From positions 80,948,151 through 81,012,150 of the forward strand of contig NC_133120.1 of the NCBI RefSeq assembly GCF_033568475.1: 64,000 nucleotides of DNA. The letters run 5' to 3'. Below are positions 1-64,000 of the stretch, in pieces. Below the pieces are notes generated by a model. That model was not told the DNA's origin and ran no database searches. It was given only the letters and a program-made list of their open reading frames with translations. Within the stretch, counting starts at the first letter, position 1. Each line of letters begins with the position of its first letter. Origin of the DNA: Henckelia pumila (Eukaryota; Streptophyta; Magnoliopsida; Lamiales; Gesneriaceae). A program made the position numbers and the translations under genes.

Positions 1-744
1 ATTTTTTTCTTGAATAGTCGATGTCGGTAAGGTTCGGAGAAGGGGCCCCTTTTTTTTTTTTTTTTTGAATGGTAAATGTTGTACTTATATATATATATAT
101 ATATTGACGGAGAGCTCGTAAATTTATTGAGAATAAGCGTTTATTACAAGCCTAACCGACGGAAAATTCATCATTTACCCAAATAAAAGATAACGGGAAA
201 GAAAAAGCAAATCGAGCAATTTGATGTGCTACACTATTAACAACTATAGGAATGGCAGCAGGTCGGGATCCGGGGGGGTTTGGGCAAACCCAAGACCCGA
301 CCTGCCTCGCCCCGTGAACCCGGCTGGTCCAATTCAGATTAGAGCCGTTGGACCCGTCAAATTTTATATAATTTAAATTTTATTAAATAAAAAATTTAAA
401 TAAGTTAAAAAACTAATAAAAAAATCATTAAATTTATTTTTAAAATTTATATTAACAATATTTAGGACAAAAAATATTCTCACAAGTTAAAATGTATTAT
501 TTTTTATTTAATTAATAATTAAAAACTAAAGAAATTTTATAATAATATATTTTTATATTAAAGATATCATGATATATTAAAATTATTTCAACTAAAAAAT
601 ATTATAAACTCAAAATATGAATAAAATATTGATTATTTAATATAAAAATATAATTATATATTATTAATATATATATACATATATTTTAAATTTATATATT
701 AATATATATTTTTGGCGGGGCGGGTCTGGTACCATATCGAAAGA
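1..744. other. Non-coding AT-rich interval
   Basis: I see no gene here. A very AT-rich core (about 360-710) is bracketed by GC-rich stretches (a run with CAGGTCGGGATCC near 262 and GGCGGGGCGGGTCTGG near 714). Such flanks are common at the ends of small plant hAT-type elements, but I could not define matching ends or a target duplication. A (TA)n tract lies at 87-104. Confidence 0.4.
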
Positions 745-2096
745 TAATAAATACCGAATAAAATCTTAATCTAGAAACCTCTTGTTACTCCTGGCACCAA
801 ACCCCTAGTCACCAATCATCCACTGATCTCGCTCCTGGTCCACCTGCAACATGTCCCGTCGAATAGGGTGTCCGAGATAAAAACACAGACGTGAGCGCTA
901 ACACCCAATATGTAATGTACCGAATATACAAGTCGATATGATATATGCAACATGGAATATGAATGCTTTGGATAAACTGGGATCATATCTAAAAAATCTT
1001 GCTCAGATTTTCTAGCTCAGAAACCAGGCGCCTCCAGTATGCGCACGCTGCTCCGAAGATCCAGTTGGCGCCATACATACTGACCCGATATTGGACATAG
1101 AACTGTCCTGGGTAAACCGTGCACGCTATCCCATCGATTCAGTGGGTGTCACACGGTACCCGATCGTACAACAAAAATAAACCTAGGGCTGAGTGGCCTT
1201 AGAACAACTGACTATCTTTAAAGGATAACATGCTCAACATGATATGCAAATTTTGCATACAAATAGTGAACATTATATCATGAATCTCATGATAATTAAT
1301 AATGCAACACATAAACATGTATATTCATCTGAATATCTCAATTTGTACTTACGTACCTCTATAGGCAATTTCCTATCAGCTCAAGTTTAAGGTTCAAGCC
1401 TAAAATTCAAGATCATGACATATTACTAAATATGTTCTACAAGCCTTAAATAAGCTAATAGATTCTCATAATTATTTCTAAGAGTCTCGGATTATACATG
1501 CGTCTGTCGTAAGCCCTTTGTTGTCGATGCCCAGAATTTGGGTACAACTCCGCTACGAATTTCACACACTTCACCAAGACTCCGCCCCATGCCTAGAAAG
1601 ATTGGAAACCCCCCAAAACCCACAAAACACGAGAGAAAATGTTCGAAAATGTGTGAGAAATGAGCTCCTCGGAACCCCTATTTATAGAGCATGATCAGAA
1701 GCTTCGATTTGTGCATGCACACCATATTCCGATCGGCTGCGATCAAAATCTCCGATCTGCATGCATGCAGCTACGTGTTCAAGCCACCTTGACACCTGTT
1801 CCTAGATGAGTTCAAAAGCTCCGAACTGTAGATCGAAAGCTTCGATCGGAGAAAGATCCGAAATGGTTTGTAAGCTCCGAACACATCGCTCCTTCCAAAC
1901 TGTTTTTGGGTGCTTACGAACTGGTTTGGGACCCCCGGGACCCTTCGTACCATTTTTGAACGTTCCAGATATGATTTTCCACTAATTTTTACCAAATAAT
2001 AACTCCTTAAACATGTTTTGCCACATTTAAAATTATACGTCATTTTCTAACATGTTTAAAATCACTTAATCTTATAAAATGGGACTGGGTTACTAC
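745..2096 (-). mobile_element. Truncated Ty3/gypsy LTR
   Basis: Read on the minus strand it begins TGTAGTAACCCAGTCCC at 2096, a typical start of plant chromovirus-type Ty3/gypsy LTRs. It then runs through LTR-like sequence with repeated motifs of the AGCTTCGATC/AGCTCCGAAC kind (about 1690-1900) to roughly 745, where the similarity to LTR sequence seems to stop. No second LTR and no internal domain is present, so this is a solo or truncated LTR. Its start lies directly against the LINE fragment at 2097, which suggests it inserted into that LINE. The 745 boundary is approximate. Confidence 0.6.
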
Positions 2097-3094
2097 ATTC
2101 TCTCTCTCTTAACCCTCTCATTCTCCAAGCTCATGTGGCCGAGATCTCTTGCTTTGCGAAAATCAGCTAGAAGAGCTGAACTCCACCCCAAATCATCTGA
2201 CATCTTTGCCCTTCTATCCCCATGCAAAAACTCTTGCTTAGTTTTCCATACAGCCCAAGTGTGAATTGCAAAACTCTCAAATTCCTCCTTGTTTAGCTTC
2301 TCTTTCATCTAGCCAAAAAAAATCTGAAGTGCACTCCCATTGCCCTTCACAATTAAACTCAAATGGAGTGGACTTCCATAGATGTGTAATAGCACTAAGT
2401 ATAATAGAGCATGACATGATGTATCTTAGTAATAGTTGCATAAAGCACAGTTTACACTAACCGGAACGTGACGACGAGCCAAGTTATGGTTTGATGCAAT
2501 ACAGTCATAATAGACTCTACACCAAAATAATCAAACTTTGGGCGGTTGTTTATTGAGAGACTCCATGAGAATGACCTCCATTTTTTGTTTGGTTGAGTCA
2601 GCTAATTTTCTAGGGCTACGAACATACCACGTTGGTATCGAAATCCATCTTTCATTGAATATTTTCCTTTTTCATCAAAGCACCAAAATATTGTATCATT
2701 ATTAGGTCTTTGAGGAAGCGGAATTCTGATTATTTCCCCTACAACATACTGATTAAAGTTATCTCTTATCAAGTCAACATCCCAAGAGCCATCCTTAATT
2801 AGAGTACTAAATGTTACTATTCGATCCCATGTTCGAGTGCAAACTAGGGATCCATTTGTCATCAAAGATATTAATAGGCCTTCTGTCTCCAACTCGCCAA
2901 ATCAACCCACTGACTAATAGATATTTGAGACAAAGGAGCGAACGCCATATGTAAAAAAGATTGCTACCCATACCCGCAGATAATACAGATCCATGACGAC
3001 GGAAGTACCTGCTCTTAAGGATACAACCCAATAGAAAATCAGGGTTTTGAATGAGGCGCCATGATTGTTTTGCCAAGAGACTGGGTAATGTCAA
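2097..3094 (-). pseudogene. LINE (plant L1 type) ORF2 3' fragment
   Basis: Three minus-strand frames carry consecutive pieces of a plant L1-type LINE polyprotein downstream of the reverse transcriptase. At 3094-2807 the pattern is LAKQSWRLIQNPDFLL, then IWRSLL, then GLIWRVGDRRPINIFDDKW. At 2892-2602 there is a zinc-binding RT-linker-like region with FWCFDEKGKYSMKDGF. At 2308-2093 there is a FESFAIHTWAVWKTKQEFL region that precedes the RNase H domain. The frames are broken by frameshifts and stops, and the upstream RT and endonuclease are absent. The 3' side is cut by the LTR at 2096. It is a dead fragment. Confidence 0.8.
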
Positions 3095-4519
3095 AACAAA
3101 TATTTTTTTTATTTTAAAAAATTAAATAAGTAATAGAATCTGAATTCAAGAACTTATGAATGAATTATCTATATATATCCTTCAATTCTACTTTTGTCAG
3201 GGATTCTCTTTTGTAAACTACTACTGTTAAGAAATTGCACGAATCACCTGCTACAAAATGATAAGTTGAATTCAAAACGCGTATACTCTCTTTATTTAAG
3301 AAACTATTTGCTTTGGCCACTACGGTGATGCAGTCGGACTAAGCAAATGTTTCTCCAACTTACAATGGATTCCTAATAATGTTATTCTCGTAGTGCACGC
3401 TTAAAAACAACCTCAAATATCTTGGATGTTTTTAATCGAATATTTGTATATTGTTTATGCGGTCTAACAATATTCAAACCAAGAGTGTTTTGATGAATAT
3501 AATTTCTGCTGAAAAGGGTGAAGAACGTCTATATTGTATAATTATTTCTCACACTCAGAATTTGAGTTATGTATTATGAAAATGATTATTGATTTGGTAT
3601 ATATAATATTTAGAATCATTTTCTATGATAGGACAAACACATTCGGTTGATGATTTTCATTCATTTGAATCATAAAAAACCTTCAAACCTCAATATTCCA
3701 TTGTATGTTTTCGAATTAATATATTTTATAAATACTGAATAAATCATAATTAATATGAGTATGACATTAACGAGTTATGGTTCAAGAGATTATTTATATA
3801 ATATAATATTATTTTCTAGAGTAATAGAAAGTAAGACTATATAATCGAGATGGAAGAAATATACGACTTATTATGGTTTAGACAAATAATATTAATAAAA
3901 ATATTTATTTTCCTAACAAAACTCTTTTATTACTATCATATTTTTTAAATTAAATTAATTTTAAATACATAGATTAAAGCTTTGTCAGAAGACCTTGCTA
4001 TAGTCTCATTTTTTCATGTTCGAAGATCTGCCAATATTGTGCCTCACTCCTTAGAGAATTTGGCTTGTTCTTCTTCTACATATTTTTGTTGGGTACCCGA
4101 GAATTTCCATAGTTGGTTGACTAATCTAATGATTGATATCCTTTATTAATGTTACAAGGATCTGTAAAAAAAAATGTATAGATTTTTTTATCGAGATAAT
4201 GAAATATTTAATTGAGTTTTTAAAAGTTCAACTGTGCAATTTTTTTATTATTATTTATTTTTTAATATTTATTAGTTTTTTATTTAAAAAGGGTCGGCCG
4301 GAGGTTCCGCGACCCATACCATAACCGATAATACGGGCCAGTTAAGGGTCCGTGTTTCCACGACCCGTACCAGACCGTGGCTAGATCTAGTATTAAGGGT
4401 GAACATTAATCAAGTTACCGATTTAACCATCTAATTCGAAATTCGGTAATTTTTTAAAAACAAAAATCGAAACCGAACGATTTTCTTTTTTTAAACAATA
4501 TATTTTTTATATAGCTTTT
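3095..4519. other. Non-coding interval upstream of the UTP gene
   Basis: AT-rich sequence with no supported gene on either strand. A GC-rich stretch at about 4288-4385 (GGGTCGGCCGG ... CGACCCGTACCAGACC) looks like a transposon terminus, but no partner end was found. Confidence 0.4.
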
Positions 4520-4650
4520 AATAAAATAGGCCATTACTCATGGGTTTGCAAAATTAATTCAACCCTAAAAGCCCACAGCTAGCTAGCCCTGAATAAAATG
4601 GGTCAATACTCATGGCTTTCAAAATTACTTAAACCCTAAAAAGCCCACAG
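4520..4650 (+). promoter_or_regulatory. Duplicated telo-box/site II promoter module
   Basis: Two diverged copies of an about 60-bp block lie head to tail (4520-4578 and 4591-4650). Both share AATAAAATRGG, TACTCATGG, AAAATTA, ACCCTAAAA and GCCCACAG. The second contains a full telo-box (AAACCCTAAA, 4631-4640) followed at once by AAGCCCA, a site II-type half element; the first has the weaker AACCCTAAAAGCCCA. In plants this pair is typical of promoters of ribosomal-protein and ribosome-biogenesis genes, which fits the UTP12-domain gene starting at 4906. Regulation is inferred from motif content only. Confidence 0.7.
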
Positions 4651-4905
4651 TCATCCATCCCTGACTCGCATCGTTGATCACTCTGTGATCGTTGTTCTCT
4701 CAAAAAAGTCGATTTCTTGCTTTAGAAAAAAAAAAAAAAAAGAAGTTCGATTTCTCTCTGGTAAGCTCCGAAAACAGTGACTGGATCCCCTTCGTTTAAT
4801 TTTCATTTGTTTGTAATAATTTTGCGATATCTTAATGTGAAATTACATAAACTCTTCTGCTTTTGTAAATAAACAATGACTGATTTTGCGGTTGCAGGAA
4901 TAGTG

Positions 4906-7101
4906 ATGGCTAGGAAAGATAAATCTTCGAAAAGGAAATCTAGAGAGAACGATTCAGCTATTGCTAATGGAGTTGAATCTGAGGTTATTTCGTCTAAAGG
5001 TGTGGTTTTTATTCAAGTTTCCTCATTTTCCCGATTTCTTAATACAGGTAGTAATGTATTATTCGCTGGTTCTGTTTTGACATCAATAGAAAAATTGTAC
5101 AGAAGTTTCTGTAGTTGGAGTTGGAGTAGTTTATAAACGTGTTTCTATGTTAATTTACAGTGCTTTTAACAGTATGATGTTAAAATTATCGTGGGAACAC
5201 ACTAAAGAAAGAAATGCGAAAGCTACATGGATACTGAACAATTCGTTCTTGCTTTTCTATTGCAGTATTCTGCTTGATAACTTGAGAATTTTATGCTTAT
5301 AATTCCACTCATTTATGGGAGAGAGAACCTTGAATTTTCAGCTTCTGCCGTCTGTTTACCAGAAATTTGTGCAGAGGCTCAGGCTTTCCCTTTTCTACCA
5401 CAGGCTAAAAAAAGAGAAATTTATGTGTTATTTCAGTCCTTAGTTTTTAAATGAACTGTGAACCAATACTAGATTGATTTAAAATAGTAATTTTTACCAC
5501 CTTTGACTTTCTTTTTATGTCCTGTCATGTGCTTGTATAACTAGTATCATTGAAAAAATGACATGAGTATGCAATCATGCAATTAGTTAACATACTTCCG
5601 AGCATAATTTTTTGTTCTTATGGATTATGGATAAAATCAGTTGTGGCATAAAGAATCATTCAGGATTTCCTTTCTTTCTTTCCCTTCTCCTTTGTGGTAA
5701 TAGTTATTGGAGATAAAGATGGTGTGGTGATGACGGATGACTTGAATGAACCAACCATGGGTGAAAAACTCGCGAGCCTCAACTTGGCTGAAGACAGTGA
5801 AGCAACTAATAATGATTTTGTAGATATTTCTCGCACAAAGCCACCTACTGTGGATTCAGTTTATATCTTACTCAAGCAAGCACTTCGTGCTGATGATCAG
5901 GCACTTCTTATAGATTGCTTAAAAAGACAGGATGAGAAGGTTTCGGTCAATGCAGTCTTTGTTTGTCATAGTTTTTTCTCAACATTATTTATTCATGCAA
6001 AACATTCATTTTTATTAATAGATTATGATGGATTATTCTGCTGCAGGTAATTACAAATTCACTGTCGCCATTGAATCCATCAGATGTCCTTAAGCTCCTA
6101 CAATCTCTCCTATCAATTGTTGGGTTGAGGTAACAAAAAGAAAGAAATTCCATAATTGACATCAGAAGGAAACTTGAGAATGAGCAGAAAAAGTTTCAAC
6201 CTGTTGAAAAAGTAGTTCTGATAAATTTTTATTATATGCAAAAATGAGTCTGGCCAAACTCTTGGATGTCTACCTGATTCGTTCCTGAATGTCATTATCT
6301 GGCTGTAACTTGGATGAATTTAATTTTAGTATATGAAATGTCAAATAGACAAAAGTGTCTATTTTAAATTCTTTAACTCATAATTACAGTCTCATCAATT
6401 TGTGTATTTTCTTGTGCATCTAATTTGATAGGGGTGCTGTGTTGGCTTGTGCTCTTCCATGGCTCCGAAGTTTACTGCTTCTGCATGCTGCCAGTATAAT
6501 TTCCCAAGAATCTTCTTTTGTAGCATTAAACTCGTTATATCAGGTTCGAAAATAATTTCATAGAAAAAATGTTTAATTGATATGATATGTGAATGCTACT
6601 TAGCGTGTTTGTGTCAGTCTGTAAATTTATGGATTCAAATGGTTCATTTTTCTTACAGATTGATACACTTGGAAATGACTAAATGAGTAATGTAACTTGT
6701 CATTTAAGTTCAACATGATTGTAGAGTTTGATTCCGAATAACTTGATTGCACTTTTTAATGGGCTTGCAGATCATAGAATCCCGAACCTCATTATTTGAT
6801 CAGGCTCTGCAACTCTCAAGTTGCCTGGACATTCTTTACGCATCGGTAGGCACACTTGCGGAATCATTGTAATTTTAGAACACACGAGTTAGGTAACATT
6901 GCTCTTTTTTTATTGTAGACTGTTGATGATGGAGAAGAAGATATCGATATGGTAACACCTGTTATATTCGAGGACAACGATGACAGTGATGATGAGGGAT
7001 CTCAAGATTCCATGGAAACTGAAAGTGTTCTAGATGGTGGAGAGCCTCAAGTGTATAGTGATATAAGTGACAATGAGGATACTGGCGCTATAAGCGATTG
7101 A
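4906..7101 (+). CDS. Short UTP12-domain protein (UTP5/WDR43-like)
   Basis: Predicted nucleolar ribosome-biogenesis factor related to the C-terminal part of UTP5/WDR43, a subunit of the t-UTP/UTP-A complex of the small-subunit processome. Six coding exons fit GT-AG borders and keep frame: 4906-4999, 5704-5939, 6047-6129, 6432-6543, 6771-6845 and 6919-7101, giving 260 residues. A leader intron (4761-4897) precedes the ATG. The N-terminus is lysine-rich (MARKDKSSKRKSR). Residues about 45-60 hold the conserved EPTMGEKLASLNL stretch. About 80-200 is the helical Utp12 domain (LLKQALRADDQALLIDCL, VLKLLQSLL, ACALPWLRSLLLLHAA). The tail from about 203 is highly acidic, as in this family. The WD40 propeller of full-length UTP5 (around 600 residues) is absent, and I see no WD repeats upstream, so this is a short form or a gene that lost them. 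No internal stops; it looks functional. The telo-box promoter agrees with the role. Confidence 0.85.
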
Positions 7102-7457
7102 ACCGAAATGTTCAAATTCGTGTCTGTATTAGATAATATCCATCCCATCAATGTAAACAAGCCTACCTTGCCATTACTTAATAGTTATGAAAAACCTAGA
7201 AAACTTTTCCCTAGAGGTTGAAGATAACTGGTATCCCATCCCTCGCTTTGTGGAGAAAGGCCAAACAAGAAGGGATTTTTCTTCTCGTTCCCTTCTTAGG
7301 AACTAAAACAATTTCTGGATGTCATTGTACCTGTGAACTTGGTGACACTATTGGCTCTTGCTCGAGTTTTCATATGTAGTTTCGTTGGTGAAAGATGGAA
7401 TTTATTTTTGTGTGTATTAATGTACGTTCATTTCTTCTAGTGGAATAATTCGAAATC
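7102..7457. other. 3' UTR and downstream of the UTP gene
   Basis: No separate gene is seen. The first part is presumably the 3' UTR of the UTP12-domain gene; a poly(A) site cannot be placed with confidence. Confidence 0.4.
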
Positions 7458-7535
7458 TTAACGTGTGTTTGAGTTAAGGCTACCCTGCTTTCCAAATGAT
7501 CCATGCTTGCTGCTCTCTCCATCGTTAAGATTCAT
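7458..7535 (-). pseudogene. Small Lys-rich protein gene, copy 1, truncated
   Basis: This is the 5' part of the small-protein family found intact at 13314, 35600 and 52429. The start codon (7535-7533) and first 19 codons (MNLNDGESSKHGSFGKQGS) match the family. After that, homology stops abruptly at about 7478 and six unrelated codons lead to a stop at 7458. The promoter side is well preserved, including a TATAAATA box (minus strand, about 7656-7667) at the same distance as in the intact copies. Roughly two thirds of the coding region is lost, so it is a broken copy at the left edge of the array. Whether it is transcribed is unknown. Confidence 0.8.
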
Positions 7536-7681
7536 TTCGACGACTAGCTCTCGATTTGATCCAACAAAAATTTGCCTCTCTTTTGATTTTGGTATAGCTT
7601 GTGTTTATTTTCGGGTAGTACTGTCTCTCTGAAAATATATGCATGGTGCATGTGAAGGTATTTATAGATCATAGCCCATAG

Positions 7682-7730
7682 GCCTTAATTTGTTTGGTAT
7701 AATTTGAACATTCATGGCGAATGAAAGCCT

Positions 7731-7767
<37 letters not shown>

Positions 7768-7917
7768 AAAAAAATATATTATAATTTTAATCGCAAATTC
7801 TGTGAAATTTCTCGGAAGGAAAGAGTCCATTTGCTTACAATTAGAAATGTAGAGATCGACCCTAGATAAAAGTATATGATATTTTAAAACTAACATCTAT
7901 TATGTGGAGTAATTAAT
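7682..7917. repeat. Direct repeat, left copy
   Basis: About 236 bp of upstream sequence of small-gene copy 1, beginning GCCTTAATTTGTTTGG and containing a long poly-T run. It is repeated almost exactly at 8243-8472 with a different poly-T length. A 282-bp MITE lies between them. The pair looks like a recent local duplication. Confidence 0.85.
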
Positions 7918-7963
7918 TGGTACGTGGATGTGTGTGTATATATAGATTTTCTAGTATCTATTA

Positions 7964-8245
7964 GGCATAGTTTGATACATAGGATAGGATAAGTATAGGA
8001 TATAGGATAAATTAAGGATAAGTAAAATGATAGGATACTATAGTGAATGTTTGGTATGATTTTAATAAGAGTAATTAAATTTATATATTTGATTTTAATG
8101 ACAAAATTAACCTTACCGTAATGTGGAAGATAATGAGGCGTGTTTAGAGTTTAGAAGTTTTTATATGTGGAGGGTAATCATGTCTTTTTGTAGTATTTTT
8201 TTAGTTGTATTATTCACTCCCTTATCATGTGTACCAAACTATGCC
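7964..8245. mobile_element. Harbinger/Tourist-type MITE, TSD TTA
   Basis: Terminal inverted repeats GGCATAGTTTGATACA (start) and its imperfect complement TGTACCAAACTATGCC (end) bound a 282-bp non-coding element. It is flanked on both sides by TTA (7961-7963 and 8246-8248), the 3-bp target preference of PIF/Harbinger elements. The interior is rich in AGGATA repeats. Its right end coincides with the left edge of the second direct repeat. Confidence 0.8.
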
Positions 8246-8472
8246 TTAATTTGTTTGGTATAATTTGAACATTCATGGCGAATGAAAGCCTAGTTTTTTT
8301 TTTTTTTGTTTTTTGTTTTTTGAAAAAAATATATTATAATTTTAATCGCAAATTCTGTGAAATTTCTCGGAAGGAAAGAGTCCGTTTGCTTACAATTAGA
8401 AATGTAGAGATCGACCCTAGATAAAAGTATATGATATTTTAAAACTAACATCTATTATGTGGAGTAATTAAT
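8243..8472. repeat. Direct repeat, right copy
   Basis: Near-identical copy of 7682-7917. Among the few differences are the poly-T interruptions (T12-G-T6-G-T6 pattern) and one A/G substitution. Confidence 0.85.
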
Positions 8473-8612
8473 GTGGTGGGTTATAGTGGTGAAAAAAATA
8501 AAAAACATAAACAACTAAAACCCTGGTCGGATATGAAGTGGAGAAGAATTATTGGGCAGCTGAAAACTTATATATATATATAAATACATATCTTTATATT
8601 CTGGCCTTATGA

Positions 8613-8852
8613 TCTCTTGGTATGCCAGTAAATTGAAAATAAAAAAAAAAACTATTCCCTCCACTATCTCAATTTTTTTCCCTCCATTATGATTTATTTA
8701 TTTTTTTAATTTAACTATTTCTTTTCTTTTCACCTCAATTTTTGTATATAATATATAATACAATCATTTTAAGTACTGAAAATTTTAATTGAAATATAAT
8801 TTTATTATAAAAATAAATTATCTAACACGCAATGCGTGCAACACGTTGCTAG
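8613..8852 (+). mobile_element. Mini-Helitron 1
   Basis: A 240-bp non-coding element starting TCTCTTGGTAT and ending in a short hairpin (CACGCAATGCGTG), about 10 bases of spacer and CTAG. It sits exactly between A (8612) and T (8853). This is the expected structure of a non-autonomous Helitron: 5' TC, 3' hairpin plus CTRR, insertion between A and T, no target duplication. The element at 8877-9077 shares both termini. Confidence 0.75.
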
Positions 8853-8876
8853 TATATATTATGTAAGAGCAAGTGA

Positions 8877-9077
8877 TCTCTTGGTATTGACATCCTTTGA
8901 TTTTTGTCCTTCAATGTTTATGTAATTACAAATATGTCATTTTCATTATATATTTTGTCATTTCATGAATATTTATTTACAAAAAATGTCATTTTTTAAA
9001 TTTCACTATTCATTATTATTTTTTTTAATTAAAAAATAGATAATAAAAGGCACGCAACGCGTGCGTCCAAATACTAG
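8877..9077 (+). mobile_element. Mini-Helitron 2
   Basis: A 201-bp element with the same 5' end (TCTCTTGGTAT) and the same type of 3' end (hairpin GCACGCAACGCGTGC, then CTAG) as the neighbour at 8613-8852. It is again flanked by A (8876) and T (9078). The two lie only 24 bp apart and are clearly one family with different interiors. Confidence 0.75.
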
Positions 9078-9078
9078 T

Positions 9079-10779
9079 ATATAAGAATGCATGGGCGAGC
9101 TAAAAATTAGTTTTAGTAAATAATCGATTTAATTTGACTGAATTTATTTCATTGTGGACGTTATGTCTAGAGAGTACTCTAGACAGTTGGCATTATTTCA
9201 AGATTAGACAGTTGGCATTCTTTGAAAATTTTGAATTCTTCAAATTGTTGAACCGGAACAATAAAAAAATTCAAACTTTTTTCGCCATGTATATAGGGTT
9301 TCATATATGTGACCACAACTATTCGATCCATGTGAGGTCAAGAATATCATAATGGGAATATGAAGTCAAAAATAAGTATTCAAAGCTCCAACGAATTTGA
9401 CCCTCGACTAGTTAAGGACGAGAATTTGTTTAACGACTTTGATGGCAATAAATATATATATATATTTATTGTTAAACACTGTTAAAAGTTTGAAAGTTTC
9501 AATCTATTACAACTATTATTACTGTTGTTTAACAAATTTTTTATTATAAAACATTAAATCTTTCAGAAACGTCGTGAAAATTAGCAACAGTTTGACGACA
9601 TAGATTATAAGGGCCTGAGAAGTCAAATAATATTTTATTTTTATTTAATAACTTTAACCCTAAACCTTAATTTGATCCTTTAATTGGACGTTCAACCCTA
9701 GTAAATTGTTACATTTACACTTTATATTTTTCCTTTTTCAAATAATAATGTGGGTAGCTATTTCCAAACCTAATTTCCAGCCTGCTGCGTGCATTTATAA
9801 ATTATAATCATATAAATTCAATTTTAGATACCTATATTTACGCACACGTACATATATTTTACAGTAATATTTATATCTAGAACAATCAAATTTGCAAAAA
9901 AATATTCTTAGAAATTACTCCCAATTCAAATTTTCTCCATCAAACTAAACCTGCGTTAGAAAAAAATTATATTTTTGGTCTTGTAAGTTATACGCTTTTC
10001 ACTTTGGTCATGCTGTTGGTCAATATAAGATTTTAGCCTATTAATTAATTTGCATGCATTTTATTTTTTCTTTTTTTTTTTCAATTTAAAATTGAAAAAA
10101 AAGTACTAAAATGAACTAAAATTGTGAGTGGACTAATATAACATAATCAAAACTAGACACTGTGTAAATTACATATATGACCTAAAATTTACATTTTAAT
10201 TTATATCATAATCTCACTTTCTGTGGCCGGATTTGCAGCAAAATCTATGCAATTTTTGTAGCCTCTAAATTTATAATCAACTTCATTATCATACACATTT
10301 TTCAATAATATGGTTAAGAGATTATAAGCCCGCATATCATCGTGATATTAGTTAATTATTTTTTAAAATAACCTTCACGTCATACTGTTCGAAGATTTTT
10401 CTAATAGAAACTTGTTATAACACGTACGATCGAGTATATATTTATATTTTATGTCAATGATGTGGAAATAAAAACAAAGAATGTTTTTTTTTCAAAAATT
10501 CTATATGCATTAATAATAATATATATCATATAAGTAACTTCTATGACATTCAAAATATAATCCTGAATCAAACTGTCATTAATTTCGTACGTACATTCAC
10601 ATAAATTTCACTCATTATGTATGCGTCCACCGTCCTTGGAAAATAGGAACACGTACGCAATAGCCCCACTTGAATATTTAATTATTTCTGAATCATAAAA
10701 CTAATTGACTTTTTATTATATTTTATATTTCAATTGAAGAATATAATAATAGATATTGTTCATAAATTTAATTTTCAAT
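9079..10779. repeat. Array unit spacer (upstream of small gene)
   Basis: No gene. This is the spacer part of the tandem unit. Recognisable blocks also occur at 14.4-15.2, 32.8-33.9, 38.1-38.6 and 50.3-50.6 kb. They include TTTCAGAAACGTCGTGAAAA (9563), TTTGACGACATAGATT (9590) and the block around TTTTGGTCTTGTAAGTTATAC (about 9974-9995). Copies are diverged by many indels. Confidence 0.6.
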
Positions 10780-11330
10780 TTTCTTTGGGGCATGAATCCC
10801 AATTTCATTAATGTTCAGATGACATATATCTTTGTCTTAAAGTAATCTGGAAGCCATTTTCTCATCTCTTCAAAAAAGTGCAATAAAAACTAAAACCTAA
10901 AATAATCAATTAACTTGCTGTATTTATCACATTCAAATTCACTATAAATATAAATACAACTTAAACACAATCAACCATGCAACCAATGACAAATGCACAT
11001 AATTACAAGACATTATTCAAATCTATATATAGACGCAAGAATAATCATAAAAACATATTAATTTCTATGAGATTTCTCAGAAGTATTCATGAGCTCATTT
11101 CTTCATAATTTACGCACAAATTAAATGTGGATGTCTCGATTTTTTTCATTAATTAATATATATCTATTATATATGTGGAAGTGATTAATTAGTTCCTATA
11201 TTTTGTGAATGCTCCATATGCATGTATATATGTGCCTACGTACATTTCGTGTGTGTGTGTGTGTGTGAATGAATGAGCATTTTGATTTGTATAAAAATCA
11301 TGTATTAAAAATTGGGGAAATTAAGCTTTG
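10780..11330 (-). pseudogene. Small Lys-rich protein gene copy 2: gene deleted, flanks kept
   Basis: 10780-11030 matches the 3' flank of the intact small genes (GCAATAAAAACTAAA, TTAAACACAATCAACCATGC, ACAAGACATTATTCAA; compare 35390-35550). From about 11060 the sequence matches their far-upstream region (GAGATTTCTCAGAAG, ATGTGGAAGTGATTA; compare 35988-36090). The coding sequence and core promoter, which should separate them by about 450 bp, are missing. This is therefore an array unit that lost its gene by internal deletion. Confidence 0.65.
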
Positions 11331-11669
11331 AGCCCTTGAGGAGACCAGCTTTCATATATTCAAGTCTCACAGCGTAACGTAGCGTAAATTAATTTTAGAG
11401 GACCGACCAAACAACACTTGGCGACCAGCTTTCATATATTCAACCCTCCATATTATATAAAACCCTACACTAATTTGATTGATTGGAAAAACAAAACAAG
11501 AAAAATAGTGTTTGAATAACAAAGTAATTGATGCAATAAGCAAATGTAAGTGAGAAATTCTATCTGTGCAGACACCGTCTCAATGCAAATTTGAGCAAAT
11601 TACCTTTTTTTTTAAAGCATTAGTGATTACACGGTGATTAATTTTAATGTAGTTAGATTAATCATTCGT

Positions 11670-11703
<34 letters not shown>

Positions 11704-12128
11704 CGTCGCGTGGAAGAGCTAATATGGTTTGTGAGGTAAAAGTCTAAAAAATTGAATATCCTCTGGTCACTTAATTCAAGAATATTGCCTTCTCAAGTTT
11801 TAATTTATTACTATTGTTATCCCTGTTTAATTAACACTGATAACACTGATATTCGACAAACTACGAATTAATGATTCCAAAAACTTCGTGAAAACAACTC
11901 TTGTAAATTATTCACACTTGAACGCACAAAATATTCACGTACGCGTGCATGAATTATAAAAATAATGAAATTAGATTGTAGACACATTAATGAGTTTTCT
12001 TTTAAAATTTTCGCTTCTAATTATTTCCAACCTTCAGCATGAATTATAAAAAATAATGAAATTAAATTGTAGACACATTTACACACTTACGCGCATTGCG
12101 TGAGTCTATATGTATGTGTATATATACA
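11331..12128. other. Unit spacer with microsatellites
   Basis: No gene. Holds upstream-type unit sequence (GACCGACCAAACAACA at 11402, shared with 36262 and 53101). A (TA)n tract lies at about 11675-11702, and a (GT)n tract lies just before the interval at 11249-11267. Confidence 0.5.
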
Positions 12129-12375
12129 TATTTTTTTTTTGAGAATAAAAACATTCATATAATTAATTTCTCCGATCTTGGGAAACCAATACAGACAACG
12201 AATTCGGTAGAACACCAGATAACAATTCTAAGATCGAAAGACAAAGAACGTAAAGCTTCCTGAGCCAACGAATGAGCCACCCTATTAGCCGTGCGCCTCA
12301 TGTGATTTAACGAAAGAAATCTGGGCGGATTAAGACCTTGACGAATTTTCATCATTAAGTTACCAATCGTCCCAA
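12129..12375 (-). pseudogene. LINE RNase H 3' end with poly(A)
   Basis: Minus-strand frame 12355-12155 carries HMRRTANRVAHSLAQEAL, the conserved last part of the RNase H domain at the C-terminus of plant L1-type LINE ORF2. It is followed by a short 3' tail and an A-run (T-run on the plus strand, 12131-12140). It is a 5'-truncated insertion of about 0.25 kb. Target duplications are not evident because of the TA-rich flanks. Confidence 0.75.
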
Positions 12376-13313
12376 GATTCTCTACATTGTGTGTGTGTAA
12401 TATATATATATATATATATATAATTTTTTATATATATATCTAAAGCAACCACATTCGTAAATTTTTGATCTTCTAAGAAATCTCGTGTTCATGTATTTGC
12501 CCAAAAATTACAATTCTCATGTACAAACTTTTTTTTTTAATGACAGAAAGGGTAATTAAGTAAATTTGAGACTATTCTACGTAAATATCTTCATACATTT
12601 GAATATTTGATTTGATCTTGAACGACGTCACTCAAAAATACATTTATATATTGTGATGTTTAAAATCATGTGTGGTGCTCAAGTCCTTCAATTTGTTATA
12701 ATGAAATTTAGTATTTTACGTTTGCTTCTTAGTGATTTTGGTTAATTCCCATATTGTCGAGTTATTTAATTAGGTTGATTATGCTATTTTGTTTGGGAAT
12801 TTTAAACATTTTTCTGACGTGTATGTGTTATGCACCTAATACTATCGTGTGGAGCGTCTCTAGTAGAAAATGGCTTAAATTGACAAAAAATAAAATTAAA
12901 AAAAAAAAAGATACAAGCTCATAAAGAAATCGTACCCAAATTTCCACTTTTCCTTACTTTATTTGATTGCATAAATGCATTGTTGAAATATTCTTCCAAA
13001 ACTAAGGGTACTGTATCAAATGTTTTTTTTTTTATCCTAGCTCCATTATTCGTATCAATTTACTGAAATGGTAAAGATGGACGTCAATTTCGATACGATC
13101 CTTTTACAAATGTGCAATAAAAACTAAAAGTACCTGAAATAATCAAGCTGAATGTTTTATTAATTATTACATTTAAAGTCAGTACATATATTACTAAAAC
13201 TGAGACACAATTAATCATGCAAACACAGATGACACATGCACATATATGCATATTGCTGGCTAGAAATGCATTATATATTTATAGACATATAACACATTCA
13301 AATGCATTACATA

Positions 13314-13511
13314 TTAGTTTTGATCAGGATTTATTTTTCCCTTGTTCTTGTAAGTTTTGACGGCATCAGCAGTGGACTTCGCCGCGGTTTCTCCGTACTC
13401 CACAAGTTTCTTCACCACCTTTGTGGAGACTTTCTCCCCTTTTTTAGGTATAACGCTTCCCTGCTTGGAAAATGATCCATGATTGCTGCTCTGTCCATTG
13501 TTAGGATTCAT
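13314..13511 (-). CDS. Small Lys-rich protein, copy 3 (65 aa)
   Basis: Intact 65-residue ORF, family member not recognised. The sequence is hydrophilic and basic: an N/S/G-rich start (MNPNNGQSSNHGSFSKQGS), then VIPKKGEKVSTKV, a short possible amphipathic helix (KKLVEYGETAAKSTADAVKT) and a KNKGKINP end. No signal peptide or membrane segment. The same architecture is conserved at 35600 and 52429, and the family motif is GSVIPK-x(3-5)-H/V-STK-x(3)-K-x(3)-EYG. A TATAAATA box lies about 125 bp upstream of the ATG (minus strand, 13634-13643). Conservation of the ORF amid heavily scrambled flanks suggests it is a real gene under selection. The function is unknown and I will not guess one. Confidence 0.7.
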   Translation of the reverse strand: MNPNNGQSSNHGSFSKQGSVIPKKGEKVSTKVVKKLVEYGETAAKSTADAVKTYKNKGKINPDQN

Positions 13512-13645
13512 TTTGACGAGTAGCTCTCGATTCGATCCCGCAAAATTTTGCCTTCTTTCTTTTGGTTTTGGTAGCTAGCTTGTGTTTATTTTGGGGTACT
13601 ACTGTCTCTGAATATGCAGGGTTCATGTGAAGGTATTTATAGATA

Positions 13646-14574
13646 GTACGTAGGCTTTGGTTTGCAGTATAATTTGAAGACTCATGGCAAATGAAACCCT
13701 AGTTTTTTTTAATAAAAAAATATATTATAATTGTAATCGTAAATTTTTATGAAATTTCTTGGAAACAGAGCTCATTTGCTCATATTTTATGAATATTGTA
13801 GACGTCCTAAGATACATTAATTTATGATATTTTAAAACTAGTTCGCATTTTTCTTGTGTTTCTTTGTGTGAAATCCAATATGAGAATGTAAATGCTGACA
13901 TTTGGCGTATGTTTGTGTAATAGATGCATGAAGACTGGAGACTATTAATTAATGCATGGAGCTGCAAATTAAACATGCACTAGTAAGATTGGACTCAAGT
14001 CTTTAATTTGTTGCAAGAAACTCGACCAGACGGGTTCACAACTGCGTGAAGAATTTCATTAATTTCTTTCAAAGTTTGGATTCTTCAAATTGTTGAATCG
14101 GAACAAGAAAAACTTTTGACCATGTATAAGTTAATTATGACCACAGAATTTGAACGTGAGCTCAAGAGATAATTTAAACCAGTACATTTTCTTGGCATTT
14201 TCTTGTTGATATCATAATTATAAGAATAAAATTAATTAAGGTCAAAAAAATGTATTCCAAGCTCCAAGAAATTGGAATATATATAATTGTTTTGTACGTT
14301 CACAAAAAATGTATTAAGGTCAGTACATTATAATTGTTTTGTACGTTCACAATATATATAAATTAATTAATGTTACAAGTGTATAAAGTTTCAATATTGC
14401 GCATGCTACCGTTGTTTAACAAATTACTATATGAAAATATTAAATCTTTCAGAAACTTCGTGAAAATCAGCAACTATTTGACGACATATATAGATTAATG
14501 AGAGCCTTACAATTCGAATAGTATTTTATTTTTATTTAAAAATTTTAGCCCTGAATCTTAATTTGGTTCTTTGG
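13646..14574. repeat. Array unit B, upstream and spacer
   Basis: No gene. Unit sequence shared with the other copies: TTATGAAATTTCTTGGAAAC (13747), TTCAAATTGTTGAATCGGAA (14084), TTTCAGAAACTTCGTGAAAA (14448). Confidence 0.6.
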
Positions 14575-15111
14575 TAGGGATGTAAACGAGCCGAGCCGAG
14601 CCGAGCTGAGCCGAGCTTTTGAATGTTCAAGCTCGTTTCATTTATAAACGAGCCGAGCCCGAGCTTATTTAACGAATATATTCATGGCTCACGAGCTTAT
14701 TCGAGTTTTTATCGAACCTAAACGAGCTTAATATATTTAAACTATAAATTTAAATATTCATTAAATTAATTAAAAACTAAATTATATATTTGAAAAAAAT
14801 ATAATATTATTATTAAAATTTGTAATTTTATTCTAATAAATTAATTTTTATAGATTTTTCAATATTTTTCATAAGTAAAGTGTAAATTTATAAATTAAAT
14901 ATCAATACTATTATTTTTTCGTCTAAGAGATGACTTACGAGCTTGTTAACGAGTCTGTTAACGAGCATGTTCATGAGCTAACGAGCCGAATATTGCAAAG
15001 CTCGAACTTGGTTCGTTTGCCTTAATGAGCCTCATTAAACGAGCTCGAACGAGCTTTTAACGAGCCAAGACCCGAACAGTTCGCGAACTGTTCGTCTAAT
15101 TTACATCCCTA
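14575..15111. mobile_element. hAT-type non-autonomous element, 8-bp TSD
   Basis: A 537-bp element with perfect 12-bp terminal inverted repeats (TAGGGATGTAAA / TTTACATCCCTA) and a perfect 8-bp target duplication TTCTTTGG (14567-14574 and 15112-15119), as expected for hAT. The interior is non-coding and rich in ACGAGC/GAGCCGAGC repeats near both ends. The paralogous unit at about 38296 has the uninterrupted site (GGTTCTTTGGTCGCCCAAC), which confirms insertion. Confidence 0.92.
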
Positions 15112-15425
15112 TTCTTTGGTCGTCCAACCCTCGGGATAGAAATTTACATGTATGCTGTTTGACTCAAAAATTTTGATTTCTTCCTTTAAAATAATGTCGG
15201 TAGTTTTCAAACCTAATTTTCACCCTTCATGCATTATATTAAGGGTAAATGATTTAAAAATCTCTACCAACCCTTCAAACTTTATCTTAACTCCCTAACC
15301 ACAATTTTCTTTATTTCAACTCCCTAGCGGTCCCCATTTTTGAATTAAAAATTATTTAGCAACTAATCCTTTGTACGTGGCATTGTTAACCTATCGAACC
15401 AGTCCCGGCCATGCAAGACTATCAG

Positions 15426-15656
15426 TTACGCAAGGTTTCCAGCCGATATACTCCGAATTAGGGTCCAACATGCTTTCGTGAGATGAAATAAATTTAAATA
15501 TCTCTTTGACCAAAATGTCGTTGGGTCATACCTGCCGAGTTTTACGAAGTGCTCCTCACACTCCAACCACGCAGTCGCAACAGATGGTTTCTGCACAAGC
15601 TCTTTCAACGACACCCAGCACAGCCTTAATTCATTTTCTACCTTAAGGCGTATGGT
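15426..15656 (-). pseudogene. Exon-like ORF in the left Mutator arm
   Basis: An open minus-strand frame of about 76 codons runs from the frame opening near 15656 to a stop at 15426. It includes KVENELRLCWVSLKELVQ, KPSVATAWLECEEHFVKL and FHLTKACWTLIRS. Composition and codon use look like real coding sequence, but I do not recognise the protein and it has no counterpart in the viral ORFs. Lying inside a Mutator-type element it may be a captured host exon (Pack-MULE style). It could also be chance. Confidence 0.35.
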
Positions 15657-15904
15657 ATATAAATTTAATTATAAAATATGCGCATGAAAGAACATGAGGA
15701 TTTAAAGAAATTATTCAGACATGATATTATTACATAAATCAACTCCTTTGAAGAGGAGAAGACAACTTGTTTAGCTACTCATAGTAGCCTTGTTCTTGTA
15801 ATACATAAAGAAAACTTAATACAATAGAGAGAGAAATATTACAATAATTTATTTGTAAGAAAACTAAAGGGAATGATCGATATCTTCAGCTTCCTTGAAC
15901 GCTT

Positions 15905-16070
15905 GTATTTATAGCTGAGGTTCCACTCGTTTCAGCGAGAAACTTCAGGGAATCTTACAGCTATCTTCTATTTCTTTATGCCATTATTGATGGCATCTTT
16001 TACTAGTGGAGGAGGCAGCTGTCTTGTATTTTTTATGCCATTATTGATGACATCTTTTACTAGTGGAGGA
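15905..16070 (-). promoter_or_regulatory. Viral promoter with duplicated enhancer
   Basis: Minus-strand CTATAAATAC (15914-15905) is a TATA box. Upstream of it (higher coordinates) lies a direct tandem duplication of about 54 bp (15959-16013 and 16017-16070), each copy with TTTATGCCATTATTGATG and CATCTTTTACTAGTGGAGGA on the plus strand. A minus-strand AATAAA (15853-15848) follows about 55 bp downstream. Position after the last ORF fits the pregenomic RNA promoter of caulimovirids. Activity is inferred. Confidence 0.65.
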
Positions 16071-16712
16071 ATCACATGTCTGCCACTTTCTTTTGGCTTT
16101 ATTCTCCTCACATGCCTGCTTTATTGTTGTCGGGGCATCTTTTGCTTTTAAAGTAGGCCCCTGTGAAAACGCATCTTTGGTGATCCTTGTCAACCTTTGC
16201 TTGTCTCGGAAAAATCTTTTCGATCCGTTTGGGGTCTGAAGTTTTTTCCGAATTCTGGCTCCTTCTGGTTGGGACACTCTGGGCAGATGTTCTCTGACCA
16301 TCTTCCGATATGAGCCATGTTACAAAATTTTCGGCGAGTCTCTTTACTCCCCGACAGCTTGTTGTTCCATAAAAAGTTTCTCTTCTTTTCGAAGAGTTCT
16401 TCCGCAAAAGCTGTAGTTTTTCCTGTCGTTGTGTTTAACAGGAATGATTCGTTCACAGAATTCTGATAAAATTTGAACGAAAACTTAACCTTGTCCATCT
16501 CGGTGAGACAAACCCAAATACCCCATGCCCTTCTGATTGAGATTTTATTTTCTCCAAAAGTGGACACTAATGGTATTTCCTCAGGAATAGGGTCCTTAAT
16601 GAATCTTTGATTATTCATGTCAGGTCTCCTTAGCTTGATGAAATGAAAGGGTTCGTGTGATCTTTTTTCTGTTGGTTCTGGAGCTGCACTAAAGAAATAT
16701 AATTCAAGCACA
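16041..16712 (-). pseudogene. Viral transactivator-like ORF, 3' part
   Basis: Continuation of the ORF that starts at 27045. The long frame 16711-16190 (about 173 codons) has a Cys pair near its end (NICPECPNQKEPEF). Two further overlapping frames (16407-16108 and 16301-16041) indicate at least one frameshift before the true end. It is separated from its 5' part by the LTR retrotransposon. Frame is continuous across the insertion once the element and one copy of the 5-bp duplication are discounted. Confidence 0.65.
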
Positions 16713-16717
16713 TCTCT

Positions 16718-19696
16718 TATAAGGCCCGAAAATATTAAGTTCTTAATGACGGGATTTAAGATTTAAATTCCGGATATGAGAAAATATTTATTTGAAGAAG
16801 TTAAGAAATGTGGAATTGCAATTTCGGGTCAGAAATATTTAATTTGAGGATTTTCGGATTTTAAGAAGTTTATTATCCGGAATTCTTAAATTAAAAGATT
16901 AAAAATATTTGCAATTGATATTTATGGAAGTTAAGATGTGAATTCCAAGATGATAAATATCAAGAATGAATTTTGAGGATAAAATCCGAGAAAGGGCCAA
17001 TTTGCAAATATTGAGCAATTCAGGGACTAAAGTGCAATAATGTCCGAAATGATTTAATTTTAATCCAAGAATATTGAATTTGAGAATATTTAGAGTTTAG
17101 ACTTGAATTCTAATATTTTTAAATTATTTAGGATTGAAATTGAATTAAATCGCTTGTTCAGGGACTGAATTGCAATTAGGCCAAAGTGCAGGGACCAAAC
17201 TGCAAATTCCTTGCAACTTGGCTGAATAAAAACGTGTAATCAGCAGGAATTCTTCAGAATGTTCAGCAAGTGACCGAGAGAAGGGAGAAGAAAGGGTTTC
17301 AAGCAAATTTTGATTTTCAACTCCGATATCTTTTGATCCGCCCGGTAGAATTTCTGATTGAGCATATATTTGCGATCACAGCTCCGAGTGCTACGTTTTG
17401 ACGTAAGTTTTGTGAAGTTCTACCATGTTTGAATTTTAAGTTGTTGTTAGAATTAAGATTTGATTGTATAAACGTGTTCTAGCATATACGACGATAGCAT
17501 ATCTAAGACGGATCGAGAAAAGATCGTCGTTTGGACATGTTTTGGAATATTGAAAGAATTATCGAAATTCTGAATTTTGAGGGCTGCAATTCACGTGATT
17601 AGGCTGCTGAATTATGGATGTTATGATACTTATAAGATTGTCTAATTGATGTTTAAGCTTTTAGAATTTCCGGTTTTAATCCGTTACGCCGCCGGTTCAA
17701 GATTTTGAATTGCTATTCATTCTATATGTCTAGAGCTCATATTCAAGTGTTTAGTGGATGAATTGAATATGTGGTTATATTTAGAATGAAGGTATAATGA
17801 TATTTGAATCGAAAGATTTATCGAATTCAAATAGTTATGACGTCGGTTTGAATTCCGATTGTTTTAGTCAGATTTGAAATGTATCAGCTTTAAAGAAACA
17901 TCGATTCAGATTGGAAATTGATGTTTAGATATGTTATACATTATTTCAGATTTGACTTGAAAATTATCGAAGTTGAATTGACGAGTTCAAGTTCGAATGA
18001 CTTGAAGTGTTTGAAGTTGAATCAAGAATACCTTCAAGTAGCACTGATTGAAATAAGCAGAATTTGATGTCAGATTTGGACAGCTTGTAGTTGATCAAGA
18101 ATTGACAGAGGGTCAGCTATTTGAATCAGAAATGCAGGTATGAATAGACATTAATAAGATGGGCAGAATAACTCGAGATTGTTGTTGATTATCGAGTTGC
18201 CTAAAATCACATACATACATGTTTAATATATGTTATTGTTTACGTTTACATAAATGAGATAGATTATTCAAGACAGATATCTTCTTGAATTTCCAGAATA
18301 TTTATGTCAATGTTTACTTGTCTTCTTTGATTTATATTATGTTCTGTATTGAACATGTCTTACATATTCCATGTGATGCTTACAGATTTGTCGGTATCTT
18401 TGAGTGATTATATGATCATATGATTATATGATTAATGTGTTCAAGATGTTGTTTTAGCTTATGTATGATTTGATGCATTCAGATTATGTTGCATTCATCT
18501 TGAACTCCAGCCTGAAAAGCACAGAGGGTTGAAAGGCCTAGAATGCAGATGACGTTTGTAGAACTGTAGTTGAGTGGCACGGAATATAGATTTACTTCCA
18601 GAGTCAGATGACTCATGGCACGGAATATAGATTTATTTCTAGAGCTAGATAACTCACTATAGTTGAACCAACGTCAGGGGATTGAGAGATTTGACGCCAC
18701 CTCGATTGGGAGAGTCGGTGGTTAGTTAAAGATTGTATTTCCCCGGGATCCCAGAATTACGATTTATTGATATCAGATTCGATAGCCTATTCCTTGGCAC
18801 ATGCATTGCATTTATGCATTAACCTAGAGATTTTTAGGGATTAGAATATGTGTTTATAAATGCTAGCATGTTATGTTATGACATTCAAGATTTGAATGAG
18901 TTTATATACTTGGTATTAAAGATGAACATACTATCATGTTTTATCTCCTATTACATGATTGAAGATTTATGATTCATTTGGCATATAGATATCATATGTT
19001 TAACTGATGTATATGCATGTTGTTCATACTGAGATTTATTCTCACCGGAGTTATCCGGCTGTTGCTTTGTTTGTATGTGTGCATTGCACCAGGTTTGGGG
19101 CATGAGCGAGTCAGATGTGGCTTGGATAGCTCAAGATTGAGAAAGATTAGCATGTGGAGACTTCGGGCTAAGAATAGATTGCTGTCAAATGCATGTTAGA
19201 AGGTGTTGATTTAGTTTGAGCTTAGAAAACTTAGAATTGAGTTTATTGTATTGCACCTTAGAAACATGTATGCGATTATTGTTATGTCTAGATATGCATG
19301 TGTTTATGCTTCGGACATATTGAGATTATGTATGCAATTTTTCAGATTTGAAATAGCCCTAGCAACTTTGATATTTGTTGTAGCTTTTGATAATTTTTGT
19401 AAATTTCTGCACCGACCCTTCTTGGTAGAATGAGCATAACTTTTTACTGAAAACTCCGATTAGGGTGCGGTTTGTGGCATTGGAAAGCTAAGACAAAGAT
19501 CTACAACTTTTATGTTTATCATTTTACCAGATTCTGTCCGAAACCTATGCGCGGGCGCGCCTGAATGGGGCGCGGGCGCTCGTGGGGTTCTGAAAAAAAA
19601 TAAAAATTTTGGTTTGAATATTCTTTTATTATATGATTAATTGTTGATTAATCGTTTATTGCCCTAAGATGAGATTAGCAACCCGAGGTCCCCACA
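16718..19696 (+). repeat. 5' LTR
   Basis: 2979 bp, beginning TATAAGGCCCG (the canonical TG has become TA) and ending CCCCACA. By eye it differs from the 3' LTR at only about a dozen positions over the whole length, so divergence is of the order of 0.4%. Short ORFs inside it (for example 19017-19199) recur in the other LTR and are not genes. Confidence 0.95.
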
Positions 19697-19701
19697 ACAG
19701 G

Positions 19702-19713
19702 TGGTATCAAAGC
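19702..19713 (+). other. Primer-binding site (tRNA-iMet)
   Basis: TGGTATCAAAGC lies five bases after the 5' LTR. It matches the complement of the plant initiator-Met tRNA 3' end (TGGTATCAGAGC) with one mismatch. Confidence 0.88.
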
Positions 19714-22700
19714 ATAAAGTCTTGGACTAAGATAGAAGTTGAGCGGGGTAGATTGAGTCGCATGCATTTATAGTATGGCATGAGTATGCTTTACTTGCTT
19801 TACAGAATTGTATGCGACTATGATTGCTTGATTGAACACTACTTGCTTTATTGAGATAAGAATTACATGCTTATACGTTGTTATGTATGCCTGATATCTT
19901 GAATTCATTAGAATAAGTGAATTCGTTTTAAGCATGTAATATGTGAAAAAGCATGAGAAATTTCAAGTATGTGTTCTATTAAGAAGCATGAGATTATATG
20001 TACGATATACTGACATTGTATGTTATAATATCTGCTATATATATTGCTTCTGTTATTGCATAAGACAGATTGTACAGATAGAATGAGAACCTCATACAGA
20101 ACAGAATCGCAGACAGAACAGAACAGAGTTGAGGTAAGTTTTTGAGCCGATCGATAGGATGATTGCCCTGAGGAGTATGTTAGTTGAACAACTCCAAAGC
20201 TAGTACTCGCCAACTCAGAAAGATACAGAATATGCTATGTCTAGAAAGGGGTTAAATTGAAAAGCTGAATCAGTTGTTCAAGTGAAGAATATTCAGATGA
20301 ACATAGAATCAGCTTGATTTTATATCAACTCCAGGACTTAGCTAGAAGTTGGTGAAGCCAGAAAAAAAAAAAACAAAACAAAATCATGAACCGGTAGTAT
20401 GAGGCAGAGTTGAATTCTTATTCACGCCTCACAATTATGATAATCACCAGATATTCCATAGCAGTATAGCTATGCAGCAAGAACAACAAGAAATAGTGGC
20501 AACATCAGCAAAGATTAATTCAATCTCAACGTCAGCAAATGAATAACTATAAGCATAAGTCCCCTAGCTGAAACAGATCAAGAGAACAGTTGAATGACAG
20601 ATAATTGTTTAGGCAATAAGCAAGTACAGAAAATGCGGCTCAAGTTGTATCAGATAAGAATCTTACAGGTAAGTGAGTTAATTCTAGTTAACCACTTATA
20701 TATTGCTTATATAGCATACATTCATAGATCAGTGATTTGTTATGCTATAATCTGTATCTGATGAGACTTTATTTATTGTATTTGCTGAGATTTTGTCTTT
20801 AAGTAGATGGAATGCATGTGAAAGATTAGTTATAGACGATGCAATATAGAATTGAGGAAATAAGATTGAATGTACTAATATCAGATATGAGATATTAAGT
20901 TAGAAATTTGTGCAATGATAAAGCAATAGAAATGTATAGAAATGTATGATATGAGTTTCAGACATAAGATTTTGTTATTTCGGTACTAATTAGATCATGT
21001 TAACTGTAGAAGAATGTCAGTAGAAGTCTAGTCAATATACTGAACTAGTACAGCATTAACCTAGAATTGACAGCTATGTCAGTGGTTAGACTGTACAGAA
21101 ATAGTTCAATGACATATTGTGACCTTTCTACGACATGAATTCAGTTCTATATAGAGTGGTGTCTAGTACAAAATTATTATGGCAACTCGTATAGAAGAGC
21201 ATTACGTGAACTGAAGAACTTCAGAAACAGCTAGCAGATTGCGTAGAAAAGAATTATGTAGTACCGAAATGATTCTATGACGATAAGTTATGTCAAAAAT
21301 ATTATATTCGACTATTGTCAGCTCAGAATTAATAAATGAACTCATATCATTAGAGAATCAGAAAAATTAGTTACAGTTGAGCTTTATCTTCAATTTTGCT
21401 GAAGCTATTACATCATAGAAATCATGATTCTTGAATTTCTTGATATCGATTCAGAGGTTGTGTTATTTGACCTCGATTGATATTGATCGACTCTTATTTT
21501 GCTAGAGTCTGCTTTGATTCACTCGCTGTCATTCAGAATATTTGATTTTGACTGACATTTCCTTGAGCGAGTTCCTTTGATTTGAAATTTGAGAATTATT
21601 GATTATTTGATGTGTTTATTCAGTGTATCTTGATGTGTTTGGCTCGTAACTGATAGAAATTTAGATTCAGACTAGAAGCAAGATTTATGGGTTTTAGATA
21701 ATTGATGAATTTATTGGGTACGGATTTGTACTTGTTGAATATTTATGCTTGACAGATACTTAAATGATCAGAATTGTTGCGATCCAAGCTAAACTCGATT
21801 GGTTTGGAACGATAAAAGTAACATTGATCTAAAATCAAGCAATAGAATATTGATTGAGAACGCTAGATTAAGATAAGAGATAAGACAGCAGAGCATAACA
21901 GATGAATTTTTGCGGTAAATAATCATTTGATTATGCCAGATATTCTAGATACGGAATATCAGATTCGAAAAGAAACATATGACAACAGATTGAATATATA
22001 TTCAGTTGTCTAAACATGTATGATTTACATGTAATCATGACTTAAAATTCGTATTGGTGAAAGAAATGAAAGCAGATACGACAGAATTGACGTTAACAAT
22101 ATGAGAATTCCAGTAAAAGAAGCAGAAAAGAAGAACGCAAGTGGTTTATGTAACAGATTAGTTACATAAGAGTTGAAAACAGATCAACTTTGTGAACGAC
22201 TTTAGTTTGAATCTACTCGAATCGTCATGATTTTGCGGTTTAGAGTGTAGCATATTTTTACAGATTTATGAATATGTTGTATTAGATATGATACAAACAT
22301 AAAAGATACTTGTCATGCATTTAGCAAGATGATCAGATTACAGGAATTATGGAAATATATTGTCAAGATAGAAACTTTATATCTGTTTTCTAGATTGTGG
22401 CATTGACTGTCAGATGTTTTGAGTGTTTGGTTGTATGAGATTTCATTATACCATCCTCTGATTAGTGGACTATCAGATGTGATTATCCAGATTTCCGAGG
22501 ATATGCTCAGAACTATAGTACTAGATTCGGTACTAGTTGCTTGATTATTTGCCACGTGATTACTATGATTCATGTGACAGCTATTTGATTGATATAAAGA
22601 CAATATTTTGATGATTGATTGATCAGAAACACAGAAATGTCTTTATATAGAAATGATCTTTCAGAACTATCAGCTATTTGACCAGCTATGAGTCAAGAAA

Positions 22701-23273
22701 TGATAGAGAATGTGAAGATTGTTTTGAACAGAAATAGAACAGCAGTGACTAAGCTATAAAATGGGCAACAGATATAGAGATTTGAAGCCTGAGCAGAATG
22801 ATCAATTCAGAAATTGTTTATCGAACATCAGTAGATTTATAAAGAAATTTCAGAATTGATTTCTATGAGTATTTGATCTAGCTTATTGATTAATACTCAA
22901 GCATGAAGTATCAGATAGATGAATTGTTATCCATATGCATTGGCTGAATAATATCAGCTAGAACATGTATGTGTATTCAATTCAGATGCAACAGAAGTTG
23001 ATAAGATTGTAAGCAAGACAAAGTAATTGATGCAAAGTTAGATCACAAGAAAGAGCAACTTAGATATAAGTTGACTCAACGATTATATGTGAATGCGAAT
23101 AGATATGATTGCAGAAACAATCAGAAAGAAGATTAAGCTATGATAGAAGAGAAGATATCAGAATAGATATCGATAGCTCAGAGAATTGAAGTCAGTATTA
23201 CTTCAGTCAGCTATACAACTTATGAGAATCAGCAGTAAGATCGAATGCGATTTCGAGGACGAAATCATTCCTT
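19714..23273 (+). other. Degenerate retrotransposon interior
   Basis: About 3.6 kb, AT-rich and purine-rich on the plus strand. All frames are closed by frequent stops. I find no recognisable protease, RT, RNase H or integrase motif. GTAAGTGAGTT (20670) and similar strings are not evidence of splicing. Confidence 0.7.
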
Positions 23274-23285
23274 AGAAGGGAGGAA
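23274..23285 (+). other. Polypurine tract
   Basis: AGAAGGGAGGAA immediately precedes the TG of the 3' LTR (one intervening T), the expected plus-strand priming site. Confidence 0.85.
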
Positions 23286-23286
23286 T

Positions 23287-26263
23287 TGTAAGGCCCGAAA
23301 ATATTAAGTTCTTAATGACGGGATTTAAGATTTAAATTCCGGATATGAGAAAATATTTATTTGAAGAAGTTAAGAAATGTGGAATTGCAATTTCGGGTCA
23401 GAAATATTTAATTTGAGGATTTTCGGATTTTAAGAAGTTTATTATCCGGAATTCTTAAATTAAAAGATTAAAAATATTTGCAATTGATATTTATGGAAGT
23501 TAAGATGTGAATTCCAAGATGATAAATATCAAGAATGAATTTTGAGGATAAAATCCGAGAAAGGGCCAATTTGCAAATATTGAGCAATTCAGGGACTAAA
23601 GTGCAATAATGTCCGAAATGATTTAATTTTAATCCAAGAATATTGAATTTGAGAATATTTAGAGTTTAGACTTGAATTCTAATATTTTTAAATTATTTAG
23701 GATTGAAATTGAATTAAATCGCTTGTTCAGGGACTGAATTGCAATTAGGCCAAAGTGCAGGGACCAAACTGCAAATTCCTTGCAACTTGGCTGAATAAAA
23801 ACGTGTAATCAGCAGGAATTCTTCAGAATGTTCAGCAAGTGACCGAGAGAAGGGAGAAGAAAGGGTTTCAAGCAAATTTTGATTTTCAACTCCGATATCT
23901 TTTGATCCGCCCGGTAGAATTTCTGATTGAGCATATATTTGCGATCACAGCTCCGAGTGCTACGTTTTGACGTAAGTTTTGTGAAGTTCTACCATGTTTG
24001 AATTTTAAGTTGTTGTTAGAATTAAGATTTGATTGTATAAACGTGTTCTAGCATATACGACGATAGCATATCTAAGACGGATCGAGAAAAGATCGTCGTT
24101 TGGACATGTTTTGGAATATTGAAAGAATTATCGAAATTCTGAATTTTGAGGGCTGCAATTCACGTGATTAGGCTGCTGAATTATGGATGTTATGATACTT
24201 ATAAGATTGTCTAATTGATGTTTAAGCTTTTAGAATTTCCGGTTTTAATCCGTTACGCCGCCGGTTCAAGATTTTGAATTGCTATTCATTCTATATGTCT
24301 AGAGCTCATATTCAAGTGTTTAGTGGATGAATTGAATATGTGGTTATATTTAGAATGAAGGTATAATGATATTTGAATCGAAAGATTTATCGAATTCAAA
24401 TAGTTATGACGTCGGTTTGAATTCCGATTGTTTTAGTCAGATTTGAAATGTATCAGCTTTAAAGAAACATCGATTCAGATTGGAAATTGATGTTTAGATA
24501 TGTTATACATTATTTCAGATTTGACTTGAAAATTATCGAAGTTGAATTGACGAGTTCAAGTTCGAATGACTTGAAGTGTTTGAAGTTGAATCAAGAATAC
24601 CTTCAAGTAGCACTGATTGAAATAAGCAGAATTTGATGTCAGATTTGGACAGCTTGTAGTTGATCAAGAATTGACAGAGGGTCAGCTATTTGAATCAGAA
24701 ATGCAGGTATGAATAGACATTAATAAGATGGGCAGAATAACTCGAGATTGTTGTTGATTATCGAGTTGCCTAAAATCACATACATACATGTTTAATATAT
24801 GTTATTGTTTACGTTTACATAAATGGGATAGATTATTCAAGACAGATATCTTCTTGAATTTCCAGAATATTTATGTCAATGTTTACTTGTCTTCTTTGAT
24901 TTATATTATGTTCTGTATTGAACATGTCTTACATATTCCATGTGATGCTTACAGATTTGTCGGTATCTTTGAGTGATTATATGATCATATGATTATATGA
25001 TTAATGTGTTCAAGATGTTGTTTTAGCTTATGTATGATTTGATGCATTCAGATTATGTTGCATTCATCTTGAACTCCAGCCTGAAAAGCACAGAGGGTTG
25101 AAAGGCCTAGAATGCAGATGACGTTTGTAGAACTGTAGTTGAGTGGCACGGAATATAGATTTACTTCCAGAGTCAGATGACTCATGGCACGGAATATAGA
25201 TTTATTTCTAGAGCTAGATAACTCACTATAGTTGAACCAATGTCAGGGGATTAAGAGATTTGACGCCACCTCGATTGGGAGAGTCGGTGGTTAGTTAAAG
25301 ATTGTATTTCCCCGGGATCCCAGAATTACGATTTATTGATATCAGATTCGATAGCCTATTCCTTGGCACATGCATTGCATTTATGCATTAACCTAGAGAT
25401 TTCTAGGGATTAGAATATGTGTTTATAAATGCTAGCATGTTATGTTATGACATTCAAGATTTGAATGAGTTTATATACTTGGTATTAAAGATGAACATAC
25501 TATCATGTTTTATCTCCTATTACATGATTGAAGATTTATGATTCATTTAGCATATAGATATCATATGTTTAACTGATGTATATGCATGTTGTTCATACTG
25601 AGATTTATTCTCACCGGAGTTATCCGGCTATTGCTTTGTTTGTATGTGTGCATTGCACCAGGTTTGGGGCATGAGCGAGTCAGATGTGGCTTGGATAGCT
25701 CAAGATTGAGAAAGATTAGCATGTGGAGACTTCGGGCTAAGAATAGATTGCTGTCAAATGCATGTTAGAAGGTGTTGATTTAGTTTGAGCTTAGAAAACT
25801 TAGAATTGAGTTTATTGTATTGCACCTTAGAAAAATGTATGCGATTATTGTTATGTCTAGATATGCATGTGTTTATGCTTCGGACATATTGAGATTATGT
25901 ATGCAATTTTTCAGATTTGAAATAGCCCTAGCAACTTTGATCTTTGTTGTAGCTTTTGATAATTTTTGTAAATTTCTGCACCGACCCTTCTTGGTAGAAT
26001 GAGCATAACTTTTTACTGAAAACCCGATTAGGGTGCGGTTTGTGGCATTGGAAAGCTAAGACAAAGATCTACGACTTTTATGTTTATCATTTTACCAGAT
26101 TCTGTCCGAAACCTATGCGCGGGCGCGCCTGAATGGGGCGCGGGCGCTCATGGGGTTCTGAAAAAAAAAAAATTTTTGGTTTGAATATTCTTTTATTATA
26201 TGATTAATTGTTGATTAATCGTTTATTGCCCTAAGATGAGATTAGCAACCCGAGGTCCCCACA
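23287..26263 (+). repeat. 3' LTR
   Basis: 2977 bp, TGTAAGGCCCG...CCCCACA. Differences from the 5' LTR seen by eye include substitutions near 24825, 25241, 25253, 25402, 25550, 25629, 25833 and 25942, and indels near 26023 and 26170. Confidence 0.95.
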
Positions 26264-27045
26264 TCTCTTCTGGACAAATGGTCGTTATTTGCCCATGTTT
26301 CTTGGACTGCTTCCTGAATCCATTTGTGTAACTGTGATATCTCCGGGAAGCTTGGCGACGTTGTATAAACTGAGGCCAAGGCTCCAAATTCATACCAAAG
26401 CTTTACATCCTTAGGATTGACATTGTTTTTTAGCTATACCCTTGGATATATCCCTGCAACATCAACCCTGCTAGTGTTAGGGTTAATTTCACTTTTTGTA
26501 CTTAATTTCTCCCACCTCTGTTGATAAACCTGAAATGGAGAAATAATAGCTGGATTAGTATCGATCTTAGATTTTCCCTTGTCAGTGTTGGGCCTAAGAT
26601 TGATCTCTTCCTCTTTTACCCCAGAGACGGAGGGTTGACTTGATGAGGAATCCTCATCAATTGTTGCTTCATCTAGATCTTCAAAAGCTGATGATAGATT
26701 AGCACTTGTTTCTTGAGTTTTAGCTTCCTCAACATCTTGTTTTTCAACCGATGGTTGTATTTCTTGTTTTTGTAAAACCAATGGTTTTAGCATATCTTGT
26801 TTATGAAAAACCAATGGTTTCTCTATGGCCTTCACAATTGGCCCTTGAATAGCAGCCCATAGTTGTGTTTGAGCTTGCATACATCCTGTAATTCGATTAG
26901 ATACTTTGATCTGATCAGCTTGTTGTAACCTGCCGGTCATTTCAGCATTAATGGCTAACTGGTTGAACTCGGTTTGAAGCAACCCAAGGTTTTCCCTGAG
27001 ATGCCTCTGCATTTTCATGATGGAATCCATGTCATTGCCTTCCAT
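26264..27045 (-). pseudogene. Viral transactivator-like ORF, 5' part
   Basis: Starts at 27045, overlapping the end of the RT ORF by 14 nt. The first about 200 codons include a predicted helical N-terminus (MKMQRHLRENLGLLQ) and an acidic, Ser/Glu-rich linker. An in-frame TAG (26436-26434) follows, after which the same frame stays open, with a VKLWYEFGALASVYTTSPSF stretch that resembles the conserved core of caulimovirid transactivator (viroplasmin) proteins. It then meets the LTR element at 26264. Family role: reinitiation of translation on the polycistronic RNA and inclusion-body formation. Here it has one nonsense codon and is cut in two. Confidence 0.65.
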
Positions 27046-29056
27046 CTCTTGTTAAGAAATATGCAAGAATATTTTCATGAGATTTAATAATAACAATATC
27101 AAAAATATAATTTTGACATAATGCTTGCCATCTTAATAACCTAGCTTTCTCAGGTTTAGATTCAATCTTATTTTTTAAGAAAGCTTTTACCTGGGTGTTA
27201 TCAACCTTTAGCGTGAATTTTTTAGCAAGTAAAAATAATGGACATTTTTCGAAAGCCCTTTTAACTGCATAAAATTCCTTTTCGTTGATATGCCATCTGA
27301 TGGCCTCTGATTCTGAAAAAATACCGCTACAGTATCTGCATGGTATTTCTCCATCCGTAGTGATCTTGGTAAGGACTGCTGCCCACCAATCATCACTAGC
27401 ATCCGTAAATAAAACCAGATCATCTTCATCTTCGGGTATAGCCATTTTTGGGAGATTCTTACATATCTCCTTTAATTGGTTTACCCCTTGAGTATGGTTT
27501 TCGGTCCATATAAACCTAACATCCTTTTTTAACAAAGGATTGAACACCTTTCTGTACATTGCTAGGTTTTTAATGAACATCCCTGCGAAATTAACTACTC
27601 CAAGAAAACTCTGGAGTTGTTTTATGTCTTTGAGTTTATCTGGAAAATTCTTCACCTTTTCCACAATATGAGGTTGTAGAATTATTCCAGTTTCATCAAT
27701 CTCAATACCAAGGAATTCAATTTTCCTTGTTGTTATGACTGCTTTCCTTTCAAATAAGATCAGTCCTTCTTGTTTACAAATTTTAGAGAAAATCTCTAAG
27801 TGTTTAATGTGTTCGTCTATATTTTTTGATGCTATAAGAATATCATCAATATAAACAAACGTAAAGTTGAAATAATCTTTAAAAAGGTTATCCATCTTTT
27901 TTTGAAATATCTGGGGTGCATTAGCCAATCCCATAGACATAACTTCCCAAATATAGTGTCCTTGTGGAGTAGAGAAGACTGTGAATTTCTTACCGCCTTC
28001 TTCCATTCGAATCTGGTAAAATCCAGACTTACAATCAAATTTTGAGAATACTCTAGCATTTCATACACAACTAATTAGGTGTTCTCTACTCGGTATAAAT
28101 TACCCATCAAACTCCAGGATTTTATTAATACCTTGGTAGTTAATAACTAATCTGGGTTTCCCTCTTTTTATTTCACCATGATTTCTGACCAGAAATCCTA
28201 GGCTGCTATATGGTGAAACTCCTTCTTTGATTTGACCAAGGTCCAAATGTTCCTTGATAATTATTCTCATATCCCTTTGATCTGTTATGTTCATCGGGAT
28301 AGACTTATATCTGACGAATTCATATTCTTTGCCTTCCTTTAGAGTAAGACTAGCTTTGAGTTGATTTTTATCCCACCATGCCAAAGGATGCTCGTTGTAA
28401 CTTTCTTTGAGCCTCTTTTTGACATCTTCAAGGGATACCTTATTTTTTAACTCCATATCTCTGTGATTTAGAGTCACCTTGAGAAGCTCCATATCCTCTG
28501 TTTGGAGTTCTTGTTCTATTGTTATTTTCAACATGGTTTCTCCAAACCTTCTTGGATCTTTCATCTTTGGGTGAAAAAGTTGTCCTTTAACACCACGCTG
28601 GATGCAAAATATTATCGGCAATTGTCGATAAAAAACAACTTTGAGTCTTTGAACGATAATTTTATGATCACAAATTGTAGTGAACATAAGTCTTCTTGAC
28701 TCATTGTCTTGTGTGTACTTCTTAAACATTTGTAAAAAGTTATTTCCTAATAGGATACCAGCTCCTGTATCATGGAAATAGATTGGTGGTGTCTTTACCT
28801 TGTACCAAGGTGTTTGACCTGCTCCTCCCATGAAGATTTCTGCTTGTTTTATTCCTTTGCAAAGAATTAAAATTCTTCTAGAGAAATCCCGTCCAGCAAT
28901 TTTTGGCAATTCTTTTTCACATTCTTCAGGAAAGACTCCTCTTTTTGCTGTACAAATTCCTGCTCCCGAGTCAATATAAGCTGCTAAGTATTCAGCCTTA
29001 TATTGTTCATACAACATTCCTATTGGAATGTATATGGAGAAATGACTTGTTGTCAT
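27032..29056 (-). pseudogene. Viral protease-RT-RNase H ORF
   Basis: Polyprotein with, in order: an aspartic protease (DSG in AAYIDSGAGICTAKRG, about 28980), the RT N-part (KPRLVINYQGINK, about 28130), the RT catalytic YIDD in FVYIDDILIASKN (about 27850), a thumb/connection region, and RNase H (LFTDASDDWWAAVL, about 27410, with later WHINEKEFYAVKRAFE). Frame is lost between 28100 and 28006, with a stop near 28099 and a damaged palm segment read in other frames. Otherwise both halves are long and open. It starts at an ATGA overlap with the preceding ORF. Non-functional in this copy. Confidence 0.88.
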
Positions 29057-29319
29057 TTTTTAAAGGGATTACTAAATGGCCCTGCCATTTTTAACAGACT
29101 GTATTGCAACTCAGTAATCCGATTAAGACTTTTCTTCTTTAGTTTTCCTAAGGCTTCAGAAGGTAGAGTATGGTTACTTCTTTCTATTTCTTCGATGCGT
29201 CCTAGTAAATCATGTTCATGACTTACTAATTTCAATAGTTGCTTCTTCCTCTGTTTGTAAACAGAGTTTTCGAATCTGTTTAAGGGATTGTCCTTTATCC
29301 AATTCTCTTGGTTTTCCAT
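29053..29319 (-). pseudogene. Viral small ORF before the RT ORF
   Basis: An 88-codon frame, charged and helical (NSVYKQRKKQLLKLVSHE, LLGRIEEIER), ending in TGA that overlaps the ATG of the RT ORF. It is probably the C-terminal part of the movement-protein ORF after frameshifts in 29320-29600; it could be a separate small ORF. Confidence 0.5.
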
Positions 29320-29601
29320 CTCGTAGAATTTTTATTGAATCCTCCAAGTCTTCTCTTTTGCCATAAACTCTATTCCTTTTTCAAGGCGTTTCCATGGTTT
29401 ATGGTCCTCCAGAAATTCTAGGCCAAGAATGAGCTGATCCATTTCTTTTCCTGGAATTCCACAAATTTGAACTTCCAATTCTCCAATATTTATCACTCCT
29501 TGGTAAGTTCCTTTTTCTTATTGTTCCAAATAGTAAATCGAGTTACAAGGGAACTGATTCCGATGACTTGTAATTTCGAATACTATTTTCACTTCTTTCC
29601 G

Positions 29602-30348
29602 TCATTCTGAAGATCTAATTTTTTCTATTATAGAAAACTCTTTTTCTTCTGGTGGAATTTCTTGAATAGGAGATTTGTCCCATCTCTTACTTGTCATTCG
29701 GTCTTCTTGGAAAGATAACCTTTGGGGTTCTATTTTAAGGTCTCTGTATAAAACAGATCTGTCTTGAATTTGAATGTCTGTTTCCTGAATTAAAGAAAAC
29801 TTGATTATTTTCGGATATATTGCATGAGAAACTTTCCCAAATATCTCTGGAATTTCAATGAACTCATTTATAATAAATAATTCAGAATGGTGAGTATTAG
29901 AAAGAGCATATGAAATTTGATATGTAATAGAATATGGCTTATTACCTTCCTTCATTAGTCTTTTTTCTTTGAAGTTTCGATGCAACGTCAAGGCTCGACT
30001 AAAATCTCTATCAACTAAATTGTAGGCTATTCTTGGATAAATAACTCCCACAATTTTTCCTACGCACAAATTTCCTGAGATAGTTCCTAGAACCGCATCT
30101 TGTATATTTCCCATTCTTTTATCGCATACTACGATATCTATGGGTGAATCTATTCCTTTTTTAAAAGTAGCTTTGATCATAATCTGGATTGCTCCAATAT
30201 GAATCCAAGACATTGTCTTTGCTACTTCTGCTTTTAATTTCTGTAATTCCTCTCGAATTTCTTCAAAGAAAATCAACTGCATCTCAATTTGATTACTGGT
30301 TAATTCCATAGGAATCGCCATTTCCCTTCTGGATACCTTATAAATCAA
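29602..30348 (-). pseudogene. Viral movement protein
   Basis: A 248-codon frame matching the caulimovirid (30K-superfamily) movement protein core: IHIGAIQIMIKATFKKGIDS, then DAVLGTISGNLCVGKIVGVI, then IAYNLVDRDFSRALTLHR and YALSNTHHSELF. The function in the family is cell-to-cell movement through modified plasmodesmata. Upstream sequence to 30640 is broken into other frames (for example 30630-30424), so the N-terminal part is damaged. Confidence 0.8.
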
Positions 30349-30645
30349 ATTATGTCTTCTTTGTCTTAGCCCTAGGTTTCCTAAAACTCTTTCAACTTGT
30401 CCTGCCGAAAATCCTTGATACTTCTATAGTGTTGGATTTTCTCTCATAATCCTTTGAACCATATTATGAGATATCGTGGTTTGACTAAAGAACCCAGCCA
30501 AACTTTCATGTGTTTCATGTCGAAACACCTCCTCTTTACTCTGATTCTGATTCGGATTCATCCTCAGAAACTTCTTGACTAAATAATATCTCTTCTTCGT
30601 ATATTCTTTCATATGAGGGGATATCCTCAAATTGATATACTTGGA

Positions 30646-31935
30646 CTAGATCTTGAAAAAAAACCGCATCATCCATATCTGGTGTTGCTTCAAAGAGTTT
30701 GACTCCTTTTTTCTCGTTTTTTGGACAATTTGTAGATATATGTCCGTTTGCTCCACATGTCCAGCAGTTGCAATCCTTGAAACTTTCACTTGCCCTGTAT
30801 GAGTTCTTCTGAAAGTTCTTCTTGATGGTGTTCTTTCCCTGCTTTGTGATGAGCCTGTTGCTGGGGACGTTCTTGTAGGTCTACTTCTTCTACCTGATCT
30901 ATAGGATCTGGCTTTTTGTTTGGACCAAAATGTTCTTGGTTTCCAAGAACTCTTCATTCTTTTATTATAGGGATTATTTTTGAATTTCTTTCTTTTAAAT
31001 CCCTGTGTTCTGTTTCCAATGATTGTTGAAAGATCGTTTTCTCTACAACACAAAGGTGTATGCTTATCTATACCCCTTATTTTCTTATAGTTCTTTTGTA
31101 ATGCTGTCATATGGCACCATTCTGCCAATTTTCCTTTCAAAAAGGACGCTCGTCTTGCCAATGTATCAAGATTACCTGGAACGTATTCTTTAATCAGCAT
31201 TTCTCTCCAGGGACTTGGCATTTTTGCGAAAAATAGCTGAATAGCTACATTTTCCTCGACTCCCGAATTCCATCTGTGTTTAGTGAATAACATAATGTAT
31301 TCATCAACTAAACAAATATCATGTAACTCGAGGCTATACAGAGCTTGAGTATATCTTCTCTTTTTCTCTGTATCTTGATTATTGAAATAGTCTACCCCTA
31401 TGAATTGTGCTTTAAATAGGGTGGTCATTCTTTCTCCAATCTCGCTGAGGGATTCTCCTGCTAAGATTGATTTCTTCGTATCTAGCATAGTCATCTCCCA
31501 TGCGATCTTGACAGATCCCATTAGAATCATTTCTAGAAGTTTAATGAATCCTTCTTTATTGAGATCTAATGTCACTGCTGCAATTCTCATAGCTGACGTC
31601 CAATCATATATAAGATCTTCTCTGTTTTTGAAGTCCAAAACATCAAGGTTTAACATAACCCCATAAGGATGTATCGGGTCTAAAACAGTTTTTCCATAAG
31701 AAGTTTGATGTAGTGGTATTTTACTCCTTCTTGATCTGGTTCCTGCTGGATGTGAATTTTCTCCCACATGGAACTCACTATGTGGTTCTTCTGTTTTTAC
31801 CACATATCTTGGGGGATTTCCTATGGGTTGTTCACCCTCAGGGAAATTCATTTTTAGATATACAACTTTGAGATTCGCAAAAGAATCCGCAAGATTTTGT
31901 AGATCCTCGAGATTTAATCTTTCTAAAGTAGTCAT
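30646..31935 (-). pseudogene. Viral coat protein with displaced zinc knuckle
   Basis: A 429-codon frame. It has a gag/coat-like central part (DLIYDWTSAMRIAAVTLDLN, AIQLFFAKMPSPWREML) and a basic Arg/Lys-rich region (RSYRSGRRSRPTRTSPATGS). The zinc knuckle CWTCGANGHISTNC (C-x2-C-x4-H-x4-C, 30766-30725) is in a different frame from the main ORF, so a frameshift lies just upstream of it. An acidic Ser/Glu stretch follows in that frame. Start codon at 31935 overlaps the stop of the preceding small ORF (TGATG). Confidence 0.8.
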
Positions 31936-32307
31936 CAGATAGTGTTTTTCTCTGATACTGCTTTTATAAGATTAATCATCATTTCATCATTAGTTAAAGG
32001 TTTTTGAACCATTTTGGTTTTACCTTTCTGATGTAACAAAGGTTCGGTACCAAAAGAGAGTGGTAACCTTCCTCCTGTATTTTCTTTTTCTAGAACCAAA
32101 AGTATGTTCTAGGTTTAGGATTTTATTTTGAAGATCCTTTAGAGTTCCAAGAATTTCTTCTTGTTTCTTAAGGATTTCTTCAATTTACCGAAGTATTTTA
32201 TACAACTGATTGCTGTAATATTGTACCGTCTTTTGAATTTCTCTAAGATTTTCGGAGAGTTTAGAGGAATCTGGGGTAATCTCTAAAAATTTAGAGTTAG
32301 AAATCAT
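31935..32307 (-). pseudogene. Viral small coiled-coil ORF
   Basis: From an ATG at 32307 the first 40 codons end in a stop. The following sequence reads as a heptad-rich helix (EEILKKQEEILGTLKDLQNK) and, after a frame change, continues to the TGA at 31937-31935. Position and composition suggest a virion-associated-protein-like small ORF, as found upstream of or near the coat gene in several caulimovirids. This is an inference. Confidence 0.5.
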
Positions 32308-32517
32308 TTTTCTTTATCTATTCAAATTTGAGAGCATTAGTCGCAACCTGTTGTAAGTAATCTATTGTGAATAAATTAACTTGTTTATAGGATTTCGTAT
32401 GAATAAAATCCTCTTGATTCAAACCTTCGTTTGAAATCATCTTTTTGTAAAATCTTCTCCTCAACAAAGAAAAACATGAATTAACGAATACTATTATGTC
32501 TGAATAATTAACCTAAA

Positions 32518-32528
32518 GCTCTGATACC
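32518..32528 (-). other. Viral primer-binding site (tRNA-Met)
   Basis: Minus-strand GGTATCAGAGC matches 11 of 12 bases of the initiator-Met tRNA complement that primes minus-strand DNA synthesis in Caulimoviridae. It sits at the upstream limit of the viral sequence, as expected. Confidence 0.75.
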
Positions 32529-32928
32529 CTTTTTTCGCATAATTCTTTATACTGCAATTAAGCACAAAATCTCCAGATTCAAGCATAAAACCTTTACAAG
32601 TTAAGCATAGAACCTATAGATTTCAAGTATAGATTAGCATAAATCCAGCACAAGAATTAAATATTAAAATATTCAAGTTTGATGGTCCTAGAGAGTTATA
32701 GTAAAGAATATTTTTCCTAGAAAGTTATAATAAAGTTAGGAAGAGTATTAGGGATTTTAGGACAATTCACTCTTATATTAATATACAAAATAATAAATTA
32801 TATATACATTTACACACACCTACACATACGTACATATATATTTATATATATATTGCATTATTTATATCTTGAACAATCTTAAAAAATATTTGGAAAAATT
32901 ATATTTTGGTTATTTTAACTTGTACGTT

Positions 32929-33472
32929 TAGAGGCGGACTCATGTAGGGTCCGGGACTCCGGGGGCATTCCCCCCAAGCCCCTCAAATTTTTAAATTAAT
33001 TATTAGTATATACTTATGTTATTTTTTTAAATAAAATAAAATATGATACATGCCAATTTTAATTAATATTGATGTATTATATTCTAAAAAAAATATGTTT
33101 AGCAACTTATCAAATAATTGTATAATGAATTATTAATGATAATATTTTAACTTTTTTGGTCGTCTTTTAGTTGATATAAAATGCACATTCATGATTGTTT
33201 TATGAATTGTATCCAATAACGGAGTAAGATTTTTATTTCTATCCAAACTAAATTTTTCTAAGCTCTCTATTTTTTATGTGTTGAACTTTTATCTTTTATT
33301 TTTAAAATTGTTCACGGGAATATTGATAAAATGGACTAAATTTAATGTATAAAAAAATAGAAAACAAAATTATAAGGTCACCCAAGCGACCACCCGGACG
33401 GAACAACACATATATAGCTATATCTTTAATTGCGCCACCCCTCCTCGAAAATAATTTCTGAGTCCACCCCTG
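32929..33472. mobile_element. hAT-type MITE
   Basis: A 544-bp element with ends TAGAGGCGGACTCA and, inverted, CAGGGGTGGACTCA (right end TGAGTCCACCCCTG). Flanks TGTACGTT (32921-32928) and TGTACGCC (33473-33480) form a near-perfect 8-bp duplication. The interior is non-coding. The left terminus appears decayed by C-to-T and G-to-A changes. The related termini at 41159-41864 suggest the same superfamily. Confidence 0.75.
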
Positions 33473-34072
33473 TGTACGCCTATCACTTTAATTTGGTCAT
33501 GTTATTTTAGGGTACTTTTAGCCTATAAATTTACATTTTATTATTCAATTTAATCCCTTTTAATTAGTTGGAGTGCTGATATGCATGACATCCTATATAT
33601 GTCATCAATACTTGGTGGCACATCATCATTTTCGATGTCAGGTTTGGTAATTCAAAGAAAAATGATTAATTAAAATTGAAAAGGTGAAAATCTGTGGAGA
33701 AAAACTAAATAAGACAGTGCAAGTTATAATGTAGAAAAATTCAATGCAAATGTTTTCTAGTATATATAGATTTATAATCAACTTCTAGCATATGTATTTT
33801 TCAATTATATGCTTATGAGATTATATATGAACTGTATATTTATGGCGAAACTATATATATATTGGTTGATAATTTAATTTTTTTTTTTAAAAATGAAACT
33901 TCGTATTTTTTTTCACATGCGATATGCATGTACCTGTATGTGGGGAAGACAACAATTGTTTGAGGATTTCTCTTACAGCAACTTATAAAACGAGTATTTA
34001 TGTTTTATTAATGCAATGATGTGGAATATTAGAAACAAAAATAATTAATGTTTTTTTCCAAAAATACTATGA

Positions 34073-34121
<49 letters not shown>
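33473..34121. repeat. Array unit spacer with (TA)n
   Basis: No gene. Unit block TAATTTGGTCATGTTATTTT ... GAGTGCTGATATGCATGACA (33491-33592), also at 50330-50430. A long pure (TA)n lies at about 34079-34117. Confidence 0.6.
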
Positions 34122-34122
<1 letters not shown>

Positions 34123-34266
34123 GTTTTGCTATGCTGCCCACCTCCAATGCCCACCTATGAGGTGACAATCATCCTCTGGATGAGATGAATCATATACAAA
34201 TGGTTCATGCAATGGATGAGTGTCACCTCATAGGTGGACATGGGAGGTGAGTAGCATAGCAAAACT
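34122..34266. mobile_element. Fold-back MITE
   Basis: A 145-bp near-complete palindrome. AGTTTTGCTATGCTGCCCAC at the left is answered by the inverted AGTAGCATAGCAAAACT at the right, and CACCTATGAGGTGACA by TGTCACCTCATAGGTGG. About 45-bp arms leave a 55-bp loop. Flanks share TATAAA, but the AT-rich context makes the duplication uncertain. Confidence 0.75.
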
Positions 34267-34472
34267 TTATAAATATATTTACATATATATATATATACAT
34301 ATCATATTATTAATTTCTATGTCATTCAAAATAATCTTGAATCAAACTGCCATTAATTTTCATATGTACATTCACATAAATTTACTCATATTTAATATGG
34401 GTCCACATATTAATTTTTATTTTATTGCAATGATGTGTGGAATATTAGAAACAAAGTTAATTAATGTTTTTT

Positions 34473-35094
34473 TTTGAAAATTATTTTTTTGGTCATATAT
34501 GTTTGTCACTTTGCGATTTCAGTCCTTTTATATTTTCAGATTTCAGTTTTAGTCCGCTATCTTTATTTTTTTGGCAATTTTAGTCCTTTTTCCGACGTGG
34601 CGCTGACGTGACATCAATTCAGTGCTGATGTGGAGCTGACGTGTACAGTGACACGTAAGCATTTTCGAATAAAAAAGACCGAATTTGCCAAAAATCAGAA
34701 CATGCAGGACTAAAACTGAAAGGGAAAATAAGTTTTTTGGTCCAGTAACTTCACCCCATTTGGATTTTCGTCCATTAATTTTTCCGATATGGATTTTGAT
34801 ACACTAACTTTGTATTTTCAGTGTTTTTTGGTCCAACTGCATACGTGTCAATTTCTGATTGATCCACGTCATCATTTAGACCCAATTAGAAGTTGACACG
34901 TATGCATTTGGACCAAAAAACATTGAAAATGAAAAATTAGTGTACCAAAACCCACGTCAGAAAATTTAATGGACCAAAACCAAAACATGGACAAGTTAAT
35001 GGACCAAAACAATTATTTTCCCAAACTGAAATATGAAAACATAAAGAACCAAAATCGCAAAGTGACAAACATACAGGACAAAATTTGCAGTTCC
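34473..35094. mobile_element. Mutator-type MITE (family 1), interrupted
   Basis: Same family as 37469-37778 and 49570-49914. The left arm TTTTGGTCATATATGTTTGT / CACTTTGCGATTTCAGTCC is answered inverted at the right end (CGCAAAGTGACAAACATAC). ATGTTTTTT flanks both sides (34464-34472, 35095-35103), consistent with a 9-bp duplication. A second MITE is inserted inside it at 34722-35022. Confidence 0.75.
34722..35022. mobile_element. Mutator-type MITE (family 2), nested
   Basis: A 301-bp element with inverted ends GGGAAAATAAGTTTTTTGG and, at the other end inverted, GGGAAAATAATTGTTTTGG. A perfect 9-bp target duplication AAACTGAAA (34713-34721 and 35023-35031) lies inside the family 1 element. Non-coding. 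Confidence 0.9.
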
Positions 35095-35599
35095 ATGTTT
35101 TTTTCCCCCAAAAATCATGTGAATTAATATATATATATATATATCATATCAGTAGCTTCTTTGTCTTTCAAAATAATCTTGAATACTAAATAATTTCCTG
35201 AATGATATAATTAACGTATTTATATAATATATTTCAGTTTAAGAATTTAATCGTTAATCATATTCATAAATTTAATTTGCTATTTTCTCGGGGGTAATGG
35301 ATCCAATTTCAATTTTGTATTTGTCTTAAAGTAATCCTAAGTACGAAGTTATTAGAAGATTGAAGACATTTTCTCATCCCTTCAAAAAAGTGCAATAAAA
35401 AGAATGACTAGCTACCTGAAATAATCAACTTGCTTTATTATTACATTTAAATTCACTAAACACATAAATACAATTAAACACAATAAAACATGCAACCAGT
35501 GACGATAGATATGCACATTCCATGACATTATTCAATATGTTGTTGCCTAAACACAAGATTTATACATGCAAGCACACATATTACACATTTAATTAGTCT

Positions 35600-35794
35600 T
35601 CACTGATCTTGAGGATTTATTTTGCCCTTGTTCTTGTGAGATTTGACAGCCTCAACAGCGGACTTGGCAGCGTTTCCTCCATACTCGGCTATTTTCTTCC
35701 CCATCTTTGTTGAAATATGCTCCTTTTCTTTAGGAATAACGCTTCCCTTCTTCCCAGATCGATGCTTGCTACTCTCTCCATTGTTAGGATCCAT
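35600..35794 (-). CDS. Small Lys-rich protein, copy 4 (64 aa)
   Basis: Intact 64-residue member of the array family: MDPNNGESSKHRSGKKGS, VIPKEKEHISTKMGKKIAEY, then GGNAAKSAVEAVKSHKNKG and KINPQDQ. It differs from copy 5 (52429) at only five or six positions and more strongly from copy 3, so copies 4 and 5 are the younger pair. About one residue in four is Lys, Arg or His. There is no export signal, and a short amphipathic helix may cover residues 36-52. TATAAATA at 35904-35915 (minus strand) is about 110 bp above the ATG. The function is unknown. Confidence 0.75.
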   Translation of the reverse strand: MDPNNGESSKHRSGKKGSVIPKEKEHISTKMGKKIAEYGGNAAKSAVEAVKSHKNKGKINPQDQ

Positions 35795-35915
35795 TTCGGC
35801 ACCTCTCGATTTGATCCCACAAATTTTTTGATTCTAATTCTTTTGGTTTTGGTGGCAGTGCTTTGGGTTACTTTTTCTCAATGTGCATGGTGTGATTGTG
35901 AATGGGTATTTATAG

Positions 35916-37459
35916 AGAACCTAGCTAACTAGAGCTTTTGTTTAATGAACAAAAAATATTTTAAAAACGAAATTATAAATTTTATTTCCGTGAGATTTCT
36001 CGGAAGTAGAGAGCTCGTTTGTTCATAATTTACAAATATGGTTCATCAAATTTTTTTAATTCATATATATTATGTGGAAGTGATTAGTTCCTTCCTAGCT
36101 ATATATATTTTGTGTTAATTTGCTCCTTATGCGAATCTAAATGAGAATGTATATGCCAACATTTCGCGTGTGTGGGCTTGTATTTGTTGATTTGTATACA
36201 ATTCATGCATGAAAGACTGGTAAATTCAGCTATATATATCATACTTAAAATTATTTTAAGAGGACCGACCAAACATATATTAACAGCTGGCGTGTGGCCG
36301 TGTGGGGAAACCCTACATCACCCCACACTTTATTTCTTTTATATATATAATAAAATATAAAGAATAAAATAACGTTTGAAATATCCTATATACGTTTTTT
36401 AGGGAACTCTTCCACAAACTAGTAAACAAATTCCTTTACCGTTTAGTAAGTTATATTATTACATGCATGTATTGTAGAAGAGCTAACATAGTTTTCGAGT
36501 AAAACTACACAAGGGTTCGTAAGATCGAAAAATTAGGATTTTTTCCCCCTCGATTTGATTAATATTGGACAGTAGTTAGGGCCAGCTAATTGTAAATGGC
36601 TGAGGCTAAATGTTCTCCGAAGACCGATTTTTCCGTCTCTGAAACCTTGGTTAATTTCTTGTAACTCTTGTTTGTCAAAGTAAATTGACCACGAGTTTGT
36701 AACTAGCTAGGAGGAAATTTCTCTGAGAATTTCTTTAATATTGAATCGAAACAATAAACTTTCAAAGTTGTGAGATACAACAAATTACATATATATGTTG
36801 TCAAAACTTAATTAAGCTCGGGAGCGCATTTTCTTCTTAATATCATAATGAGAACAAAAGAATTTATAAAAATAAGTATTGAAAAGCTCCAACGAATTTT
36901 ACGTTTTTGACTAGAAGATTTATTTATACAAGTGTTGTGATATTTTTGAACCTGAAAACATGTCCCCCCTCCATATCACTGAGTGACAAAAAATTTGAAT
37001 ATCGATCCCCTTATCACTTTCAAGAATATTATTACTCCGCCCAATTAATTATTACTATTGCTGTACGTTCTTGTTCAATTAACACTAATATTTAACAAAT
37101 TATAAGTTAATATATTAATGCTTCCAGAACTTCATGCATGAAAATGATTAATTTCAAGCCTGAAGACATAGATGAAAAGCATAATTAATTGTGTTAGATA
37201 TTATTTAATTAATTATTTTTATTAAACAATAACTAATGTATCCGTTACGGCGCCGGCCGTTATGGTCTTTAGTCCAAATCGATCCTATAAATTATTTTTA
37301 CTTTACACTTACGCTGTGTGCACTGCATGCATGACACTAAAAATATTTGAGTATTTCCAGCCGTCGTGCATGTATTATAAAACTACAAATTCCTAGTAAT
37401 TAGGGGAGCCCTTCCATAAACCTAGTAAACAAATTCCTATACAGTTTAGAAAGTTATAT
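35916..37459. repeat. Array unit C, upstream and spacer
   Basis: No gene. Upstream blocks shared with 52750-53900: GTGAGATTTCTCGGAAGTAG (35990), TATGCCAACATTTCGCGTGT (36151), GCGTGTGGCCGTGTGGGGAA (36290) and AACTTCATGCATGAAAATGA (37127). This preserved co-linearity shows that units C and D arose by duplication of several kb. Confidence 0.7.
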
Positions 37460-37468
37460 TACATATAA

Positions 37469-37778
37469 GAGAAAGCTGCAATTTTGGTCTTGTATGTTTG
37501 TCACTTTGCGATTTCGGTCATCTATGTTTTCGTAATTCAGTTTTAGTCATGTATGTTCCGATTTTTGGCAATTTCAGTCCTTTTTATTCGAAAATGCTTA
37601 CGTGACACTATACACGTCCATATCAGCACTGCATTTGTGCCACATCAACGTCACATCAGAAAAAAAACTAAAATTGTCAAAAAAAATAAAGATAGCGGAC
37701 TAAAACTGAAATCTGATAATATAGAAGATCGAAATCGCAAAATGAAAAACTTAAAGAACCAAAAAAACAAATTTTCTC
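37469..37778. mobile_element. Mutator-type MITE (family 1)
   Basis: A 310-bp element with ends GAGAAAGCTGCAATTTTGG and the inverted partner (right end AAATTTTCTC). A perfect 9-bp duplication TACATATAA lies at 37460-37468 and 37779-37787. The paralogous unit D has the empty site (ATATTACATATAACGTCGAA, about 53232-53251). Non-coding, strongly self-complementary. Confidence 0.92.
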
Positions 37779-37787
37779 TACATATAA

Positions 37788-38930
37788 TATAATATCGAAG
37801 AGCTAACATAGTTTTCGAGGTAATCAAAACTACGTACATGTGACGTAAGTTCAAATTGTTGAATCGAAACAATATGTTATGACTACAACAATCACATGTG
37901 AGTCAAGACTTAATGAGCTAGGTATCATCGATACGATCTAACTCGAAATTAAGCCAATACATTTTCTTGTTGATATGATAATGAGAATAAAAGCTAAAAA
38001 AAAAATATTCGAAGCTGCAAGGAATTTAACCCTCGAATAATTAAGGACGAGATTTTGTTCTTCACAACATATATGTATAATTAATTATTATTGTTAAAAG
38101 TTTGAAAAGTAATTTCATTCTATTACTACAATACATTATTATCGTTGTTTAACAAATTACTATAATAAAAATATTAACTCTTTCAGAAACTTCGTGAAAA
38201 TCAGCAACTATTTGACGACATAGATTGAGAGCCTTAAAAGTCAAAGAGTATTTTATTTTTATTTAAAAATTTTAGTCCTAACGTTTAATTTGGTTCTTTG
38301 GTCGCCCAACTCTCGGACATTGCAAATTTACTTGTACGCTGTTTGACGATCAAATATTTTGATTGTTTTCTTTTAAAATAATTTCGGTAGTTTGAAACGT
38401 AATTTCCGCCCTTCATGCATTAATATACAAAATAATAAATTATATATACATTTACACACACATACGAACAACTCCTCTTTAATTTGAAGATTTATCTTGC
38501 AGAAACCTACTATTTAGTATTTATATTTTAGTGTAATGATGTGGAATGTTAAAAACAATTTAATGGTTTTTCAAAATTATATGTACATTAATATATATCA
38601 TATTAGTAGCTTCTCTGGCATTCAAACTAATCTTGAATTCAATTGCCATTGATTTCGTGAACATTCACATCAATTTCACTTATATGTATAATATAATACC
38701 CCACCCGGGCCCCGAATATGAAACTATTTGGTGATTTTTGAATATTCACAAAATTAACTTTTATTATATAGATATATTTCAATTCAAGAATATAATAATT
38801 AATCTCATTAACCTTGTTCACAAGTTTAAGGAAATTTTTATTTTTGATTATGTATGTTTGTTTTTGGTGATTTAGTTTGATCTTATATATATGCTATTAT
38901 TTCAATATTAGTTTTGTATCTTTTGATTTT
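37788..38930. repeat. Array spacer blocks
   Basis: No gene. Contains TTCAGAAACTTCGTGAAAAT (38183) and TTTGGTTCTTTGGTCGCCCA (38289), the empty site of the 14575 hAT element. It also holds the empty site of the 15243 Mutator element near 38416. Confidence 0.65.
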
Positions 38931-40359
38931 TGGCACATTTTTCTTCAGTAATGCTGATATGCAAAAAAACATGCTAGTTCTGCATTGATAATGTGAGAAC
39001 GAAATTTTAGTTGGCTAAAATGGGATAAACTGAAATTTAGTAAGCTGAACCGAGGTAGACTGAATTGAGGTATACTAGATGAGGCAAGCAGATTTGAGGT
39101 AAACTGAACTGAGGAGGACTGAGTTGACCAGTTGACTAAGATCAATCCAGTAGTCAGACTGAAGTCCAGCTGCTCCAGATTTGTAATTGACACATTAACT
39201 CGGATTAATGACAATTATGTCAATTAAGGGCAATAAATAAGAAGCTTGACAGCTAGAATTCTGCTTATGAATAGCAGTCAGATTCTGATACAAGTTACAC
39301 AAACTCTAAGAAAAAACACAACATAAATTGAGAAAGTAGGCAATCAAGAAATCATTTGAGAGAGTCCAGTTCAGCGATCAGTTGGGAAAGTGAAAAAAAA
39401 CTCCAAGGCAACCGAAATAATTTAGCAATACTGTAAGTGGGCATTTTAAAGTATCAAATTTATGTTTATATGATTTAAAACTGATTCCAGCGTGTTATTG
39501 TATTCAAAATCCTGATTTTACGAAAACTGAACTACTGATATCTGATGTACTGAATCTTGTGAATTAGTGGTAGGAGTATATTTTGAACACTACCGAACAT
39601 TGATTACTGATGACTGGCCTCAACCTTTAGAGATTAACATATAAGGAACCGATATCAGTTAGCCACTAATTCATATATAATATAGTTTAGTGCATCAACC
39701 TGATTTCTGTTATTAATGAATTACTGAACTATAGAATTACTGATATCTCTGTTTTGTTTTATTCTGTTGGATATATTTCAATATATAAGCCTACTATTAA
39801 AATGATTTTAAAAGCTGAGATGATTTTCCCCATTTACTGAGTGACATCCATATCACCCACCCACCCAAAACCATCTCAGATAAGAACGAGGAAAAATTAG
39901 AAGATAATGAGCAAATTCAGTTCCGAGGTTGTGAAGAAGAAGAAGAAGAAGAAAAAGAAGAAGAAGAAGAAGAAGAAGAAAAAGAGTACTGGTTATAAGT
40001 TTTATAATTATTATTATGTCCGCTTGCGTTAAGACTCTGTTATTGATCAGTTATGGATCGAATTATGTTATTCGTTTAATATGCATTGTAAAGAAATTAT
40101 AAATTCGGTTTATGAATGACAATGTCTTTAAGTTTTTATGAATGAATAGACTGATATTTGAATTTCTGAAAATCGTATGCTTTTTGTTTAATGTGAAAAC
40201 GTTAAATAACACCGATATCAACTAGTCTCAGTTTCGAGACGTGATAGATATTACATAAACACCACGTTGGAAAAATGATTAAAACTGCCAAAAAATAATA
40301 ATAGCGAATTAATTAATTAATCAAGTATAAAATTTAACAACGAAGAAAACCAAAATGGC
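38931..40359. other. Probable LTR remnant, microsatellite
   Basis: No gene. The stretch 39000-40260 is rich in ACTGAACTGA-like words, with AGTGACATCC...CACCCACCCACCC (39840-39870) and CTCAGATAAGAACGAGG (39876), a word style seen in plant LTRs. Two matching ends were not found. A (GAA)n/(AAG)n microsatellite lies at about 39933-39984. Confidence 0.35.
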
Positions 40360-40720
40360 ACCAAACCCCATAAACGTGAAAATACCAGTCCAAATAGCAC
40401 TCAATATTTATGTTGTTGGAGAAAATCAGGGTACCTATCTTTACCAAGTTGGAGCAGCCGGTGCATTTATTCACACCACGTTGGAGCTCTGCGTATTGTT
40501 AGAAAATTTAATATCAAATATTATTATCTCATAAAGTGACTTATATTAAAATTATAAATATTTATTTATACACAACTCTAGGAAAGACAATGGGACGGGG
40601 CGAGGACTGGGATGACTTCCTTATCCCTGCCCTTTCTATATTATTTTTAATTGAGATTCCCCATCCCAGTCCCCGCAAGGACTCAATCTCCATGTAAAGA
40701 ATCGATGTTGATATCTGAAA
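40360..40720 (+). repeat. Dispersed repeat with protein-like fragment, copy a
   Basis: AACGTGAAAATACCAGTCC begins a block that translates as NVKIPVQIALNIYVVGENQG / TYLYQVGAAGAFIHT, then TTGGAGCTCTGCG, an AT-rich stretch and GGGACGGGGCGAGGACTGGG. The same block recurs at 41085 (split by a transposon) and 48940. It looks like a piece of a former gene that was amplified locally; I do not recognise the protein. Confidence 0.5.
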
Positions 40721-41084
40721 TTAATTAATTAATTAATTTGAGAGTAGTTTTGCATAAGTAGGATTGAGTAGGAGATTCATGCCATAAAATTAAATCGTGT
40801 GAGAAAATCTAATAGAAGTTTTTGTGTTAATTTAATTTCTATCGATAATTAATTATTGATACAATAATAATATATACATATATAATTGAAGTTTTAAATT
40901 TTTAAAATCAGTAGAAAAATAAAAAAGATAAGACATAAATAGTTTAAAATTTTTATAAATCAAAAAATATTTTGAAAATAATTAAAGAAACTTCTAAATC
41001 ACAATGAATGTGTATTTACCCGCAATAAATAAAGATAGAAATTTATTCCTTTTATGTTTTCCGTAAAGCGGACACAAGGATCGA

Positions 41085-42150
41085 TAAACGTGAAAATACC
41101 GGTCCAAATGACACTCGATATTTATGTTGTCGGAGAAAACCAAGATACTTATCGTTACCAGGCATGGGAGGTCCTACAGAAAATGAGGCCCCGGGCGAAA
41201 ATTAAAATATGGGGTCTCTTATAAAATTCAAATACAATTAATCTATAACGAATTATCTCTCGTATTTCGTAATAATTAATTATCCCGAAAAAATTACCAA
41301 AAAACTATCAAAATTCACAATTAAGGTACAAATTTCGTTTATAAGCACTTAATTTATCTATTCAAAGTTAAATTCAACAAAAGCCTCAATTTTCAAAATT
41401 AGGTTTCAAAATTCATGCCCCAATCCATGAATTTTCGACCCCAACATGAAATTAACAACAAATATTAGCATCTAAATGAATTTAAATTAAATTGAACTAA
41501 TAAGTTAAATTTTAGTGTAACTCGAGGCAGAGAATGAATCACTCGATTCTCGAACAACTCAAGCTAAGAACTTGAGGCTTGAAACGTTGATGCTCACAGA
41601 GTACAATGAGGAGCGACTGTCGACGACAAACAACATCAGAATGAGAGGTAATAAACATAGACACATAGTGAAGATTGAATATATATGTTAAAGGAACAGT
41701 TTTGTTGTAGGCTATGCACGATATTTTGATATTTTTTTATAATAATAATTATAATATAATATTTTTTAAATAAATAATTGATATTATTAATACATAATAA
41801 TTATATTATATATATAATAATTTTTTTAATAAATTGGTGGGGCCCTGGGGCAGGGCCGCCCCTGTATCAGGTTGGAGCCGTTGGTGCAGTTATTCACACC
41901 ATCATCGTTGTCGATCCGAGCCATTGGACTCAATGTTCATCACGACCAATCTAAAATCCTTCCTTTAACGTTGGAGCTCTGCGTAATGTTAGAAAATTTT
42001 AAATCAAATATTATTATCTCATAAAATGACTCATATTATAATTATAAAGATTTATTTATACACAATTATTCTTGAGATGATATTAAAACTGGGCGGGATG
42101 CATGTGGATGACTTCACAATCCCCGCCCCATTTTTTGATTGTAAAATAAA
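41085..42150 (+). repeat. Dispersed repeat with protein-like fragment, copy b
   Basis: Same block as 40360 (AACGTGAAAATACCGGTCC ... CTTATCGTTACC), interrupted by the element at 41159-41864 and resuming AGGTTGGAGCCGTTGGTGCA. It then runs through TTGGAGCTCTGCGTAATG and the AT-rich stretch. Confidence 0.6.
41159..41864. mobile_element. hAT-type element inside repeat copy b
   Basis: A 706-bp insert whose start (CAGGCATGGGAGGTCC) and inverted end (CAGGGGCGGCCCTGCCCC) resemble hAT termini. Copies a and c of the host repeat read without interruption (ACCTATCGTTACCAGG in copy c), which fixes the boundaries. The target duplication seems partly lost (TATCGTTA at left, only TATC at right). Non-coding. 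Confidence 0.65.
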
Positions 42151-42344
42151 ATTTAAAAATTAATCATAATATCTTAAATAAAAAATATCACTACCAATCA
42201 AGATTATTTTTTAGATAGCTAGAAAAAATTATTATTTTAAAATCGAATATTATATATCAAAATTTAGTAAGAATTATATAATTTTTTCAAATAAATAATA
42301 AATATACGTGATTAATCATAATAATTAATTTATTTCTATGTGAC

Positions 42345-43600
42345 ATATGTATTCAATTCAGACTTTTAATGACTTTTAGTGACTTTTTAAAATGACAGAC
42401 TTTTGTGGAGTTGATAGATTTTTATTGACTTTTATAGAATGTCACATAATTGTAAAAATAATTCTATGGATTTTTGCAGACTTTTTGGCAGACTTCTATA
42501 GACATTTTTAATAGAATTCTATAGATTTTATAACGTGAATAATGTCGAAAATGTCGATAATCAAATATCTACAAACAAATACAAAAATTTTAAAATTATA
42601 GTGCATTTAAGAAAATAATATATCTACCTATCATAACATGTTTATTTTAAATTAAAATAATCGAGATATGTTTACGAAAATTATTTGTTATGAATCCATC
42701 AAGCAAACATATCATAAATTTCGAGAAAATCCTTAACTCGTTAACTGAAAAGAAAAAAAAACTATTTAAAAAACAAACCAAGTATATTAATATTGTTAAT
42801 ACGTAACAACACGATGAAATGCTGATGAAGTAATAAATTTTTTTATTACAAATTATTATCATTTCACCAACTAAAAAAGACGTAATAATAGATTTTAAAA
42901 TAAATTATAAAAAATAAAAAATAAATGCAGTACTGAAACTTTCCGTTTTTCATGTAATTAACATATATCAACTTTAAAAAAATAAAATGATTAAATATTA
43001 ATTTACTTGTTAATACAATATTTTAATAAAAATAATTGAATGGTGTGTAAAAAATATAAATTTTAAGAAAAATAATAAAAAAATCATAATACAGAGATTT
43101 TTTTTTAAATTAGAAACGTATGTTTATTTTATATTTTTTTCATGATTTTATTTTTAAGTTTTGATATAAACGTAAGTTTAGATAAAATAATAGCAAATAA
43201 ACGTAAGTTATGATATAATAGCAAATAAACGTAAATTAGATGAGACTTGTGATGTTTGGAGAAATATTATAGGTTTTTTTATAATTAAAAATTTCTACAA
43301 ATCTTTGGTATGAGTGGTGAAGAATTTTTAACTTTTCATTGTTGTACCTAAGGTTTCAAATTTTGTACTTAAGGATTTAATAGAAGTCAATGGAGATTTA
43401 TTGACATTTTGGATACCTATAAACTTTGATAGAGTTTTAAAAGTCAAGTTTGAATACCACATGACTTTTTAAAACTCTATGAAATTCCATGTTGAATACC
43501 ATTAGACTTTTGTAGAGTTTATAAAAGTCTAGATTGAATACCTCTAGACTTTTAAACTCTACAAAAGCCATTAAAAATTTAGATTGAATACACCCTTCGA
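42345..43600. mobile_element. Degenerate element with inverted ends
   Basis: Left end TATGTATTCAATTCAGACTT and right end read inverted GGGTGTATTCAATCTAAATT form related termini, with subterminal GACTTTTGTAGAGTTT-like repeats near both ends. The interior is AT-rich and non-coding. I could not settle a target duplication. Confidence 0.45.
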
Positions 43601-43989
43601 AAGTTTAGTACATACAAATAATGCATTATATATATAATAAAAAAATAATTCAAATAATTAAAGACTATTATTTTAAAATTTTGTATAATGTATATCTTAT
43701 TTCGAGATTTAAAAAATTTAATAATGAAAATATCTACATTTCAATATTATTCTCATTCTTATTATCATAGGGGTGGGTTGGGGGATTGAGATTCCCATAT
43801 TCGGCACAATATGCTTTGTAGAACCCGAACCAATACTAGAAAAAGCTATCCAAACCCGTCTCATTTTGAGTTTTCCCCACGGGGCCCCGAACTGTGGAAA
43901 TTTTTTTCATACTTACACAAATCATTCTTATTTACTGACAATATATTTGTAGATATTTAAACGTGAAAATTAAATACACTACAAGAAAA

Positions 43990-44310
43990 ACGCTAAAAGA
44001 CAACGGATAAAAATCCGTTGTCGTAGGGGGTCTAAAACCGTTGTAACTGATGGTGTTGTCAAAACTGCGCACCTACGACAACGGATAAAATCCGTTGTCG
44101 TTTCCCTCAAAGACAACGGATTTGTGTCTAACGACAACGGATAAAATCCGTTGTCGTTGCCCTCAAAGACAACGGATTTTATCCGTTGTCTTTGAGAAGA
44201 ACGACAACGGATAAATCCGTTGTCGTAGGGGCGCAGCTTTGACAACACCATCAGTTACAATGGTTTTAGACCCCCTACGATAACGGATTTTATCCGTTGT
44301 CGTTTTCTAT
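43990..44310. repeat. CACTA left subterminal repeat array and palindrome
   Basis: At least ten copies of ACAACGGAT or its complement ATCCGTTGT, several as perfect short palindromes (GACAACGGATAAAATCCGTT then GTC). A larger inversion is superimposed: TCCGTTGTCGTAGGGGGTCT near 44032 and TGGTGTTGTCAAA near 44051 recur inverted at 44238-44303. The whole segment could fold into one long hairpin. Confidence 0.85.
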
Positions 44311-45571
44311 ATAAAAAACAAAAAAATAATAAAATTTTTTATATAAATTCTAATATTATAAATAATCCAAAATTTAAAATTTCATAAATAAAATTTAATA
44401 TACAATTTTTTTAGTATTACAAATCACTCGAAATTAAAATTCTAATTCAATACACACTGCAAATCGAAGTATCTGACGTCTTGCCTCATTACAACCTTCA
44501 AACCTCTTGTTCTCAATCTCTGGAACAACACAAATCCAAGAAAAAGACAAAAAAAAAAAATTGTCAGCTTAGCCACATATGTATTAAAAATCTAGAAACA
44601 ATGAAACTAATTAACATCACTGTAAAGAAGAATTTTTTTTGACATATATTTTGCATCTCGCAATATCCCAGAGTACAGTAGAGAATTAACTTGGATAAGT
44701 ACTTAATCTGTACCAATTAACTAAATAACAAGGGGACACTAAAATCTTGGTCCACCTCTTGGTAAAAACTTCAGATCCTAAAGACAAGATCTAAATCCAC
44801 TATGCAAAGCAAATAAAGGTTTTACCACCATGCAACTATGCAAGTTACCATCTTTCTCAACTCAACTTAATGTTTAAGAGTGATTAACCATTAAATAAGG
44901 GCAGAGGGGCCATGCATAACATAAACATATGTTTTTAATTCTTATTATCACTAGTCACTAGATAATAAAACTGTAAGTTTGAAAGAAAGAGAATGTGATT
45001 CATATTCTCTACATCACAAAAAGAGATATCATATTCGATGAGGTATGCTTACTTATTTTCTCGGTATTCCAGCGAAGGTACTGCTAAAAGGTTGCAGAAT
45101 CACAAATACTCAGCAAACAGACAGCAAATATCCAACACATATCAACAAGTTCATGCAATGTGAGTGCAACCACAAATCAACAAGTTCATGCAATGTGAGT
45201 GGATAAATCCACGTACTTGAGTTTAGAAAATAAGTATGAGTTTTATATGAACCAACATTTACTCTCTCTTGAGCTTCTTATCAAGCTTATTTTAGGTGAT
45301 TCAAGTTTTCCACACAAAAGTAGTCACATTCTGTTCTCTCACTCGATACAGAGATGTGACTACATGAAAAATATCCCACCAAATAAATTCTTTGACCAAA
45401 GAACAGAATCTGTGTCAAATGCAGATCACACAAAACCAGTTCTCCAGCTCTCCTATAAGCAAGAAAAGAGAATAAAACAAGCCAAAAAAGCAGTATACAA
45501 CTTCCAGTATTCAACCACACATTGTAGAAGACACAAAGGTTTAAGAGATGAAATATTTAAAGTTAGCCTAC

Positions 45572-45643
45572 CATTAAATCGGACAGCGGAACCTTGACTT
45601 TTGTCAGCATGATTTCACAATTGTATGCCCTTTGTATCTCAAT
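45572..45643 (-). pseudogene. Captured formin FH2 exon
   Basis: A 72-nt segment with a consensus acceptor (TTCTTCCAG) and donor (ATG/GTAGGC) encodes IEIQRAYNCEIMLTKVKVPL SDLM. This closely matches the start of the FH2 actin-nucleating domain of plant formins, where the pattern is RRA-x-N-x-EIMLTKVK. With the exon at 45825-45892 it preserves the original exon order. It is a fragment only. Confidence 0.75.
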
Positions 45644-45824
45644 CTGGAAGAAAACATATGCTTTAGAAATTAGAATGATAAAAAAAACTACAGCTTTTAT
45701 CAAAAAAGAAAAGAAAAATTCTAGTAAATGCATCAACTATAGCTAGTGAAATAAATAATCAGATGAAATATAAACAAACCAGAAAAGAAGCCAAATGAAT
45801 AAAAATCGAAATTAGCCACTTTAC

Positions 45825-45892
45825 CAGATGGACTTTCTCAGATTTGAAACCTGAGGCACGTCCACTTGTGTTTCCATTGGCGCCTCCAAGAT
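45825..45892 (-). pseudogene. Captured formin exon upstream of FH2
   Basis: 68 nt between an AATTTAG acceptor and a CTG/GTAAAG donor. It reads LGGANGNTSGRASGFKSEKV HL, the Gly/Ser-rich linker that ends in the K-x-V-x-L strand just before the FH2 motif of plant formins. It joins in frame with the exon at 45643. Confidence 0.6.
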
Positions 45893-46214
45893 CTAAATTT
45901 GATACATCGGCTTAAAAAAGGCTCTCGAGTTCCAACATGTCTAATTCAGGAGCTCTAATATGGATGATACAAGAGAAGACCAAGTCATGACACATGCATA
46001 TAATGCGTTCTCAAAACAATAAATCCTTAAATCACACATATCTCGTAATGCCACCCACAAAAAATCAGGTCCACTTTATTGTCCTTGTAACTTGAGTTTC
46101 CTCACTGTTGTTCTCATCCGCAACCAAAAGTAAAAGTAGCTAGCCATTCAATAAAATATATACATATTTCGTAAAATATTTGTTATAAAATGAAGGCAAA
46201 ATTTGGATACAGAC

Positions 46215-46355
46215 CGCCTCAGACATGAAAGCTTGCTCGGGGTCATTGACAATGGGGGAAAGGGTTCCATCGTAGTCCAAAAACATAACTATTTGCTTTC
46301 CCTTTGAGGCTTTTGTTATCTGCTCGAACATGTCCAAAGCCGATGGATGCTTCAC
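46215..46355 (-). pseudogene. Captured trehalose-6-phosphate phosphatase exon
   Basis: A 141-nt exon bordered by ATTGCAG acceptor and GCG/GTCTGT donor. It encodes [20 protein letters not shown] followed by [20 protein letters not shown]. This contains HAD motif I (DYDGT) of plant trehalose-6-phosphate phosphatases, the enzymes that dephosphorylate trehalose-6-phosphate. Only about 47 of the usual 350-390 residues are present and motifs II-IV are absent, so no enzyme can result. Confidence 0.88.
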
Positions 46356-46373
46356 CTGCAATTTTATTTATTA

Positions 46374-46375
<2 letters not shown>

Positions 46376-46414
<39 letters not shown>
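46376..46414. repeat. (TTA)n microsatellite
   Basis: About 13 uninterrupted TTA/ATT units in the intron side of the captured phosphatase fragment. Confidence 0.9.
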
Positions 46415-47102
46415 GTTTTGGACAGCCAAAATTAGTACATGTATTCCCAAATAAGCCAAGTACTCACACGTGTATGCATGACAACAAACAACCAAAAAAT
46501 GTTCACATGTCATAGTTTCTGCCCATGCATATCCCATCCAAACTCACTGAGGCGGTGAATACTAACTTGGGTAGAATCAGGTCCACTTTATTGTCCTTGT
46601 AAGGCTCAAAAACTACAGATCCATAAATTACAGTCAACATAGTGTTTGATTAGTCAATAAATCACATAGCAGTAAAATAAGAATAAGAAGCAATTGATTT
46701 ATTAAACCTTACTTATGTCTAAGAACATGGAACTTATAGTATATAGACAAAAGGATGACATGCTAAAACACTGAGCTAACAATAAAACCTACCGTGGTAC
46801 ACACAGATTGCAGCAGAAAAGATCACAATGACAATAAAACAGCAAAATTAAAGATGCAGAGTTAATCCCACATGCTTAAAACTTGCAGAATAAGCATGAG
46901 CATTAAAAGACACTTCTACTCATAGTTCATTCAGATAAGAGTACATCAAGTACTGATTAAGAACCAAAGCAACTTCTCAACAAAATATCTACACGGCTCA
47001 AAATCTGACAAACTCACAAATGACTTCATCAAATACACAAGCACAAACATCAAGGGGAAAAATGGGCATTAATGGGCTGGAAAATAGCTGAAAATGTAAT
47101 AC

Positions 47103-47204
47103 CGATGCTGAACAGATGAACCGTGCTTTGCTTCCAGCCATCCAACTCATGAAAGCCATCATGAACAAGTTCTTGAAAGGTTCTTGTGCAACCTCCCATG
47201 TTTT
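47103..47204 (-). pseudogene. Captured EMC4 exon
   Basis: 102 nt between a GAACAG acceptor and an ATCG/GTATTA donor. One frame reads TWEVAQEPFKNLFMMAFMSW MAGS, characteristic of subunit 4 of the ER membrane protein complex (EMC4, DUF1077). The rest, in the next frame, reads STVHLFSIG, which continues the same family motif. A 5-bp insertion (AAAGC duplicated next to AGC) explains the frame change. EMC4 helps insert membrane proteins at the ER; here only one damaged exon remains. Confidence 0.8.
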
Positions 47205-47603
47205 CTGTTCACATCAACCAGTAACACAGTGACTTGTTGAGATTAAACCCAAAAAAAACAAAACAGAGGTAAAGCCCGAAATTTAAAAGGATTAAAAAAT
47301 ACGCAACCCTCTTTTTGAATTAATATCAACCACGAAAGTATTCGAATAAGAAATATCTTGGTTATGAGGATTGGAGGAATGTGACCGGATTCTAACGAAT
47401 AAATCCTCAAATTTCCCAAACGTAGATAACAAATCCCTCAATCAAATTATCACCATAAATCCGATCTTCGTACATAATCCTATCTATACAAAGCGAGTAA
47501 ATCCATAAACTTAGATTTTCGAAAACTTTCCAAATTCAGCTCGTCGACACATGAATACAAAATCAATAAGAGATCGAATCAATCTTTGCAAACATAATCT
47601 CAC

Positions 47604-47823
47604 CTGCAAGCTCCGAATCATTTTCCAAAGCAACGATATCGATCCATCTGTTACTAAAGTGTTGCCTCGGAGCTGAATGAGGCGAGGAGTCATCGAATCC
47701 AAAGATCCCGCAAATTAGATTCGGGAAAATAATGGAGAAAAACCATCTCTGTTGGTCGGGGCTGTGCCTCACAAGAGAGGACTCCACGGCAGAGCAAGCA
47801 GCGGAAATCTGAGGCGGAGACAT
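47604..47823 (-). pseudogene. Captured N-terminal exon, gene not recognised
   Basis: From ATG at 47823 (just behind a GC-rich, CT-rich 5' UTR-like stretch) 73 codons stay open: MSPPQISAACSAVESSLVRH, SPDQQRWFFSIIFPNLICGI, FGFDDSSPHS, ending at an AG/GTGAGA donor (47604). Base composition and the donor look like a genuine first exon of a host gene. I do not recognise the family. It is the most upstream of the captured pieces and could provide start codon and promoter to a chimeric transcript. Confidence 0.6.
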
Positions 47824-47984
47824 CGCGGCGGCCACGTCACTCAAGGTTGAAGATGAAGATGAAAAGATCTGAAAGAGGGGGGCGACGGGTTTGGGTAGGG
47901 TTTTCTCTCCCCTTTTTTTTTATAAGTATATGTGTATAATTGTATGAATAAAATATATTATTTAAAAAATTAATAAATAAACAA

Positions 47985-48240
47985 AGACAACAATTTTATA
48001 AAATCTGTTGTCTTTTGTCATAAAAAAACGCATAAAGACAACGGTGAATAAAAACCGTTGTCGTAGATTAAAAAAACCTCGCTAATAGACAATAGTATTT
48101 AAAAACCATTGTCTTTTACCCTTAAACCGTTGTTTTTGATAAGAAGAAATGATCAAAGACAACGGTTTTCATTAAAACCGTTGTTAAAGAGTAAAATGCA
48201 ATAGTTTTGGCAAAAATCCGTTGTCTTTATAGTGTTGTCT
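47985..48240. repeat. CACTA right subterminal repeat array
   Basis: About ten degenerate copies of AGACAACGG / CCGTTGTC in both orientations, more diverged than the left array. Confidence 0.8.
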
Positions 48241-48261
48241 ATGACATTTGTTGTAGTGATA

Positions 48262-48935
48262 TTATTGTGATAAGTTTATCGGTTTTTGAACTCCAAAATA
48301 TCAAATCATAATAAGACACATTCAATTCAAACTGACTTAGTGGCGGCAACGAGTTGTCTATAAATAGTGAATTTGGGTTCCTAAGAATACACACCAAAGT
48401 TTCACAATATCATCTGTAGTGATGTTTGTAATTCTTACTCTAAAGCATAGAAAGAACGTTAAATTTTTGCTCATTGCATTCTTCAAAATATTCAATGGCC
48501 ATAGGTATTCCGATCTATTGTTTCCACATTCAGTCTTATGCAATTTTGTTATGCATGATTATTGATTATTAAATTTTTACACGTAAATGATAGATGCCTC
48601 ATTTTTTTAGTTGGTTCATACATCGAGGATACCCAATCGACTCCTGCGATTCTTGGCAAGGAACTATTACACCTTCGTGGGTGTCAATATCCAGCACAAT
48701 CGGTTGGTTCTGCGATGTGAACATGCCTATTTGGGTCGCTAACAACTCTTGGGTTAGAAGGAAGTTGAGTCAAGCACATATGAAGTTTGTGATTGGCGAT
48801 GTATTTTGCTGTTATTCGATTCGGACGAGGTTTGGCATCACTGGATGAGGTGAGATGGAGTTTTCTTTCCTTTAGAGTTTCGGATCGGATTTCATGGTCT
48901 TGGTTATGGATTAACTGTTGAAATTTTGATGTGAT
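48262..48935 (+). repeat. Duplicated gene-like segment, copy 1
   Basis: About 400 bp (48315-48705) recur at 49922-50280, sharing ACTCTAAAGCATAGAAAGAA, CGAGGATACCCAA and CTTGGCAAGGAACTATTACA. Both copies contain short protein-like frames but many stops. The identity of the ancestor is unknown. Confidence 0.55.
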
Positions 48936-48939
48936 ACCA

Positions 48940-49430
48940 CAATCCATAAACGTGAAAATACCGGTTCAAATGACACTGAATATTTATGTCGCTGGAGAAA
49001 AGCAGGGTACCTATCGTTACCAGGTTTGAGCCGACGGTGCAGTTATTCATACCATCGTCACCGTCGATCCTCAAGCTATCACCAATTGGATTTGGGATAC
49101 CAGAGAACGCGCAATGTCATAACCTCGTCATTGGCCTCAATTTACATCACGATCAATCTAAAATCATTTATACCTCGTTGGAGCTCTGAGTAATGTTAGA
49201 AAATTTAATATCAAATATTATTATCTCATAAAATGACTCACATTAAAATTATAAAAATTTATTTATACACAACTCTATGGATGACAATGGGACGGGGCAG
49301 GGACCGGGATGACTTTCCCATCCCATCCCCGCCCCGCCCCATTCTCCATTATTTTTAATCGAACTCCCCCATCCGGCATCCCAGCCCTATAAGGACTCAA
49401 TCCTCATAGACGTCCTCATACCCGAATATA
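48940..49430 (+). repeat. Dispersed repeat with protein-like fragment, copy c
   Basis: Uninterrupted copy of the 40360 block. Frame: NVKIPVQMTLNIYVAGEKQG TYRYQV, stop, then ADGAVIHTIVTVDPQAITNW. It is followed by TTGGAGCTCTGAG and GGGACGGGGCAGGGACCGGG. The stop shows it is not functional. Simple (TA)n and (CA)n tracts follow at 49437-49473. Confidence 0.55.
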
Positions 49431-49569
49431 TATAAATATATATATATATATATATTATACACACACACACACAAAAATTATTCAATTTTATTGTAAAATA
49501 AATAAATAATTTGTTGTAAAAATTTTTTATTGTAAAATAAAATTTTAAAATTAATCACAATATCTTAAA

Positions 49570-49914
49570 GGGAAAATTGCTTTTTTGGTCTTGTATGTTT
49601 GTCACTTTTTGATTTCAGTCTTTTATATTTTTAGATTTCAGTTTTAGTCCGCTATCTTTATTATTTTGGAAATTTTAGTCCTTTTTTCCGACGTGGCGCT
49701 GATATGGCACCAATTCAGTGATGATATGGAGCTGACGTGTATAGTGCCACGTAAGCATTTTCGAATAAAAAGGACCAAAATTGCCAAAAATTAGAACATG
49801 CATGACTAAAATTATCAAAAAAATAAAGACATCGGACTAAAACTGAAACATGAAAATATAGAGGACCAAAATCGCAAAGTGGCAAACCTACAAGACTAAA
49901 AAAACAATTTTCCC
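49570..49914. mobile_element. Mutator-type MITE (family 1)
   Basis: A 345-bp element with ends GGGAAAATTGCTTTTTTGG and its inverted partner (right end AAACAATTTTCCC). Arms of about 50 bp match 37469-37778 closely. No clean target duplication is visible, suggesting rearranged flanks. Confidence 0.8.
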
Positions 49915-50290
49915 TCATGATTAATCAATTCAAATTGACTCGGTGTGCCACGTTGGGGTCCTTAAGAATACAAACCAAAGTTTTACCACACCATCTGTAC
50001 TAATGTTTGTAGTTCTTACTCTAAAGCATAGAAAGAATGTTGAATTGTTGCTCAAGGTATTCTTCAAAATATATATTCAATGACTAGAGGTATTCCGATC
50101 TATTTTCTCCACATTCAATCTTATACAATTTTGTTATGCATAATTATTTAAATTCTTACACGTAAATGATAGCTTCCTCAATTTTTTAGTTGGTTACATC
50201 GAGGATACCCAACCAAATCCTGTTACTCTTGGCAAGGAACTATTACACATTTGTGGGCGTCAATATGCAGCACAATCTGGAGATGCTACT
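49915..50290 (+). repeat. Duplicated gene-like segment, copy 2
   Basis: Second copy of the segment at 48315-48705, ending where array unit sequence resumes (TATTTTGGTTCTTTTAACTT, about 50300). Confidence 0.55.
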
Positions 50291-50589
50291 GGAGCATTAT
50301 ATTTTGGTTCTTTTAACTTGCACGCTTTTTACCTATGGTCATGTTATAATTTAGATTTCCAGTCTATTAATTTGCATTTTATTTTTTTCAATTGAATTAA
50401 TTTTAATTGGAGTGCTGACATACATGACATCCGATATGTCGGTAACACTTAGTGGCACATCATCATTTTTTCATGTCGTCGGATTAGAATTGTGATGAAA
50501 AATGACTAATTAAAATTGAAAAGGTGAAAATTTGTGAAAAACTGGGGATTGAGTAATAATATAAACTAGTGCAAGTTATATGTACAAAA

Positions 50590-51831
50590 TCTAATTTTCA
50601 CTATCAGAACCTTGCTAGCTCACTCGCTTTAGATAGAGAGCGAATTCGAGATCGCTAGTCTCCTACGAAATAGACGAATAAGAGATAGAATTGAAACACA
50701 TATTAGAGAATCTTATTCAAGAAGGGATGGAGTTTGAATTACAATATGGATAACCCTTAATCTTTCTTACTTTCTCCTATTTATATTCAACTATTATAAC
50801 TACTATTATCATCTAACTCACACTAACGACCTAACTTTAACTTCTTCGGTTTGCTCCGTAGTCGTATCCTTCCCCGTCCGAAATACCTTGTCATCAAGGT
50901 GGAATTTAGGACAAAATGACTTGAATGTGGAGAGGTCTTCCACTAATATTTCTTCTGACGATAATCCCTCCACTTGTACCAATACCAGAGTGATCAATGT
51001 GCTCTTCCTTCCATCTTTTCTCCAATATAAAATGGTTACTGGAGTAACCAATGACAACTTGTCAACAGATGCACTTAGAATATTGGAAGATCTTGCACTT
51101 CATTTATCTGAACTTGTACTATCCTTAAATCTAACTCAACCGTGATGCGGGCAGCTGTCATTTTTCTTCCTTGGTTCACATATTGGTCGATGGTTGTCTC
51201 ACTTTTAATCTTCCGAGTATTGAGAATATTCAGTTGAATAGTTGGCTGCGACCTTTGGAAAGTCGTCCCGCCAATATTTCATTCCATTACCACCGCCTCA
51301 AGGAATGGAAACTGTCTTTTCTTCACCATTTTACGTCCACTGTAACGTTGAATATTCTGTTTCCTCTATATTCGGTTTCTTATGTTGGATTGACCATAAT
51401 TAACCACCACAAATTTGAGTCCATTTCCTCTAAACCTTTTTTGTCATCCCCACTATATTCTGCACATTGTATGTTCCACAACCAAATTTATTTGTGGCCA
51501 ATAATGCACTTTTTTCTGCATCAATGGGCCTTGGAAGCTCATCCAGTTGGATTAACAAAATTGTAGATTGTTTTACCAAACGTGTTTTCCCTTCCTTGAT
51601 ATGCACTTTCTCACTTGAGTACATTTCATTAGCTTCATACTCATGAATTACCACCACATTCTTGGCCAAGAAACCTTGTTTCGCATCACCATTAATATTT
51701 TCATATTTTTCAATAGGACTCCCAACAAAAGTTTCCTGACTATATTTACCTAAAAGTGCTGAAACAAATATCAAGCCAATATCTGGCAAATAATTCATTT
51801 TTTCTACCTTAGTGTCGTCACGAAATTCCAC
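50590..51831 (-). pseudogene. Ty3/gypsy polyprotein end and LTR remnant
   Basis: Minus frame 51057-50818 ends with VQVEGLSSEEILVEDLSTFK then FCPKFHLDDKVF, the C-terminal signature of many Ty3/gypsy polyproteins (integrase/chromodomain end). It is followed downstream by LTR-like sequence to about 50590, with a TATAAATA box near 50765. A separate open frame upstream (51831-51430) contains KQGFLAKNVVVIHEYEANEM, which I do not recognise but which is probably from the same element. Intervening sequence is full of stops. Confidence 0.6.
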
Positions 51832-52428
51832 CTTGTAATGTGAAAAAAAAAAAAAACATAATAGCTCTACATTGATATTACATCAACACCACGTTGGAAA
51901 ATGATTAAAACTGCCAACAAAATAAAGATGATGAATTAATAATTGATTAATTTTAAAATTTGACAACATGAAAAACCATAATATATCGTAATTAAATAGA
52001 TAAAGATGCAAATGCAAAACTGCAATTTTCCAAAATTTAATCTGCTAACTGCTATAGGGCATGAATCCGAATTTCTGTAATGTATATCATTCTCTTAAAT
52101 GTTATCCTTCCTATATAAGTTGTTATTACTTATTATAAGAATATACAAGAACATTTTCTAATCCTTTGAAAAATGTGAAATAAAAAAAAATTAGCTAGGT
52201 ACCTGAAATAAAAAATTTGATATATTATTAATAATACAAATTCACTACACACATATTACATAATAACAACTACAACTTAAACACAATAAATCATGCAACC
52301 ACTGACGAACGACAAATGCACACTAATACAAGATATTATTCAATATAATTATCTGTTGTTGCCTAGCTAGACACAAGATTTATACATGCATACATTATAT
52401 TCAAATATGCATTACATATTGTTAGTCT

Positions 52429-52623
52429 TCACTGATCTTGAGGATTTATTTTGCCCTTGTTCTTGTGAGATTTGACAGCCTCAACAGCGGACTTGACAGT
52501 GTTTCCTCCATACTCAGCTATTTTCTTCCCCATCTTTGTTGAAATATGCTCCTTTTCTTTAGGAACAACGCTCCCCTTCTTCCCAGATCGATACTCGCTA
52601 CTCTCTCCATTGTTAGGATCCAT
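52429..52623 (-). CDS. Small Lys-rich protein, copy 5 (64 aa)
   Basis: Intact 64-residue member, nearly identical to copy 4 (35600): MDPNNGESSEYRSGKKGS, VVPKEKEHISTKMGKKIAEY, GGNTVKSAVEAVKSHKNKG, KINPQDQ. Substitutions (SKH to SEY, I to V, AA to TV) are few, and the Lys-rich core and C-terminus are unchanged. The 5' UTR, promoter with TATAAATA (52736-52747, minus strand) and 3' flank are also conserved with copy 4, so both may be expressed alike. No known domain. The function is unknown. Confidence 0.75.
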   Translation of the reverse strand: MDPNNGESSEYRSGKKGSVVPKEKEHISTKMGKKIAEYGGNTVKSAVEAVKSHKNKGKINPQDQ

Positions 52624-52747
52624 TTCGACACCTCTCGATTTGATCCCACAAATTTTTTGATTCTAATTCTTTTGGTTTTGGTGGCAGCTTTTATTTGCTT
52701 TGGGTTACTTTTTCTCAATGTGCATGGTGTGAAGGGGTATTTATAGA

Positions 52748-54336
52748 GAACCTAGCTTTTGTTTAATAGTAAACAAAAAATATTTTCAAATGAAATTGTA
52801 AATTTTATTTCCGTGAGATTTCTCAGAAGTAGAGAGCTCATTTGTTCATAATTTACAAATGTGGAGGGGCTTCATCAATTTTTTAATTAATATATATTAT
52901 GTGGGAGTGATTAGTTCCTATGTATATATATTTTTGTGTTTGCTCCTTATGCGAATCTAAATGAGAATGTATATGCCAACATTTGACGTGTGTGGCGCTT
53001 GTAAATGAACGTTTTGGTTTGTGTAAAACTATTGATGCATCAAAGACTGGGAAATTCATGTATATATATAATTAATATCTAAAGTTAATAATTAATTAAG
53101 ACCTAGGGCCGACCAAACAACAGCCGGCGTGTGGCCGTGTGGGGAACCCTCCATAAAAGTTAAAACCCTAAACTTCGATTCTTACCAAAAAAAAAAAAAA
53201 AAAACCCCCGTAAAATAACGTATTTTACCGTTGAGGAAGTTATATTACATATAACGTCGAAGGGTTAACATAATTTTCGAGGTAATTAAAACTATATATG
53301 GGTTCGTAAGAAATATTGGCTCTTTTTTTTTAATCGACTTGATCAATGGACATTAATTAGGGCTAGCTAATTGTGAATATATCTTGTTTGTCAAAGTAAA
53401 TTCATGATCTCGTGACTTTGTAAGTAGGAAGAAATTTCTTTGAGAATTTCATTAATATTATTGAATCAAAATATTAAAATTTCAAAGTTGTGAGATATAA
53501 ATAATATAATTAAGCTAGGGAGAGTCTCGGTAAGTTGAAATCTCTAATACATTTTCTCAACATTTTCTTCTTATTATAAATATCACAATGAGAACCAGTT
53601 GAAGAATTTATAAAATAAGAATTGAAAGCTTTAATGAATTTTTACTTACTTAACTAGATGAGAATTCGTTTCACTCACAATACATTAATTTGCTAAAAGT
53701 CTAAAAATTTGAATATGATCCCCTCATCGCATTAAAAAATATTACTTTCTCCGCCTTCTTAAGTCTCAATTTATAATTACCATTGTTGTACGCTCTTGTT
53801 TATTATCACTATAATATTTAACATGCTTCAGAAACTTCGTGCATGAAAATGAGTAAATACAAGCCTGACGACATAGATGAAGTGTTAAAACTTTTATTTA
53901 ACATGGACCCAAAATCAAGATTGTTGATTTGTCAAAAAAATTATATAAAATCAAGATTGTTATTTAATTATTTTTTAGAAAAAGCAAAGCCATAAGATTG
54001 ATGGATCACACAAAAATGGGCCAGGTTTACTAAGGACTATTACACAATTGGTTTTGTAGTTACTTATATTCTGAATTTAATACGCTTAATTATTTTCATA
54101 GCCCATTTTCATTTAGTCCATGAAATTCAAACTATCTTTTTTCATAACCATATAATTGTCATTTGATCCAATTAACAATGTTCTGTTAGACTGGAACAGA
54201 GTTGATCAATTAATAGATATTTTTTGTGACAGTAATGTTTCCAGATATTTTGGTGCGTCTCTCCCATTGGGATAATACACTCCAATTTAGGATGAACTGC
54301 AAGAAAAGGCTCGAAAGTTCATGATGTCTTAAGTAA
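52748..54336. repeat. Array unit D, upstream and spacer
   Basis: No gene. Co-linear with 35916-37200 (for example TATGCCAACATTTGACGTGT at 52971, GCGTGTGGCCGTGTGGGGAA at 53127, AACTTCGTGCATGAAAATGA at 53833). The region after about 53900 shows no further unit similarity by eye. Confidence 0.65.
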
Positions 54337-54350
54337 TTTGAGTTTCAAGT

Positions 54351-54448
54351 GAGATGGGTTTATAGTTCAATTGATCTCACATGTTCGTCAATTGGCGTAG
54401 ACTCAAGTTCGAGTTCTCCTCCCTCCTGTATAAATATAAAAAAAAAAG
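54351..54448 (+). mobile_element. tRNA-derived SINE, 14-bp TSD
   Basis: A 98-bp element with a tRNA-like A box region (TATAGTTCAATTGAT, 54361) and B box (GTTCGAGTTCT, 54407), ending in an A-run. A perfect 14-bp direct repeat TTTGAGTTTCAAGT flanks it (54337-54350 and 54449-54462). A and B boxes, A-tail and long TSD together define a SINE mobilised by LINE machinery. Confidence 0.85.
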
Positions 54449-54462
54449 TTTGAGTTTCAAGT

Positions 54463-55425
54463 ACCATTAATTTTCTGTGAGGAAGTCAAGCAATTGGTCT
54501 TCCCGATCAATTTATCGTCTACCCAATTAACTAACCTCGGGTTTGGTTGGAGATCTGTTTGCCAAATTCTGTACCGAGACAACATTGCCAATTATAAGTC
54601 TAATGTCCAATACTTGTTCCTTTTTTTGGTCGGAAATTCTATATCGATCCCTGGAGTTTATAATTACATTTTGCGTTGGTTCATTGGCTGCAATGCTAAT
54701 ATGTATCATATATTTCACTCCCACTCTATGAATGAAAAGGGGTTTTTAATGTTGTAGGAGACTCATGTGAGCTTGCAAAGCCATTCAATTTCATCAAGAA
54801 AATGACATTTAATAGTATCATTCAACAGGGGGATGGTAATGGTAATTAATTAACCCCATTAAAGTTCTTCAATAATATTATCCATTTGTATTTAACATGG
54901 AATAGGAGAGGGGTCTCCAGACTCTCCACGATCCAAATTAAACTAATAGACTAATTGTTTTGAGCCACTATGGTTAAAATTAAGGCAGAATTAATAGATG
55001 ATAGATAGAAGGCTCAAGAATTTTTCAAATTAATTAATGAGAAAATGATTTAACCAAATTAATATTAGGTGATGTTGCTTCTCAAATTAATGATTATAAT
55101 GAGAAAATGAACCAAATTAAATGTTAGGTGATGTTGCCTTCTCCATCACATAATATCTATGGTATTTTATTTTCCATTTCGTCAAAAATTTTGCTCACTC
55201 AATTTTTATATCACTTTTGGGAAAATATTTTTCTTTGGCTAGCTATCTTGTTCAATTTTTCGTATTGGTCCACAAAATTTGATTGTATACACTAAGTGTG
55301 TTGCATTACAAGAGCCACCTTTTGATAATGTAGAAGTCACTTCTATATTTTTGGAGCTAGTGGATCGAGCAGTCAGGCGTGGCAGGGAAGGAGGAGAGGA
55401 CAATGAGAGGTTATTGTGATGTCCT
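54463..55425. other. Non-coding interval
   Basis: No supported gene. Short open frames near 54500-54750 occur on both strands at once and have no recognisable features. Confidence 0.35.
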
Positions 55426-56755
55426 TGTAGACAATTAAATTTGTCCACCTTTAAATATGGCAAATACAAAATAATCAAATATTAATAAAACAATTAGCTA
55501 TTTTTTTGGGAGATTAAATTTCTAAAAAAATAAATAGTTAATTAATTGATATTTTAATATATTTTGTGATCAAACCAAGATTTTAAAATCAAGATTGGAT
55601 CTTGTATCAAATGGAAGAAAATATTAACATTTTTAGTATTTAAAATCAAATCTTAAATCAAATAGAAAGAAATACTAATATTTTTAGTATTTAAAATTAA
55701 TCTTGTGATTAATGAAAGATAATCACCAAATAAATCAGGAGTAGCCAATCAAATTGCGATACCTCATCAAATAAAAAATGGTAGGAATCTGCATCTTTCA
55801 GCTATAAATAGGGGCAGATGACCAAAAAGAAGACACAACACAGAAGACAAAGAATCAGAGGAATAGAAGAATTCAAGACATTTCTCAAAAGTCAAATTCA
55901 AGAACTTCAAAGAAATCAAGAGAAGTTCAAGGCGTTCTTCTTTAAGTTCATCAAATTCGAGAAGATCAAGGCGTGATTTAAGGGATTAATTGCGTTCTTC
56001 TTCAAATATATATATTTAAATTCATTCAAATTCAAGAAGATCGTGTTCTTCATCAAATTCAAGAAGTTCGTATTCTTCATCAAACAAATCAAATTCAAGA
56101 AGATCGTGTTCTTTCTCAAATTCAAGAAGTTCGTGTTCTTCATCAAACAAATCAAATTCAAGAAGATCGTTTTCTTCATCAAATTCAAAAAGTTCGTGTT
56201 CTTCATCAAATAAATCAAATTCAAGGAGATTGTGTTCTTCATCAAATTCAAGAAGTTCGTGCTCTTCGTCAAATAAATAAAATTCAAGAAGATTGTGTTC
56301 TTCATCAAATTCAAGAAGTTCGTGTTCTTCATCAAATAAATCAAATTCAAGAAGATTGTGTTCTTCATCAAATTCAAGAAGTTCGTGCTCTTCGTCAAAT
56401 AAATCAAATTCAAGAAGATCGTGTTCTTCATCAAATTCAAGATAACAAATTTCAAGGCGCGATTCAAGGAGTTCATCGTGTTCTTCCCAAAATTTGAAAT
56501 TTTAATTCGATATCAATGTATTAACCCATCGAATTAACTTTATCAAGACATCAAATCAAATCTCAAGATATCAAATCGTCTTTCAAGAAGATCAAATACC
56601 CAAGAAATTTAAATGCATCAAGAAATTGTCATTGAAGAGGAAAATCAAGGGATTATCTAGATATCGCATCCACAAATATTTATTTAATTTCTCAAATTCA
56701 CTTTGTATCCATTTTATATTTCTTAATTTTAAGAAATAAAGAATTTTGCGCTACA
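55426..56755 (+). repeat. 5' LTR with internal minisatellite
   Basis: Contains CTATAAATAGG (55802-55812) as probable TATA box. The transcribed R/U5 part (about 56005-56445) is an array of about seven units of roughly 63 bp, built from TCAAATTCAAGAAG and GTTCTTCATCAAA words. Confidence 0.85.
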
Positions 56756-56825
56756 AATTTTGGAACGCCTAGTAGGACTATCTCTACCCTTCATCTTTTC
56801 TCTTCACCAAAATTTTTAAGCAATC

Positions 56826-57948
56826 ATGTCTACCAATGAAAAGATTTCCAACATGAAGATTTCTGCTACGAAGTCAAATGGAAGTCTTGGAGTCATCACA
56901 AGAAGTATGTCCAAGAAATTAGAAGTATCTTCGGAGGCAACTCATTTTCTTGAGACCCATCAGAACTCTCACATAGAAAGAGTGATGGTGACAAATGCCA
57001 CAACTTTAGAAGATCAAATAGCAAACTTGACGAAGGTCATTGAGGGACTTGCAAAACATGTGCAAGAACAAGACTCCCAAATTATGAAGTTGATGGACAA
57101 GATAAACCATACTGATGCAAGTTACGTGGAAAAACAAGATGAAACTAATGATGAAACTGAGTCATCATTGAAGAAAAAAAAGGAACATACTAAAGATTTA
57201 CATTTTTCATCTAATGGTATAGTTTATGTTGACCAGTTAAAAGAGTTCATCGTGGGTATTATCAAAGAAAAGCTTGACGGATGCTCCCAATCCATCTCCC
57301 ACCTATGCCAAGCCATATTCACAAAGGATTGATAACTTAAGAATGTCAAATGGCTATCAACCTCCAAAGTTTCAACAATTTGATGGCAAAGGAAACCCAA
57401 AACATGTGGCTCATTTCATTGAAACATGTAACAATGCTGGGACATACGAAGATTACCTAGTCAAGCAATTTGTTCGTTCACTAAAAGGGAATGCATTTGA
57501 TTGGTATACTGATTTGGAGCCATGCTCAATTGATATTTGAAAACAACTAGAACAAGAACTTCTCAATCGCTTCTATAGTACTCGACGAGTAGTTAGCATG
57601 ATTGAGCTAACAAACTCACGACAATGAAAAGAAAAAATCGTAATTGACTTTATCAATCGATGGAGAAATTTGAGCCTTAACTGCAAAGATCGATTGTCCG
57701 AATCTTCTGCAATTGAGATGTGCATCCAAGGTATGCATTGGGGACTTCGATATATACTTCAAGGAATCCAGTCAAAGACATTTGAAGAATTAGCTACTCG
57801 AGCCCATGACATGGAGTTGAGCATAACTACAAGTGGAGCGAAAGGGCCTCCAACTCAAGAATATCATAGAGCAAGAGAAACGGAAATTTTCAAGAAAGGG
57901 GATGATTATTTTACCAATACTCCTGACCCACAAGAGTATAAACTATGA
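56826..57948 (+). pseudogene. Retrotransposon gag, broken
   Basis: Three consecutive frames belong to one gag. 56826-57332 starts MSTNEKISNMKISATKSNGS with the VITRSMSKKLE stretch and a helix. 57274-57540 has the gag core YQPPKFQQFDGKGNPKHVAH then VRSLKGNAFDWYTDLEPCSI. 57670-57948 has the later [15 protein letters not shown] region. At least one frameshift and one stop separate them. The pattern (F-x-G-x-GNP-x-x-H, GNAFDWY) is that of plant Ty3/gypsy gag. Confidence 0.85.
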
Positions 57949-58313
57949 ACGGTATACACCAAATGTATTACATGTGGTTAAACTGTTATGTACTCCACCA
58001 AAGCTATTACACGTGGTTAAACTGTTATGTAACCCACCAATAGTGAATTGATGTGGTTAAACTATATTTCTCCCAATTATGGTATTTTATGTGGCTAAAA
58101 TATTAAATCCCCACCTAGTCTAGGGTGGTTAAGAAATAGATTTTCCTGACCCGTATGAGTATAAACTGTGCACGGCACCCCCCATCTCAAACAATCAAAT
58201 TTTTGAACTACATTATAATGACTTTATCCCTGTATTGGATACGTAGACAACTTAGATATATTCTGAGTACAATCATGAATTTGTTTTTTTTTTTTACCCA
58301 TCTCAAATACATA

Positions 58314-59571
58314 TGTAGACATATTGACCCTAAAATTATGAAAAATACAAAATAACATTAAATATCAATAAAAAATAATTGACTACTTATAAGAAAATTA
58401 AATTCCTACAAAAAAAAAATAGTTAATTAATTGATATTTTAATATATTTTGTGATCAAACCAAGATTTTAAAATCAAGATTGGATCTTGTATCAAATGGA
58501 AGAAATACTAACATTTTTAGTATTTAAAATCAAATCTTAAACTAAATGAAAAGAAATATTAATATTTTTAGTATTTAAAATCAAATCTTGTGATTAATGG
58601 AAAATAATCACCAAATAAATCAGGAGGAGCCAATCAAATTGCGACACCTCATCAAATAAAAAATGGTAGAAATCTGTATCCTTCAGTTATAAATAGGGGC
58701 AGGTGACCAAGAAGAAGACACAACACAGAAGACAAAGAAGCAGAGGAATAGAAGAATTCAAGACATTTCTCTCAAGTCAAATTCAAGAACTTCAAAGAAA
58801 TCAAGAGAAGTTCAAGGCGTTCTTCTTCAAGTCCATCAAATTCGAGAAGATCAAGGTGTGATTCAAGGGATTAATTGCGTTCTTCTTTAAATATATTAAA
58901 TTCATTCAAATTCAAGAAGATCGTGTTCTTCATTAAATTCAAGAAGTTCGTGTTCTTCATCAAACAAATCAAATTCAAGAAGATCGTGTTCTTCATCAAA
59001 TTCAAGAAGTTCGTGTTCTTCATCAAACAAATCAAATTCAAGAAGATCGTGTTCTTCATCAAATTCAAAAAGGTTGTGTTCTTCATCAAACAAATCAAAT
59101 TCAAGAAGATCGTGTTATTCATCAAATTCAATAAGTTCGTGTTCTTCATCAAATAAATCAAATTCAAGAATATTATGTTCTTCATCAAATTCAAGAAGTA
59201 CGTGCTCTTCGTCAAATAAATCAAATTCAAGAAGATCGTGTTCTTCATCAAATTCAAGATAACAAATTTCAAGGCGCGATTCAAAGAGTTCATCGCGTTT
59301 TTCCCAAATTTTGAAGTTTAATTCGATATCAAGGTGTTAACCCATCGAATTAACTTTATCAAGACATCAAATCAAATCTCAAGACATCAAATCGTCTTCC
59401 AAAAAGATCAAAAACCCAAGAAATTTAAATGCATCAAGAAATTGTCATTGAAGAGGAAAATCAAGGGATTATCTAGAGATCGCATCCACAAATCTTTATT
59501 TAATTTCTCAAATTCACTTTGTATCCATTTTTTATTTCTTAATTTTAAAAAATAAAGAATTTTGCGCTACA
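58314..59571 (+). repeat. 3' LTR with internal minisatellite
   Basis: Same layout as the 5' LTR, TATA at about 58690 (TATAAATAGGGGCAG). The array 58908-59255 has about one unit fewer, which accounts for most of the length difference. Confidence 0.85.
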
Positions 59572-60214
59572 TCCCTATCCCTCATAGTTTAGAAAAAGAA
59601 GGAAAGGTGATTGCAAGTATCAATACGAAATAGTTACTATAGAGATTCATTTTACAGTCACACTTGAGCAAGTTTGAATAGGGTTGTTGATTCATGTGAG
59701 TTGGTTTGATGCAAGATATTAGTTAAAAAATCTCTCGACCCGACCCGACCTGACCTGACCTGACCTGAACTTGAACGAACCAATTCGAACCCCAATCCAA
59801 CTAACCTAAACCAACATGATTTGATTTTTATTTTTTTATATTTTTTTAACAGAGTAATTAAATAAAAATTCAAAACACTCAATAACAATAGTGATATTTT
59901 AATTTAAACGCATAATAACAAAATTTTGTTTATTTATATAATTTTAATTTAAAAGTCTAATTGTAGAACATTAGAATATAATTACTAAAAAAATGTTTTG
60001 AAAAATCAAAATTTTACAAAACATAAATATTAAATGAATAAACCATATTATATCAATATACAATAATTTTTTTTAAAACAGACAATCTATTTCGTATTCA
60101 ATATAAAAATAAAAAATTCAAGGTCAACTGAATTGACCTGAATTCAAATAGTTTTTTTAGGTTAACTTTCAGATCCAACCTGATTGGATCTGAATTAATC
60201 CATAAAATTCATTA
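59572..60214. other. Non-coding interval with GACCT repeats
   Basis: No gene. CGACCCGACCCGACCTGACC-type short repeats occur at 59737-59767, and a related word (AACTGAATTGACCTGAATTC) lies at 60126. Possibly an old hAT-type element; the ends were not resolved. Confidence 0.4.
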
Positions 60215-60777
60215 GAGCATCTCCAATGCAACACCATTTTGGTGTAATACGCCAAAATGATGTTGCATTCTTTGCTCCAACCCAGCGCTATTTTCAGCGC
60301 CAGGTTGGAGTAAAGCTACAGTGTTGCACCAAATATGATGCAACACTGTAGCTTTACGTTATCTTTTTTTTTTTTTTTGTCTTGTTTTTTTTTCTAATTT
60401 ATTAATTATTTAAATAAATAAAAATAAAATTCATAAATTAAATAATGATTTTAAATATTTAAATAAATAAAATAAAATTTTAAAAATGCTTAAAATTTTT
60501 CTGAAAATATATGTAATTAAAATTTTTAATTCATTAATATTTCTACATAGAAAATATTATTTTAGATATAATTGATATTTTAATTATTTTGTTTAAAAAT
60601 ATTTTGTGAAATAAATTATTTGTTGAGAATAAAATAATAGAAAATATTGCGAGAATATTCTTTTTAATGTAAAATTTAGAGTTGATGGGTTGGAGATGAG
60701 TTTTGAATTTGGTGCAGGAATTACACTATTTTGAAGTTAGTGTGACATCAAAATTGCGTAATGGGTTGAAGATGGCC
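60215..60777. mobile_element. Harbinger/Tourist-type MITE, TSD TTA
   Basis: A 563-bp element starting GAGCATCTCCAATGC and ending GGGTTGAAGATGGCC, related inverted termini, flanked by TTA (60212-60214 and 60778-60780). Inside is a perfect 18-bp inverted repeat (TAAAGCTACAGTGTTGCA, 60311-60328, and its complement 60339-60356) with a 10-nt loop. Non-coding. Confidence 0.85.
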
Positions 60778-61121
60778 TTACCATAACCCAATATCTTTCA
60801 AATCGAATCGAATCGAATCGAGTGGGCAAATCTTATCTATTCTTGACACCCCTTGGCCTGAACACGGGGTTTGATAATCGAATTACCAAACTTTTTTACA
60901 ACATAATTGACCAAAACTCAAATTTAAATTCATTTTCTCTCTTCTTTTTTTTTTTTTTTTAATCTTTTTTGCCCAAAGTTTTTACTTTGACAGAATCTTG
61001 TCATGCTTGTGAGTCTGTGACACACAAGAAAAAAAATCTAAATCTTGGTTAGGTGCCAGGACTTGTATTTTCGGAATTCAGTTTACATTAATAATAATAA
61101 TAATAAAAATAATAATAATAA

Positions 61122-61324
61122 GGACAATTTGCTCAAAAATCCCCAAATGCAAACATGTTTTGCTTTGGGGTCCCTAGTCATAAAATGTGGTACAAAACAA
61201 TACAATATGTGGTACAAAACCATACAATATATGGTACAAATTAACAAAAAATGTGGTACAAAAAAGTGGCTAAGGAGTGCAGAACAAAACATGTTTGCAT
61301 TGGGGATTTTTGAGCAATTTGCAC
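61122..61324. mobile_element. Mutator-type MITE (family 3)
   Basis: A 203-bp element with about 40-bp inverted arms (GGACAATTTGCTCAAAAATC / inverted GTGCAAATTGCTCAAAAATC). It is flanked by TAATAATAA (61113-61121, 61325-61333). The left flank lies in an (ATA)n tract, so the 9-bp duplication is suggestive rather than proven. The interior has repeated TGTGGTACAAAA. Confidence 0.75.
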
Positions 61325-61545
61325 TAATAATAACCTATGCATCCCAAATATTATTCAAACGTGAAATTTGCGTCACTTCTTCCAGGAAACTTCCTGCAAC
61401 CTTCGTGATATGGAGCCATCGTTCTCATATAATAGGAAACACGTACGGGCAAGTACAACAACTTAGAAAATATTACGTGCTGAATTATGTATAAATTAAT
61501 TTTAATTTCTTTGAAGTACAAACTCAAATGAAATTCTCAACTCCT

Positions 61546-61558
61546 CCTATATATATAG
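61546..61558 (+). promoter_or_regulatory. Likely TATA region of the CML gene
   Basis: CTCCTATATATATAG lies about 170 bp above the ATG at 61726. Another TA-rich tract at 61671-61685 is a weaker alternative. Confidence 0.4.
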
Positions 61559-61725
61559 TATGCTCTACGTACCCCTTTTCCACGACAAAAAAATAAAATG
61601 GATGATCGATTGTGAGCACAACATTCAAAATCCAAGTCCATTTATTTAAATTCTTTTTTATGATTTGGTAATATATATATATATTACAAGTTTAATTTAC
61701 ATGTATATATATTCCAAAAAAAATT

Positions 61726-62211
61726 ATGTCTCCTCTAAATATGGCTTACTTGCACCGAATCTTCAATGAGCTTGATAAAAATGGAGATGGGCTTGTGAGC
61801 TTGGATGAACTAATGTGGCTACTAGAGAAAATCAGTGTGCCTGCTAAACGAAACGAGCTCGAGCTTCCGGTGGGCGACAAGTGCTTGGACTACATCGATT
61901 TCTTGTTCTTTTACCAAACTTTGATCAAGGGAAACACGGTCGTCCAAGAAGAATATTGTTCGATCGAGCATGAAGACGACGACGACGACGTCTCGGAGAT
62001 GGATCTTCGGAAGGCTTTCCGGGTGTTCGATCTGAACGGAGATGGATTCATTTCATGTGACGAACTTCGACTTGTTTTGTCAAGATTAGGATTGTGGGAT
62101 GAACGTTGTGGGCAAGATTGCAAGCGTATGATCGATGTGTACGATACGAATTCGGATGGATTTCTTGATTTCGAGGAGTTTAAGGATATGATGCTGCTGA
62201 AGGATATATGA
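61726..62211 (+). CDS. CML44: Calmodulin-like protein, CML44-like (161 aa)
   Basis: Intronless calcium-sensor protein. EF-hand loops with canonical Asp/Glu spacing are at residues 17-28 (DKNGDGLVSLDE), 102-113 (DLNGDGFISCDE) and 140-151 (DTNSDGFLDFEE). The second position (about 51-62, DKCLDYIDFLFF) is a degenerate, probably non-binding EF-hand. A run of acidic residues (EHEDDDDD, 81-88) links the two lobes. Length, the MSPLN start and the LDELMWLLEK helix match plant CML44. Proteins of this class bind Ca2+ and regulate target proteins; the targets of this one are unknown. No signal peptide or lipidation motif. The convergent downstream neighbour is a CCCH zinc-finger gene. The frame is clean and looks functional. 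Confidence 0.93.
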   Translation: MSPLNMAYLHRIFNELDKNGDGLVSLDELMWLLEKISVPAKRNELELPVGDKCLDYIDFLFFYQTLIKGNTVVQEEYCSIEHEDDDDDVSEMDLRKAFRVFDLNGDGFISCDELRLVLSRLGLWDERCGQDCKRMIDVYDTNSDGFLDFEEFKDMMLLKDI

Positions 62212-63597
62212 TCATCGGTCCTAGATCAACTAAACATCTCATTAATTCATTCGAAATTTTAGTTAAATTTTGGGGGTTTTATCTCGTTTTATTTTCATTT
62301 TTGTAAAGATTATATATAAGTGGTTTGATATATAGTTTACATGTATGATGTTGGAAATCATTAATTTATAATATATATCGATGAGAATATTTATATATAT
62401 GGTGAGAATATTTTGGATTGCTCTTTGAAAAGTAATGGATTCGGAACGTAAAACGTAAAGTGAAATGAGCTATAGGATATTAAAGACTTTCTGGGAACTT
62501 TCATGTGTACCACTCAAATAATTTAAGAGTAGAAAAATATTTCAATTAATTACATGAGAATACATCGAATCATATGTCCAATCGCAATTGCAAATTTTCA
62601 TTCGTTCCTAATTTGTTTTAGTATGATTAATTGAATACTGAATTACGGAAGAAGTTAAACAAATTTAGGAGTAGAGATATATAGCTCAATAAATTATTTC
62701 ATATAATAAATAATAATAATAAAATAAATAAAAATATCTCGATACCTCTATACTAAATTAGAATAAATTCAAATATGATCAACTTTGAGAAAAGCTACTT
62801 GATGATATATTATCCAACAAATTAAGGATGTACTATTTCAGGAACATAATTGGACACTGAGTACCAATTAACAAGTTATTAATTGCAAGTTCAAAATAGC
62901 TTATCATTTCATTTTATGCAACTCCTATTTGGTGACTCGAGATGTTATGTTCCAAATATATCATGCTTCACGTTTCTAAGTTCTAACGTTTTGTTTTACT
63001 ATTTTATCTTACATTATATTTAATTGATATTCACTTCGGCTAATGTGATTTTTCATTTTTTTAAAATCGAACAATGAAATACGGTTTAATAACGAGCTGG
63101 GAATTTTATCTAGAGCGAAATTGAACAATGAAAACCAGATATTTAAAAAAATTTAAAAAAAAATCACTTATAGCATATTGTAGATATGCATTCATTTGTG
63201 GAGGAAAATAAATAAAACCAGATTTTTTATAAGAGTTTGGCCACACGCATTACTTTATTCATTGCATAAAATTTAATTGGCTCAAATTTCACGCTAAAAT
63301 AAGTTTTTGAAACTCAATTTCTCATTTGATCCATGTTTTCTTACAATCATGTACATCATCCATCCTATATCTACCCTAAAACTAACCTATGTATCCTAGA
63401 TTGAAGCAGTGAAAAAGATAGAATAAAGAGAAGGAAACAAAAAGGACGAAAAAAAAGGGAAAATATCAGCGGCAAGAGCATACATCACATGCAAAAAACT
63501 ACCAAGGCAGGAGTCGCGACCCAAATCCAGCACCAGGAACGGAGGCGAAGGCTCAATGAGCTTGATATGTGCTACTACAAGTGCATCTAGCGAGTTA
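62212..63597. other. Intergenic region between convergent genes
   Basis: No gene. Includes 3' UTRs of the CML gene (from 62212) and, on the other strand, of the CCCH gene (about 63400-63597). AT-rich and without recognised repeats. Confidence 0.5.
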
Positions 63598-63900
63598 TCA
63601 TAATATAGTCATTTCGGGGTCATCATTGCTGATGTCCAAACTAATGTAGTCTGGGTATGTTCCCTCTTCGAAAACCATGTCATCCTCACCTTTTGCGGAA
63701 AGCTTCTCACCAGAAGCCATACTGCATTCAGCAGCATCAATGAGACCTCCATCAAAGTACCGACCTCTCACAATCCTTTGTTCGCTTACAGGATTCTTTT
63801 CTGTCTTCTTTTTAGGATGGTGGAGCTTGCAAATAGATGATCGAGTACAGATGCCCGTCGATTCAAAAGCAGGACAGACATAAGTGTGTTTCTTCCGGCA
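63598..63900 (-). CDS. CCCH zinc-finger protein, last exon (partial gene)
   Basis: Terminal exon of a gene that continues past 64000. A clear acceptor (TTCAAACTTGCAG, cut after 63901) precedes codon TGC. The exon starts CRKKH, the last C-x3-H of one CCCH finger split by the intron. A complete finger follows, C-x8-C-x5-C-x3-H (CPAFESTGICTRSSICKLHH, exon residues 9-28), then a basic PKKK stretch and an acidic tail (YPDYISLDISNDDPEMTIL). Proteins with such arrays bind RNA or act in mRNA processing. The arrangement and the neighbouring CML44-like gene suggest the orthologue of Arabidopsis C3H7. 63907-64000 happens to be open in the same frame but reads better as intron. Confidence 0.8.
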   Translation of the reverse strand, partial: CRKKHTYVCPAFESTGICTRSSICKLHHPKKKTEKNPVSEQRIVRGRYFDGGLIDAAECSMASGEKLSAKGEDDMVFEEGTYPDYISLDISNDDPEMTIL

Positions 63901-64000
63901 CTGCAAGTTTGAAGAAATAATCCATTCACAAGATTTATGATCATTGCCTAGTGGTGTACTGCATGAAGTGTGTGATTTGGTGGAATCTTGAAAATTACAA

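Follow-up and report, generated by a model that had tools for sequence, protein, structure and literature searches.

Multi-gene cargo in CACTA transposons is already known in soybean (PMC1947982), Ipomoea (PMC5105172) and maize (PMC8903248), as far as the available text of these reports goes, so that the word "unusual", with which an initial annotation had described the locus reported here, is only partly right. Tgm-Express1, found in the wp allele of F3H in soybean, is a 5.7-kb CACTA element whose cargo of exon and intron fragments derives from five host genes unrelated to one another; a single transcript contains these fragments as spliced exons (PMC1947982, available part), and from this splicing we infer that they are probably co-oriented. 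In the Tpn1 family of Ipomoea nil, most copies are non-autonomous, and 339 non-autonomous copies have been catalogued (accessible text of PMC5105172). For Pack-TYPE elements, the accessible parts of PMC8903248 and PMC13317346 give the fusion of neighbouring elements as an acquisition route, and the former also describes maize Pack-CACTAs holding several loci. The papers listed for Henckelia pumila itself deal with plastomes and phylogeny.

The window analysed here is a 64-kb stretch of H. pumila DNA, and its positions 43977–48258 very probably represent a multi-copy non-autonomous Pack-CACTA element, whose interior was assembled stepwise from genomic pieces of six host genes. First of all, the boundaries are exact: CACTACAA stands at 43977 and TTGTAGTG ends at 48258 as inverted CACTA ends, just where intact ends had been annotated, and both are flanked by the 3-bp target site duplication ATA (43974–43976 and 48259–48261). 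The window has a single instance of this end pair with its duplication, and of 200 Markov-simulated windows one contained such a combination. The left end (43977–44330, plus strand) contains the CACTA terminal inverted repeat (TIR), subterminal ACAACGG repeats and an extended inverted repeat that is almost perfect, its 77-nt arms being 95% complementary; the hairpin at 44000–44310 folds at −223 kcal/mol, against a shuffle mean of −79. The right end (47946–48258, plus strand) is composed of subterminal repeats and the TIR. Nineteen of the window's 20 ACAACGG motifs lie inside the element, on both strands and in the terminal regions only (13 in the first 340 bases and 6 in the last 290).

Moreover, six full copies, 97.4–98.2% alike, are present at different genomic sites, five with perfect 3-bp duplications (ATA, TAA, ATT, AAG and CGC) and one, L005, with an imperfect duplication (TAT/ATA); therefore, the patchwork, found at six sites or more, moves as one unit. 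Inverted ends, 3-bp duplication, subterminal repeats in two orientations and copies at different sites, which are features of CACTA (En/Spm) elements, are found. The probability that this is an ordinary gene cluster or a single normal gene, with CACTA ends there by chance, is practically nil: nothing in its favour was found, the parents of the pieces occupy separate loci, the dispersed copies carry their own target duplications, and this reading is regarded as already refuted.

In a six-frame Pfam scan, no transposase domain was found in the element, which, like its host coding DNA with identifiable parents, is a feature of Pack-TYPE elements. Genome-wide, the left end has 309 matches with at most three mismatches, most of which were not established as whole elements, and the reversed-pattern control gave 0. 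Among the matches listed, neither a transposase nor DUF4218 was found within 15 kb inward of the left ends (100 of the 309 ends, at least 211 typed positions), and at the left end at C4:64.807 Mb a transposase lies 2 kb off on the outer side. At least 150 Transposase_21 loci exist in the genome, in most of which the matched domain is uninterrupted by stops, and the Pack-CACTA would be mobilised by transposase from other CACTA elements of the host.

As judged from sequence matches, the cargo combines minus-strand pieces of six host genes: SMPD4-like, EMC4, trehalose-6-phosphate phosphatase (TPP), formin, O-fucosyltransferase (O-FucT) and ABCB. The initial annotation had recognised at least four captured genes, all minus-strand; both points hold, but it missed the O-FucT and ABCB pieces, which bring the total to six. 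Parents of five of the six genes were located in the same genome (SMPD4 in L021, EMC4 in L009/L010, TPP in L014, formin in L012 and O-FucT in L011), three on C1, one on C3 and one on C43; that is, the exons are not contiguous in one normal gene. The captured pieces include introns of the located parents, and four of these five parents also gave coding exons. Identity to the parents is 83–99% by region, gaps excluded, and is lowest (83.3%) over 60 bases of EMC4 intron compared with L009. These identities vary between the pieces, a spread that may reflect age as well as constraint and that counts against the explanation preferred here.

The SMPD4-like piece (47441–47835, minus strand, 93.4% identical to its parent) contains exon 1 of a sphingomyelin phosphodiesterase, reaching to 47604, and the start of intron 1. 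This first exon had been annotated as unrecognised; a Phtheirospermum protein carrying PF14724, to which it is 70% identical (E 3e-25), identifies it as SMPD4-like. The stretch upstream of it (47836–47945, minus strand) is absent from the SMPD4 parent and has 19 matches genome-wide, of which 17 cover almost all of it, while the remaining 2 are weaker as well as short. Capture of the SMPD4 promoter was rejected, since this stretch, with a TATA-like and a AAACCCTA motif read by eye, does not occur upstream of SMPD4 in L021. The joint between the SMPD4 and EMC4 pieces has a 2-base overlap.

EMC4 contributes two exons instead of the single one first annotated. Exon A (47065–47207, minus strand, 93–95% identical to L009/L010) has lost the parental donor by deletion and contains a 5-bp frameshifting insertion, present in five of the six full copies, while its pattern was not found in the sixth; the Pfam E-value is 2.1e-16 for the peptide read across the frameshift and 8.3e-8 in the plain frame. 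Exon B (46550–46613, minus strand) keeps the parental acceptor and is 92.1% identical to L009 and 96.8% to L010. Exon B and the TPP piece overlap at 46550–46558, and their joint falls within these bases.

In the TPP piece (46095–46558, minus strand), the exon at 46355–46215 encodes HAD motif I and is bounded on either side by the splice borders of the parent; this exon is 97.9% identical to its parental counterpart, with identical borders. Its matches are 3.4e-5 in Pfam, below the curated cut-off, and 6.5e-5 to solved TPPs, and the parent contains further TPP motifs downstream. The formin piece (45496–45980, minus strand) is 92–99% identical to its parent by region and holds two FH2 exons (45954–45825 and 45643–45572) with the parental intron between them; a protein search gave 2.8e-12, and Pfam 0.064 for one short exon. 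In exon 45954–45825, an in-frame stop (TCA to TAA) is present in all six full copies. Thus, the EMC4, TPP with HAD motif I and FH2 identities of the initial annotation proved right in Pfam and protein searches. At the formin/TPP junction, part of EMC4 exon B recurs as an exact 28-bp duplicate (46063–46090, minus strand), which forms templated filler, and both copies of this repeat are intact in five of the six full copies.

The O-FucT piece (44764–45367, minus strand, 94.5% identical to L011, gaps excluded) has no coding match and is probably intron. L011 contains the gene of an O-FucT (PF10250), whose relative strand agrees with that of the piece, and the piece adjoins the exon that sister element L017 retains. 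The ABCB (P-glycoprotein-type) transporter exon fragment (44457–44519, minus strand) was scored against a plant ABCB motif, giving an ungapped score of 63 against a null maximum of 43 in 200 simulated windows. L038 has a longer copy which, with a frameshift bridged in the translation, matches plant ABCB19/ABCB1 (E 8e-4 to 2e-3), and the ABCB parent gene was not located in the genome. The AG at 44520 was rejected as a captured ABCB acceptor: since longer relatives carry 0.2–1.7 kb more at this position, it is a deletion joint, with a 2-base overlap.

Judged by protein alignment and GT/AG, not by transcripts, the borders 47604, 47204, 46355, 46215, 45825, 45643 and 45572 agree with the parent loci. 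All but the last had been proposed at the outset; donor 47103 and acceptor 45892, proposed with them, lie inside exons (the formin exon begins at 45954), and under that splice model TPP is read in a wrong frame and no ORF exceeds 144 aa. A chimeric spliced transcript from the captured exons is possible, and a rival reading goes on to a functional chimeric gene, with transcription coming from the 48258 side, splicing into one mRNA and selection on its short protein. Such a gene would profit from the common direction of all the pieces, from the surviving parental borders, from longest open frames of 74–144 aa in four modelled transcripts and from an in-frame ATG gained in SMPD4 exon 1 (ACG in L021). 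However, in L005 and L006 a stop interrupts the SMPD4 frame, in L003 a search for the exact string with the ATG start gave no match, and the donor of EMC4 exon A is gone. Among the copies, the captured exons diverge by 2.17% and the non-exonic interior by 1.95%. Since divergence is no slower in the exons than elsewhere, and the formin stop and the EMC4 frameshift recur as mentioned above, the cargo, on this reading of its substitutions, is not maintained as coding, and a working chimeric gene is very improbable. Within the Pack-CACTA, the cargo would be a passenger, giving at most aberrant spliced or small RNAs and no working protein.

As regards small RNAs, element and parent exons have exact 21-mers in common, so that siRNAs could match the parents; the longest stretch per exon is 22–61 bases, while EMC4 exon B has no exact 21-mer in common with one of its two paralogs. 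It is conceivable, if unlikely, that the element would be a source of small RNAs acting in trans on the six parents, its cargo being kept for regulating or shielding. In its favour are perfect matches to the five located parents, the longest of 68 bases, the very strong left-end hairpin and the effects of captured-fragment siRNAs on donor genes in maize Helitrons, Pack-MULEs and Sireviruses (available text of PMC13317346). However, the folded stretch 44000–44310 sits outside the cargo, and no selection was seen between the copies.

Sister elements carry other subsets of the cargo. L022 is without 44935–46510; L023, L024 and L026 share 43977–44930 and 45494–47053, L025 reaching to 46641 only, and SMPD4 was not seen in this group. 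L019 contains SMPD4 plus an S1/P1 nuclease, L017 has O-FucT and nothing else in Pfam, and in L013 TPP and EMC4 are joined to different blocks of the formin captured here. On sequence comparison, these subsets fit stepwise capture, merging and internal deletion, and their overlaps would also agree with the Pack-TYPE route in which neighbouring elements fuse and are remobilised. Probably, aberrant repair or the joining of neighbouring elements first brought in larger genomic blocks, which internal deletions then shortened and which were rearranged among the elements. The candidate P450 fragment of L039/L028 was not counted (Pfam 0.032, below the cut-off; two solved-structure searches without P450). 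Pfam gave no useful lead on L031, L033 and L038, and weak hits were left uncounted on the opposite strand (NOC3p 0.035 and 0.034, FeThRed_B 0.34, DUF5814 0.02, Tenui_N 0.09) and on the same strand (DUF7104 0.27, FeoB_Cyto 0.024, p450 0.032).

In the members with both ends established, all eight captured gene families (SMPD4, EMC4, TPP, formin, O-FucT, ABCB, S1/P1 nuclease and protein kinase) face the same way, and a ninth, an AAA ATPase in L027, whose right end is not established, has the same direction. With chances slightly better than even, the pieces were caught singly by ordinary gap repair and their common orientation is chance: six of six in one element (two-sided p = 0.031) is not extreme, and the filler copy and short joint overlaps fit repair, but two more genes in other bounded family members face the same way and raise the count to eight of eight. 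Tentatively, the family might capture host genes directionally, the sense strand always running from the 48258-type to the 43977-type end. If this is true family-wide, capture or survival depends on transcription direction, for example through transcription-biased insertion or purging of one orientation. A consistent direction, if upheld, would be a rule that gap repair or neighbouring-element fusion alone, as presented in the available literature, does not predict. For Pack-CACTA and Pack-TYPE elements, no treatment of cargo orientation was found in the accessible text of PMC8903248 and PMC13317346, and in a grapevine CACTA family a PPR piece lies opposite to the transposase ORF (PMC2528002, available part). 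Multi-gene cargo being already known, orientation is possibly the point that is new.

Compared with the described systems, as far as their available texts go, the Henckelia element resembles Tgm-Express1 as a CACTA with multi-gene exon and intron cargo, but the cargo differs (UP, CDC2, FPK, MDH and CS in soybean), and the soybean element has RT-PCR transcripts, whereas the one described here is known from DNA, namely six copies, parents and sister elements. With the Tpn1 family (PMC5105172, accessible part) it shares the pattern of conserved CACTA ends, interiors replaced by host gene pieces and 3-bp duplications, while the cargo is different and 309 left-end matches stand here beside the Tpn1 catalogue. 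Like the Pack-CACTA/Pack-TYPE elements of Arabidopsis, maize and rice (available text of PMC8903248 and PMC13317346), it has TIRs, a target duplication, no transposase, host coding DNA and several loci per element; unlike them, several intermediate types survive beside the parents in H. pumila, and therefore the order of assembly is partly readable. A single multi-gene element says little on how several genes were gathered, whereas five parents, full copies, a deletion derivative and partial-cargo sisters in one genome make the order of capture, trimming and merging directly testable. The multi-gene Pack-CACTA is a known kind of element, but here one can trace where most of its pieces came from and how they were put together.

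The element at 43977–48258 has the ends CACTACAA and TTGTAGTG and is flanked by ATA on each side. Its two terminal regions hold 19 of the 20 ACAACGG motifs of the window, folding of the left end predicts a very strong hairpin, and no transposase was found in it by a six-frame Pfam scan; therefore, 43977–48258 is a non-autonomous CACTA element. Across the genome, the left end has 309 matches (0 for the reversed control), and at least 150 CACTA transposase (Transposase_21) loci are present, many with long uninterrupted frames.

Elsewhere in the window, long ORFs occupy the minus strand at 26434–31971, one of them with what we take to be reverse-transcriptase-like motifs, and the block resembles a retroelement or a sequence of endogenous pararetrovirus type. 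A pair of short tandem arrays is repeated at an interval of 6,569 bases (18405–18656 and 24974–25225), pointing to a large direct repeat. A local duplication is suggested by two arrays of a nearly identical 63-bp tandem repeat (56026–56442 and 58906–59259) and by the similar 51-bp repeat pairs in front of them (55599–55706 and 58484–58591). In addition, a 171-aa open frame on the plus strand (61696–62211) presumably encodes a product resembling an EF-hand, calmodulin-like protein, judging from its motif.

Read from the 48258 side, the cargo is entirely on the minus strand and consists of exon 1 of an SMPD4-like gene, EMC4 exon A, whose frame is shifted by a 5-bp insertion, followed by EMC4 exon B, the trehalose-6-phosphate phosphatase (TPP) exon carrying HAD motif I, two FH2 exons of a formin with a stop in the first, a piece of an O-fucosyltransferase (O-FucT) gene with no coding match, and an ABCB exon fragment. 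The initial annotation had named three of these genes correctly, while it left the SMPD4 exon unrecognised and missed O-FucT, ABCB and the second EMC4 exon. The parent genes were sought, as it had proposed: a search of the 885-Mb assembly of Henckelia pumila, a species of the Gesneriaceae in the Lamiales, where the window occupies C1:80948151-81012150, led to the retrieval of 20 stretches and traced five of the six cargo genes to loci in the same genome. The putative parents (identities exclude gaps) are L021 for SMPD4 (93.4%), L009 and the adjoining paralog L010 for EMC4 (falling to 83.3% in a 60-base intron stretch compared with L009), L014 for TPP (exon 97.9%), L012 for formin (92–99% by region) and L011 for O-FucT (94.5%); no ABCB parent was found in the genome. 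L021, L009 and L012 can be aligned with SMPD4, EMC4 and formin proteins over most of the protein length, L011 contains O-FucT domain exons, and L014 has what we take to be two further TPP motifs. The two EMC4 genes at C1:109919000-109934500 lie about 8 kb apart; one matches the Henckelia protein exactly at residues 1–114, and the other is less alike, chiefly at the 5′ side.

The captured pieces include parental introns, which makes genomic DNA or unspliced RNA, rather than mRNA, their source. Homology to the parents stops abruptly at the piece borders; the EMC4/SMPD4 joint has a 2-base overlap, and at the formin/TPP joint lies a 28-bp segment identical to part of EMC4 exon B.

Six full copies, the window's included, are 97.4–98.2% alike and lie at different sites; their 3-bp duplications are perfect and mutually different in five of the six, the exception being L005 (TAT versus ATA). 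The patchwork has therefore moved as a unit carrying its full cargo. L008 looks like a seventh copy, split as if by another element landing inside: its right part, missing at L008 itself, appears about 7.4 kb further on (C4:111125849-111126919) without a change of orientation, and a few bases of the element are present on both sides. L007 is partial, and L022 is without 44935–46510. Among the six copies, the captured exons diverge by 2.17% versus 1.95% for the other interior sequence, the formin stop is found in all six and the EMC4 insertion in five, and under the splice model of the initial annotation the TPP exon is read in the wrong frame and no ORF exceeds 144 aa; the cargo thus spread as broken pieces. 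Exact stretches of 22–68 bases shared between element and parents make small RNAs matching the parents conceivable and show nothing beyond that.

As for the sister elements, 43977–44930 and 45494–47053 are common to L023, L024 and L026 (in L025 the second block reaches only 46641), and the SMPD4 piece was not seen in these elements. The SMPD4 piece and right end are present in L015, L016, L018, L019 and L020, O-FucT including its exon in L017, and in L013 different blocks of the same formin gene are joined directly to TPP and EMC4. The simplest reading, in which we infer the direction of each step, is that larger blocks would have been captured first and then reduced by internal deletion, with pieces exchanged between elements. 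L018 and L019 (C1, 144.1 and 35.9 Mb, opposite orientation) are 99.9% alike over 8.5 kb including the element flanks, reflecting either recent segmental duplication or assembly redundancy; L031 and L032 also have common flanks, and each pair is therefore counted once. The longer relatives L038 and L039 carry about 0.2–1.7 kb of extra ABCB-side sequence between window bases 44519 and 44520, apparently a graded series of internal deletions.

All six captured genes in the window element face one way. After this was noticed, nine relatives or parts of them were scanned with Pfam, matches being counted at E 1e-5 or better. O-FucT in L017, S1/P1 nuclease in L019 and L016, an AAA ATPase in L027 and a protein kinase in L028 (5.8e-6, which is below the Pfam cut-off) run in the window element's direction with respect to the ends, and no opposite-facing captured gene was found at that threshold among the nine; L031, L033 and L038 gave no such match, and L023 matched with the known TPP piece alone (0.0045, same way). 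The pair of ends is not established for L016 and L027. In members with both ends established, 8/8 gene families are co-oriented (two-sided sign test, 0.0078; 0.0039 with the AAA ATPase added, 9/9; 0.031 for the window's six alone), values which assume an independence that captures within one family do not fully have. Since just two of the eight families were found after the idea arose, directional cargo is a lead, not a result.

A search of open-licence papers found nothing that treats the direction of cargo as a general rule for CACTA elements, and directional cargo may be the sole point beyond known systems. Elements of the same kind are Tgm-Express1 of soybean, in which five host genes are spliced as exons (PMC1947982), the Tpn1 family (PMC5105172) and the Pack-CACTAs (PMC8903248). 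The Henckelia pumila element is a new, well-documented example of the known multi-gene CACTA type.
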